Source: Bacteroidota bacterium (GTDB taxonomy: Bacteria > Bacteroidota > Ignavibacteria > UBA10030). From it: DNA of 41,855 nt. Each line of letters starts with the position of its first letter. Position 1 is the stretch's first letter. The stretch covers positions 1 to 41,855 of the forward strand of contig JACVXU010000018.1 in assembly GCA_015661185.1 (NCBI GenBank), in the 5' to 3' direction. This document shows, piece by piece, positions 1-41,855 of the stretch. A program made the position numbers and the translations under genes. The notes below the pieces were generated by a model. It worked only from the letters and a program-made list of their open reading frames with translations, did no database searches and was not told the origin of the DNA.

Positions 1-123
1 AGCATGGCTTCAGGGACATCCAAGAAGACAGAGTTAGAAGTTGTCAGTGTGGCACGCGCTAGCTTGGGAGGGTTCACGGAGCGTCTCTATCGAGTCCGGA
101 AGTATGTAAGGGGAAAAGAATAA
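1..123 (+). CDS. C-terminal end of an unknown protein (partial)
   Basis: Frame 1 is open from the first base of the window to a TAA at 121-123, giving 40 residues that end in the basic tail RLYRVRKYVRGKE. It stops 35 bases before rsmI on the same strand, so it is probably the 3' end of an upstream gene. An internal ATG at position 4 could in principle start a tiny protein, but no ribosome binding site is visible because the sequence is cut. I do not recognise the family. A chance open frame of this length is possible. Confidence 0.4.
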   Translation, partial: SMASGTSKKTELEVVSVARASLGGFTERLYRVRKYVRGKE

Positions 124-158
124 TTCCTGTGCCCACTCATCCCCGAGAATACTGACTC

Positions 159-851
159 ATGGAACCCGCGGCAACCCCCGGCACCCTCTACCTCGTCGCA
201 ACTCCCATCGGGAACCTCGGTGACATTACCTACCGTGCCATCAAGGTTTTGAGTTCTGTCGATCTCGTTGCAGCGGAAGACACCCGAAAGACGAAGATCT
301 TGCTGGATCACTACGCTATCAGCAAGCCGATGGTAAGCTATTTCAATTACAACGAACGCCGGCGAACTCCTCAACTCATCGAAAAGCTTCTTCAGGGACA
401 ATCGATTGCTCTTGTCTCTGATGCAGGCACGCCGGGTATTTCCGACCCCGCCTATCACATTGTCCATTCTGCCCTAGCCTCTAGCATTCCAATCATCCCG
501 ATTCCCGGACCTTCTGCCTTCATATCTGCCCTGATTGTGAGCGGCCTCCCCACAGACCGGTTTGTCTTTGAGGGGTTCCTGCCAGTGAAAAAAGGGAGGA
601 AGACGAAGTTAGGAATACTCAGCACGGAGCCCAGGACTATAATCCTCTACGAGTCCCCCCATCGGATACTGAAAACCCTCGGGGAAATCCAGTCCGTTTT
701 CGGTGACCGCAACGTCGTGGTGGCCCGCGAACTCACGAAAAAGTTTGAGGAAATCGTGAGAGGGCCCATTTCAACCATTCTCCCGCAACTGACCGCCAAG
801 CCTACCCGGGGCGAATACGTCCTGGTGGTAGAAGGCTACATTCCATCCTGA
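159..851 (+). CDS. rsmI: 16S rRNA (cytidine-1402-2'-O)-methyltransferase RsmI
   Basis: RsmI uses SAM to methylate the ribose of C1402 in the 16S rRNA decoding centre, in the cytoplasm. The 230 residues carry the family's tetrapyrrole-methylase fold motifs in order: GTLYLVATPIGNLGD (8-22), AAEDTR (38-43), SDAGTPGISDP (87-97) and PGPSA (116-120), followed by FEGFLP (137-142). The length is slightly short compared with proteobacterial versions (about 280) because the C-terminal extension is missing, which is common. The ATG at 159 is the only sensible start, since GTLYLV follows within eight residues. No Shine-Dalgarno sequence is evident. It stands just before the groESL promoter and is probably transcribed separately from it. 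Confidence 0.95.
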   Translation: MEPAATPGTLYLVATPIGNLGDITYRAIKVLSSVDLVAAEDTRKTKILLDHYAISKPMVSYFNYNERRRTPQLIEKLLQGQSIALVSDAGTPGISDPAYHIVHSALASSIPIIPIPGPSAFISALIVSGLPTDRFVFEGFLPVKKGRKTKLGILSTEPRTIILYESPHRILKTLGEIQSVFGDRNVVVARELTKKFEEIVRGPISTILPQLTAKPTRGEYVLVVEGYIPS

Positions 852-914
852 GTATTTCTACTATTCTCGCCAGACGAGTCCATTAGCGGGAAATTCAGAA
901 CTTCGAGAAGCCCC

Positions 915-943
915 TTGACAAAGACAGGTATTTCCTCTATATT
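915..943 (+). promoter_or_regulatory. sigma70-type promoter of groES-groEL
   Basis: A perfect -35 box TTGACA (915-920) is followed by a 17-base spacer and the -10 box TATATT (938-943). The CIRCE operator starts two bases downstream, which is the usual arrangement for HrcA-repressed groE operons. Confidence 0.85.
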
Positions 944-944
944 G

Positions 945-971
945 TTAGCACTCGAAAGCATAGAGTGCTAA
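945..971 (+). promoter_or_regulatory. CIRCE operator (HrcA binding site)
   Basis: TTAGCACTC (945-953), a 9-base spacer (954-962), and GAGTGCTAA (963-971) match the CIRCE consensus exactly. HrcA bound here represses the operon, and heat stress relieves the repression. The position at the predicted transcription start implies an hrcA gene elsewhere in the genome; none is in this window. Confidence 0.97.
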
Positions 972-1030
972 TATGGAGCACATTCCATAAGTCTTTAACT
1001 TTCATAACCTTACAATAGGAGGTATATCTT

Positions 1031-2988
<1,958 letters not shown>

Positions 2989-3030
2989 GCCGTAGGCGCA
3001 AATCCTCTGGCGTACACGGTCCAGTCTGGA

Positions 3031-3065
3031 AACCCTCCTGTTCACGAAGAGCGGGAGGGTTTTTT
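3031..3065 (+). terminator. Rho-independent terminator of groES-groEL
   Basis: AACCCTCC (3031-3038) pairs with GGAGGGTT (3054-3061) across a 15-base loop, and the stem runs directly into a T tract (3060-3065). It lies 43 bases after the groEL stop. Confidence 0.9.
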
Positions 3066-3192
3066 GTTGTCATCGTGGATTTGCAGATCTTCAACTGCCG
3101 GCCAGACTTTTATGAACAAACAGGTATGCTTGCTGGACCGCGATGTCGTTGTTGCTTGTCCTTCCTTTATTGGCTAAATTCCAGCCGCGAAT

Positions 3193-5097
3193 ATGAGATT
3201 CTCCCCTGAAAAAATTGAAGAAATCCGCTCCTCGAATGACATCGTTGATGTCATTTCCCAGCACGTTCGGCTGAAGAAACGCGGGAAGAACTTCGTTGGT
3301 TTGTGTCCATTCCATCAGGAAAAGACCCCTTCTTTCACAGTCAGTTCTGAGAAGCAGGTTTTTCACTGCTTCGGCTGCGCGAAAGGGGGTAATGTCTTCA
3401 CGTTTGTGATGGAGTTCGAGAAAGTCTCTTTTACAGAAGCCGTCCGGTCACTCGCCGAGAAGGCTGGGATTACGATTACCTACACTGAGGCCGATCAGGA
3501 TCAGCAAAACGAAGTTGAGAATCTGTACAACGTCTGTCGCTTCGCAGGGCTGCACTTCTACACGAATTTGACCAAAACAGACGAGGGGCGAACCGCTCTC
3601 GAGTATTTCCATGGACGCGGCTTTTCCGATGAGACCATCAGAACCTTCGGTCTGGGATACTCTCTGCACTCGTGGGACGGATTCATCACTCGCGCCAAAG
3701 AAGAAGGACTTAATCGGGAAGATCTCCTGAAGGCCGGACTCATCCGAACCCGCGAAGACGGATCAGATTACGACTATTTTCGCGGCCGGGCGATGTTCCC
3801 CATTTTTACAGCCACGGGGAGAGTCGTCGGGTTTGGCGCCAGAAAGCTCCGGGAAGACGACCCCCTGGGGAAATATATTAACTCCCCCGAAACGCCGATC
3901 TACAACAAGAGTCGTATCCTGTTTGGTCTGTTCCACTCAAAAGATGCCGTTCGTGCGGAGGACAATTCCCTGATGGTGGAGGGGTATGCCGACCTGATCT
4001 CACTGTACCAGGCGGGGATTCAAAACGTCGTCGCTTCGAGCGGTACAGCGCTGACTGAGGAACAGGTGCAGCTCATTTCGCGTTACAGCAAGAAGCTGAC
4101 CCTGGTCTACGACGCCGATTCTGCTGGATCGAATGCCACAATCAGGGGAATGGACGTCGCGCTTGCCCAGGATCTCGATGTGACCGTCGTCGAGTTGCCG
4201 GAAGGGGAAGACCCCGATTCGTTCGTGAGAAAATCGGGAGGGAAGGAATTCCGAAAACTTCTGGAGCAAGGAGTTTCCTTCATCGATTTCAAAGCCAAAC
4301 AGTACCTGCGCTCGGGGGCTTTTGCGACCCCCGAAGGAAAAACACAGGCGGTCCGGTCGATCGTACAGTCGATAGCGAAGATGAAGGATGAACTGAAGCG
4401 CAACTTCTACATCAAGGAAGTGGCATCGAAGTACGATGTGTACGAATCTGTCTTGTATCGTGAATTGGATCGGTGGATTGGAGAACGACACCGCACGGGA
4501 TTTCCCCGCGCGGAGGCTGATCCGCGACCGAATCCGGTTGGTCCGCCCGCACCTGGCGGATCGTCATCGCCCTCGAATAAAGAAGCCCCGGTTGTAGAAC
4601 GCGATATCGTGAAACTCCTCCTTGAACATCAGGCGGATATGATCGGGTTCATGTTTTCCCATATCACCATCGACGATATCTCTGATCCGCAATTGAAGAA
4701 GATTGTGGCTGATCCGCAATTGAAGAAGATTGTGGAGTTCCTTCTGGCTCAATTCGATGAGCGGGGACCTCGAAGTGTCGTGGAGTTTCTGGATGAGATC
4801 GATGACCCGGTGTCGAAAGGGATCGTGACGGACATCGTGATGAGCAAGTACGAAATCAGCAAGGGATGGGAAAGCGGTGACGTCGAGTTCCAGGACGTCG
4901 ATCCGTGGAGGGTTGCCCGCGATGCGATCGTCGCCATGACGAAACGAAAGCTCCACAAACAGATCGAACTTAATCAGCGTGCTCTGAAAGAGGCGTCTGA
5001 ACGAGGCGCCGACGCTCAGGCGCTCATGCAGCGTCATCAGGAGTTGATGCGCCAAGTGCACGACGTTGATTCCGGTGTGATCTTCAAGCCGTCATAA
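3193..5097 (+). CDS. dnaG: DNA primase DnaG
   Basis: DnaG makes the RNA primers for lagging-strand and initiating DNA synthesis, working with the DnaB helicase. The 634 residues show the N-terminal CHC2 zinc ribbon (C38, H41, C59, C62, with CPFHQEKTPSFTV between), the catalytic core, and a TOPRIM domain with MVEGYADL (about 261) and LVYDADSAG (about 304-312) carrying the metal-binding acidic residues. The C-terminal helicase-binding region is more divergent and contains an exact in-frame 27-bp duplication (residues 498-506 and 507-515, DPQLKKIVA/DPQLKKIVE). It follows the groEL terminator; the ATG at 3193 matches the family start. The housekeeping sigma gene that often follows dnaG is absent. 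Confidence 0.97.
   Translation: MRFSPEKIEEIRSSNDIVDVISQHVRLKKRGKNFVGLCPFHQEKTPSFTVSSEKQVFHCFGCAKGGNVFTFVMEFEKVSFTEAVRSLAEKAGITITYTEADQDQQNEVENLYNVCRFAGLHFYTNLTKTDEGRTALEYFHGRGFSDETIRTFGLGYSLHSWDGFITRAKEEGLNREDLLKAGLIRTREDGSDYDYFRGRAMFPIFTATGRVVGFGARKLREDDPLGKYINSPETPIYNKSRILFGLFHSKDAVRAEDNSLMVEGYADLISLYQAGIQNVVASSGTALTEEQVQLISRYSKKLTLVYDADSAGSNATIRGMDVALAQDLDVTVVELPEGEDPDSFVRKSGGKEFRKLLEQGVSFIDFKAKQYLRSGAFATPEGKTQAVRSIVQSIAKMKDELKRNFYIKEVASKYDVYESVLYRELDRWIGERHRTGFPRAEADPRPNPVGPPAPGGSSSPSNKEAPVVERDIVKLLLEHQADMIGFMFSHITIDDISDPQLKKIVADPQLKKIVEFLLAQFDERGPRSVVEFLDEIDDPVSKGIVTDIVMSKYEISKGWESGDVEFQDVDPWRVARDAIVAMTKRKLHKQIELNQRALKEASERGADAQALMQRHQELMRQVHDVDSGVIFKPS
4684..4737 (+). repeat. 27-bp in-frame tandem duplication inside dnaG
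   Basis: Two adjacent 27-base units (4684-4710 and 4711-4737) are identical over their first 25 bases, so the protein carries DPQLKKIV twice in a row. The reading frame is preserved. It lies in the poorly conserved C-terminal part of DnaG, where a nine-residue insertion could be tolerated. It is either a real slippage event or an assembly artefact. Confidence 0.97.
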
Positions 5098-5184
5098 CTG
5101 CGAGGTGCAGAGGTTCGTGAGGAACTCTCACATTCCATTTGACCGTATCAAGGCATCTGGACTCATTACCCAAAGAGGTTCTTT

Positions 5185-5439
5185 TTGACGCGTACTACGC
5201 CACTGATGATTTACCTCGTTCCCGGGAAATGCGATTTCTGCGGCTGCTGCGTTGGTGTTTGTCCGGAAGACGCCATTGAGCTCCTGGAGTCTGAGATCCG
5301 GATTCTCGATGAGCGCTGCACGAATTGTCGCAAATGCGTCTGGGCTTGCCCCTGGGAAGTCATCGAGTTCCATCGCGAAGGCATCGAACACCTCCCAAAG
5401 GAAGTATCGGTACCCCAGGAAAATCCACCATCATTCTGA
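5185..5439 (+). CDS. 2[4Fe-4S] ferredoxin
   Basis: This is a small electron carrier of 84 residues with two complete cluster motifs: C16-x2-C19-x2-C22-x3-C26-P and C45-x2-C48-x2-C51-x3-C55-P. The proposed TTG start (5185) has GAGG (5175-5178) six bases upstream; an ATG at 5206 would also retain both clusters. The gene ends 18 bases before a geranylgeranyl-reductase-type flavoprotein, and the pair is probably one operon. From this I infer that the ferredoxin is the electron donor for that reductase, as known for some archaeal geranylgeranyl reductases. A general ferredoxin role cannot be excluded. Confidence 0.9.
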   Translation: MTRTTPLMIYLVPGKCDFCGCCVGVCPEDAIELLESEIRILDERCTNCRKCVWACPWEVIEFHREGIEHLPKEVSVPQENPPSF

Positions 5440-5457
5440 GATCGTCGCTACCTCCCT

Positions 5458-6624
5458 ATGAAAGATCAATACGACGTCATTGTCGTTGGTGCAGGGCCTG
5501 CCGGGTCGACAGCCGCTCGATTCGCCGCTGCCGGAGGTGCCTCCGTGCTTCTACTCGAGAAGGACCGTGATGTCGGGTATCCGGTTCGATGTGCGGAAGC
5601 CGTGAGTCACGAGGGGGTGGTTCAGTTCATCGAACCTGATCCGCGATGGATTGCGGCGACCGTCAGCAAATTCCGTATCGTCGTCCCGAACGGGAATTCA
5701 ATCATGCCACGGCTTGACGGCATCGGATATGTCCTTGAGCGTCGCATCTTCGATTACGAACTAGCGAAGCTTGCTGTGAAAGAAGGGGCCGAAGTCATTA
5801 CAAAAGCCTACGTCTATGATTTGATCAAGGAAGATGGTGACGTCACAGGTGTGCGGGTCTTGATCAAGGATCGGAAGTTCGACATTCGGGCGAAGGTCGT
5901 CATCGGTGCCGATGGCGTGGAAAGCCGCGTAGGAAAGTGGGCTGGGATTGACACGACGTGTCATATTCATGATATGGAGAGCTGTGCACAGGTAACGCTT
6001 TCAGGGGTGGCTGTCGATGAAGGCATCCTGGATTTCTATTTTGGTGATCAGATTGCCCCGGGAGGGTATCTCTGGGTGTTCCCAAAAGGGAAAGACAGTG
6101 CGAACGTCGGCATAGGTATCAGCGTCGAGTGTGCAAAAGAGAAAGCGGCAGTCCGTTGGCTTGATGAGTTCGTGCAGAAAAAATTCCCCGATGCCGCGAT
6201 GTTGACACAAATCGCAGGGGGTGTCCCGTGTGCAAAGACGTGTGATGAAATCGTGAAAGGGAATGTCCTTCTCGTTGGCGACGCAGCTCACCAGGTGAAT
6301 CCGACGAGTGGAGGCGGAATCATCAGTGGGATGATTGGGGGAATGATAGCCGGACAAGTTGCCGGCGAGGCGATCGCGAAGAAGGACAGCTCCCATTTGA
6401 TCGAATACGGGAAGCGATGGCACAAACGCCTTGGATGGCGGCACGAAGTCTTTTACAGGATCAGGGAAGCGATTACATCTTTTTCAGATGAAACGCTCAA
6501 CAAGCTGTGCGACAGCGCGGTCAAGCTGCCTGAGGAGAAGCGAACAGTAGGTGGCCTTTTCCGGACAGCGATGTGGAATCAGCCGTCGATCTTACTCGAC
6601 ATCGCAAAGGTTTTCATTTCCTGA
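5458..6624 (+). CDS. Geranylgeranyl reductase family FAD-dependent oxidoreductase
   Basis: This family saturates the double bonds of geranylgeranyl chains on lipids, quinones or chlorophylls, using FAD. Of 388 residues, the N-terminus forms the dinucleotide-binding Rossmann motif VVGAGPAGSTAA (G11, G13, G16); YPVRCAEAVS (41-50) is the family's cysteine motif; GADGVESRVGKW lies near 151, PGGYLWVFPKG (near 201) is the substrate-cavity motif typical of geranylgeranyl reductases, and GDAAHQVNPTSGGG (near 275) is the second FAD motif. It is preceded by a ferredoxin gene. With a DGGGP-synthase-like UbiA gene 10 kb away, a role in archaeal-type ether lipid or isoprenoid chain saturation is inferred. 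Menaquinone side-chain reduction is the main alternative. Confidence 0.88.
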   Translation: MKDQYDVIVVGAGPAGSTAARFAAAGGASVLLLEKDRDVGYPVRCAEAVSHEGVVQFIEPDPRWIAATVSKFRIVVPNGNSIMPRLDGIGYVLERRIFDYELAKLAVKEGAEVITKAYVYDLIKEDGDVTGVRVLIKDRKFDIRAKVVIGADGVESRVGKWAGIDTTCHIHDMESCAQVTLSGVAVDEGILDFYFGDQIAPGGYLWVFPKGKDSANVGIGISVECAKEKAAVRWLDEFVQKKFPDAAMLTQIAGGVPCAKTCDEIVKGNVLLVGDAAHQVNPTSGGGIISGMIGGMIAGQVAGEAIAKKDSSHLIEYGKRWHKRLGWRHEVFYRIREAITSFSDETLNKLCDSAVKLPEEKRTVGGLFRTAMWNQPSILLDIAKVFIS

Positions 6625-6769
6625 TGATCCCGGTTCTTCATCCATCAATGCACCGATCTGCTCTGAACGTCCGATTCCTCTCACGTTGACAATCCCCGCA
6701 CCTTCCAACCCTGCCTTGATACTCAGGGCACCTTGCCGTATATTGACTACTAACCATTGATGCGACGCA

Positions 6770-7822
6770 GTGAAAGAACGCAAATTCGAGAATGTTCTGG
6801 TAGTTCGAACCGATCGGATCGGTGACGTGGTTCTGACACTCCCGATGATACCTGTTTTGCGCGAGAGATTCCCGGGATCAAGAATCTCGATGCTGGTTCG
6901 CTCGTGCACCACGGGACTGGCGGAAGGATTCGCAGGACTCGACAACATTCTCACATACGACACCTCAGGGGAACAAAAAGGATTTTTCGCGATTCTTGCG
7001 GAGCTTCGCGCTCAGCGATTTGATCTTGCCGTCGTTTCCCACCCGACTTTTCGAATTGCAGTGTTGATATTTTGTGCTGGTGTGCCAGTGCGGGTTGGGT
7101 CGGGGTATCGCTGGTACTCGTTCCTCTTCAACAGAAAAGTGTTCGAACACCGAAAGACTGCAGAGAAGCACGAGGCAGAGTACAATATTTCCTTGCTGCA
7201 AGTGATCGGATTGGCAGCTCCTGAAGTCCCGCGGATAGCTCTCGCAATACCGGAGAGTTCAAAGTCTGCTGCTGCCGCAGAAATCAGGAGACTTGGGATG
7301 AAGCCGTCTGAGAAATTCGTCGTGCTGCATCCGGGCAGTGGCGGATCCGCGAGGGATTGGAGCGCTGAGAACTTTGGCGATCTCGCCCAAGAGCTGATGC
7401 GGGATGGCTTCAGAGTTGTCGTCACCGGAAGTACCGATGAAGCAGGGCTTGTCGAGAAAGTGCTCACGCGTTCGGGCGGGGCCGCCCTCTCGAGTGCAGG
7501 ACGGATGCCGCTCAAAGACCTTGCCGCTTTCATCGGCGCAGCACAGCTCTTCGTATCGAATTCCACAGGGCCGTTGCATATCGCTGCCGCCGTGGGGACG
7601 CCGGTGATTGCGTTCTATCCCCCGATTCGAGAGTGCAGTGCCCGTCGTTGGGGACCGCTCGCTGACGTCAAGACGATCTTCACGGCTGACAACGCTTTGT
7701 GTCGACGCTGTAAGGGGGGGCCGTGTCAGGGGAACGATTGCATGGATCAGATCAAAGTCGCCAATGTGCTGCAGGCGGCGCGATCACTCCTCATGTCAAA
7801 GGAAGGATCGAACTCTTGGTGA
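6770..7822 (+). CDS. Glycosyltransferase family 9 (ADP-heptose:LPS heptosyltransferase-like)
   Basis: GT9 enzymes transfer heptose from ADP-heptose to the lipid A-inner core of LPS at the cytoplasmic face of the inner membrane. The 350 residues contain the N-terminal VVRTDRIGDVVLTLP motif, the nucleotide-sugar motif HPGSGGSARDWSAENF (near 187) and SNSTGPLHIAAAVGTP (near 263), all typical. A cysteine group CRRCKGGPCQGNDC lies near the C-terminus, as in many GT9 proteins of this lineage. The start is GTG at 6770, just before KERKFENVLVVRTDRIGD. It opens a long plus-strand gene run; its TGA overlaps the ATG of the next gene (7822). The acceptor sugar is not determined. Confidence 0.9.
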   Translation: MKERKFENVLVVRTDRIGDVVLTLPMIPVLRERFPGSRISMLVRSCTTGLAEGFAGLDNILTYDTSGEQKGFFAILAELRAQRFDLAVVSHPTFRIAVLIFCAGVPVRVGSGYRWYSFLFNRKVFEHRKTAEKHEAEYNISLLQVIGLAAPEVPRIALAIPESSKSAAAAEIRRLGMKPSEKFVVLHPGSGGSARDWSAENFGDLAQELMRDGFRVVVTGSTDEAGLVEKVLTRSGGAALSSAGRMPLKDLAAFIGAAQLFVSNSTGPLHIAAAVGTPVIAFYPPIRECSARRWGPLADVKTIFTADNALCRRCKGGPCQGNDCMDQIKVANVLQAARSLLMSKEGSNSW

Positions 7823-8661
7823 TGATGGCCGGACGCTTTTCAGCAGTTCTTCTCATTCTTGCGGTGGGAGTCTGTCATCCTGTCGATGCGCAGGATTCAC
7901 TCGCCCAAGCGCTCCTCTCGCAGGGAGATATCTACAAGACGAACTCTACGCTTCGCTCCATTCCACACTCGGCGTTCGCCGCCGGGGAGCGGCTCGTGTT
8001 CGACGTTGGCTTCAGTTTCATCACGGCTGGAGAGGCTGTGATGAGTATCCCGAAATCGGACACGATCTTCGGTCGACCCGTCTATCAGGTGCTCTTCACC
8101 GTCAATTCGACTCCGACATTTTCCTGGATCTACAAGGTTGAAGATCGCTACGAGACCTACCTTGACACGCAGGGGGTGTTTCCGTGGCGGTTTACGCAAA
8201 AGGTACGGGAGGGTTCGTATCGTCGTGATTTCAAAGCCTGGTTCGATCAGGTCAAGAACGTTGCATATGCAGACAACAAGCAGTATCCGATTCCTCCGTA
8301 CGTCCACGACGCCGTCTCTGCATTCTACTTCGTGCGAACCTTGGATTACTCCAAGTCCCGCGTCGGTGAAAAGATATTGCTTCAGAATTTCTTCAAGGAT
8401 ACGACCCATTCGCTCGCGGTCAAATTCCTGGGTCGACAGAGAATCGATGTCGATGCGGGAACATTCGATTGCATCATTCTTGAGCCGCTGATGAAGGAGG
8501 GAGGGGTCTTCAAGAGTGAGGGAAGGGTTGTCATCTGGCTGACGGACGATGAACGCAAAATCCCTGTCAAAGTCAGCACAAAGGTCGTCGTTGGATCCAT
8601 CGAAGCTGAACTGAGAGAGTATTCCGGTATCAATGGCCCCATCGGGGGAAAGGTTCGGTAG
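7822..8661 (+). CDS. DUF3108 domain exported protein
   Basis: A 279-residue protein with an N-terminal signal peptide (MMAGRFSAVLLILAVGVCH, cleavage probably after VDA), so it is exported to the periplasm or outer membrane. The body, beginning GERLVFDVGFSFITAGEA and including a GxFPxxFTxKVREGSYRRDF-type segment, matches the pattern of DUF3108 proteins, which are thought to be beta-rich envelope proteins of unknown function. The ATG at 7822 overlaps the stop of the GT9 gene; a second ATG at 7825 is equally possible. A longer frame reaches back to 7723 but lies inside the GT9 gene and would hide the signal peptide. The next gene starts 5 bases downstream. Confidence 0.85.
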   Translation: MMAGRFSAVLLILAVGVCHPVDAQDSLAQALLSQGDIYKTNSTLRSIPHSAFAAGERLVFDVGFSFITAGEAVMSIPKSDTIFGRPVYQVLFTVNSTPTFSWIYKVEDRYETYLDTQGVFPWRFTQKVREGSYRRDFKAWFDQVKNVAYADNKQYPIPPYVHDAVSAFYFVRTLDYSKSRVGEKILLQNFFKDTTHSLAVKFLGRQRIDVDAGTFDCIILEPLMKEGGVFKSEGRVVIWLTDDERKIPVKVSTKVVVGSIEAELREYSGINGPIGGKVR

Positions 8662-8666
8662 CTTCC

Positions 8667-9626
8667 ATGTCAAAATACAAACAGATCAAGCTTTCGGGCA
8701 TCAAGACAATTTCCATCAAGAAACGCAGGAGCAAGGTATCCCCGAAGGACTTTGCCCGCGTCGTCGATGCACAGAAGGCGCGCCTTTCGGATTTTGTTGA
8801 CTCGCTGCCGCATATCCTGATGGCGGATGAACTCCGTGCGCTTGTGCTTGACATCGAGCGGTCGCGCCGACGGAAAAGGCCCGTCATTCTGATGATGGGG
8901 GCCCATGTCATCAAGGTCGGACTCTCACCCCTCATCGTTGACCTCGTTCGCCGCGGGATCATTACTCACGTCGCGATGAACAGTGCAGCGGCAATTCACG
9001 ATGTCGAAACGGCGATGTGGGGCCAAACCTCGGAAGATGTGGCCGCCAACATCCTGGAGGGGAAATTCGGGATGTCGAAGGAAACGGGAGAGTTCATCAA
9101 CCGGTCACTCGTGAGGGGATTTGCCGAAACAACCGAAGGCTATGCCGAGACTGTTGCGAAGAAGATCATCGCCTCAAAAGCTCCCCACCGGTCCGTGAGC
9201 ATTCTTGCGTCGTGCTACGAACAGAATGTGCCGGTGACCGTGCATGCGGCGATTGGAACTGACATCATTCATCAGCAACCATCGATGGATGGCGCTGCGA
9301 CGGGCGAAATGAGCTTTCGGGATTTTAAGATTTTCGCTAATTCAGTGAAAGACCTCAAGGGGGGTGGAGTCGTCCTAAATGTCGGTTCCGCGGTCATTCT
9401 GCCCGAAGTCTTCTTGAAGGCGTTGACCATTGCGCGCAATCTTGGCTACAAGGCACAGGGATTCTCCACCGCCAACTTCGATATGATCAGGCAGTACCGA
9501 CCGCAAGTCAATGTCGTTGAACGGCCGACGCAAGGCTCCGGCAGGGGATATTCATTTACAGGTCATCACGAAATCATGATCCCGTTGTTCGCGGCTATGA
9601 TCAAGCTTCGTATGAGCAAAGGATAA
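8667..9626 (+). CDS. Conserved protein with deoxyhypusine synthase-like fold (putative)
   Basis: I do not recognise a named function for this 319-residue soluble protein. Several segments line up in order with deoxyhypusine synthase: MMGAHVIKVGLSPLIVDL (about 76-93) with ITHVAMNSAAAIHDVE, then NVPVTVHAAIGTDI, then GGGVVLNVGSAVILPEVFLKA (a glycine-rich NAD-site-like turn) and a final HEIMIPLFAAMIKL. The lysine-containing active-site segment of true deoxyhypusine synthase is not evident, and bacteria lack eIF5A, so the substrate must differ. It sits 5 bases after the DUF3108 gene and 6 before the CPBP protease gene, inside a packed envelope/housekeeping run. The fold assignment is an inference; the gene itself is secure. 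Confidence 0.7.
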   Translation: MSKYKQIKLSGIKTISIKKRRSKVSPKDFARVVDAQKARLSDFVDSLPHILMADELRALVLDIERSRRRKRPVILMMGAHVIKVGLSPLIVDLVRRGIITHVAMNSAAAIHDVETAMWGQTSEDVAANILEGKFGMSKETGEFINRSLVRGFAETTEGYAETVAKKIIASKAPHRSVSILASCYEQNVPVTVHAAIGTDIIHQQPSMDGAATGEMSFRDFKIFANSVKDLKGGGVVLNVGSAVILPEVFLKALTIARNLGYKAQGFSTANFDMIRQYRPQVNVVERPTQGSGRGYSFTGHHEIMIPLFAAMIKLRMSKG

Positions 9627-9632
9627 AGGCCA

Positions 9633-10577
9633 GTGACCGGCCAAACAGAGGACACACCGCAGCCGTTGGTTCCATCGGCGGCGTCGCTCCCCTTTCTCGA
9701 GCGCTATGGCGTCTCGCCTGTCGTCTTCGCGTTCGTCTGCCTCCTCGTCGTCTTTGTTCTCTATCAGGTCATTGGAGGATTCATCACCCTGTTGTTCGTC
9801 GGGAGCAAGGTGACGGCGGAGAACGTCATGATGCACCGGGTCTTCACCATGGGTGGCCAGATCCTCTTCATCCTAATCCCGACGCTTCTCTTTGCACGTC
9901 TCCTCGATCACCGGTTTTCGCGAGTTTTTCCGTGGCGCGTGCCGCAAGCCGGTGAAACGATCTTCGCGGTGCTCAGCCTCTTGTTCCTTCAGCAGGTCCT
10001 CCAGGTCATTCTCTTCTTTCAGGATCGCATTCCACTTCCGGAGAGTCTGAAAGAGGTTGTCGAGCCTGCGCGTAAGATGGTTGAGGAAATGTTCCGGACA
10101 CTCGTCTCTGCCAACGGCCTACCAGAGCTCCTGTTTGTGCTGCTGGTGGTGAGCATAACGCCGGCGATCGTGGAGGAACTTCTGTTCCGCGGTCTGGTCC
10201 AAAGTAGTTTTCAGCGGAGACTGAAGCCGATACGAGCTGCGATCTGGACTGGCGTCATCTTCGGCCTCTTTCATTTCAATCCATTCGCACTCGTACCCCT
10301 GGCTGCTCTGGGGTGTTTCTTTGGATTCATCCGAATGCGGTCGAAGAGCATCGTCATCGCGATGACCGTTCATTTTCTCAACAACACACTCGCTGTCGTT
10401 GTCTCCTTTTTCCACGTGGATGACAAGCTGGTGATCGGAGCCACAGAGGGGGCGGACATCAACATCGTGGCTATTCTGGCCCAACTCTTTCTTTTTTCGA
10501 TGCTCTTTGTTGTGGCGTTCTCTTCGTATTTGCGAGTGACGACCGATATTCACCTTGCCGGCGAGGAGGGAGCGTGA
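9633..10577 (+). CDS. CPBP family intramembrane metalloprotease
   Basis: A 314-residue integral membrane protein of the CAAX-protease/bacteriocin-processing (CPBP, ABI) family. The three family motifs are intact: EELLFRG with E181, E182 and R186; FGLFHFNP with a histidine near 213; and HFLNN near 247. These form the glutamate/histidine active site within the membrane. At least six hydrophobic segments are visible. The start is GTG at 9633, 6 bases after the previous stop. Substrates are unknown; bacterial members have varied roles in protein processing and immunity to bacteriocins. Its place before cdsA suggests a general membrane function. Confidence 0.9.
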   Translation: MTGQTEDTPQPLVPSAASLPFLERYGVSPVVFAFVCLLVVFVLYQVIGGFITLLFVGSKVTAENVMMHRVFTMGGQILFILIPTLLFARLLDHRFSRVFPWRVPQAGETIFAVLSLLFLQQVLQVILFFQDRIPLPESLKEVVEPARKMVEEMFRTLVSANGLPELLFVLLVVSITPAIVEELLFRGLVQSSFQRRLKPIRAAIWTGVIFGLFHFNPFALVPLAALGCFFGFIRMRSKSIVIAMTVHFLNNTLAVVVSFFHVDDKLVIGATEGADINIVAILAQLFLFSMLFVVAFSSYLRVTTDIHLAGEEGA

Positions 10578-10654
10578 TCTCGAGCCCTGTCACTCGATTG
10601 CCGGATTTCTGTCGTGACCGAAACTCTCATTGATTTTGAACTGTTCTTTCCAGT

Positions 10655-11620
10655 ATGGAGTTCTCTGTGGAATCATCTCGTTTTAGCTCGCTCTCGACTC
10701 GTGTCGCGGTAGCGGTCGTGGCAATCCCAGCCATCGTCTGGACTGCGATGGAAGGGAGCTATTTCTTCTTTTTCCTTGTCGCTCTCATATCCGGCGCGTC
10801 ATTGTACGAGTTCTACATGCTTGCGGAGAAGAAGGGGGCCTATCCGTTGAAGACGCTCGGCATCGTTGGCGGATTCATCGTGAACGGAGCGTTTGTCTAC
10901 GAGCGGCTTCAGGTGGAGGTGTTTAGCTTTTTCGCTTCCCTCGGAATTCATCTTTCGATGTTCTCACAACTTCAGTTCCTGCTGGTGACCCTCCTGATGT
11001 TCGTCCTGCTCGTACTGCTGGTCGAGTTGTTTCGTCAGAAGGGATCTCCAACACTCAATGCCGGAACAACAGTGTTCGGACTCATGATCATCTCTCTTTT
11101 CTTCGGCACGCTAATCTCGATACGCGAACTTTTTCCATATGGATTCCCGGTGTCAAAATTCTTCAGCGTGAACATCGCCGGCGAAGCGGAGCTCGCGGTG
11201 ATTGCGCGATGGGGCGGCTGGACGATCATCTCGCTTCTGGCCAGCATCTGGGTTTGTGACACGGCAGCCTATTTCGGAGGTCTCACATTCGGGCGTCACC
11301 GACTGTTTGAACGCGTGAGCCCAAAGAAGTCGTGGGAAGGCGCTGTGTTTGGTTTCTTCGGCGCCCTTATCACAATGCTCGTGGCACGATCGCTCGTCCT
11401 TGACTACCTGAGGTTCCAGGACGCGCTCATCATCGGGATGGTCGTCGGTGTCTTCGGACAAGTCGGGGATCTCGTGGAGTCGCGGTTCAAACGAGATGCG
11501 GGAGTGAAGGACTCTTCGGCGATCATTCCGGGTCATGGTGGAGTGTACGACCGTTTCGACAGTCTGGTATTTGTCGCGCCCATTGTGTATCTTTACATTG
11601 ATTTTGTGGTATTATCGTGA
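10655..11620 (+). CDS. cdsA: Phosphatidate cytidylyltransferase CdsA
   Basis: CdsA makes CDP-diacylglycerol from phosphatidate and CTP at the inner membrane, the branch point for all phospholipids. The 321-residue polytopic protein has the C-terminal signature: SPKKSWEGAVFGFFGA, then GDLVESRFKRDAGVKDSS, then IPGHGGVYDRFDSL with the metal-binding acidic residues. The ATG at 10655 is followed by a short soluble tail before the first membrane segment. Its stop overlaps the GTG start of rimO by four bases. This is separate from the smaller CTP-dependent lipid kinase-like gene at 23.4 kb. Confidence 0.95.
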   Translation: MEFSVESSRFSSLSTRVAVAVVAIPAIVWTAMEGSYFFFFLVALISGASLYEFYMLAEKKGAYPLKTLGIVGGFIVNGAFVYERLQVEVFSFFASLGIHLSMFSQLQFLLVTLLMFVLLVLLVELFRQKGSPTLNAGTTVFGLMIISLFFGTLISIRELFPYGFPVSKFFSVNIAGEAELAVIARWGGWTIISLLASIWVCDTAAYFGGLTFGRHRLFERVSPKKSWEGAVFGFFGALITMLVARSLVLDYLRFQDALIIGMVVGVFGQVGDLVESRFKRDAGVKDSSAIIPGHGGVYDRFDSLVFVAPIVYLYIDFVVLS

Positions 11621-12933
11621 CGACTCCCAACAGAAACCATAGACCGAAAATCAGCGTCGTAACGCTCGGATGTTCAAAGAATACCGTCGATAGCGAGGTG
11701 CTCCTTGGACAGTTGATCCAAGGGAAGGCTCACGTTGTCGACAATGTTGACGACGCCGACATCGCTGTTATCAATACGTGTGGCTTCATCGAAGCTGCAA
11801 AGCAGGAATCTATCGATGCCATCCTTGAGGCTGTCGAGAGGAAGAACCAGGGGAGCCTGAAGAAGGTCGTCGTTATGGGATGCCTTTCCGAGCGGTTTGC
11901 GAAAGATCTTGCCGCGGAAATCACAAGCGTTGACGCATTTTTCGGTTCTCACCACCTGGCGCAGGTCGTTCGCGAATTGGGAGTCGACTACCGTGAGGAA
12001 CTCCTGGGCGAACGACAGCTTACGACGCCTTCACACTATGCCTATCTCAAGATCTCTGAAGGGTGCGACAATCCTTGCTCATTTTGCGCAATCCCCCTCA
12101 TGCGCGGGCTGCACGTGTCGAAGCCGTTCAGGAGCATCCTGAGTGAGGCGCGCCATCTGGCATCACGGGGAGTGAAAGAGCTTATTCTGATTGGCCAGGA
12201 TACCACCTATTACGGGCTCGACCTCAATGGCGAGAGACAACTCGATCGTCTGTTGCGTGAGCTCTCCGCAGTCGACGGCATCGAGTGGATCAGGTTGATG
12301 TACGCATATCCGACGAAGTTCCCAAAGAGCATACTCGACGTATACCGGGATAAGCCCACGATCTGCCGCTATCTGGATATTCCCGTTCAGCATGCCTCGG
12401 ATAATGTGTTGAAGTCCATGCGCAGGGGGATGACGAACCGCACCTTGCGTGAGCTTCTTTCAGAAATCAAGGCCTCCGTGCCGGGTATTGGGCTGAGAAC
12501 GACATTGATTGTCGGCTATCCCGGCGAGAGTGAAGAGGATTTTGAGCGTCTGTGCGAATTCGTGGAAGAAATGAAGTTCCACAGGCTTGGTGTGTTCACC
12601 TACTCTCAGGAAGAGGGGACATCTGCCTATGACCTTGGCGATCCGATTTCAACTGACGTGAAGGAAGAACGCCGCGGTCGTATCATGGAACTGCAGCAGC
12701 ACATCTCTGAAGAACGCAACGAGTCTCTTGTTGGAACCGAGGTGAGGGTTCTCATTGATCGCCCAGAGGGGGACTTTTTTGTCGGTCGGACGGAGTGGGA
12801 TGCGCCTGAAATTGACCAGGAAGTGTATGTCCGCAGCAGAGTAGAGCTCTCCGTCGGCAGCTTTGTGAATGCGAAAGTCACTCACAGTACGGAATACGAT
12901 CTCTACGCGGAAAGCGTCAAGAGGAATCAATGA
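11617..12933 (+). CDS. rimO: Ribosomal protein S12 methylthiotransferase RimO
   Basis: RimO is a radical-SAM enzyme with two [4Fe-4S] clusters that adds a methylthio group to the conserved aspartate of ribosomal protein S12. The 438 residues show the N-terminal MTTase cluster cysteines C19 (LGCSKNTVDSE), C55 (NTCGFIEAAKQESID) and C89 (MGCLSERF), the radical-SAM CxxxCxxC at C150, C154 and C157 (GCDNPCSFCAIP), and a C-terminal TRAM domain. LGCSKNTVDSE distinguishes RimO from the related tRNA enzyme MiaB. The GTG start (11617) overlaps the cdsA stop by four bases, indicating translational coupling. Confidence 0.96.
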   Translation: MTTPNRNHRPKISVVTLGCSKNTVDSEVLLGQLIQGKAHVVDNVDDADIAVINTCGFIEAAKQESIDAILEAVERKNQGSLKKVVVMGCLSERFAKDLAAEITSVDAFFGSHHLAQVVRELGVDYREELLGERQLTTPSHYAYLKISEGCDNPCSFCAIPLMRGLHVSKPFRSILSEARHLASRGVKELILIGQDTTYYGLDLNGERQLDRLLRELSAVDGIEWIRLMYAYPTKFPKSILDVYRDKPTICRYLDIPVQHASDNVLKSMRRGMTNRTLRELLSEIKASVPGIGLRTTLIVGYPGESEEDFERLCEFVEEMKFHRLGVFTYSQEEGTSAYDLGDPISTDVKEERRGRIMELQQHISEERNESLVGTEVRVLIDRPEGDFFVGRTEWDAPEIDQEVYVRSRVELSVGSFVNAKVTHSTEYDLYAESVKRNQ

Positions 12934-12954
12934 TGGAAGGAGCGGGGTAGGCCT

Positions 12955-14274
12955 ATGCTTATGCGTGCAACGAACGGTGTGTCCTTGGTCGTGAGAGTGT
13001 TCGGGCTGATGCTTCTTTTGGGGACCGCCGCGCGCGGCCAAACGGAGATGCGGCGAGGGTTGGCTGAGGCTGGACCGACATTCTACGCCGATGCCATTGC
13101 GTACGCCTCGGACCAACCTCACAAATCACGCGTCGATGTGTACGTTCAGGTCCCTCATGATGAGATTCGTTTCCTCAAAGAGGGGGATCAGTACATCGGT
13201 CGGTATGAAGTCAGTCTGTCCATGCACACCTCGTCGAAGCAACTCGCCCATGAACAATTATGGACTGTTGATGTGCCCGTTGCCGAATTCGCTCAAACCA
13301 CTCAGGGCAAGCTCTATAGCTTGAGTCATCGGACTATGGATGTCGAGCCGGGCAACTATCAGCTTACTGTTCAGGTGCGGGACCAGGAATCGCGCAAAAC
13401 GGGGCAAATCAAGAAGTCGCTTCTGGTCACGGATTTCTCGAAGGATTCTCTGTCGCTGAGCGATGTCATGCTGGTGAATCGCCTCTCAACGGACGGCGAG
13501 AAACGGACGATCGTGCCGAACATCTCCGGCAGCATCAATTACCTGGCAGAAGGCTTCTTCATTTTCTTCGAACTGTATGCCGGGCCCACGCTCGATTCGG
13601 TGGATCTGGAATGGAAGATCCTTGATTCGAAAAAGAATCAAGTCGTCAGCCACGTCCAAAAGGAGGCGGTTACAGGGCGCAAGACGCAGATGTTCCTGAA
13701 AATTGACAGCAGCGGGCTTAGCATGGGGACGTACTTTTTATCGGTCACAGCGACGGGTCAAATTGCGTCGGGTGAAAATCCGATGATCATACGGGGCACA
13801 ACATCGAGAACGTTCAATATCCGTGCGAGCGATCTTCCCGTGGCGATCGTCGATTTGGACAAAGCGATTGATCAGCTGATCTACATCGCCCGCGAATCTG
13901 AACTCGAATACGTCCGCTCGGCGACCACGGAAGATGAGAAGCGGAAGCGGTTCCTCGAGTTTTGGTCCAAGCGTGATCCTGATCCTCAGACTCAGCGCAA
14001 CGAGCTGTTGGAGGAGTACTATGGCCGGGTTCAGCATGCAAATCAGAACTTCACGCATTTTCTGGAAGGCTGGCGAACGGATATGGGAATGGTCTTTATC
14101 CGCTTCGGTACGCCTGATAACATCGAGCGCCACCCATTCGATGTAAGCAACAAGCCGTATGAGATCTGGTACTACTATCAACTCAATCGTCAGTTCATTT
14201 TTGTTGACGAGTCCGGGTTTGGAGACTATCGGTTGCGTTATCCAACAACCGATTTGTGGGGAAGGATGCGTTAA
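12955..14274 (+). CDS. GWxTD domain-containing protein
   Basis: A 439-residue protein with a signal peptide (hydrophobic VVRVFGLMLLLGTAARG, residues about 10-26), so exported. The C-terminal part holds the motif GWRTDMGMVFIRFGTPDNIE (from about 372) that names the GWxTD domain, found mainly in Bacteroidota/Chlorobi, Acidobacteria and relatives; the function is unknown. The middle looks like beta-sandwich repeats. AAGGAG upstream of the ATG at 12955 supports this start. It sits between rimO and a BamA-like outer membrane protein, so a role at the outer membrane or cell surface is inferred. Confidence 0.88.
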   Translation: MLMRATNGVSLVVRVFGLMLLLGTAARGQTEMRRGLAEAGPTFYADAIAYASDQPHKSRVDVYVQVPHDEIRFLKEGDQYIGRYEVSLSMHTSSKQLAHEQLWTVDVPVAEFAQTTQGKLYSLSHRTMDVEPGNYQLTVQVRDQESRKTGQIKKSLLVTDFSKDSLSLSDVMLVNRLSTDGEKRTIVPNISGSINYLAEGFFIFFELYAGPTLDSVDLEWKILDSKKNQVVSHVQKEAVTGRKTQMFLKIDSSGLSMGTYFLSVTATGQIASGENPMIIRGTTSRTFNIRASDLPVAIVDLDKAIDQLIYIARESELEYVRSATTEDEKRKRFLEFWSKRDPDPQTQRNELLEEYYGRVQHANQNFTHFLEGWRTDMGMVFIRFGTPDNIERHPFDVSNKPYEIWYYYQLNRQFIFVDESGFGDYRLRYPTTDLWGRMR

Positions 14275-14279
14275 CTCAG

Positions 14280-16076
14280 ATGCGGGCTCTCTGGAGAAGA
14301 AAAGCCAGCGCGGCATGTGGTTCGCCTGGCTTTTTCCGTTTTGTGATGTGCGGTGGCGCAATCCTCTGCGCCTTCTCCACCGCCACAGCGGCCCAGGAGC
14401 AGCGGCCCGTTGGTGCAATCACAATGAAGGGAGTCGTCTCGGTTCCTTCATCGACCGTCCGGAGGTGGATGGAAACGAAGCTGGGAGGTCCCTTTGCCCC
14501 CTCAGACGTTGAGCGAATTGTCTCCGGGTATGCTTCAGAGGGATTCCTGTTTGCCCGGATTGACTCGGTCAACTTCGTGTCGTCGTCAGATAGTGCGACT
14601 GTTGGTCTTGTCCTGTGGGTGTGGGAGGGGAAGGCGGCCTCCGTGTCATCGTTGCGAATGGATGGTATGAAATCCCTGACGAAACGAGATGTGGAAGCCG
14701 TGATCACGACGCGGGTGGGGGATCAGTTCGTTCCTGGTCTGCTGGAACAAGATATCGGGGCTTTGCTGGAACTCTACGAGAAATCCGGCTACCCATTTGC
14801 AAAGGTTGAAATTCGTGACGTCAGCTTTGTGGAGGGGAAAGATTCCGTCGCAACGACGATTTCGTTGGGGATTGAAGAGGGTGCGCTGGCGAGGATAAGC
14901 CGGTTTCGCGTTGAGGGAAACACAAGCACGAAGACCGGGGTCATCACGCGGGAAGCACGACTGACCGAAGGAGAGCTCTTTCGCGGAGATCAGCTCACGA
15001 AGGTCAAGCAACGGCTTGAGGGAATGCAATTGTTCTCGAGTGTGTCTCTGCCTGAACTCTCTGTGGACGCGGACGGCAGCGTCGGGATCTCCGTCAAAGT
15101 AGTCGAGGGCAACCCGAACCGATTCGATGGAATCATTGGCTATATCCCCTCGGGCGGGTCAGGTGCAAGCGGACATTTCACAGGGTTGCTGGACGTGCAG
15201 TTCCGCAACATACTTGGTACGGGCAGAAAGCTCGCTGCGCGATGGTACCGTGAGACCGAGAGTTCTCAGGAGATCGAACTTCGATACCGCGAACCCTGGG
15301 TGGCTTCGCTTCCCTTCAACATCGAAGCAGGATTTTCTCAACGCGTGCAGGATTCGGCGTACGTGCGCAACCGCTACAATGTCGTCGCGGAGCTCATGGC
15401 GACAGATGAGCTGGATCTCGGCGTGGTTTTCTCCAGCGAACGAGTGCTTCCGACCGAGGGGTATGGCTTCCGGGTTGCCAGCGAGAGTCGCATGACGAGC
15501 ATCGGGTTGTCAGTCTCCTATGATTCCCGAAATGATCCGATTACACCGACGAGTGGTTTGAAGTATCGGACAGAGTACCATACCGGTGTAAAGGAAATCC
15601 AGAGATCATTTCAGAAGCTTGCGAGTGATCGGAGCTCGAGTCAAAGGCTCGCGTTTGACTTTGAATATGTTTTCTCCCCGTTTCAAGCGCAGGTCCTGGC
15701 GGTGAGTCTGTACGCAAGGGATTTCCGAAGCGGCGCGATTGAACTTAGCGATCTGTTCCGGTTGGGAGGATCGAACACTCTCCGTGGGTATCGCGAGGGG
15801 CAGTTTCTCGGCTCGCGCTTGGCGTGGTCGAATCTGGAGTATCGTGTACTGGCCGGGCAACGGTCCTACGCGTTCGGATTCGTCGACGTTGGCTACATAC
15901 TGTCTCCCGAGAGGCGGGAGGCGGGGCTCTTGAAACAAGAAATCAACAGGGTCGGGTACGGTGCCGGAATTCGTCTCGACACACCTCTCGGGCTTATGGG
16001 AGTAAGCCTGGCTTTTGGAGAGGGAGATACTTTCAGTACCGCAAAACTTCATATTCGGCTGATAAATGAATTCTAA
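14280..16076 (+). CDS. BamA/TamA-family outer membrane protein (POTRA plus beta-barrel)
   Basis: A roughly 598-residue Omp85-superfamily protein that inserts or translocates proteins at the outer membrane. After a signal peptide (MCGGAILCAFSTATAA, cut before QEQ), three POTRA-like repeats occupy about residues 25-270, followed by a C-terminal barrel with the RLGGSNTLRGYREGQF-type motif (the conserved lid-lock loop) and a last strand ending in FGEGDTFSTAKLHIRLINEF. It is shorter than classical BamA (five POTRAs), so TamA-like or a specialised paralog is possible. The ATG at 14280 lies 5 bases after the previous stop; an in-frame GTG at 14256 is an alternative start. The 3' end overlaps the next gene by 11 bases. 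Confidence 0.88.
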   Translation: MRALWRRKASAACGSPGFFRFVMCGGAILCAFSTATAAQEQRPVGAITMKGVVSVPSSTVRRWMETKLGGPFAPSDVERIVSGYASEGFLFARIDSVNFVSSSDSATVGLVLWVWEGKAASVSSLRMDGMKSLTKRDVEAVITTRVGDQFVPGLLEQDIGALLELYEKSGYPFAKVEIRDVSFVEGKDSVATTISLGIEEGALARISRFRVEGNTSTKTGVITREARLTEGELFRGDQLTKVKQRLEGMQLFSSVSLPELSVDADGSVGISVKVVEGNPNRFDGIIGYIPSGGSGASGHFTGLLDVQFRNILGTGRKLAARWYRETESSQEIELRYREPWVASLPFNIEAGFSQRVQDSAYVRNRYNVVAELMATDELDLGVVFSSERVLPTEGYGFRVASESRMTSIGLSVSYDSRNDPITPTSGLKYRTEYHTGVKEIQRSFQKLASDRSSSQRLAFDFEYVFSPFQAQVLAVSLYARDFRSGAIELSDLFRLGGSNTLRGYREGQFLGSRLAWSNLEYRVLAGQRSYAFGFVDVGYILSPERREAGLLKQEINRVGYGAGIRLDTPLGLMGVSLAFGEGDTFSTAKLHIRLINEF

Positions 16077-16905
16077 GACGCTAAATCCGAAAATCGAAAT
16101 CCTTCGTCCCGTCAACGTGGCGATTGTTTTCGTGACGATAGGGGTTGCTGGAGTGCTGGCGAAACCTGCCGGCTGGGATTGGGCCTGGGTTTTCATTGCT
16201 TCCATTGCCGGGGCATTGATCGCAGGCGGCGGAAACGCGATCAATGATATCTTCGATGTGAAAATCGACAAGATCAACCGACCTGACCGACCCTTGCCGC
16301 GAGGTGCACTGTCGCTGGAAGAGGCAAGGAAGTTGTGGATCTACACATCAGCGGCTGGACTCATCTTGAGCTTGTCCCTCGGTTTCTGGAATGTGCTCAT
16401 AGCCCTCGTATGGGTTGGTGGGCTCTATGGCTACAGCCGCTCTCTGAAAGGAACCGTGCTCGTTGGCAACGTGACGGTAGCGTTCTTGGCAGCGCTCGCA
16501 TTTCCGTTCGGAGCAATCCTTGCCGGCCGTGCGGACCTTGGGTTGTATCCTGGCATCTTCGCATTCCTCGCCAATCTTGCGAGGGAGCTCTTGAAGGATG
16601 TCGAAGACGTTGACGGCGACGCAACCGTGAACGCCGAGACGCTCCCCGTAAAGCACGGCCCCGAAGCCGGTCTGTGGGCAGCGTCGATCGTAATCGGCGT
16701 TCTCATGCTCGCAACACTTATTCCCTTCGTCGCCGGCATCTATGATCTCCGTTACCTGTTGGGAGTGCTCTTTGTCAATCTCGGCCTCGCCTACGTCGTA
16801 GTATCGATGTGGTACGATCCAACGCTGTCGAATTTGAAGCGGCTAAGTCTTATCTTGAAAGCGTGTATGGTGGGCGGGCTATTCGCCATATTCGCGGGCT
16901 CCTGA
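16066..16905 (+). CDS. UbiA-family prenyltransferase, archaeal DGGGP-synthase type
   Basis: A 279-residue polytopic prenyltransferase. The first metal-binding motif is N60-D61-x2-D64-x3-D68 followed by KINRPDRPLPRG, and the second is KDVEDVDGD (177-185) within LARELLKDVEDVDGDA, then ETLPVKHG. This combination, with short loops and a small size, fits geranylgeranylglycerol-phosphate geranylgeranyltransferase (DGGGP synthase), which adds the second C20 chain in archaeal ether lipids, better than MenA or UbiA. It overlaps the BamA-like gene by 11 bases and is followed at 2 bases by rnhB. Together with the geranylgeranyl reductase at 5.5 kb it suggests isoprenoid ether lipid chemistry; a menaquinone or other prenyl-acceptor role is the alternative. 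Confidence 0.85.
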   Translation: MNSKTLNPKIEILRPVNVAIVFVTIGVAGVLAKPAGWDWAWVFIASIAGALIAGGGNAINDIFDVKIDKINRPDRPLPRGALSLEEARKLWIYTSAAGLILSLSLGFWNVLIALVWVGGLYGYSRSLKGTVLVGNVTVAFLAALAFPFGAILAGRADLGLYPGIFAFLANLARELLKDVEDVDGDATVNAETLPVKHGPEAGLWAASIVIGVLMLATLIPFVAGIYDLRYLLGVLFVNLGLAYVVVSMWYDPTLSNLKRLSLILKACMVGGLFAIFAGS

Positions 16906-16907
16906 GA

Positions 16908-17570
16908 ATGGATGAGGTGATCTCAAAACCGATTCGGAGAAAGCAAGTCCCGACGTTGGAACTGGAGGAGACGTACTGGAACCAGGGACTCAAGTGTATA
17001 GCCGGAGTAGATGAAGCTGGCCGGGGACCGCTCGCCGGACCGGTCGTTGCCGGTGCGGTCATCTTACCCAAAGGACTTTTCATTGATGGGGTCAACGACT
17101 CGAAGAAGCTCAGCGCGAATCAGCGCGAGAGACTGTTCCATGAGATCTACGAGCGGGCACTGGGCGTTGGGATCGGAATCGTAAGCCACCAGGTGATTGA
17201 CAGGATCAATATTTATCAGGCTTCCATTCTGGCGATGCGAAAGGCAGTTGAAAATCTCCCCCTCTCGCCGGCAATCGTCCTGGCTGACGGCAATAGTTTT
17301 AAACACGAAACGCTCCGCTATCGCAATGTCATTGATGGAGATGCAACATCGCTGACGATTGCCGCCGCCTCCATCATTGCGAAGGTTACGCGGGACAGCC
17401 TGATGAGAGAGTATCACGAACAGTTCCCTTTGTATGGATTCGATCGTCACAAAGGGTATGGCACAAAGCTCCACCTTGATGCACTCCGGCAGCATGGCCT
17501 GTGTCCGATTCATCGCCGGAGCTTTCATATTTCGTTTGAAATCCCTCGCGAGAGCAGCCCGGTGCCATGA
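16908..17570 (+). CDS. rnhB: Ribonuclease HII
   Basis: RNase HII cuts RNA in RNA-DNA hybrids and at single ribonucleotides in DNA. The protein is 220 residues from the ATG at 16908, three bases after the UbiA stop. The active-site motif GVDEAGRGPLAGPVVAGAV (D35, E36) is intact, with VLADGN near 126 and the later catalytic segment SLTIAAASIIAKVTRD near 150-163, then HKGYGTKLH. An upstream in-frame start at 16809 would add 33 residues that lie inside ubiA and do not resemble the family. The stop overlaps the yraN start (ATGA). Confidence 0.95.
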   Translation: MDEVISKPIRRKQVPTLELEETYWNQGLKCIAGVDEAGRGPLAGPVVAGAVILPKGLFIDGVNDSKKLSANQRERLFHEIYERALGVGIGIVSHQVIDRINIYQASILAMRKAVENLPLSPAIVLADGNSFKHETLRYRNVIDGDATSLTIAAASIIAKVTRDSLMREYHEQFPLYGFDRHKGYGTKLHLDALRQHGLCPIHRRSFHISFEIPRESSPVP

Positions 17571-17920
17571 ACAAACGACAAAAGGGTCGGGCTGGGGAAG
17601 ACCTCGCCGCGACATTCCTGGAACAGAGAGGGTATCAAATCATCGAACGGAACTACCGATTCGATCGCGGTGAGATTGACCTGATCGCGATGGATGGCAA
17701 GGAACTGGTATTCATCGAGGTGAAAACCCGACACACCGAGGCGTATGGATCTCCGGAAGAATCGATCACTCCGTTCAAGGAAGCGCAACTCAAGAAAGTG
17801 GCAGAGGGGTACCTGATGCAACATCAGAAAGAAGAGCAGGTGTGCAGATTCGATGTCGTCGCGATCACGTTCGAGAACGGGAAACCGCAGATTCGAGTGC
17901 TACAGAATGTCATACTATGA
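17567..17920 (+). CDS. UPF0102 (YraN) family endonuclease-like protein
   Basis: A 117-residue protein of the YraN/UPF0102 family, which has a restriction-endonuclease-like fold and no firmly established role. The signature is complete: KGRAGEDLAATFLEQRGY (5-22), RFDRGEIDLIAMDG and FIEVKTRH, giving the E..GEID..EVK catalytic-type residues. The ATG overlaps the rnhB stop by four bases; the rnhB-yraN pair is a common bacterial arrangement and suggests a link to DNA or RNA-hybrid metabolism. Confidence 0.9.
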   Translation: MNKRQKGRAGEDLAATFLEQRGYQIIERNYRFDRGEIDLIAMDGKELVFIEVKTRHTEAYGSPEESITPFKEAQLKKVAEGYLMQHQKEEQVCRFDVVAITFENGKPQIRVLQNVIL

Positions 17921-17971
17921 CAGGCCCATTCGGTTGCCTGTCGCGATTGCAATCACTTTCTCACAATCCCA

Positions 17972-19387
17972 ATGAATCTCCTGAATAACGGCTCCGGAAT
18001 CTATACGGACTACTACCAGTTGACGATGGCTCAAGGGTACTTCCTGACCGGGCGCACGGATGCCGTCAGCTGCTTCGACTATTTCTTCCGGGAAAACCCT
18101 TTCCACGGCGGCTATGTCCTCTTTGCAGGTCTCACAGACGTTCTGGAGATGATCGAAGGATTCTCCTTCAGTGACGAGATGATTGAATACTTGAGGCCAC
18201 TCGGATTCAACGATGATTTTCTCCGGTATCTCCGGACGTTCAAGTTCCGTGGCACGATCACGTCGGTCCGGGAGGGGGAGGTTGTGTTCCCCTTGGAGCC
18301 TCTGCTGCGCATCGAAGGAACGCTCATCGAAGCGCAGATTGTGGAAACGTTGCTGTTGAACATTTTGAATTTTGAGTCGTTGATTGCGACGAAAGCCTCT
18401 CGTGTGAAAGCTGCGGCAGGAGGCCGTCGCGTAGTGGATTTCGGACTCAGGCGGGCGCAGGGGCTGGGAGGAATTCATGCAACGAAAGCTGCAATCATTG
18501 GAGGGATTGACGCAACGTCGAATGTGTTCGCAGCTTTTCACAACGGCTTTGAAGTCTCCGGAACACAGGCGCATTCGTGGGTCCAGAGTTTCAACGATGA
18601 ACTGACTGCCTTCCGGAAATACGCTGAGGTCTACCCAGATCGATGCATACTCCTCGTGGATACCTATAATACCCTCCGAAGCGGACTGCCCAATGCTATC
18701 ACAGTCGGAAAGGAGCTGGAGGAACGAGGGCATCATTTGATGGCGATCCGTCTGGATAGCGGTGATCTTGCCTATCTCTCGAAGCACGCCAGGAATATGC
18801 TCGACCAGGCAGGACTTCCGTATGTCAAAATCACTGTCTCCAACCAGCTCGACGAATACGTTATCCGGAGCTTGCTGGAAGATCAGGGGGCTCCGATCGA
18901 CATATTCGGCGTGGGGACGAGGCTCATAACGGGCCAGCCTGCGGCAGCATTGGACGGGGTGTACAAGTTGAGCATGTGCGATCGCGAACCGCGGCTCAAG
19001 TTCTCGGAAAACTACACAAAGCTTACACTCCCCGGTGTGAAGACTATCTACCGGTTCCTGAACGAAGAAGGGCTCTTCTCTGCCGATGGAGTGACGCTGG
19101 ATGGAGAGCCGCAGCCGGAGAGTATTTTCCATCCATTTTTCCCCGAGCAGAGGAGTTCACTGAAACACTGCACGTCCGAGGTGTTGATGCAAAAAGTGAT
19201 GGACGGGGGAAGAACGATCGTCAAAAGCTCTGCGCAGGAAAGCGCACAGTATGCTCAAAAGAGGCTCTCGCACCTTGCGGGAGAGCACAAGCGTTTTGAA
19301 TTTCCGCACATCTATCGGGTTGGCATCTCGCAAAAGCTACTGAGCTTGCGGGCGAAACTTGTTGAGGAGCTGCAACAGAAATTCTGA
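17972..19387 (+). CDS. pncB: Nicotinate phosphoribosyltransferase
   Basis: This enzyme joins nicotinate and PRPP to form nicotinate mononucleotide in the Preiss-Handler route of NAD salvage. The 471-residue protein starts with GIYTDYYQLTMAQGYF, which is typical of the family, and has VDFGLRRAQG (near 148), AIRLDSGDLAYLS (PRPP/phosphate region) and FGVGTRLITG. The length matches the bacterial/eukaryotic longer form. It is followed 31 bases later by the nicotinamidase gene pncA, so the pair converts nicotinamide to NaMN in two steps. Confidence 0.95.
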   Translation: MNLLNNGSGIYTDYYQLTMAQGYFLTGRTDAVSCFDYFFRENPFHGGYVLFAGLTDVLEMIEGFSFSDEMIEYLRPLGFNDDFLRYLRTFKFRGTITSVREGEVVFPLEPLLRIEGTLIEAQIVETLLLNILNFESLIATKASRVKAAAGGRRVVDFGLRRAQGLGGIHATKAAIIGGIDATSNVFAAFHNGFEVSGTQAHSWVQSFNDELTAFRKYAEVYPDRCILLVDTYNTLRSGLPNAITVGKELEERGHHLMAIRLDSGDLAYLSKHARNMLDQAGLPYVKITVSNQLDEYVIRSLLEDQGAPIDIFGVGTRLITGQPAAALDGVYKLSMCDREPRLKFSENYTKLTLPGVKTIYRFLNEEGLFSADGVTLDGEPQPESIFHPFFPEQRSSLKHCTSEVLMQKVMDGGRTIVKSSAQESAQYAQKRLSHLAGEHKRFEFPHIYRVGISQKLLSLRAKLVEELQQKF

Positions 19388-19418
19388 TCCCAATCCTGAT
19401 CCCATAGAGGAGAAAAAG

Positions 19419-19961
19419 ATGAAGGGTCTGTTGATCGTCGATGTACAGAATGACTTCTGCCCGGGAGGTGCCCTCGCCGTGCCGGAAGGTGACAGGGTGG
19501 TACCTGTCATCAATCGCCTGCTGAGTCATTTCGACGTGGTGGTCGCATCCAAAGACTGGCATCCTCCGAAGTCAGTCCATTTCGATACATGGCCGCCGCA
19601 TTGTGTCCAGAACACGAACGGGGCAGAGTTCCATCCTCAACTTCAAAGCGACAGCATACAGCAAGTATTTCTCAAGGGAACAAGAGACAAGGATGACGGA
19701 TACTCGGCCTACGAGGCGACAAATCTGGATTTATATGCGTACCTGAAGGAGAGAAATGTAACGGATCTCTATGTGACAGGTCTCGCGACTGACTACTGTG
19801 TCAAAGCCTCTGCTTTAGACGCCGCTAGGAAAGGATTCAGCACCTTCGTCGTGACGGACGCCGTGGCTGCTGTGAATGTGAAACCGGACGATGCTCAGAA
19901 GGCACTGGACGAAATGCAGCGCGCGGGGATCATTCTTCTCGACTCCTCTCACATCCGCTGA
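19419..19961 (+). CDS. pncA: Nicotinamidase
   Basis: PncA hydrolyses nicotinamide to nicotinate and ammonia. The 180 residues hold the catalytic triad D8 (VDVQNDF), K86 (FLKGT) and C127 (GLATDYCVKASA), and the metal ligands D46, H48 and H54 (SKDWHPPKSVHF). The ATG at 19419 is chosen because GAGGAG lies six bases upstream and the DVQNDF motif follows at once; a longer frame beginning inside pncB has no support. It feeds nicotinate to PncB, encoded directly upstream. Confidence 0.95.
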   Translation: MKGLLIVDVQNDFCPGGALAVPEGDRVVPVINRLLSHFDVVVASKDWHPPKSVHFDTWPPHCVQNTNGAEFHPQLQSDSIQQVFLKGTRDKDDGYSAYEATNLDLYAYLKERNVTDLYVTGLATDYCVKASALDAARKGFSTFVVTDAVAAVNVKPDDAQKALDEMQRAGIILLDSSHIR

Positions 19962-19982
19962 TACACCTTCGTGCTCAGCGGG

Positions 19983-20014
19983 TTGACATTCTGCATATAA
20001 TCGGTTATTGTCAA
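19983..20014 (+). promoter_or_regulatory. Putative promoter/operator of cstA
   Basis: A perfect -10 box TATAAT (19996-20001) sits at the exact centre of an inverted repeat TTGACA (19983-19988) and TGTCAA (20009-20014). No good -35 box is at the right distance upstream. The arrangement suggests a promoter covered by a dimeric regulator, 65-80 bases before the cstA start. The dyad is only 6 bp per arm, so chance is possible. Confidence 0.4.
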
Positions 20015-20078
20015 ATCAGTTGTGCCACCATCCATTGGAATCGTTGACCATCGGTAAAATCGGATATCGGGAACCCAC

Positions 20079-21932
20079 ATGAATGCTCTCTATCTTCTCC
20101 TGGTCGCTCTCTGTGTCATGGCCATTGCCTATCGGTACTACAGCGCGTTCATTGCCGCGAAGGTGATAGCCCTGGATGACTCCCGTGTGACTCCGGCGCA
20201 TGAACTGAACGATGGGCAGAATTTCCACCCAACGAACAAATGGGTGCTTTTTGGCCACCACTTCGCAGCCATTGCCGGGGCGGGGCCACTTATCGGTCCG
20301 GTTCTCGCGGCGCAATTCGGATATCTTCCCGGTTTTCTCTGGTTGGTCACAGGCGTTGTTCTCGCCGGTGCGGTGCACGATTTCGTAATTCTCGCAGCGT
20401 CGGTCAGAAGAAAGGGGCGATCGCTCGCAAGCATCGCCAGATTTGAGATCAGCCCGCTCGCAGGCATCGTCGGGTCGATCGCCATTCTCATTATTGTCAT
20501 CATCGCACTTGCGGGATTGGGCTTGGCTGTGGTGAATGCCTTGCGGGAAAGCTCGTGGGGGACCTTCACGATCGCAATGACGATTCCTATTGCACTGTTC
20601 GTCGGTCTCTGGATGAACAAGATTCGACCGGGGAAGATCACCGAGGCGAGCATCATTGGCGTCGTCAGCGTGGTGGCTTGTGTCATGCTGGGCAGCTTGA
20701 TTCCGGGATCGTTCCTCGAACCGTACTTCTCCCTTTCTCGCGAAGGCATCATTATCGCAATGGCCATTTACGGATTCATAGCTTCGGTCTTGCCGGTCTG
20801 GTTGCTCCTCGCACCGCGTGACTATCTCAGTTCGTACATGAAAATCGGGACGGTCGCCGCTCTCGTGATCGGGGTCTTCATTGTCGCGCCAGATCTCAAG
20901 ATGGAGGCCGTGACGCAGTACATCCACGGCGGTGGGCCCATCATTCCCGGTACGGTGTACCCCTTCATGTTCATTACGATCGCCTGCGGTGCAATTTCGG
21001 GATTCCACTCGCTTGTTGCATCCGGCACGACGCCGAAAATGTTGAACAAGGAGACAGACGCAAGGATGATTGGGTACGGGGCGATGTTGATGGAGGGACT
21101 GGTCGGGGTCGTCGCCCTCATAGCGGCCTGTTCGCTGTGGCCCGCAGACTACTTCGCGATTAACCTGACGCCTGAGAAATTCAAGACACTGGGGATGACT
21201 GTAGTCAACCTTGATGAATTGCAGCGGGAAGTCGGGGAAATTGTGGCTGGGAGACCAGGTGGAGCAGTCTCTCTCGCAGTTGGATTCGCCCAGATTTTCT
21301 CCGCAATCCCAGGCATGCGCGGCCTGATGTCGTTCTGGTACCATTTTGCGATCATGTTTGAAGCGTTGTTTATTCTCACGACTATTGACGCGGGGACACG
21401 CGTGGCGAGATTCCTTGTCCAGGAGTTTGTCGGAAGGATGTGGAAGCCGTTCGAGCGCACCGACTGGATCCCCGGGGCTCTCATCTCTACGACCGTTGTG
21501 GTCTTTGCGTGGGCCTACTTCATATGGGCGGGGAGTATCAGCACGATCTGGCCGATGTTCGGTACAGCGAACCAACTGCTTGCTGGCGTAGCGCTCGCGG
21601 TCGCTTCATCCGCAATCATCAACGCCGGCAAAGTCAGGTACGTCTGGGTTACTCTGGTTCCAATGCTCTTCGTCTCCATCACAACCCTGGTTGCCGGGTG
21701 GCTCAATATCGTCGACAACTACATCCCGCTCACCGCGAATCCCGGGACTGCTACGCAGGGGTACGTCAACAGCACCCTGACGGTTATCATCATGATCTGT
21801 GCGATCATCATCCTGATCGAAGCATTCAGGCGATGGTACAGAGTCCTCGTGAAGCGGGAGACTTTTGCCGACCAGGAGATGATCTTCGCGACGGAAAAGG
21901 TCACACACCTGCCGGGTGGTGGCTGCTGCTGA
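20079..21932 (+). CDS. cstA: Carbon starvation protein CstA family (peptide/pyruvate transporter)
   Basis: CstA-family proteins are inner-membrane transporters linked to peptide and pyruvate uptake under carbon limitation. The 617 residues show about 15 hydrophobic segments and the conserved N-terminal block [18 protein letters not shown] followed by [20 protein letters not shown], plus [14 protein letters not shown] and the later [11 protein letters not shown] and [10 protein letters not shown] segments. The protein ends in a cysteine pair GGGCC. It is probably a separate transcription unit, given the gap and putative promoter/operator before it. Two hairpins lie just after the stop. Confidence 0.95.
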
Positions 21933-21957
21933 TCGTTGGTCATTCACCAAAGCACGT

Positions 21958-21991
21958 CCCTCCACGTTGGAGGGTCACGCTTCGTCGTGAC
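21958..21991 (+). terminator. Two adjacent stem-loops after cstA
   Basis: CCCTCCA (21958-21964) pairs with TGGAGGG (21968-21974) across CGT, and GTCACG (21974-21979) pairs with CGTGAC (21986-21991) across a CTTCGT loop. They stand 25 bases after the cstA stop. No T tract follows, so this is a weak terminator or an mRNA-stabilising 3' structure. Confidence 0.4.
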
Positions 21992-22116
21992 CGTTCAAGA
22001 GGTCATACCTCGGGTGTTCCCCCGGCTCTTTCGCAACTTTTACCTCCTTCCATCGTACACATCCGAAGGCACCATCAGTGTGCCGCCAGCTCGCACAGAA
22101 GAAATAACTCTCGATT

Positions 22117-23451
22117 ATGAAGAACGGTGAGTCACTTGCTGCCCCTGCCGCGAATCCGCAAGTAGAAACTCTTACCTTCGATACACACCTTTCCAACCTG
22201 AAGTCCGATTTTATTGCTTTGTGGCAAAGCACCTCCGAAGAATTCCCTCAGTTTGTGAGGGAGTATAACCACGAGGAACAGCGAGCAACTGAGGCAGAGG
22301 TGGAGAAGACAATCCTATCCATGGAGGACTTCGATCTGAATTCCGAAGAAGCCTCAATGCTCCAGTTGCAGCAAGTAAGAGCAGTAGTGCGAAATCTGGT
22401 TGTGCGTTCGCTCGACCCTGAGCATCGTGAGGTCACAGACATGATGCTGCGCGAGTTTTCAGATGCGGGAGACGAGTTTGTGCGCCAGGCGAGGGAGTTT
22501 GATCCCGAGCTCGAAGTCGGTGATGTATTTCAGGCTCTCCGCAATCTCTGGATCATCAACAGCATGCAGGTTGCATTCTCACTGCCCGTGTGCGTGAATC
22601 CATCCGGGCTTGCATATAGCTTGTTGTATCCGTACACGGACAACTTCCTCGATGCTTCGGCAGTTTCCTGGGCTGAGAAGAATGCCTTTCATCGAACGGT
22701 CGCCCGCCGGCTTGCGGGGTTTAGAACGCCGGTCGCAACGAGGCTCGAGTCGAGAGTCTCAGATCTCGTCGAGATGATTGAATCCGAATACACGCGCACA
22801 GCCTATCCGATTGTCTACGAAAGCCTGCTCGCTATCCATCGGGCTCAAGAAAGGAGCCTTCGGCAACAAACCGGGGGGGTAGGCCGGACTCAGCCGGACA
22901 TCCTCGACATCAGCATAGAGAAGGGAGGAGCATCAGTTCTTGCTGACGCGTATCTGGCCAAGGGCTGGCTTGCTCAGGAGGAGGCGGAGTTCGCGTTCGG
23001 ATATGGCGTATTTCTCCAGTTCATCGACGACCTGCAAGACGTTCATGAAGATCTGCGAAACGGTCATCAGACCCTCTTCACGCTGGTTGCAGCCAAAGGA
23101 GCGCTGGACGGGATAACCAACCGCCTTTACCGATTCCTGAACCAGGTTCTCGAATCCTCGGATCTCCACTCTCTCCATCATTCAACACCGCTTGCTGAGC
23201 TCGTAAGCCGGAGTTGTCGCCATCTCATCCTGGAATCGATTGCCCGGAACTCGAAAATGTTCAGCAGCAACTATGTCAGGACCGTCGAAAGGTATTCGCC
23301 GCTCCGATTCGATCAGATACGCAAGATGCACAGAGAGTTGAAGGCAAAGCAGAAACACTTGAGGAAGGTGTTCAAGAACAGGCGAGTCCTCTCAGCGGCA
23401 GCATCGTGTGCAAGACCGACAAAGCCGACGGCAGATTGTGAAACTCGCTAG
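22117..23451 (+). CDS. Class I isoprenoid synthase-like protein
   Basis: A 444-residue, mostly helical soluble protein. Two aspartate-rich motifs are spaced as in class I isoprenoid synthases: YPYTDNFLDAS with D175-N176-x2-D179 (a DNxxD variant of DDxxD) and QFIDDLQDVHEDL with D304-D305-x2-D308. These would bind Mg-diphosphate of a prenyl substrate. The protein is longer than ordinary trans-prenyl chain-length synthases (about 300-330) and lacks their usual FARM context, so it may be a terpene synthase or another divergent branch. The N-terminal 100 and C-terminal 60 residues (basic, KAKQKHLRKVFKNRR) are unassigned. Its stop shares the CTAG tetranucleotide with the stop of the convergent gene. 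Confidence 0.65.
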   Translation: MKNGESLAAPAANPQVETLTFDTHLSNLKSDFIALWQSTSEEFPQFVREYNHEEQRATEAEVEKTILSMEDFDLNSEEASMLQLQQVRAVVRNLVVRSLDPEHREVTDMMLREFSDAGDEFVRQAREFDPELEVGDVFQALRNLWIINSMQVAFSLPVCVNPSGLAYSLLYPYTDNFLDASAVSWAEKNAFHRTVARRLAGFRTPVATRLESRVSDLVEMIESEYTRTAYPIVYESLLAIHRAQERSLRQQTGGVGRTQPDILDISIEKGGASVLADAYLAKGWLAQEEAEFAFGYGVFLQFIDDLQDVHEDLRNGHQTLFTLVAAKGALDGITNRLYRFLNQVLESSDLHSLHHSTPLAELVSRSCRHLILESIARNSKMFSSNYVRTVERYSPLRFDQIRKMHRELKAKQKHLRKVFKNRRVLSAAASCARPTKPTADCETR

Positions 23452-24161
23452 ATGAGCCGGTAGAGATCGACGGCGGGAAGCAGAAGGGCATAAAGAGCCC
23501 ACAATGTGAAGCCGACGCTCAGCGGAACAGTGATGTTGTCATCGATCTTGGTGGAAGCAGCCTCAACAACAGCGCCGACGCCTGCGGCAATGATCCCGAT
23601 CCCATATTCAAGCGCCAGCCCTTCTACTTTAGGGGCAAGAAACACAACAACAATGGCGGACACGAAAAACGCCAGGGTTCCCTCAAGGGATTTCTGGAAG
23701 AATCTTCTCCTGCCGAACCGCCTCCCCACGAGAGCTGATGTAATATCCGAAATGATGAGGATGGCGAATGCATTGACCGCAATGATCTTGGGGAAGATCA
23801 GGACGCAGACAATGGCTGATAGAAGGATGTTCGTCGCCCCGGTCAGCCGCTTTGTCTTGGAATCTGATTCGTGTCGACGCAGAAGCCAGCCGAACCATCG
23901 ATAGAACCACGCTTGCGTTGGCTCATGGTAGAATCTGGCCAGATCAACAACAAAGAAGGCAAGGAACGTTGGCACAAGAAGCTCGAGAGCGAGTTGTTTT
24001 GAAATGAAGAAGTAAATAGTAGGGATGGAAAGCGAGCAGAGGTGAATCAGCTTCCGGATGAATTCGGATCTGTAGTCGATTGTCGCCATCGCGTGAAGGA
24101 GCTCCGGCTCACGCGTACCGTGAGTCGGAGTCTCTTGCACGTCTGAAGGTGTCTCACTCAT
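23448..24161 (-). CDS. CTP-dependent lipid kinase-like membrane protein (Dgk1/SEC59/VTE5 family)
   Basis: A 237-residue polytopic membrane protein with the hallmarks of the family that includes yeast CTP-dependent diacylglycerol kinase, dolichol kinase and plant phytol/farnesol kinase: EFIRKLIHL at the first membrane segment, [25 protein letters not shown] and a late DDNITVPL. These enzymes phosphorylate lipid alcohols with CTP. Its ATG overlaps the ftsH stop (ATGA), so it is translationally coupled as the last gene of the tilS-hpt-ftsH series. The substrate (diacylglycerol, undecaprenol, phytol or geranylgeraniol) cannot be read from the sequence. An alternative start is Met25. Confidence 0.75.
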
Positions 24162-26266
24162 GCAGTCTTCTTCGGCTTGCCGGTATCACCGACTTGCTCC
24201 GACTTTGACTGTGCAGGTTCTGCGTTCTTCGTTTCCGGAGTCTCCGGTTCGCCGTTCTTGCGGCGATCAACGGGGGGAAGCTCCTCCCCGCGGATCAACT
24301 TGTCGATCTCATCCGAATCGAGGATCTCCCGTTCGAGCAATGCGTTCGAGAGTCGGTGAAGCGTCTCGATGTCTTCACGGAGAATTTTCTCCGAGCGCTT
24401 CATTGCCTTCGTGATGATTTTCCTGACTTCCAGGTCGATCGCGATTGCGGTGTTTTCGCTGAAATTACGCGTGCGGGTGATCTCACGCCCCAGGAACAGC
24501 TCCTCTTCCTTCGCACCGTAGGCCAGCGGTCCGAGTTTGTCGCTCATGCCCCACTCGCAAACCATCTTCCTCGCAATCTCCGTGGCGCGTTCAATATCAT
24601 TTCCCGCACCAGTCGTGAGCTGGTTGAAGATAAGCTTTTCCGCAGCGCGGCCGCCAAGAGCATATGTAATCATCGTATCGAGGTAGTCTTTCGAATACGT
24701 GTGCTTCTCGTCGATAGGGAGATACGTTGTGACGCCCAACGCGCGCCCGCGTGGAATGATCGTGACTTTGTGGACCGGGTCGGCATCGGGAAGATGCTTG
24801 GAGACAAGCACGTGCCCGGATTCATGGTACGCAGTAACACGCTTTTCGCGGTCGGAGATAATCAAACTCTTCCGCTCCATCCCCATCATGACTTTGTCCT
24901 TTGCGGCCTCAAAGTGCTGCATCGATACGACTTTGCAGTTCTGCCGCGCCGCAAGGAGAGCGGCTTCGTTCACGAGGTTTGCGATGTCCGCTCCCGAGAG
25001 TCCTGGCGTTCCTTTTGCAAGGATTTCGACCTTCACGTCCTCGGCCAGGGGAGTGTTCTTTGTGTGAACCCTGAAGATCCCTTCGCGCCCCTTCACATCC
25101 GGCCTGTCGACGACGACCTGCCGGTCAAAGCGGCCCGGTCGCAGCAAGGCGGGGTCAAGCACGTCTGGCCTGTTTGTTGCAGCGATGATAATGACGCCGC
25201 TGTTTTGTTCAAAGCCGTCCATCTCGACGAGAAGTTGGTTGAGGGTCTGCTCCCGCTCGTCATGGCCGCCGCCAAGTCCTGCTCCCCGATGCCGGCCGAC
25301 TGCATCGATCTCATCGATGAAGATGATGCAGGGAGCGCTTTTCTTCCCTTGCTCGAACAGATCCCGGACGCGTGACGCACCAACACCTACGAACATTTCC
25401 ACGAAATCCGCGCCACTGATAGTGAAGAACGGGACCCCCGCTTCGCCCGCGACTGCGCGAGCAAGAAGGGTTTTGCCGGTTCCCGGGGGGCCGAGCAACA
25501 AGACGCCACGGGGGATCTTGCCGCCAAGCTTCTGGAATTTCGTAGGCTCCTTCAGAAACTCAATGATTTCCTGAAGCTCACCCTTCGCCTCGTCAGCACC
25601 TGCAACGTCCTGGAAGGTGATTTTCGACATCCCTTCCGTCAGGAGCTTTGCGCGGCTTTTTCCGAAGCTAAACAGCCCCTTTGTCCCTCCCGCTCCAGCC
25701 TGCATCCGCCTGAAAATGATTAACCAGATCCCGATAAGCAGGATCCAGGGAAGCGTGGATATAAGGAGGCTCGTCCAGGTGTTGTCTTCCTTTACGACGT
25801 TGAATTTAAGACCCTTGGTTGTCCATATGTTGATGACCTCTTCCCCGATCGACGAATAGGGGAGGGTCAACCATACTTTGGTTGCACCGGGCACACGCTT
25901 CTCATTCGACGTAGTGATTTCTGTGGCTTCCTTGAGCTTCCCATGGAAATCGTAGTTGTTGAAATCGGACTTCTTGATCAGTGCTTCCGTGATTTTGCCA
26001 TCACTCAGCAGCTTTTGATATGTCGTGAAGGTAATTTCGTATTCGGTTTCCTCGGTCTGCTTGAAAGCAAGCATTATCAAATAGACTGCCAGCAGGATAC
26101 CAAGCCAGCCGGCGATCATCCGCGCCACTTTATTCCAATTGAAATCATCCTCGCGGACCTGTTTTGGGCCCTTTTTGGGAGCCCGGAGGGGAGGTGTCCG
26201 CCGCTTCAGGCCGCCGTCCTTCTGCTTGTCGTCCGACGGTTCTTCAGTATACCATTTAGAATTCAT
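24158..26266 (-). CDS. ftsH: ATP-dependent zinc metalloprotease FtsH
   Basis: FtsH is a membrane-anchored AAA+ protease that degrades misfolded membrane proteins and regulators. The 702 residues comprise two N-terminal membrane helices (about 45-66 and 180-200) around a periplasmic domain, the AAA+ module with Walker A GPPGTGKT (near 258) and Walker [12 protein letters not shown], the second-region-of-homology arginines, and the zinc site [10 protein letters not shown] (near 478). The ATG at 26266 is preceded by AAGGAG with an 8-base spacing; an in-frame GTG three codons upstream would leave none. The gene lies in the classic order tilS-hpt-ftsH. Confidence 0.97.
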
Positions 26267-26308
26267 ACACTTCACTCCTTCTAACTCATTGTCCCGTGTC
26301 TTCCCGGA

Positions 26309-26863
26309 TCATTCCTGGGGGGCGAGACGATAAATGCTTTTCAAGTTACGAACTTTTTGTGCATAGTCCAAGCCGTACCCGATGACGAATTCTGGCGGGA
26401 TCTCAAAACCCACGTAATCGATCGGGAAATCAACCTTGGCAACCGACTTCTTCAAGAGGAGTGTAACCACCCGGAAGGACGCGGGATTCTCTTTCATAAC
26501 GAGTTTTTTCATAAAGTCGATCGAGATACCAGAGTCGACAACATCTTCCACCACGACGATGTCTCTTCCCTCGACCTGGCAATTGAGGTCCTTCAGTAAG
26601 TGAACCTGGCCCGAGGAGATCTTTGCATCGCCATAACTTGAGAGTTTCAGAAAATCGACTTCACAATCGACTGTAATCTCACGGATCAAGTCGGCAAAGA
26701 AAATAAACGACCCGTTCAGAATGCCGATGAAGATAGGAACCTTCCCATGATAGTCGTTGTTGAGCCGCGCCGCAAGCTCCTTTACCCTGTCATGGATCTG
26801 CTGTTCTGAGAGATACAGGGTGAACTGGTCGTTGTTGATCGTGATGTCGGGGGCCATTATCAT
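26309..26863 (-). CDS. hpt: Hypoxanthine phosphoribosyltransferase
   Basis: Hpt salvages hypoxanthine (and guanine) with PRPP to give IMP/GMP. The 184-residue protein shows GILNGSF (47-53), the PRPP-binding loop EDVVDSGIS (106-114), and a C-terminal VIGYGLDYAQKVRNL typical of the family. The start at 26863 (or Met3) follows the tilS stop by 10 bases; an upstream start at 26917 would overlap tilS and add a non-homologous extension. No Shine-Dalgarno sequence is visible, so coupling to tilS translation is likely. Confidence 0.95.
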   Translation of the reverse strand: MIMAPDITINNDQFTLYLSEQQIHDRVKELAARLNNDYHGKVPIFIGILNGSFIFFADLIREITVDCEVDFLKLSSYGDAKISSGQVHLLKDLNCQVEGRDIVVVEDVVDSGISIDFMKKLVMKENPASFRVVTLLLKKSVAKVDFPIDYVGFEIPPEFVIGYGLDYAQKVRNLKSIYRLAPQE

Positions 26864-26873
26864 ACAGTCGGTT

Positions 26874-28271
26874 TTAGTGAGAGAATATTGTAGAGCCGAA
26901 CTCAAGCCTGACAACACTGCGAGTCCGGTTCGTTACTTTGAACCGCTCATCCAGCCTCTTGCCGCAAATCCATACAATATCGCCATTTGATTCCAGAATC
27001 GGAATCCTTCGCTTCTGCAACAACGAGATCTTTTCATCGACAAAATAGTCACTGATCTTCTTCTTCGAGATCATACCAAGGGGCATAAACCAGTCTCCAT
27101 CCTGCCACGATCTCACCAGGAGATGATCCCCAAGTTTGCCTGCGTCCACAAACTCAACGCCCGGAGTTGCCCCAAGCGTTGGCGGCGGGGGAATTGGCAG
27201 ACTCAGGGAGATCCAGAAATCCTGGAATGGATAACTGTTCCCAAGTGCAACTTCCTGACGCATCGGAGTTTCTTCACTGGGGGAGATAAAACTCAGCCGT
27301 TCTCTGTCCCGATACACGTGAAGATCTTTGGAAAGTTGCAGCTGACTTCCGGTCGTAAGCTCGCACAGCTCGAGCACACGCAGCACCTTCTCTGAATCGA
27401 TCTCCGCCCCGAGCTTCCGGAGCACTTCGAGAACGATCCCTTCCTGCAAGTACTCGGGCTTCGATCGGAGCTTGGTGATATCCAGCGAAAGTTTCCCCTG
27501 CTCATCCTGAATGAGAACGCCCGACAGGATTTGCCGAACCTCGGCTGTGAGCAATTCATCCAGCTGACGCATGAGGCGAGACAACCTGTTCAGGGATGGG
27601 ACGAAATCGAATTCGCCGGAAGACTCCAGCAGCGGGATCACCTCGCGCCGCAGATAATTACGCCTGTATTCGACCGACTCGTTCGAAGAATCCAGCCTGA
27701 AGGCGATCTCGTGTTCCCGAGCGTATTGTTCGATCTGTTTCCGTCGGGTAGTGATGAGCGGGCGAATGATCTTTCCGGGTTCACGTCGAATCGGGATACC
27801 TGCAAGGCCACGAATGCCGGTGCCTCTCAGCGCATTGAGCAAGACGGTCTCGTCATTGTCGTCTGCCTGGTGCGCAGTGGCGACGGAATTAGCACTTCGT
27901 TGCTGCCGTACCCGTTCGAATAATTCGTACCGCAGCTGGCGTGCTGCTTCCTGCTTGGAAATGTGATCGGTGTGTGCGAAGCCGAGAGTATCCACCCGCT
28001 GAAGAACGAACGGGATCTTGAGAGATTCGGCGCTCATCCGAACGAACGCCTCGTCTCCGATCGATTCATCCCCCCGAAGTTGATGATTGACGTGGGCGAC
28101 GACGAGCTTGAGATTCCACGGAGGGGCGAGGCAGGCGAAGAGATGCAACATCGTCATAGAATCAATGCCGCCGCTCACTGCAAGGACAACCGAATCTCCG
28201 CGCCGCACCAATCCAGCAGATTGAAGGAAGCGCTCGAACTGGATCTCAAGCGGATGGTGATGCTGATTCAC
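26874..28271 (-). CDS. tilS: tRNA(Ile)-lysidine synthase TilS
   Basis: TilS adds lysine to C34 of the CAU anticodon of minor tRNA(Ile), changing it to read AUA codons; it is essential in most bacteria. The 465 residues have the PP-loop ATP-binding motif VVLAVSGGIDSMTML (S33-G-G-I-D37-S38), the conserved VAHVNHQLRG block, ATAHQADDNDET and GIRGLAGIP, and a long C-terminal substrate-binding region. The GTG start at 28271 is preceded by a purine-rich AGGGGG five bases upstream. Just upstream, in the same orientation, is a tRNA with a CAU anticodon. Confidence 0.95.
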   Translation of the reverse strand: MNQHHHPLEIQFERFLQSAGLVRRGDSVVLAVSGGIDSMTMLHLFACLAPPWNLKLVVAHVNHQLRGDESIGDEAFVRMSAESLKIPFVLQRVDTLGFAHTDHISKQEAARQLRYELFERVRQQRSANSVATAHQADDNDETVLLNALRGTGIRGLAGIPIRREPGKIIRPLITTRRKQIEQYAREHEIAFRLDSSNESVEYRRNYLRREVIPLLESSGEFDFVPSLNRLSRLMRQLDELLTAEVRQILSGVLIQDEQGKLSLDITKLRSKPEYLQEGIVLEVLRKLGAEIDSEKVLRVLELCELTTGSQLQLSKDLHVYRDRERLSFISPSEETPMRQEVALGNSYPFQDFWISLSLPIPPPPTLGATPGVEFVDAGKLGDHLLVRSWQDGDWFMPLGMISKKKISDYFVDEKISLLQKRRIPILESNGDIVWICGKRLDERFKVTNRTRSVVRLEFGSTIFSH

Positions 28272-28288
28272 CCAAACCCCCTATAAGA

Positions 28289-28322
28289 AGAATTCTTGAC
28301 CCCGACCAGGATCAAGAATTCT
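28289..28322 (-). terminator. Stem-loop between tRNA(CAU) and tilS
   Basis: An exact 11-bp inverted repeat, AGAATTCTTGA (28289-28299) and TCAAGAATTCT (28312-28322), with a 12-base loop. Read on the minus strand it follows the tRNA by about 38 bases and is followed by TTCTTATA, a weak T-rich run. It is therefore a likely terminator or processing structure between the tRNA and tilS; it could also attenuate tilS. Confidence 0.6.
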
Positions 28323-28360
28323 CGCGGAAACCTCTGAGCGGAGTTGCACACTGAGCTTTG

Positions 28361-28434
28361 TAGCGGGGGAGGGACTCGAACCCACGACCTACGGATTATG
28401 ATTCCGACGCTCTAACCAGCTGAGCTACCCCGCC
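28361..28434 (-). tRNA. tRNA with CAU anticodon (Met or lysidine-type Ile)
   Basis: A 74-base cloverleaf on the minus strand: acceptor GGCGGGG pairs with CCCCGCT (a G-U pair at the end), D arm GCTC/GAGC with GG in the loop, anticodon loop ATCATAA with CAT at 28400-28398, T arm around TTCGAGT, discriminator A. CCA is not encoded. Weak points are U-U mismatches at positions 27-43 and 50-64. CAT can be elongator methionine, initiator, or the TilS substrate tRNA(Ile2). The initiator is unlikely because G1-U72 is a pair, although a wobble one. Its position directly upstream of tilS makes Ile2 worth testing. Confidence 0.85.
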
Positions 28435-28990
28435 AGGTGATTTTCCGGTTGTCGATGAATGACCGACGATTGAGGAGCCGTCGAATACCGAAACTCCAGC
28501 CGCCTGTCCGTTGGAACCGCATGAAAGCGGAAAAGAATCAAGTACAGAAGCAAACGAGTGCACTCCAAATATATCAAAAAATCCCGAGTGAGGCAAACAA
28601 AATGACCTCACGCTTCGCTCCCATCCTCGCGTGGGACCTCACGCTTCGCTCCCATCCTCGCGTGGGCAACTTCTCTTCACTCGAAGACAATAGGTCTCTG
28701 ACAATAATTGCCCCGATCGTCGTCGGAGTGCCTTGATTATCCCACAGCCTCTGGATATATTGACATGGACATCGGAAAAGTCCAGAATGCTCTCTTTTGA
28801 CAAGGCACTCATAATGATCCTCCACGAGATCTCTTCGGCGGGAACGGGATAGAGCGATGTGCGATGTTCTCGCCTTCGCGTACTCGCCCAGAGGGATTGT
28901 GCGGAACGAGAATGGAAAACTCCTTGTTCAAAAAAGTGGAGCCCACCGGGTTCATACGCACACTCGAACTAACATTAATCAGGGGATGAA
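28435..28990. other. 556-base spacer without a supported gene
   Basis: Between the minus-strand tRNA and the plus-strand lipoprotein. It holds the 31-bp tandem repeat (28604-28665) and a small CCGC/GCGG hairpin near 28520. Short open frames on both strands cross the repeat but have no start signal and no recognisable protein motif. The promoter of the tRNA and that of the lipoprotein must lie here; I could not place either with confidence. Confidence 0.6.
28604..28665. repeat. 31-bp perfect tandem duplication
   Basis: Two identical 31-base units, 28604-28634 and 28635-28665 (the match continues one more base). Each unit contains a small inverted repeat, CACGC and GCGTG, separated by 15 bases, so the pair could form two imperfect hairpins. 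It lies in non-coding DNA. It could be a REP-like element, slippage, or an assembly artefact. Confidence 0.97.
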
Positions 28991-29518
28991 ATGAAATTCA
29001 CCTTGCTTCTCTGCTCGCTGTTGGTGATCTCTTGCAGCAAGAAGGAAACAAAAGAACCGGCGCAGCCCGCGGCCCAGGACGACGTGCAAATCGAAGAAAT
29101 CATCGGATCTCTTTTTTCCGGCCTCTCGAACGCGTACAACGGCGCGGGAGTGAACACGGACAGCCTCATCGACGCGTATTATGAGAACGACGTCCGGTAT
29201 GTCACACCCTGGGGGTCGACAGAGCCGCTCGACACAACAAAGGCTCGTCTCCGGAATGCAATGCATCATATCAAAGACTACGATCATCGCGTCGAGATCG
29301 TGCAGGTCAAATCGTATGGCGATGCCGCGTATGCCTACTTCATACTTCGACAAAACTATCAGGTCGATGGCCAACTCCTTGAAGAATACCTCCCGACGAC
29401 GCTTGTCTTCGAGCGCCGCGGTTCCGGGTGGAAGATCGTGCATGCCCACCGCTCGACCGATTATCAGACGATCCAGCAGTATGTCGCGTTGCAGAAAAAA
29501 CGTGACGAAACCAAATGA
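28991..29518 (+). CDS. NTF2-like (SnoaL/DUF4440-type) lipoprotein
   Basis: A 175-residue lipoprotein: a short signal peptide with lipobox VISC (C15) followed by a charged linker SKKETKEPAQPAAQD. The rest has the pattern of the NTF2-like cone fold used by DUF4440/SnoaL proteins: an N-terminal helix, YYENDVRYVTPWG, and three late beta strands ending VFERRGSGWKIVHAHRSTD. Such domains bind small ligands or act as enzymes; no function can be given. AGGGGATGAA before the ATG at 28991 acts as the ribosome binding site. It probably stands alone, as the next gene is degraded. Confidence 0.85.
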   Translation: MKFTLLLCSLLVISCSKKETKEPAQPAAQDDVQIEEIIGSLFSGLSNAYNGAGVNTDSLIDAYYENDVRYVTPWGSTEPLDTTKARLRNAMHHIKDYDHRVEIVQVKSYGDAAYAYFILRQNYQVDGQLLEEYLPTTLVFERRGSGWKIVHAHRSTDYQTIQQYVALQKKRDETK

Positions 29519-29542
29519 TGCTTCTGGAATTGAGGGTCTGTG

Positions 29543-29808
29543 ATGGGACTGTTCGATAGGAAGACGGAGATTCTGGGCAAGAGCTCTTTCGGCAAGACAA
29601 AGCTGCCTCCGGGCCAAACCGCGACCGACAAGTTTCAAGTCCTGACCATGGCGGGCCAATGCGCGTGTTTACACCCCGCCGCTACGCATGGAAGGGGGCG
29701 AAATGGATCAAGGGAGTAGAATTCATGGCGAAGGACAAGCCTGGCTTTTGGGAAGAGAACGGATACAGTAATTCAGCCGATCCGTGGAAGGAAGAGAGAT
29801 TCTGGTGA
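29543..29808 (+). pseudogene. Remnant of a sulfite-oxidase-like molybdopterin oxidoreductase
   Basis: Two pieces of one gene lie together in different frames. The first, from the ATG at 29543, reads MGLFDRKTEILGKSSFG, then KLPPGQTATDKFQVLTMAG, which is the N-terminus of YuiH-type sulfite-oxidase-like proteins. It then shifts into unrelated residues and stops at about 29720. The second, in another frame, reads RRYAWKGAKWIKGVEFM, then DKPGFWEENGYSN and ADPWKEERFW, ending at TGA 29806-29808; this is the family's C-terminus. A full gene is about 600-640 bp, but only 266 bp remain, so the molybdopterin-binding core is lost. A 9-bp hairpin still follows. The deletion could be real or an assembly join. 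Confidence 0.8.
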
Positions 29809-29817
29809 TGGGGATGT

Positions 29818-29839
29818 AGCCCGAAATTCATTTCGGGCT
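29818..29839. terminator. Stem-loop after the molybdoenzyme remnant
   Basis: AGCCCGAAA (29818-29826) pairs exactly with TTTCGGGCT (29831-29839) across a TTCA loop. It lies 9 bases after the pseudogene stop. There is no long T tract, so it is a terminator-like hairpin rather than a proven terminator. Confidence 0.55.
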
Positions 29840-29922
29840 CTTGAGAACCGCGGCCATGAGAAGTGAAAAGTATGCAGGTAAAGAGTGGATTGCAGGCAGT
29901 ATGTAGCAGACAGAATGACAGA

Positions 29923-30312
29923 ATGATCATAAATGCAAGGTTCGGTGATCTTGGAGTGCGTCCTTGGACAATCATAGCGACTCTTTTTCTTATGCTTGTG
30001 GGTTGCTCTAGCACGACAGAACTCACGGAGGCGGAACGCCAGAAACTCGATCCGCCGTTGCTAATGCTCCTGCGCGGCGAGGCCGTGGCCGAATCGGATT
30101 TCGACGCCAGCCTTCGGAAGGACGGAACTAGGGAGTATGCAGTCATCATAAGGTCGAAGAATGCTGATGAAGTGAAGTCGGCCGGAATCCAGGTGGGGAG
30201 CGTGTTCAGTGATGTCATCACAGCTCGTGTGACGATTGCAGAACTCAGGAGGATCCTGAGCCTATCATCGGTTCGCGCCGTCCAGACAAGCTCCAAGAAT
30301 TACCCGCATTAG
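29923..30312 (+). CDS. Lipoprotein resembling a free-standing subtilisin propeptide
   Basis: A 129-residue protein from the ATG at 29923 with a signal peptide and lipobox LVGC (C28), so predicted to be lipid-anchored in the envelope. An earlier in-frame ATG at 29863 would only lengthen the cytoplasmic tail. The mature part matches the propeptide region of the protease encoded 27 bases downstream: YAVIIRSKNADEVKSAGIQV against YDAIITTTNAAAVRAAGIHL, then GSVFSDVITARVT against NSVFGKIATARLT, and both end in NYP. It lacks the catalytic domain. By analogy with known free-standing I9-type propeptides it could inhibit or help fold the protease; this is inference. Confidence 0.75.
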   Translation: MIINARFGDLGVRPWTIIATLFLMLVGCSSTTELTEAERQKLDPPLLMLLRGEAVAESDFDASLRKDGTREYAVIIRSKNADEVKSAGIQVGSVFSDVITARVTIAELRRILSLSSVRAVQTSSKNYPH

Positions 30313-30339
30313 CACAGTCGCAGGAAAGGAAGACCGCTC

Positions 30340-33135
30340 ATGGTCAGAAGATCGCTCGTGCTCATTGGTGTCCTGATGTTGTCGCTTGGATTGGGGATTT
30401 GTTTCGGCCAGTCGCTCCAATCACAACTCACGCAGAAACTCCATCCGGCCTTTCAAGCTCTTGTTGCCAACGAATTACCGACCGCGGCAATCAAGGTGAT
30501 GGCGGATGGGCGCGGACCTTCCGGGATGACCAAAGAAGGGGAGCCTCTGTATGACGCGATCATAACGACCACGAACGCAGCTGCGGTGCGAGCCGCGGGT
30601 ATTCATCTCAACTCCGTTTTTGGAAAGATAGCGACTGCTCGTCTCACAAAACAACAACTATTAACCCTGGCACAATCGGATGCGGTTCAGTACCTCGATC
30701 CCGGTTCCATCAACTATCCTCAGATTGACCTCAGTGTGCCGGAGATAGGAGCTACCCTTCTCCATGCAGGATTCTTGAACAAGACGCCGTACAAAGGCAA
30801 AGGGGTCATAGTCGTCATCTACGACACGGGGATCGACTGGCGGCATCATGATTTCCGCGATCCGTCCGACACGACGAAAACGCGCATCTTGTCGATCTGG
30901 GATCAGACGCTTACGGCATCGTCCGGTTCGGGTGAAGCACCGCCCGCAGGATTTACCTACGGCGTAGAGTACACAAAACAGCAGATCGAGAACGAAATCG
31001 ACGGTTCACCGGCCAACTTTGTCCGCGAAAAAGATATCAATGGTCATGGCACTCACGTGGCAAGCACAGCGGCCGGGAATGGCAGTTCCCATTTCAACAA
31101 GTATATCGGCGTCGCGCCGGAGGCAGATATCGTGGTCGTGAAGGGTGGTGATGAATCGTTTTCTGAGTCCGGAATGATTAACGGCCTAACGTACGCGGCG
31201 AACAAGGCAGCCGCGCTCTCGAAGCCAGTCGTCGTTAACTGGAGCATTGGCGGCCAGACCGGCCCGCACGATGGAACCCGCGGCTATGAGGTTGCAGTCG
31301 ATAACTTTGTGCAGACACCCGGCCGGGTCGTCGCAATCTCGGCAGGCAATGACGGCGCTCGGATAATGCACTCAGAAGGAACGATTTCTTCCGGCGGTGC
31401 TGCCACGATATCCGTGAACGTGCCAACGTTCACGCCGACTGCAGGCGCGGATAATGACAAGTTCACGCTCGAAGTATGGTTCAATAGTAGCATTGGTTTG
31501 ACGGCCACGGCGACGTCTCCAAGTGGCATTTCTGTTTCTGCCTCGACCGATGCCAGTAGCAGCGCGGCGAACAACAACGATGGTTCGATCGATTTGTTCA
31601 ATTCCAAAGGGAGCAATGGAAACCGTTTCATTCAACTGGCCGTTCGCGACCGCGACACTTCAAAGGTGACGAAATCAGGGGTCTGGACACTGGCGCTTTC
31701 GTCGGTCACGAATGCTGCGGCATATGATGCATGGCTGTCATCCTCGACAGTGGGATCATCCACGGTGACGATCGTTGGCGGCAATGCACAAAAAACAGTT
31801 TCAAGTCCCGGCACCTCTTTTGGGGCCATCACCGTCGCTTCTTGGGTCACGAAAAACAGCTGGGTGTCGGTTAACGGCTCTGGCTATGTCTACTCGGGTA
31901 CAGCAAATCCGGTGCTCGGTTCGATTTCGACCTTCAGCAGCGTCGGACCAACCGCCGATGGTCGAACCAAACCCGACATCGCTGCCCCGGGGCAAGGGGT
32001 CTCGGCCGCCCTGTCGGGCTGGGCTGAGCCAGCGACTGCGATAACGCGAATCACGGCAGACGGGAAACACTTTGTTACGCAGGGCACCAGCATGGCGTCG
32101 CCGCATGTAGCCGGAGCGGCAGCCCTCTTGTTGGAGATCTCGAAGACAACCTCCGCTGCTCAAATCAAGTCGCTCTTGTCGACTACCGCGATTGTGGATG
32201 CATCGACTGGAACAGTGCCGAACACCACGTGGGGAAATGGGAAAATCGATTTGCTCAAAGCTGCAGCGAAGGCGCTCAACCCACAGGTAACAGTTCAACG
32301 TCAGATCCTGGCATACGATACCGACGGAACGAGCAACATCTTCTCTCAGTATCTTACCGGGACAACGAAATACGCATTGCGTTTCACGCCATCGATATCG
32401 GGAGAACTGACCGGGATGCAGTTCAATACCACGACCATCACTAACAGGTCAATCGTTGGTGCGGGGCCACTTATTTGTGAGGTATGGACGAATGTCGCCG
32501 GCAGTTCTGCGGGTGTCCCAGGTGTAAGAATCGGAAACACAGTTCAGTATGCATTCGCCCGACTCACGCAAGGGACGAATTCCTTCATCGACATGGTGCC
32601 GACCGGAGTTATAGTAACTGCAGGACAAGACTATCATCTCGTTGTCTCAACGGCCAATACCCAGGACACGATCAAGCTCAGGACGGATGTGAGCCCAGCC
32701 GTGCCCACAAACCGATCGTCGATCTACACAGGGGGTCGTTGGCTCAATTTGGTCGACCCGAGTTCCGGAATTTCGTCTCCTGCGAACCTTCGCATCAGGG
32801 CGGTCGTGACGTCTTCGTCAGGGCTCGTCTCTGCGCGGAATGAAACCGGCGTTCCTACGGTGTTCGAGCTCTTGCAGAACTACCCCAATCCTTTCAATCC
32901 TACAACCACGATTCGTTACAGCGTCCCGGCGCAAGGGCGTGTGCGCCTCCGTGTCTTCGACCTTGTCGGAAGGGAAGTGGCTTCGCTTGTTGACGAGGAG
33001 GAAGCGAGTGGCAGCTATCTCATCAATTGGCGGGGGACCGACAACTACGGCAGGTCCCTTGCGAGCGGCGTGTACTTCTACAAGCTGGATGGCCCGGGTC
33101 AGCAGATAACGAAGAAGTTGATATTGTTGAAGTGA
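30340..33135 (+). CDS. Subtilisin-like (S8) protease with T9SS sorting domain
   Basis: A 931-residue secreted serine protease. Order of parts: signal peptide (about 1-24), a propeptide ending near 130 at INYPQ, and the S8 catalytic domain with D162 (VVIYDTGIDW), H236 (NGHGTHVAS) and S584 (GTSMASPHVAG). The H-to-S distance of about 350 residues includes a beta-rich insertion. A beta-sandwich follows (about 650-830), then the type A type IX secretion signal from about 841 (LLQNYPNPFNPTTTIRYSVP) to the final KKLILLK. It is thus sent across the outer membrane by T9SS and probably attached to the surface or released. It forms a unit with the propeptide-like lipoprotein upstream and is followed by a strong hairpin. 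Confidence 0.95.
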   Translation: MVRRSLVLIGVLMLSLGLGICFGQSLQSQLTQKLHPAFQALVANELPTAAIKVMADGRGPSGMTKEGEPLYDAIITTTNAAAVRAAGIHLNSVFGKIATARLTKQQLLTLAQSDAVQYLDPGSINYPQIDLSVPEIGATLLHAGFLNKTPYKGKGVIVVIYDTGIDWRHHDFRDPSDTTKTRILSIWDQTLTASSGSGEAPPAGFTYGVEYTKQQIENEIDGSPANFVREKDINGHGTHVASTAAGNGSSHFNKYIGVAPEADIVVVKGGDESFSESGMINGLTYAANKAAALSKPVVVNWSIGGQTGPHDGTRGYEVAVDNFVQTPGRVVAISAGNDGARIMHSEGTISSGGAATISVNVPTFTPTAGADNDKFTLEVWFNSSIGLTATATSPSGISVSASTDASSSAANNNDGSIDLFNSKGSNGNRFIQLAVRDRDTSKVTKSGVWTLALSSVTNAAAYDAWLSSSTVGSSTVTIVGGNAQKTVSSPGTSFGAITVASWVTKNSWVSVNGSGYVYSGTANPVLGSISTFSSVGPTADGRTKPDIAAPGQGVSAALSGWAEPATAITRITADGKHFVTQGTSMASPHVAGAAALLLEISKTTSAAQIKSLLSTTAIVDASTGTVPNTTWGNGKIDLLKAAAKALNPQVTVQRQILAYDTDGTSNIFSQYLTGTTKYALRFTPSISGELTGMQFNTTTITNRSIVGAGPLICEVWTNVAGSSAGVPGVRIGNTVQYAFARLTQGTNSFIDMVPTGVIVTAGQDYHLVVSTANTQDTIKLRTDVSPAVPTNRSSIYTGGRWLNLVDPSSGISSPANLRIRAVVTSSSGLVSARNETGVPTVFELLQNYPNPFNPTTTIRYSVPAQGRVRLRVFDLVGREVASLVDEEEASGSYLINWRGTDNYGRSLASGVYFYKLDGPGQQITKKLILLK

Positions 33136-33201
33136 TTCAGCGGAGTGGATTCCCGTCCTGGAAATTTCATGGATTTTGGGGCGGGAATTAGGCGTACAAC
33201 A

Positions 33202-33237
33202 AAACGTCCCGGCGATACTATCATCGTCGGGACGTTT
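33202..33237. terminator. Bidirectional terminator between the protease gene and rpsU
   Basis: A 15-bp stem, AAACGTCCCGGCGAT (33202-33216) with ATCGTCGGGACGTTT (33223-33237), has one G-T pair and a 6-base loop. A/T-rich ends flank it on both sides, so it can serve the plus-strand protease gene and the minus-strand rpsU gene, which converge here. Confidence 0.85.
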
Positions 33238-33264
33238 GTCGTTAGAAATGGGAAGGTGAGATGA

Positions 33265-33471
33265 TTACATAGCCTCTTCCATCATCGTTCGCTGAGCGCG
33301 GCGGATAGCTTTCACTTTCTTCATACGCTTCTTCACAGACGGCTTGGTGAAAAACGTGCGTTTCTTGAACTCTTTCAGGATGCCAGAGCGTTCGTACTTC
33401 TTCTTAAAACGACGGATAGCACGGTCGATAGGTTCATTTTCACCGATGATAATTCCGACCAGAGTAATCAC
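33265..33471 (-). CDS. rpsU: 30S ribosomal protein S21
   Basis: S21 is a small basic protein of the 30S platform, near the anti-Shine-Dalgarno end of 16S rRNA. The core [21 protein letters not shown] and the basic C-terminus are typical. As given, the frame opens with GTG at 33471 and encodes 68 residues ([12 protein letters not shown]). However, the Shine-Dalgarno-like GGGGG ends at that GTG, and its proper 8-base spacing points to a CTG at 33462, giving the more usual start MVGIIIGEN. The true start is therefore uncertain. It lies 26 bases downstream of the zinc-ribbon gene and is probably co-transcribed with it. Confidence 0.92.
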
Positions 33472-33497
33472 CCCCTTACAGTAGCGGTGTCCAGCGG

Positions 33498-33926
33498 CTA
33501 GGCCCGTACTGGAACACTCTCAATAAATTCAGGTTCTGCCGATTGCGGCATGTTTTCAATGAGCCTTCGCTCGCCAAGTTTCTCGAAGGAGACCGTGATG
33601 GATTGCATGCCAGCGGAGATCTTTTGTTTCGCGGTTACTTTTCCTACGTCGTCCCACTCCTCGTGATAGATTGCCTGACCGACCTTGAATACGAGTCCTC
33701 TTGAATATGTGACACATGCCGATTTCTCTATCTTAGTTTGGTCGCCTTTCTTGGATACTGGTATCGGCTTATCAAGAAGGGCGCTGTGCTTGCATCGCGT
33801 ACATCGATACCAGGCCTTGAGCGCAGGCTCACCACTTCCCTCGGCCTGCGTTTCTCCCACGAGCTCCATTTTTGTCGTCTTCCGACAATAAGCACATTCG
33901 TACGTCATGTACTTTGTCTTAGCCAT
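33498..33926 (-). CDS. Zinc-ribbon protein of unknown function
   Basis: A 142-residue soluble protein with an N-terminal zinc ribbon, C11-x2-C14 (YECAYCRK) and C42-x2-C45 (YRCTRCKH). The C-terminal half ([19 protein letters not shown], followed by a beta-rich stretch ending near RRLIENM) resembles the small SH3-like domains that recognise nucleic acid or RNA polymerase, but I cannot name the family. The ATG at 33926 has AAGGAG six bases upstream; an earlier start at 33941 has none. Placed directly upstream of rpsU behind a good promoter, it may act in transcription or translation; this is inference. Confidence 0.8.
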
Positions 33927-33941
33927 CGCACACTCCTTCAC

Positions 33942-34382
33942 AGTTGTATCTAGGGAGAAGAAACGTCCCGAGGTGATGTCGCCGCCAGGTAAGCTGCAGT
34001 GTAAGCGAGATGGTTGCGGGCAACTTGTTATCTATGATAATGTACTGAAAAGGTCGCAGCAAGTCAAGGGCGACTTGATCACTCTGCGACGACACGTGCA
34101 CCGTGTTTTCACGCCAGAAATGTAGAGATTCTGAGTTCTGAACCTCTTTATTGGGGCTCGAAATGTACTCTGTGAGAGAGGCTGAGAAATCGAACACGTG
34201 CCCCGAAGGCTCTTTCATCATCCGAACACCATGGTACGCATTCACGAAGCAATGCTGAGCGCCGTTGCGGATGCTTCGGCAGGTTCCTGACTCTGCAAAA
34301 TCTCGGTGACGTCAGCCAACGAGCGTCCCGCGGAGCGGGAGAGGACGTTTCGCTGGTTAGTAAGTGAGGCGCACATGGCAGC
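33942..34382. other. 441-base spacer, mostly non-coding
   Basis: Between the zinc-ribbon gene and the 3' end of the large fusion gene, both on the minus strand. It contains the promoter at 34039-34067 and an imperfect inverted repeat at about 34319-34358 with an inner CCCGC/GCGGG hairpin, which may end transcription of the fusion gene. A minus-strand open frame of 108 codons (34245-33919) runs through the promoter and into the zinc-ribbon gene; it has no recognisable motif or ribosome binding site. Confidence 0.6.
34039..34067 (-). promoter_or_regulatory. Putative sigma70 promoter of the zinc-ribbon gene and rpsU
   Basis: On the minus strand TTGACT (34067-34062), a 17-base spacer, and TACATT (34044-34039). 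Transcription would start near 34030, leaving a leader of about 100 bases before the ATG at 33926. An overlapping TTATCAT offers a second -10 choice. Confidence 0.5.
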
Positions 34383-37300
34383 CTACCGTTTCTGCGTCGT
34401 GTCCCGCTGGTTGCTGTCGCCGAAGAGCCAAACCGAGTACACAATATTTTTTGCTTCTTCGTTTTTTGGATTCATCATTGCGGCTTGAAGCGCATAACCG
34501 ACGGCTCTCGGTGAGTTGCCAAGTTCGCGGTAGCACTTCGCGAGCTGAACGAGTAGAAGGTCCTGAGGCACCCTTCGATCAGGCGCGTAGCGCTCACGAA
34601 TCTGCAGGGCTTTGCGATAGCTGTCGAATGCCTTCTGGTACTGTTGAATTCCGAAATAGAAATGCCCGAGTCGCACTCGATAGTAATCGACGGTGTCCGC
34701 AGTGAGCTCGACGCAGCGCTTGAGTAGCTTCTCGGCCGCCGCTGCATCGAAGGAGATGAACGAACTCGCAAGACTTCGCTTTCTTGAATACTTCGTCCAT
34801 GCTAGCTCATCCAGAAGCACCGGGTCGTTTGGTGTTAACTCAGCAAGCCTCTCAAGGTAACCTATGCGTTCTTCATGTCTTCCCAGCCGACCGGTCAGCG
34901 AGGCAAGGCCGGCTAGCGCGCGGCCATCCCTCGGGTGTGCGCCTAGGTAGGCCGCAAGCATGGAATGTCCAACCGAGACATTCCCTCTATCAAGCGCTGC
35001 ATGAAACAACCCGATATTGAGCCTTTCTTGCTCCGTCAGAGGCCTTTTCTCCAACAGTTGATCCAAGAGCAAGTTCGATTTGCCGAAGACCGTTCGCTCG
35101 TCAAGGCGATCCAGACCGCCAGCTCCGCGATTGGCGAAGAAAGCCCGCGGCGCCCAATGTTCGAGCAGAGGCTTGTCCTCTGTGTTCAAAGGACCGTCAC
35201 TTGCGTACTCACGAAGTGGTTTTTCGGAGATCATCTGCAAAGACAGCAACGTGGCTGCATCAAGAATCTGGATTCGCGCCAGGTCGGCCTTCACAGCAGC
35301 GCCGGTTAGTTTCTGGACGAGTTTTTCTTCGTCGATGCGAATCGGTTCGGTCGAGCCGACAAAGATCACGTCTTTCGCCAACGACTGCCATACCATGATG
35401 TGAGGGAACACAGTACGAATCGTCCTGACCACAAGTCTAAAGGACTCGTCATCGATTTCATATAGCTGGAGCCACTGCACCATGAGCCCATCGGCCTTCA
35501 GTCTCTCCTTGCACAGTTGGAAGAACTCCGTTGTGAACAAGTTGCCAACGCCGGCTCTCCACGGGTTGGACGGCTGACTGATAATCACATCGTATTTTAC
35601 CTGTGTGAGTTTTAGGGTAGCCAGAGCGTCGTCCACATGCAGGCTGAGCCGGGGATCTGAAAGTGGTCGGTTATTAACATGCTCGAAGAGTCTCGAAGCT
35701 TCAATGACCTCAGGAGAGATCTCTGCGCTTTCAACATACTTCACGGGATGCGCAAGCACGCTTCCAACCGTCACGCCACTACCGAATCCGACCACGAGGA
35801 CCGTGTCAGGCTGAGGATGGAGCATCATCGGCACCTGGCCGACAAGAACCTGTGTCGGGAGATCGTTGAGGGACGACGCATCAGCCTTGCCATTAATCAG
35901 AAGAACGAGTTGCGGTCCGAGTGGGTGCTCGTACACGCCGACTGTCGCTGCTGCCCCCTCCTTGTAGAAAAGGACCTTGTTGGCTGTTACAGTCTTCTCA
36001 AATTCTGAATAGCTTGCCGGAGGAGTTCGATTGTTCCCGATTTGGCGAAATACACCCGAGAACATCACGCTCTGATTCCAATCAGAGCCGAAGATAAATG
36101 ACAGATACGCCAGAATCGCGACGGGAGCCACCAGCACGACGCGACGAAGCTTCGAAGACGCGTCGTCGAAGTACATCAGAACAATCCCACAGCCAAGGTT
36201 GAGGAGAAATCCAACTTCCATCGCATGGCGCACTCCGATCAGTGGCATCAATACAAGCCCAGCTGCCAACGATCCTATCACTGTGCCGACGGTGTTCACG
36301 GTAAAAACCGTTCCAACAGTTCTCCCGAGGACAACGACTGAACGGGTGGCGATACGACTCGCCAGAGGAAGTGACATCCCCAGGAAGATCGTCGGGATTA
36401 TCATGATCATGAAGCAGATAACGAATTGGAGAATTAGAAAGATCGGATATGTCGCTTCTGATGGGGTTAGGATCGCACCCAGGTGCCAGAACAGGTACGG
36501 AATGCGACCATAGAGCGGAAGTGTTAAGGCCATCGAAATTCCGACCCCCAGCTGACAGAGCGCCAGCGCTCCGAAAAGATTCCTGATACGCCCTATGAAA
36601 ACTGCGACAAGCCAGCTGCCAAGTGTGATCCCCGAAATAAATGCCACAAGCATGAGGGTGTATGAGTACGTGGAGGATCCCAGGACATGAATCAGCAATC
36701 GTACCCACGCAACTTCGTATATCATTGCGGCAAGACCGGAAAAACCGGCAACACCGACTGCCAGGAAAACCTGCAGGTCCGTCGATGGTTGACTTTCGGG
36801 CTCGCTCACCGTCTCTGTTCCGCCTGCCAACTCAGCATACGTTCTGGCCCCGAGGAGGAATGCTATGCCCGCGATCACGATATTGATGATACCTGCGCTG
36901 ATGACTGTAGCCTGAAGACCTGCCATCGGCACGAGAAAGAAGCCGCAAAGCAGCGAGCCCATAACAGCTCCAAAGCTGTTCAGAAAATAGAGTGTCGCGA
37001 CATTTTTCCCGGACTCCTCCACACTGTGCGAGATGAATCGTACCAACACGGGCAAAGTTCCCCCCATGAGAATTGTCGGGAAAAGAAGCAAGACCACGCT
37101 TGTGAGGAACTTCAGGAAGAGAACTGCGGTACCGTCGCTCGGGAGTTGGAGGGCGTGAACTGTGAAAACGAAGGCGCTCTTCGCAACGTTGAGCAGGAAG
37201 GGAAAAAGGATGCAGTAGACTCCGATAAGGAGTTCCAGTCCGCCATAGATTCTGATAGGCGACTTAGAACGGTCAGCGCGTCGTCCCCAGAGCGAAGCCC

Positions 37301-37469
37301 CGATCGCTAGCCCGCCCATAAACGTTGCCAATACGATGGTCTGAGCATACGTGGTGTTGCCAAAGAACAGCGAGATGTACTTGAACCAGGCAATTTGGTA
37401 GACCAGACCGGTTGCACCTGAGACGATAAAAAGAGTGGCGATGATACCGTACATGGTTTGCTTGCTCAT
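34383..37469 (-). CDS. Membrane/spermidine synthase-like fusion protein with TPR repeats
   Basis: A 1028-residue protein with three parts. Residues about 7-500 hold roughly a dozen membrane helices in an MFS-like pattern (GATGLVYQIAWFKYISLFFG, then FMGGLAIGASLWGRRADR, with a second similar half). Residues about 540-720 form a spermidine-synthase Rossmann domain: VLVVGFGSGVTVGSVL (near 553), ESAEISPEVIEASRLF, HVDDALATLK and DVIISQPSNPWRAGVGNLFT. The C-terminal 200 residues form TPR-like helical repeats. Such fusions are common in environmental bacteria, but their reaction is not established; polyamine synthesis in the strict sense is doubtful. Met17 of the longest frame (37469) is chosen because MSKQTMYGIIATL begins the first membrane helix. 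Confidence 0.85.
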   Translation of the reverse strand: MSKQTMYGIIATLFIVSGATGLVYQIAWFKYISLFFGNTTYAQTIVLATFMGGLAIGASLWGRRADRSKSPIRIYGGLELLIGVYCILFPFLLNVAKSAFVFTVHALQLPSDGTAVLFLKFLTSVVLLLFPTILMGGTLPVLVRFISHSVEESGKNVATLYFLNSFGAVMGSLLCGFFLVPMAGLQATVISAGIINIVIAGIAFLLGARTYAELAGGTETVSEPESQPSTDLQVFLAVGVAGFSGLAAMIYEVAWVRLLIHVLGSSTYSYTLMLVAFISGITLGSWLVAVFIGRIRNLFGALALCQLGVGISMALTLPLYGRIPYLFWHLGAILTPSEATYPIFLILQFVICFMIMIIPTIFLGMSLPLASRIATRSVVVLGRTVGTVFTVNTVGTVIGSLAAGLVLMPLIGVRHAMEVGFLLNLGCGIVLMYFDDASSKLRRVVLVAPVAILAYLSFIFGSDWNQSVMFSGVFRQIGNNRTPPASYSEFEKTVTANKVLFYKEGAAATVGVYEHPLGPQLVLLINGKADASSLNDLPTQVLVGQVPMMLHPQPDTVLVVGFGSGVTVGSVLAHPVKYVESAEISPEVIEASRLFEHVNNRPLSDPRLSLHVDDALATLKLTQVKYDVIISQPSNPWRAGVGNLFTTEFFQLCKERLKADGLMVQWLQLYEIDDESFRLVVRTIRTVFPHIMVWQSLAKDVIFVGSTEPIRIDEEKLVQKLTGAAVKADLARIQILDAATLLSLQMISEKPLREYASDGPLNTEDKPLLEHWAPRAFFANRGAGGLDRLDERTVFGKSNLLLDQLLEKRPLTEQERLNIGLFHAALDRGNVSVGHSMLAAYLGAHPRDGRALAGLASLTGRLGRHEERIGYLERLAELTPNDPVLLDELAWTKYSRKRSLASSFISFDAAAAEKLLKRCVELTADTVDYYRVRLGHFYFGIQQYQKAFDSYRKALQIRERYAPDRRVPQDLLLVQLAKCYRELGNSPRAVGYALQAAMMNPKNEEAKNIVYSVWLFGDSNQRDTTQKR

Positions 37470-37614
37470 AAGGGGATCGTCCGAATGACAGTGATATTGC
37501 CCCGATACAGCGGACACAGAGTGAAGCGTGAATTAGTGAGCCTACAGGAACAACTGGTGACACGGTGTCGATGAAAACGTCGTCTTGTTGAATGCAAAGG
37601 GGATGACATCCATC

Positions 37615-39399
37615 TCATTGCTGCCTTTGCGATGAACCCAAGAATTTTTGAATCTCGGTAGCAAGCCCCGGAATAACGGGAGCACCCAAACGCGTTGCCT
37701 CTTGAGCATGCAACCATGCGTTCTCGTATTGCTTCTGCTCATAGAACAAGTAGGAGAGGTTCTGGTGGGCCTCTGCCATCCGTGAATTCAGTTGCAGAGC
37801 CTTCAGCCAAGCCTGCTCGGCCTTACGTACCGCGTGGCCATCATAGCAGAGAACTCCAAGATTGAATTGAAGATCTGCGTTCTCAGGTTCTTCTGCTGTT
37901 GCCTTCTGAAACTCCTCCAGCGATCGCACATAGTATCCTCGTGCAAAGTAGATCACAGCCAGCCTGTGGTGCAGGGTGGGGTCATCAGGCCGGGACAACC
38001 GTGCTTGCTCCGCCTCTTCCAAAAGCGATCGAACCTCTTGTGTCGAGAAGGAACTCGCCTGAAACGTTCTTGCCGAGTCAATCGACGAAGTGCCGGCTTG
38101 GCGTGCCAGAAACTGTCTGGCAAGATCTTCAGGCACGTGCATCATCTGAACCCGGGGATATTGAGTATCATCGGACGGCGACGTCCTTGCAGCGAACTCG
38201 CGTAACGTAAGATGATTCTTGAAATCGAACGAGTGGTTATAGCTGAGAACCCCCAGGACCACCATCGCCAGCGTAGTCGACGCATATGAGACAACTCGCG
38301 ATGGCGCATAGCGCCTTGCGAATGAGAGCGAAAGCGGAATCATCATGATCCCGATGAAGGAAAGATAGATCCGATGCTCGTAGAACTTCGGAGGATGGGA
38401 TATGTCGGCATGATGGAAAAGCGTAGGCACAAGAAACAATACGTACCAGAGCAGGCCAAAGGTGATGATGCGCCAGTTTCTTGTCTCGGCCAGAACGATC
38501 GCCGCGATCAACAAGAGCGCGGCGGCGATGCCTGGAATAAAGTTGATGTCCGCCTGAAAAGGCGCAAACGCCAGATTGAAAGGCCAAAAGATTTTTCCTA
38601 AGTACGAGAGAAGGACGGGGAGGTCAGAAAAGACGGTCTTCAGTGCAAACCACTTATCACCGACCGGCGCCAGTTGTGCAATATCGCGCGAGATCCTCCA
38701 ATTTAGCAATATCAGTCCCCAGCCGACTAGCCAGAGCACGGTGGAGAGAGAAAGCAGGTTTTGTTTTTTCACAACTCCTGCGTAGAAGAGCGCCAGAATT
38801 GGAAAAACGATCGCCGTCTCTTTTGTGAGCATCGAGAGAGTGAAAAAGAGCATATGCAGCAGATACCACTTGACTGATGGCGCCTCGAGAAACTTGACGA
38901 AGAATATGAAACAGGGAAGAATGAAGACTGCGAGCAGCGTATCGTTGCGACCTGAAACCCAGGCAACAGCCTGAGTGAGCGAAGGGTGAAGACAAAACAG
39001 CAGTGAGCAGACGAATGCCGGGCCGTGTCTGATGCCGAGAGTCTTCAGCGCTACAAAAACCAACATGCTGGCTATCAGATGCAGCACAATATCGGTAAGA
39101 TGATATCCCCACAAATCGAGACCGCTGACTTGTCCAGAGAGAATGAATGAGATGGTCAGCAAGGGCCTGAAGAAGTTCCCTCCTTGTGCCTGATGGAAGG
39201 CGTCTTCAAAAAACTCACGACCGATGTCTGACAATTCATCGATGTGCGAGAAGTGGCGGGAAATCAGGACGTCGTCGTCATAGAATGTATAGTCCGAGAA
39301 AGTCAGGATGTGGCCATAGAGAAGACAGGAAGCAAGAGCAATCCAGGCATAGGGATGCCATCGCCCAAGAAAGAGAGACCGAAGAGTGTTTTCTGTCAT
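37615..39399 (-). CDS. TMTC-like GT-C membrane protein with C-terminal TPRs
   Basis: A 594-residue protein. The first 400 residues are a polytopic GT-C-like membrane domain: DDDVLI after the first helix (the acidic motif at the catalytic position), FRPLLTISF, YHLTDIVLHLIASMLVF, and LLFCLHPSLTQAVAWVSGR, as in TMTC-type O-mannosyltransferases. The last 150 residues form about three or four TPRs (DPTLHHRLAVIYFARG, then ADLQFNLGVLCYDGH, then AEAHQNLSYLFYEQK). It probably transfers sugar from a polyprenyl-phosphate donor to exported proteins. Its ATG overlaps the stop of the upstream GT-C gene (ATGA), so the two are coupled. The donor and acceptor are unknown. Confidence 0.8.
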   Translation of the reverse strand: MTENTLRSLFLGRWHPYAWIALASCLLYGHILTFSDYTFYDDDVLISRHFSHIDELSDIGREFFEDAFHQAQGGNFFRPLLTISFILSGQVSGLDLWGYHLTDIVLHLIASMLVFVALKTLGIRHGPAFVCSLLFCLHPSLTQAVAWVSGRNDTLLAVFILPCFIFFVKFLEAPSVKWYLLHMLFFTLSMLTKETAIVFPILALFYAGVVKKQNLLSLSTVLWLVGWGLILLNWRISRDIAQLAPVGDKWFALKTVFSDLPVLLSYLGKIFWPFNLAFAPFQADINFIPGIAAALLLIAAIVLAETRNWRIITFGLLWYVLFLVPTLFHHADISHPPKFYEHRIYLSFIGIMMIPLSLSFARRYAPSRVVSYASTTLAMVVLGVLSYNHSFDFKNHLTLREFAARTSPSDDTQYPRVQMMHVPEDLARQFLARQAGTSSIDSARTFQASSFSTQEVRSLLEEAEQARLSRPDDPTLHHRLAVIYFARGYYVRSLEEFQKATAEEPENADLQFNLGVLCYDGHAVRKAEQAWLKALQLNSRMAEAHQNLSYLFYEQKQYENAWLHAQEATRLGAPVIPGLATEIQKFLGSSQRQQ

Positions 39400-41065
39400 C
39401 GATCCGTTAACCGTTTCCGTTCGTGGATGACCACATAGTAATCCTGTTGCGGCGGTTTCTGGAGAGCCTCTTCATCCATCACCATCACGGGGGTGTTTCG
39501 CCCCGGCGTCCACTCGTAGCGGGCTATAAGTGTGTAGCAGCTGTCGGCGTACCTCCTGTACCACTGAACGAGTTCCCTGACACTTTCTGGGACCTTGTAC
39601 CATATCGGCTCCACTTGGACGTAGAGAAGGAAGCGGGGGGCTGCCGATTCGATCTCGCCGGTCATCTCCTTCATCATCTGCCGCGCGTACGGTTGTGGCT
39701 CGATCACGGAATAGTGGTACAGATAGCCTGTCGCCGATCGGCGTTTTGAATAGAAGAACATCTCCGGCTCACTGCCGATGATTCCAATTCTATCTTCCGG
39801 TGCTGACCAGTCCTTGAGGAATCGAGAAATAGTTTTTGCCTCGGACAGCGGATGGCCCCCGTACGTTGCCCTCGTAACAAAGAAGAGAGAGGACTGGAAA
39901 AAAATGTCTGCGTGGGAAGCGATTGGAGAAAGAAGGGCGATGAGAGCTGTCACAACCGGAATTGCGAGCCGCAGGACGTTGCCCTCCATGCGCTTGAAAA
40001 TCTGCCTAAGAAACTCAACTCCCAACCCGAACAGAAGCGCAACAGATGGCAGAATCAGCACGAAATAGTGAGGCCGAAAAAAGTAGCCCGGACTGATTGC
40101 AGCGAAGCCCCCGACAAGAAAACTGAGACAGAACCACCGGTGGGTTTTCAGAGGACCTGAAAGCAGGACAGCGGCGCAACCAAGACCTGCAAGAATCCAG
40201 ATGGGGGAAGTGGCTTTGAACAACGGATAGAAATTCGAGAGGAAAGAGAACGTCGCTCCATCGGGCTGGATCTGAGTGAGGTAAGCCCTTGCGTACGTGA
40301 AAGCCCAAAACCAGAAGCGGTCAAAAACGCCCGAGTAATAGACATAGAGAAAGCAGAGAACAAGCGGTATGAGCCCAGCGACAACAAACCAGACCAGATC
40401 GCGCACTGCGGACCTTGCTTTTCGTTCATGCCGATTGGAGATGATTGCGATCAGGAACACAAAGCCGGAGATCCCAAGAAAAGCGCCATGCTGCTTCACC
40501 AACGTGGCAATTCCGAACAGAGCGCCGCTGATCCGAACAGAGCGCCGCTGAAAATGAGCAAAGACAGTCTTTCCTTCTTCTTGTAGTAGAGCAATGCGAG
40601 GAAGCCGGCGAGCGCAAAGGGGAGGACAAAGTGCTCGGCATTCGCCCAGAGTGACTGCACCCTATTGCTCAGACTTAGCATCGCAAATGCGGCGCTCGCA
40701 GATGCCCCAACCCACTCGTTGACAAGGCTCCTGCCGATGAAGTACATCAGGACGATGGATGCTACATTGAAAAAGAGGAGGCCAAGATGTATCCCGGTAC
40801 CTGTTTGCCCAAACACGAACATGACAAGGGCGTAGAGGAAATAGATGCCCGGCAGTTTCATGTTATAGGCCTGCGAATAGGGAGGAATACCATCGAGTAT
40901 GAGCTGTCCCATGTAGGCGTATTCCCCTTCGTCTCGCTCAAGCGGAACATCGAGCAAGCGGACCCGAACGATGATCACAAAGGCAATTGCAAGAACGACC
41001 AAAAGGAAGGGCGCGATGCGTTTTGGGAAGAAGCCAAACACGATTCGTTCGTGGTCGAAGGGCAT
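39396..41065 (-). pseudogene. GT-C glycosyltransferase (PMT/ArnT-like), split by a 20-bp duplication
   Basis: Two adjacent frames encode one protein. The N-terminal piece (41065 to 40496) has the GT-C opening with acidic motif ERDEGEYAYMGQLILDG, then PYSQAYNMKLPGIYFLYAL, and several membrane helices. It runs into SGALFGSAALCSELPRW and stops. The C-terminal piece (in frame from 40502 to 39396) continues with VKQHGAFLGISGF and the remaining helices. Between them a 20-base unit is present twice. Removing one copy leaves 1650 bases, exactly 550 codons, and joins the pieces as SGALFGIATLVKQHGAFLG, a normal GT-C transition. The gene is therefore inactive as assembled, or the duplication is an assembly error. 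The start could also be at 41131. Confidence 0.88.
40512..40551. repeat. 20-bp perfect tandem duplication inside the GT-C gene
   Basis: The unit TCCGAACAGAGCGCCGCTGA occurs at 40512-40531 and again at 40532-40551 without a mismatch. Twenty bases is not a multiple of three, so the extra copy shifts the frame and creates the early stop at 40496-40498. Confidence 0.98.
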
Positions 41066-41105
41066 AGGATGGTGGTCTACTGAATGGAACTGGGAAGTGA
41101 AGACC

Positions 41106-41855
41106 TTAAATGACGGTGCGCTTAAGAGCATTACGGTTCATTCGGAACATCTTGTGAACCAGGAACCTCAGCGCAACCAAAACAGTGCCTACGCCGTAGC
41201 GGACACTACGAACGAAGTTGATGCTCGAAGCTTCAGCAAAGTACCTCACCGGTACGGGAATTTCACCGATCCTGAAGCCGTGCTCAATGATCTGGAAAAG
41301 GACCTGGCTGTCGAAGACGAAGTCATCGGAATTGTGCTTGAAGTCAATCGCCTCGAGGACCTGACGACTGTATGCACGCATTCCCGTGTGCCATTCTGAA
41401 AGGTTTTGTCCTGTCACGATGTTCTCAAAAATCGTCAGGAACCGATTCGATATGTACTTATACTTGGGCATCCCACCTGCCAGCGCCTCTTTGCGCGTCC
41501 GTATCCGGGTTCCCAACATGACGTCGAAGTAGTCGTTCCGTATGAAGTCGACGAAATGTGGAATCAGTCGGGGATCGTACTGATAGTCCGGATGCAGCAT
41601 GATGATGATGTCCGCTCCTCGCGCGAGGGCGAGATTGTAGCAGGTCTTTTGATTGCCTCCGTAGCCTTTGTTGAGCGGGTGCCGTTCGACCACAAGATTC
41701 AGCGCCTGAGCAATTTCCATGGTCCGATCGCTGCTCGCATCATCCACGAGAATGATCTCATCGACACTCTGACGTGGAATCTCTCGAACGGTTTGTTCCA
41801 ATGTTCGTTCCGCCTGATACGCCGGCAACACGACTATGACCTTGGACGCTTTTTT
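41106..41855 (-). CDS. GT2 family glycosyltransferase (polyprenyl-phosphate sugar synthase-like), 5' end cut
   Basis: The frame is open to the window edge, so the first few codons are missing; it reads [19 protein letters not shown] from the edge. About 249 residues are present. GT-A motifs are intact: [30 protein letters not shown], and the metal-binding region MLHPDYQYD (a DxD-like DPYQ/DYQYD position), then [11 protein letters not shown]. This resembles enzymes that charge a polyprenyl phosphate with a sugar or elongate glycans on the cytoplasmic side. The donor so made would suit the two GT-C genes directly downstream in the same orientation. There are no clear C-terminal membrane helices. 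Confidence 0.9.

What the first reader, a model, noticed from the sequence alone, without database searches (positions are those of the whole stretch)
16066..16905. DGGGP-synthase-like prenyltransferase in a bacterium, part of a dispersed isoprenoid-lipid gene set
The UbiA protein carries NDxxDxxxD followed by INRPDRPLP and a KDVEDVDGD second motif, the combination of archaeal digeranylgeranylglyceryl phosphate synthase. The same window holds a geranylgeranyl reductase with its own ferredoxin (5185-6624), a class I isoprenoid synthase (22117-23451), a CTP-type lipid kinase (23448-24161) and cdsA. Some FCB-group bacteria are known to carry archaeal-type ether lipid genes. The set here lacks G1P dehydrogenase and GGGP synthase, so a complete pathway is not shown.
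Basis: partly seen in the sequence, partly recalled or inferred. Interest (0 to 1): 0.72.

Follow-up and report, generated by a model that had tools for sequence, protein, structure and literature searches.

The report
Archaeal-type ether-lipid enzyme in Ignavibacteria
A bacterium of the Ignavibacteria carries the gene for the enzyme that adds the second isoprenoid chain to archaeal-style membrane lipids, and its genome also holds the first-chain and chain-saturating enzymes; this is a further case of something already reported for this group of bacteria, with the source of the archaeal glycerol backbone still missing.

Summary
The UbiA gene at 16066-16905 is a digeranylgeranylglyceryl-phosphate (DGGGP) synthase-type enzyme. 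It carries both Asp-rich motifs and an R173-E174-K177 signature. I found that signature in all 54 FCB and 29 archaeal homologues, but not in chlorophyll synthase or in this genome's CtaB, MqnP-like and DPPR-synthase-like proteins.

The genome is a 99.3%-complete Ignavibacteria-type MAG. G1P dehydrogenase and CarS were not detected.

In 61 genomes of the class, GGGP synthase and DGGGP synthase occur together in 28 and are both absent in 33. The window's geranylgeranyl reductase follows them in 27 of 28, and is absent from the other 33. A ferredoxin gene lies just upstream of the reductase in 25 of 27, as in Methanosarcina acetivorans. In six genomes the reductase sits beside DGGGP synthase. So the ferredoxin-reductase pair belongs to the set. 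The isoprenoid synthase at 22117 and the 'kinase' at 23448 do not: the first is mostly found where the set is missing, the second is in 60 of 61 genomes.

GGGP and DGGGP synthases in Ignavibacteria and other FCB bacteria, usually without G1P dehydrogenase, are published (PMC6431249, PMC7852524). This is a new member of a known kind. Enzyme activity and lipids are untested.

The parts
16066..16905 (+). DGGGP-synthase-type UbiA prenyltransferase (279 aa)
16243..16269 (+). first Asp-rich motif N60-D61-x-x-D64-x-x-x-D68, followed by N71-x-P73-x-R75
   Evidence: invariant in 54 FCB and 29 archaeal homologues except one R75T
16582..16620 (+). second motif with DGGGP-synthase signature R173-E174-x-x-K177-D178-x-x-D181-x-x-x-D185
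   Evidence: R173, E174 and K177 invariant in FCB and archaeal DGGGP-synthase-type rows; I-A-N in chlorophyll synthase, F-D-Y in MqnP, E-E-A in a second FCB UbiA clade
5206..5439 (+). 2x[4Fe-4S] ferredoxin (77 aa), likely electron donor of the reductase
   Evidence: Pfam Fer4; homologue just upstream of the reductase in 24 of 26 other class genomes tested
5458..6624 (+). geranylgeranyl reductase (388 aa), nearest solved structure T. acidophilum 3oz2
   Evidence: TIGR02032 over cut-off, GGR_cat, 3oz2 E=2e-68; co-occurrence and linkage
10655..11620 (+). CdsA, general phospholipid CTP transferase; could stand in for the undetected CarS (inference from PMC7852524)
   Evidence: Pfam CTP_transf_1 E=7e-52; no CarS in the genome

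Best explanation
The gene encodes a membrane-embedded, Mg2+-dependent UbiA prenyltransferase that moves a geranylgeranyl group from GGPP to the free hydroxyl of geranylgeranylglyceryl phosphate, giving digeranylgeranylglyceryl phosphate (DGGGP). Upstream, GGPP would come from the IdsA/GGPPS-like synthase next to a type 2 IPP isomerase (contig C99) and GGGP from the GGGP synthase on C399. Downstream, the reductase at 5458-6624, fed by the ferredoxin at 5206-5439, would saturate the chains, and CdsA could activate the product for head-group addition. The cell also has PlsY and a GpsA-like protein for ordinary ester lipids, so the predicted outcome is a bacterial membrane with some archaeol-type lipid. 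Shown here: sequence, signature residues, tree, gene set in the genome, co-inheritance and linkage. Inferred: activity, substrate, stereochemistry and lipid product. Unknown: the source of G1P, as no G1P dehydrogenase was detected.
For: Motifs and R-E-K signature shared with archaeal DGGGP synthases; 6m31 E=6e-31. Careful tree: all DGGGP-synthase-type rows (plus the E-E-A clade) against chlorophyll synthases 100/100, window inside an Ignavibacteria branch 94/93, window-with-chlorophyll-synthase rejected by the AU test at p=0.03. GGGP synthase over the TIGR01769 cut-off, nearest F. johnsoniae GGGPS 4jej. In 61 class genomes GGGPS and DGGGPS are both present in 28 and both absent in 33; reductase in 27 of 28 and 0 of 33; concordant within one mixed family. 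Reductase within 510 bp of DGGGPS in 6 genomes and at 9-10.5 kb in 6, window included. Ferredoxin upstream of the reductase in 24 of 26 others, as in M. acetivorans, where it was needed for saturation (PMC4244643). Other UbiA roles have their own genes: CtaB, MqnP-like beside UbiX/UbiD, DPPR-synthase-like. Cloacimonetes GGGPS and DGGGPS worked in E. coli (PMC7852524).
Against: No G1P dehydrogenase or AraM detected: the best hit in this genome is AroB, and the two class hits examined, both among the strongest, are glycerol-dehydrogenase-like and AroB. No CarS. Scores lie below NCBIfam's narrow equivalog cut-offs (201.6 of 269; 191.4 of 296). The genes are scattered over contigs and not one operon. 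No activity or lipid data.
Confidence: 0.8

Rival explanations
1. The enzymes act on G3P, so the product is a homochiral (G3P) isoprenoid ether lipid made without any G1P.
For: No G1P dehydrogenase detected in the class; a GpsA-like protein is present; GGGP synthase of Cloacimonetes accepts G3P to some extent (PMC7852524).
Against: The same paper reports strong preference for G1P, and E. coli strains without AraM still made G1P ether lipids.
Confidence: 0.3
2. GGGP and DGGGP synthases run in reverse and break down archaeal lipids taken up from dead archaea.
For: Proposed for FCB lineages without G1P dehydrogenase (PMC6431249).
Against: The set travels with a ferredoxin-linked geranylgeranyl reductase, which fits synthesis better than breakdown; no uptake genes were noticed near it.
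Confidence: 0.05
3. The UbiA protein is a quinone, chlorophyll-type or other aromatic prenyltransferase and the co-occurrence is incidental.
For: UbiA proteins serve many pathways and have spread by transfer (PMC6431249).
Against: Signature residues and tree; this genome has separate MqnP-like and CtaB proteins; 28 of 28 co-occurrence with GGGP synthase.
Confidence: 0.07
4. The enzymes make a minor prenylated glycerol lipid with a special role rather than a bulk membrane lipid, as heptaprenylglyceryl phosphate in Bacillus.
For: PlsY and GpsA-like proteins are intact, so ester lipids can carry the membrane; [quoted passage not shown] subtilis (PMC13400652).
Against: The presence of a second-chain enzyme and a saturating enzyme points to a full diether.
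Confidence: 0.35

Closest known systems
Archaeal DGGGP synthase (M. jannaschii, PDB 6m31)
   Same: UbiA family, both Asp-rich motifs, R-E-x-x-K-D signature, K128, G134-N135
   Different: 29% identity; bacterial host; partner GGGP synthase on another contig; no G1P dehydrogenase or CarS detected
GGGP/DGGGP synthases of FCB bacteria (Cloacimonetes, PMC7852524; 12 FCB phyla including Ignavibacteria, PMC6431249)
   Same: Same two enzymes, geranylgeranyl reductase also present, G1P dehydrogenase and CarS not detected in the Cloacimonetes MAGs either
   Different: Another FCB lineage; here the reductase is shown to be co-inherited and linked with DGGGP synthase and to have its own upstream ferredoxin gene
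Ferredoxin-dependent geranylgeranyl reductase of Methanosarcina acetivorans (reviewed in PMC4244643)
   Same: Ferredoxin gene directly upstream of the reductase
   Different: Bacterial; dependence on the ferredoxin not tested

Membership tests
DGGGP synthase (archaeal-type UbiA) | UbiA prenyltransferase domain | tested here: met
   Pfam PF01040 E=6e-37
DGGGP synthase (archaeal-type UbiA) | NDxxDxxxD and DxxDxxxD metal-binding motifs | tested here: met
DGGGP synthase (archaeal-type UbiA) | R-E-x-x-K-D signature shared by archaeal enzymes and absent from other UbiA branches (derived here) | tested here: met
   R, E and K in 29 of 29 archaeal and 54 of 54 FCB rows; not in ChlG, MqnP, CtaB, DPPR-synthase-like or the E-E-A clade
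DGGGP synthase (archaeal-type UbiA) | Groups with archaeal DGGGP synthases against chlorophyll synthases | tested here: met
   100/100 in the careful tree
DGGGP synthase (archaeal-type UbiA) | Groups with archaeal DGGGP synthases against MenA/MqnP, CtaB and DPPR synthase | tested here: inconclusive
   Quick tree keeps them out, but on very long branches with an open base; MenA itself was not included
DGGGP synthase (archaeal-type UbiA) | Transfers geranylgeranyl to GGGP | not testable with these tools
   needs an assay
NCBIfam equivalogs PRK12884 (prenyltransferase) and PRK12882 (GGGP geranylgeranyltransferase) | Score over curated cut-off | tested here: not met
   201.6 of 269 and 191.4 of 296 bits
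Archaeal-type ether-lipid pathway as in FCB bacteria | GGGP synthase in the genome | tested here: met
   C399:20990-21691, TIGR01769 205 of 161.6 bits
Archaeal-type ether-lipid pathway as in FCB bacteria | Geranylgeranyl reductase | tested here: met
Canonical archaeal pathway | G1P dehydrogenase (EgsA/AraM) | tested here: not met
   only AroB found in this genome; no clear G1P dehydrogenase among the class hits, of which the two examined were GldA-like and AroB
Canonical archaeal pathway | CDP-archaeol synthase CarS | tested here: not met
   PF01864: no match in the genome
Ferredoxin-dependent geranylgeranyl reductase | Ferredoxin gene immediately upstream | tested here: met
   5206-5439 then 5458-6624; 24 of 26 other class genomes

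The most novel reading that the evidence does not exclude
About half of the sampled Ignavibacteria-type class inherits, as one block kept or lost together, a working route to saturated archaeol-type lipids with a ferredoxin-driven reductase, and feeds it with G1P from an enzyme that is not EgsA/AraM and has not been identified.
Probability: 0.4. Interest if true: 0.7.

Novelty: new member of a known kind. Interest (0 to 1): 0.42.

Why it matters
It adds an Ignavibacteria case, with a GGGPS-DGGGPS-reductase block that is co-inherited in the class, to the evidence that the archaea/bacteria lipid divide is leaky. The 28-versus-33 split of otherwise related genomes is a ready comparison set for finding the unknown bacterial source of G1P: the missing enzyme, if specific, should follow the same pattern.

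Tried and rejected
(1) The isoprenoid synthase at 22117-23451 as part of the set: of 120 relatives it is in 17, mainly families f2 and f4, whose three genomes sampled for the set lack GGGPS, DGGGPS and the reductase. (2) The 'kinase' at 23448-24161 as part of the set: present in 60 of 61 class genomes; Foldseek against PDB gave no significant match, with archaeal lipid enzyme 5guf only at E=1.5. (3) G1P dehydrogenase by PF13685: only AroB in this genome; the strongest class hit (G216) is glycerol-dehydrogenase-like and another (G243) is AroB. (4) CarS: none. (5) Viral contigs: no relatives. (6) Assembly contamination as the source of GGGPS: the C399 protein is closest, among the loci fetched, to GGGPS of same-family genomes (71% and 66% identical), so it is most likely native.

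Full report
What is there. The + strand ORF 16066-16905 encodes a 279-aa UbiA-family membrane prenyltransferase. It overlaps the end of a BamA-like gene by 11 bases and is followed by rnhB and yraN. The nearest solved protein is the M. jannaschii DGGGP synthase 6m31 (E=6e-31), far ahead of chlorophyll synthase (4e-10).

Where it comes from. The best named relatives of the protein are Ignavibacteria and Ignavibacteriales MAGs. Four of them (L070-L073) keep nearly the same gene order over about 20 kb, from the heptosyltransferase-like gene to the cstA and lipid-kinase-like genes. The window is contig C192 of a 4.33-Mb, 445-contig genome, 99.3% complete with 3.5% contamination. The core cdsA-rimO-GWxTD-bamA-ubiA-rnhB-yraN is widespread in the Ignavibacteria loci.

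Is it a DGGGP synthase? I aligned 54 named or sampled FCB and 29 archaeal DGGGP-synthase-type loci, the window and 6m31 with other UbiA proteins. Residues R173, E174 and K177 of the second motif are invariant in the FCB and archaeal rows. They are replaced in chlorophyll synthases, in this genome's MqnP-like, CtaB and DPPR-synthase-like proteins, and in a second FCB UbiA clade (E-E-A). A careful IQ-TREE run separates the DGGGP-synthase-type rows (with the E-E-A clade) from chlorophyll synthases at 100/100 and puts the window with Ignavibacteria sequences at 94/93. Placing the window with chlorophyll synthases is rejected at p=0.03. Whether FCB rows form one clade apart from archaea is not decided (p=0.17). 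MqnP, CtaB and DPPR synthase stand outside in a quick tree, on branches too long to trust. NCBIfam's own equivalog cut-offs are not reached; those models are narrow.

The rest of the pathway in this genome. GGGP synthase is on C399, over the TIGR01769 cut-off, nearest F. johnsoniae GGGPS 4jej, and 66-71% identical to GGGPS of same-family genomes. A short-chain (IdsA/GGPPS-like) synthase lies next to a type 2 IPP isomerase on C99. No G1P dehydrogenase and no CarS were found. PlsY twice, with a GpsA-like protein between, indicates that ordinary ester lipids are also made (GpsA named by eye). Other UbiA functions have their own genes, including an MqnP-like protein beside UbiX-like and UbiD-like proteins.

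Phyletic evidence. In 61 sampled genomes of the class, strong DGGGPS and GGGPS hits coincide exactly: 28 with both, 33 with neither. The reductase of the window (5458-6624) has a strong hit in 27 of the 28 and in none of the 33. Fisher p-values (5e-18 and 2e-16) ignore relatedness, but the pattern also holds inside one family that has both kinds of genome (9 and 7; p=9e-5 and 1e-3). G1P dehydrogenase was not clearly found in any of them: most PF13685 hits are weak, and the two examined, both among the strongest, are glycerol-dehydrogenase-like and AroB; the remaining weak hits were not examined one by one.

Linkage. The reductase gene lies within 510 bp of DGGGPS in six genomes, 9-10.5 kb away in six (the window among them) and 19 kb away in one. 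In a named Melioribacteraceae MAG (L095) the order is reductase, ferredoxin, then divergent DGGGPS. A ferredoxin ORF sits just upstream of the reductase in 24 of 26 other genomes, 57-84% identical. In M. acetivorans a ferredoxin gene upstream of the reductase was needed for saturation of archaeal lipid in E. coli (PMC4244643). In a Lokiarchaeota contig (L143) reductase, GGGPS and DGGGPS lie in one run, with a relative of the window's 'kinase' in front.

What does not belong. 22117-23451 has the class I isoprenoid-synthase fold (AlphaFold2 pLDDT 84; VIA-align Z 14-16 to polyprenyl and terpene synthases) but is mainly found in families of the order whose sampled members lack the ether-lipid genes. 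23448-24161 is in 60 of 61 class genomes.

Compared with what is known. Coleman et al. 2019 (PMC6431249) report GGGPS and DGGGPS in all 12 FCB phyla surveyed, Ignavibacteria included, and G1P dehydrogenase in only two. Villanueva et al. (PMC7852524) showed activity of the Cloacimonetes enzymes in E. coli, noted reductases, and found neither G1P dehydrogenase nor CarS in those MAGs. The present case fits both. What I did not find in the papers read is the co-inheritance and linkage of the ferredoxin-reductase pair with DGGGPS in Ignavibacteria; the library is incomplete, so this is not a claim of priority.

Mechanism, shown and inferred. Shown: gene set, signature, tree position, co-inheritance, linkage. 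Inferred: GGPP plus GGGP gives DGGGP; ferredoxin-fed reductase saturates it; CdsA activates it. Unknown: G1P source, stereochemistry, amount of lipid.

Noticed in passing
22117-23451: Class I isoprenoid-synthase fold with invariant D175-N176-D179 and D304-D305-D308-D312 (consensus DNxLD and DDLQDxxED) but no Pfam or NCBIfam family; in 17 of 120 relatives, mostly families f2 and f4. A family absent from both libraries, product unknown.
   Followed up: partly
23448-24161: Membrane protein after ftsH, weakly CTP-transferase-like, in 60 of 61 class genomes; a relative heads the Lokiarchaeota reductase-GGGPS-DGGGPS run.
   Followed up: partly
L150-L156: Second UbiA clade in Ignavibacteria-type and family f20 genomes (f20 is probably Chlorobiaceae) with E-E-A in place of R-E-K, nested beside archaeal DGGGP synthases; f20 genomes have no strong GGGP synthase hit. 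Substrate unknown.
   Followed up: partly
L143:2895-6788: Lokiarchaeota gene run: kinase-like protein, geranylgeranyl reductase, GGGP synthase, DGGGP synthase.
   Followed up: no
L237, L238 (contig C305): Two different PlsY proteins flank a GpsA-like protein in this genome; PlsY has been reported to accept both glycerol-phosphate stereoforms (PMC13400652).
   Followed up: no
16066-16905: DGGGP synthase is only 47-51% identical to its nearest syntenic relatives while several neighbours (cdsA, rimO, GSU2086-like, nicotinate genes) are 61-77%: it changes fast.
   Followed up: no
30340-33135: Subtilisin-like protease whose C-terminus (NYPNPFNPTT...ITKKLILLK) looks like a type IX secretion sorting domain (by eye).
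   Followed up: no
34383-37517: 1044-aa protein with a spermidine-synthase domain and C-terminal TPR repeats.
   Followed up: no

Follow-up and report, generated by a model that had tools for sequence, protein, structure and literature searches.

The closest described counterparts of the locus analysed here are of several kinds. In Tannerella, each of the KLIKK proteases is preceded by a small lipoprotein (potempin) that is reported to inhibit the coexpressed protease; by the published account the six potempin ORFs are not significantly similar to one another, and their partners include metalloproteases (PMC4404884, PMC7296668). In Aeromonas sobria, ORF2 is encoded beside its protease ASP, and is reported both to chaperone the enzyme, which needs it, and to inhibit it with an IC50 of 84.3 nM, the C-terminal residues of ORF2 lying at the ASP catalytic site (PDB 3wqb; PMC5638518). 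A third group comprises the stand-alone I9 inhibitors, i.e., POIA1, yeast proteinase B inhibitor and Arabidopsis SPI-1, together with the parasite proteins SUB1-ProM and TgMIC5 (PMC6993865). Propeptide tails are described as occupying the active-site groove (PMC6993865), and inhibition in such a manner is reported for propeptides and for stand-alone mimics alike (PMC6993865, PMC5638518). Stand-alone propeptide-like inhibitors, the ASP/ORF2 pair and the potempins are each already known separately.

In the window, by which we mean the whole analysed stretch of 41,855 nucleotides, a propeptide-like lipoprotein gene of 129 amino acids occupies positions 29923..30312 of the plus strand (ORF reading, BLASTP and profile–profile comparison), with its ATG start at 29923 and its TAG stop at 30310-30312. 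Starting instead from an in-frame GTG at 29863 lengthens the ORF. The signal peptide read from the sequence (29923..30006, plus strand) ends in the lipobox LMLVGC, of which Cys28 is encoded at 30004-30006, and this combination of signal peptide and lipobox Cys, characteristic of bacterial lipoproteins, predicts lipidation. On the basis of the lipobox, the protein would be exported by Sec and lipid-anchored. A lipobox Cys was found in 51 of the 55 short ORFs considered; none of these 51 lipoproteins carries an acidic export signal of at least three acidic residues at positions +2 to +7 after the Cys, a surface-export rule that stems from other lineages and may not suit these. The window lipoprotein is matched over cut-off by no curated Pfam or NCBIfam model, and the listing of families for 50 lipoproteins of this kind includes no I9 model.

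The next gene downstream, which shares the reading frame, begins after a gap of 27 nt (30313..30339, plus strand, from a sequence scan) in which no promoter-like or terminator-like matches were found. It encodes a T9SS-type S8 subtilase of 931 amino acids (30340..33135, plus strand, by ORF reading and domain models), consisting of its own N-terminal propeptide (approximate limits 30409..30735, by BLASTP and profile–profile comparison), an S8 catalytic domain with an insertion and with DTGID, GHGTH and GTSMASP motifs (30796..32289, the end being approximate), and a Por_Secre_tail, the type IX secretion C-terminal domain (CTD; 32881..33123), all on the plus strand. PF18962 scores 29.7 bits against a cut-off of 27, and the protein terminates in KKLILLK. 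Since the genome also contains SprA and PorU, both over cut-off, and about 70 CTD matches over cut-off, surface export of the protease is plausible; the enzyme thus joins a C-terminal sorting domain with a T9SS in the same genome, as expected of T9SS cargo. Each of ten further, divergent partners matches both S8 and Por_Secre_tail, the latter over cut-off in nine. In every protease where the catalytic Asp motif was located (in 4 S8 ORFs none lay within range), 149-225 residues lead up to the Asp, and a recognisable propeptide is present in many of the partners.

Such partners, with the near-universal lipobox, are also what would be seen if the lipoprotein were a tether or an export checkpoint that holds the folded zymogen or the mature enzyme near the translocon at the outer membrane and does not inhibit it. 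We regard this as quite improbable, as the protease already has a CTD, and the genome a PorU, for surface attachment, and the C-terminal register described below suits occupation of the active site. As in T. forsythia, the small lipoprotein lies directly upstream of a T9SS-type protease, and the original prediction, in which the arrangement was taken as unfamiliar, needs amending to that extent. However, the family described here, as set against published descriptions of the potempins, is a single homologous propeptide-fold family with S8 partners in several classes. Because the window protease ends in KKLILLK, i.e., KLILLK rather than KLIKK, we do not file the lipoprotein as a potempin.

The lipoprotein is a homologue of the propeptide of the downstream T9SS subtilase, well beyond chance. 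BLASTP against the neighbouring protease gives 37/121 identities (E 2e-12), and when 50 lipoproteins are set against 19 propeptides, profile to profile, the probability is 99.2 (E 2.6e-19), which bears out the profile similarity that the original prediction had anticipated. In a search of the whole genome (4.33 Mb) with the lipoprotein, the adjacent protease is, besides the query itself, the sole match with a meaningful E-value (2e-7); one further match is at chance level. The paired landmarks, all present in both proteins as had been proposed, are YAVII/YDAII, AGI/AGI, SVF/SVF, TARVT/TARLT and NYPH/NYPQ. The similarity had been given as about 60 residues; the true extent is greater, about 100 residues in total, and includes the N-terminal helical segment (30028..30072, plus strand; AlphaFold2 and profile–profile comparison), whose KLDPP corresponds to KLHPA of the protease propeptide. 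The Lys of this segment is present in 49 of the 50 lipoproteins. In likeness to subtilase propeptides, then, the small protein is detectably homologous to that of its neighbour; it differs from them in being a separate gene with its own predicted lipid anchor.

An AlphaFold2 model of the mature lipoprotein, built with 50 homologues (pLDDT 82.9, pTM 0.75), places the N-terminal helical segment before a beta-alpha-beta-beta-alpha-beta unit. This unit (mature residues 43-95; 30130..30288, plus strand; AlphaFold2 and subtilase-prodomain matches) corresponds to the subtilase prodomain fold, in agreement with the I9-propeptide-like fold suggested for it earlier. The best PDB matches by Foldseek are subtilase prodomains, though weak ones (best E 4.6e-3), no PDB match being found at E <= 0.001. 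The top VIA-align matches are likewise subtilase prodomains with Z of 5-8, values up to 8 being middling according to the tool's own note: 8c4x_B (Z 8.0, rmsd 2.4 over 74), 3afg_A (Z 8.0, rmsd 3.1 over 79), the PCSK9 prodomain (Z 6.6), and the subtilisin prosegments 3cnq_P (Z 6.4) and 1spb_P (Z 6.1). POIA1, a stand-alone inhibitor (1v5i_B), matches with Z 5.0 and an rmsd of 2.2 over 60, and the trans-acting chaperone-inhibitor ORF2 (3wqb_B) with Z 4.7. Searches of PDB sequences found no prodomain with the propeptide profile and only non-significant prodomain matches with the lipoprotein profile (1spb_P, E 0.46). For the L099 pair, a fused model has a pLDDT of 90.2 and a pTM of 0.83, which are confidence values and are not counted toward docking; within its lipoprotein domain, residues 661-720 form blocks of 94-98, the tail includes strand or bridge residues, and its VIA-align matches fall almost exclusively on the catalytic domain.

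The C-terminal tail of the lipoprotein (30274..30309, plus strand) runs 12 residues past a conserved Val, ends in KNYPH, and lies at the register where subtilisin propeptides are cut. Residue 102 of the model, its C-terminus, aligns at the ends of the known structures, i.e., with residue 77 of 1spb_P and 3cnq_P, 76 of POIA1 and 81 of 8c4x_B, and also with residue 152 of the PCSK9 prodomain. In the non-significant profile match to 1spb_P, the prosegment of subtilisin BPN', the conserved Val is residue 66 of 78, so that 12 residues follow it in 1spb_P and 12 in the window lipoprotein; the two proteins are alike both in fold and in the register of the C-terminus. The tail is 12 residues long in 20 of 50 lipoproteins and 10-16 residues in 46, and in four it reaches 18-25 residues, past the cut register. 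This register supports an inhibitor, because a product-like inhibitor needs a free C-terminus at that place. The residue four positions after the Val (V+4), by a hand-counted register the counterpart of the helix-capping residue in known complexes as described (PMC6993865), is acidic in 28/50 lipoproteins vs 53/67 propeptides, and is Gln in the window lipoprotein.

The lipoprotein–subtilase pair recurs across the phylum, in several classes, as the original prediction required. The lipoprotein matches 55 of 150 genomes of relatives at E <= 1, many of these matches being propeptides or chance; within the class, a profile of 24 lipoproteins has matches in 100 of 391 genomes (E <= 0.1), and across the phylum one built from 50 has matches in 50 of 395 (E <= 0.001), protease propeptides being included in both counts. 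We examined 75 loci, hand-picked from the match lists with some weak matches left out, together with the window, making 76 regions. Within them, 52 of the 57 short ORFs (<260 aa) that match the lipoprotein profile have an adjoining S8 ORF on the same strand, at a spacing of -86 to +454 nt (L047 was left out of the pair counts as a duplicate of L067). With only about five S8 ORFs in the 4.33 Mb of this genome, chance adjacency is negligible and was rejected. The lipoprotein usually precedes the protease; the order is reversed in family f14 (L068, L099, L101, L102). Among the five non-adjacent short ORFs, one is a contig-edge fragment (L046), one is the propeptide of a frame-broken protease (the second ORF of L062), one lies on a contig that stops 0.5 kb on, within an apparent protease start (L100), and one is a second tandem copy (L110), which leaves L121, without a Cys, as the only clear exception.

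Beyond the class, 16 short ORFs were examined; 13 adjoin an S8 ORF, one of them broken, and L180, L182 and L183 have no S8 neighbour. L170, from the same group, has no evident lipobox. Set A2 omits the fragment L046, the second ORF of L062 (itself the propeptide of a protease), the truncated L064, L115, which nearly repeats L114, and also L121, L123 and L133. A scan of viral contigs found no relative and a phage tblastn no match; the search of genome contigs added one named relative, L033 from an unclassified MAG. Counted from the protease side, 59 S8 ORFs are flanked on each side by 700 nt or more of contig; 43 of them have a lipoprotein neighbour, which is not an unbiased rate because the loci were selected for matches, and the other 16 have none. 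One of these 16 is a frame fragment.

These unpaired proteases bear on a second role envisaged in the original prediction, which had offered an inhibitor or a foldase; the anatomy fits the former, and the latter less well, as the proteases retain a propeptide-sized region. We consider it unlikely that the lipoprotein is mainly a foldase, that is, a second, membrane-tethered propeptide that would assist the subtilase in folding, as ORF2 assists Aeromonas ASP, while it is still in the periplasm awaiting export. ASP is not known to have a propeptide of its own, whereas the partner proteases keep the residues ahead of the catalytic Asp noted above, many with a recognisable propeptide, and related proteases with the same propeptide exist without a lipoprotein neighbour. 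The proteases keep their own propeptide region and therefore need no extra copy for that role; with the 16 unpaired S8 ORFs, this disfavours a foldase as the sole function. A chaperoning part is nevertheless suggested by the fold shared with ORF2, by the chaperoning as well as inhibiting activity of that neighbour-encoded protein (PMC5638518), and by the periplasmic folding proposed for T9SS cargo, the proteases of which are described as folding there to zymogens held by the prodomain (PMC10202324). The locus resembles the ASP/ORF2 pair in having a propeptide-like protein encoded next to the enzyme, and differs in the lipobox of the small protein and in a partner that retains its own propeptide. 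Because the protease has its own propeptide, the lipoprotein is not filed as ASP/ORF2-type, although it may work alike.

The lipoprotein is under purifying selection, with dN/dS of 0.08-0.26 in 9 of 10 comparisons, the tenth being saturated. In a tree comprising 52 domains from lipoproteins and 67 from propeptides, built on few columns and with many open forks, the two kinds are separated by 3 label changes vs a mean of 39 in 500 shuffles, and the likelihood improves slightly when the lipoproteins are all constrained to one group (p-AU 0.613). A single origin is therefore possible and repeated recent origin is unsupported: one ancient origin is not rejected, and the lipoprotein is a paralogue of the propeptide and no fresh duplicate. 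The sequence, being that of a protease N-terminus, and the broken-looking copies in two relatives (L064 and L181) are what a functionless truncated duplicate or pseudogene might leave, but this explanation is largely refuted and hardly credible, given the purifying selection, the grouping of the lipoproteins apart from the propeptides, the presence of its own lipobox, and the conservation of the lipoprotein in several classes.

The tails of the lipoproteins match those of their partners. Across 46 pairs, the lipoprotein tail scores 0.74 per residue against the propeptide tail of its own partner and 0.07 against those of others, a contrast reached in 0 of 10000 permutations; for 30 representatives the scores are 0.84 vs 0.14. 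The core shows a smaller contrast than the tail (0.59 vs 0.34). Clade by clade, the signal is weak both in f5 (1205 of 10000) and in the clade to which the window belongs (854 of 10000), and only the remainder of the class shows it strongly (1 of 10000), so part of the tail match may reflect shared descent. The partner-matched tails indicate a cognate enzyme, and adjacency is retained in both gene orders and across families; both observations stand against a lipoprotein that guards against foreign subtilases of a host, predator or competitor, with an adjacency that is only historical. A precedent for such a guard would be the ability of known propeptide-like inhibitors of the stand-alone kind to act on other enzymes; we nonetheless hold it to be very improbable.

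We favour, with a probability of roughly 0.65, the reading that the lipoprotein is an ancient dedicated propeptide paralogue, acting as a lipid-anchored trans inhibitor at the active site of its partner and protecting the envelope. Counting against it are the weak Foldseek and middling VIA-align scores, the V+4 position that is less often acidic than in propeptides, the longer tails of four lipoproteins, the weak tail match in two clades and the proteases without a lipoprotein neighbour. With homology, predicted fold, tail register, pairing and purifying selection observed here, the binding, the inhibition, the membrane side and the protective purpose may be pictured as follows. The lipoprotein domain would dock on the mature catalytic domain in the manner of the enzyme's own propeptide, and its free C-terminal tail would occupy the non-primed substrate cleft much as a cleavage product does; so docked, it would block the partner protease in trans, and guard the periplasm and the outer membrane from protease that is activated too early or lingers near the cell. 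Self-protection is a likely role because the lipoprotein would be fixed to the envelope while the protease goes to the surface or beyond. Judged from sequence, the lipoprotein probably lets the cell restrain its own protease. A wider proposal, which we hold to be evenly balanced, is a phylum-wide envelope immunity system, in which a subtilase propeptide was copied once, early in a T9SS-bearing lineage, into a lipid-anchored protein that co-evolved as a safety catch; each enzyme would then have two inhibitors, one covalent and single-use and the other free and membrane-bound, with two-domain or tandem versions in some lineages.

The stand-alone I9 inhibitors share with the lipoprotein a free-standing propeptide fold, as in the match to POIA1, and SUB1-ProM is likewise encoded beside subtilase genes; they differ in being eukaryotic, and in the relevant sections of the source none is presented as a lipoprotein or as the partner of an enzyme exported by type IX secretion (PMC6993865). 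In the topical literature, mostly without subscription papers, we found no description of a lipid-anchored propeptide homologue paired with a T9SS subtilase. What appears to be new is a single lipid-anchored, propeptide-derived family that accompanies, in several classes, T9SS subtilases retaining their own propeptide.

Few systems address how the envelope is protected from the broad-specificity proteases that a T9SS exports, the example found being the potempins of one oral species; a homologous two-gene module across classes would be a testable answer, recognisable from sequence. It gives a proposed role to lipoproteins that lie outside all Pfam and NCBIfam models, and indicates where selective subtilisin inhibitors might be had ready-made. 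A further suggestion is that a bacterial propeptide has turned into an independent regulator, as reported for the eukaryotic stand-alone inhibitors.

Two further features lie upstream of the lipoprotein–subtilase pair in the window. The first, at 28991-29518, is a second ORF that resembles a small lipoprotein and carries a SnoaL-like domain (PF13474), and an ORF of 173 aa, similar as judged by eye, stands ahead of the pair in the related locus L053. The second, at 29540-29805, is what remains of an oxidoreductase molybdopterin-binding gene (PF00174), the full-length counterpart of which, in locus L050, encodes 202 aa. Approximately 330 nt of the gene are missing from the window copy, and the junction shows an overlap of about 10 nt, a pattern like that left when the DNA between short repeats is deleted. 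In L060, an intact homologue is positioned immediately upstream of the lipoprotein gene. Elsewhere among the relatives, the pair is often preceded by a SecA-like gene in family f5 (L037, L043, and L048) and by a UvrA-like gene in family f6 (L057, L058, L059, and L065), both named by eye from their N-termini.

The composition of the pair itself varies. The lipoproteins at L123:4590-5267 and L133:5154-5786, each of which precedes an S8 protease, appear to carry two propeptide-like domains in tandem. In L110:2756-3802, two tandem lipoprotein-family genes precede a single protease, and in L056:7540-13822 a single lipoprotein is followed by two tandem S8 proteases. The lipoprotein genes at L064:7812-8105 and L181:5160-5459 look broken, and the adjoining protease frame is open.

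Finally, two stand-alone ORFs of 78 aa (L182:3674-3910 and L183:3125-3361) match the lipoprotein-family profile, with no signal peptide discerned by eye and no S8 neighbour. These ORFs may be cytosolic relatives.
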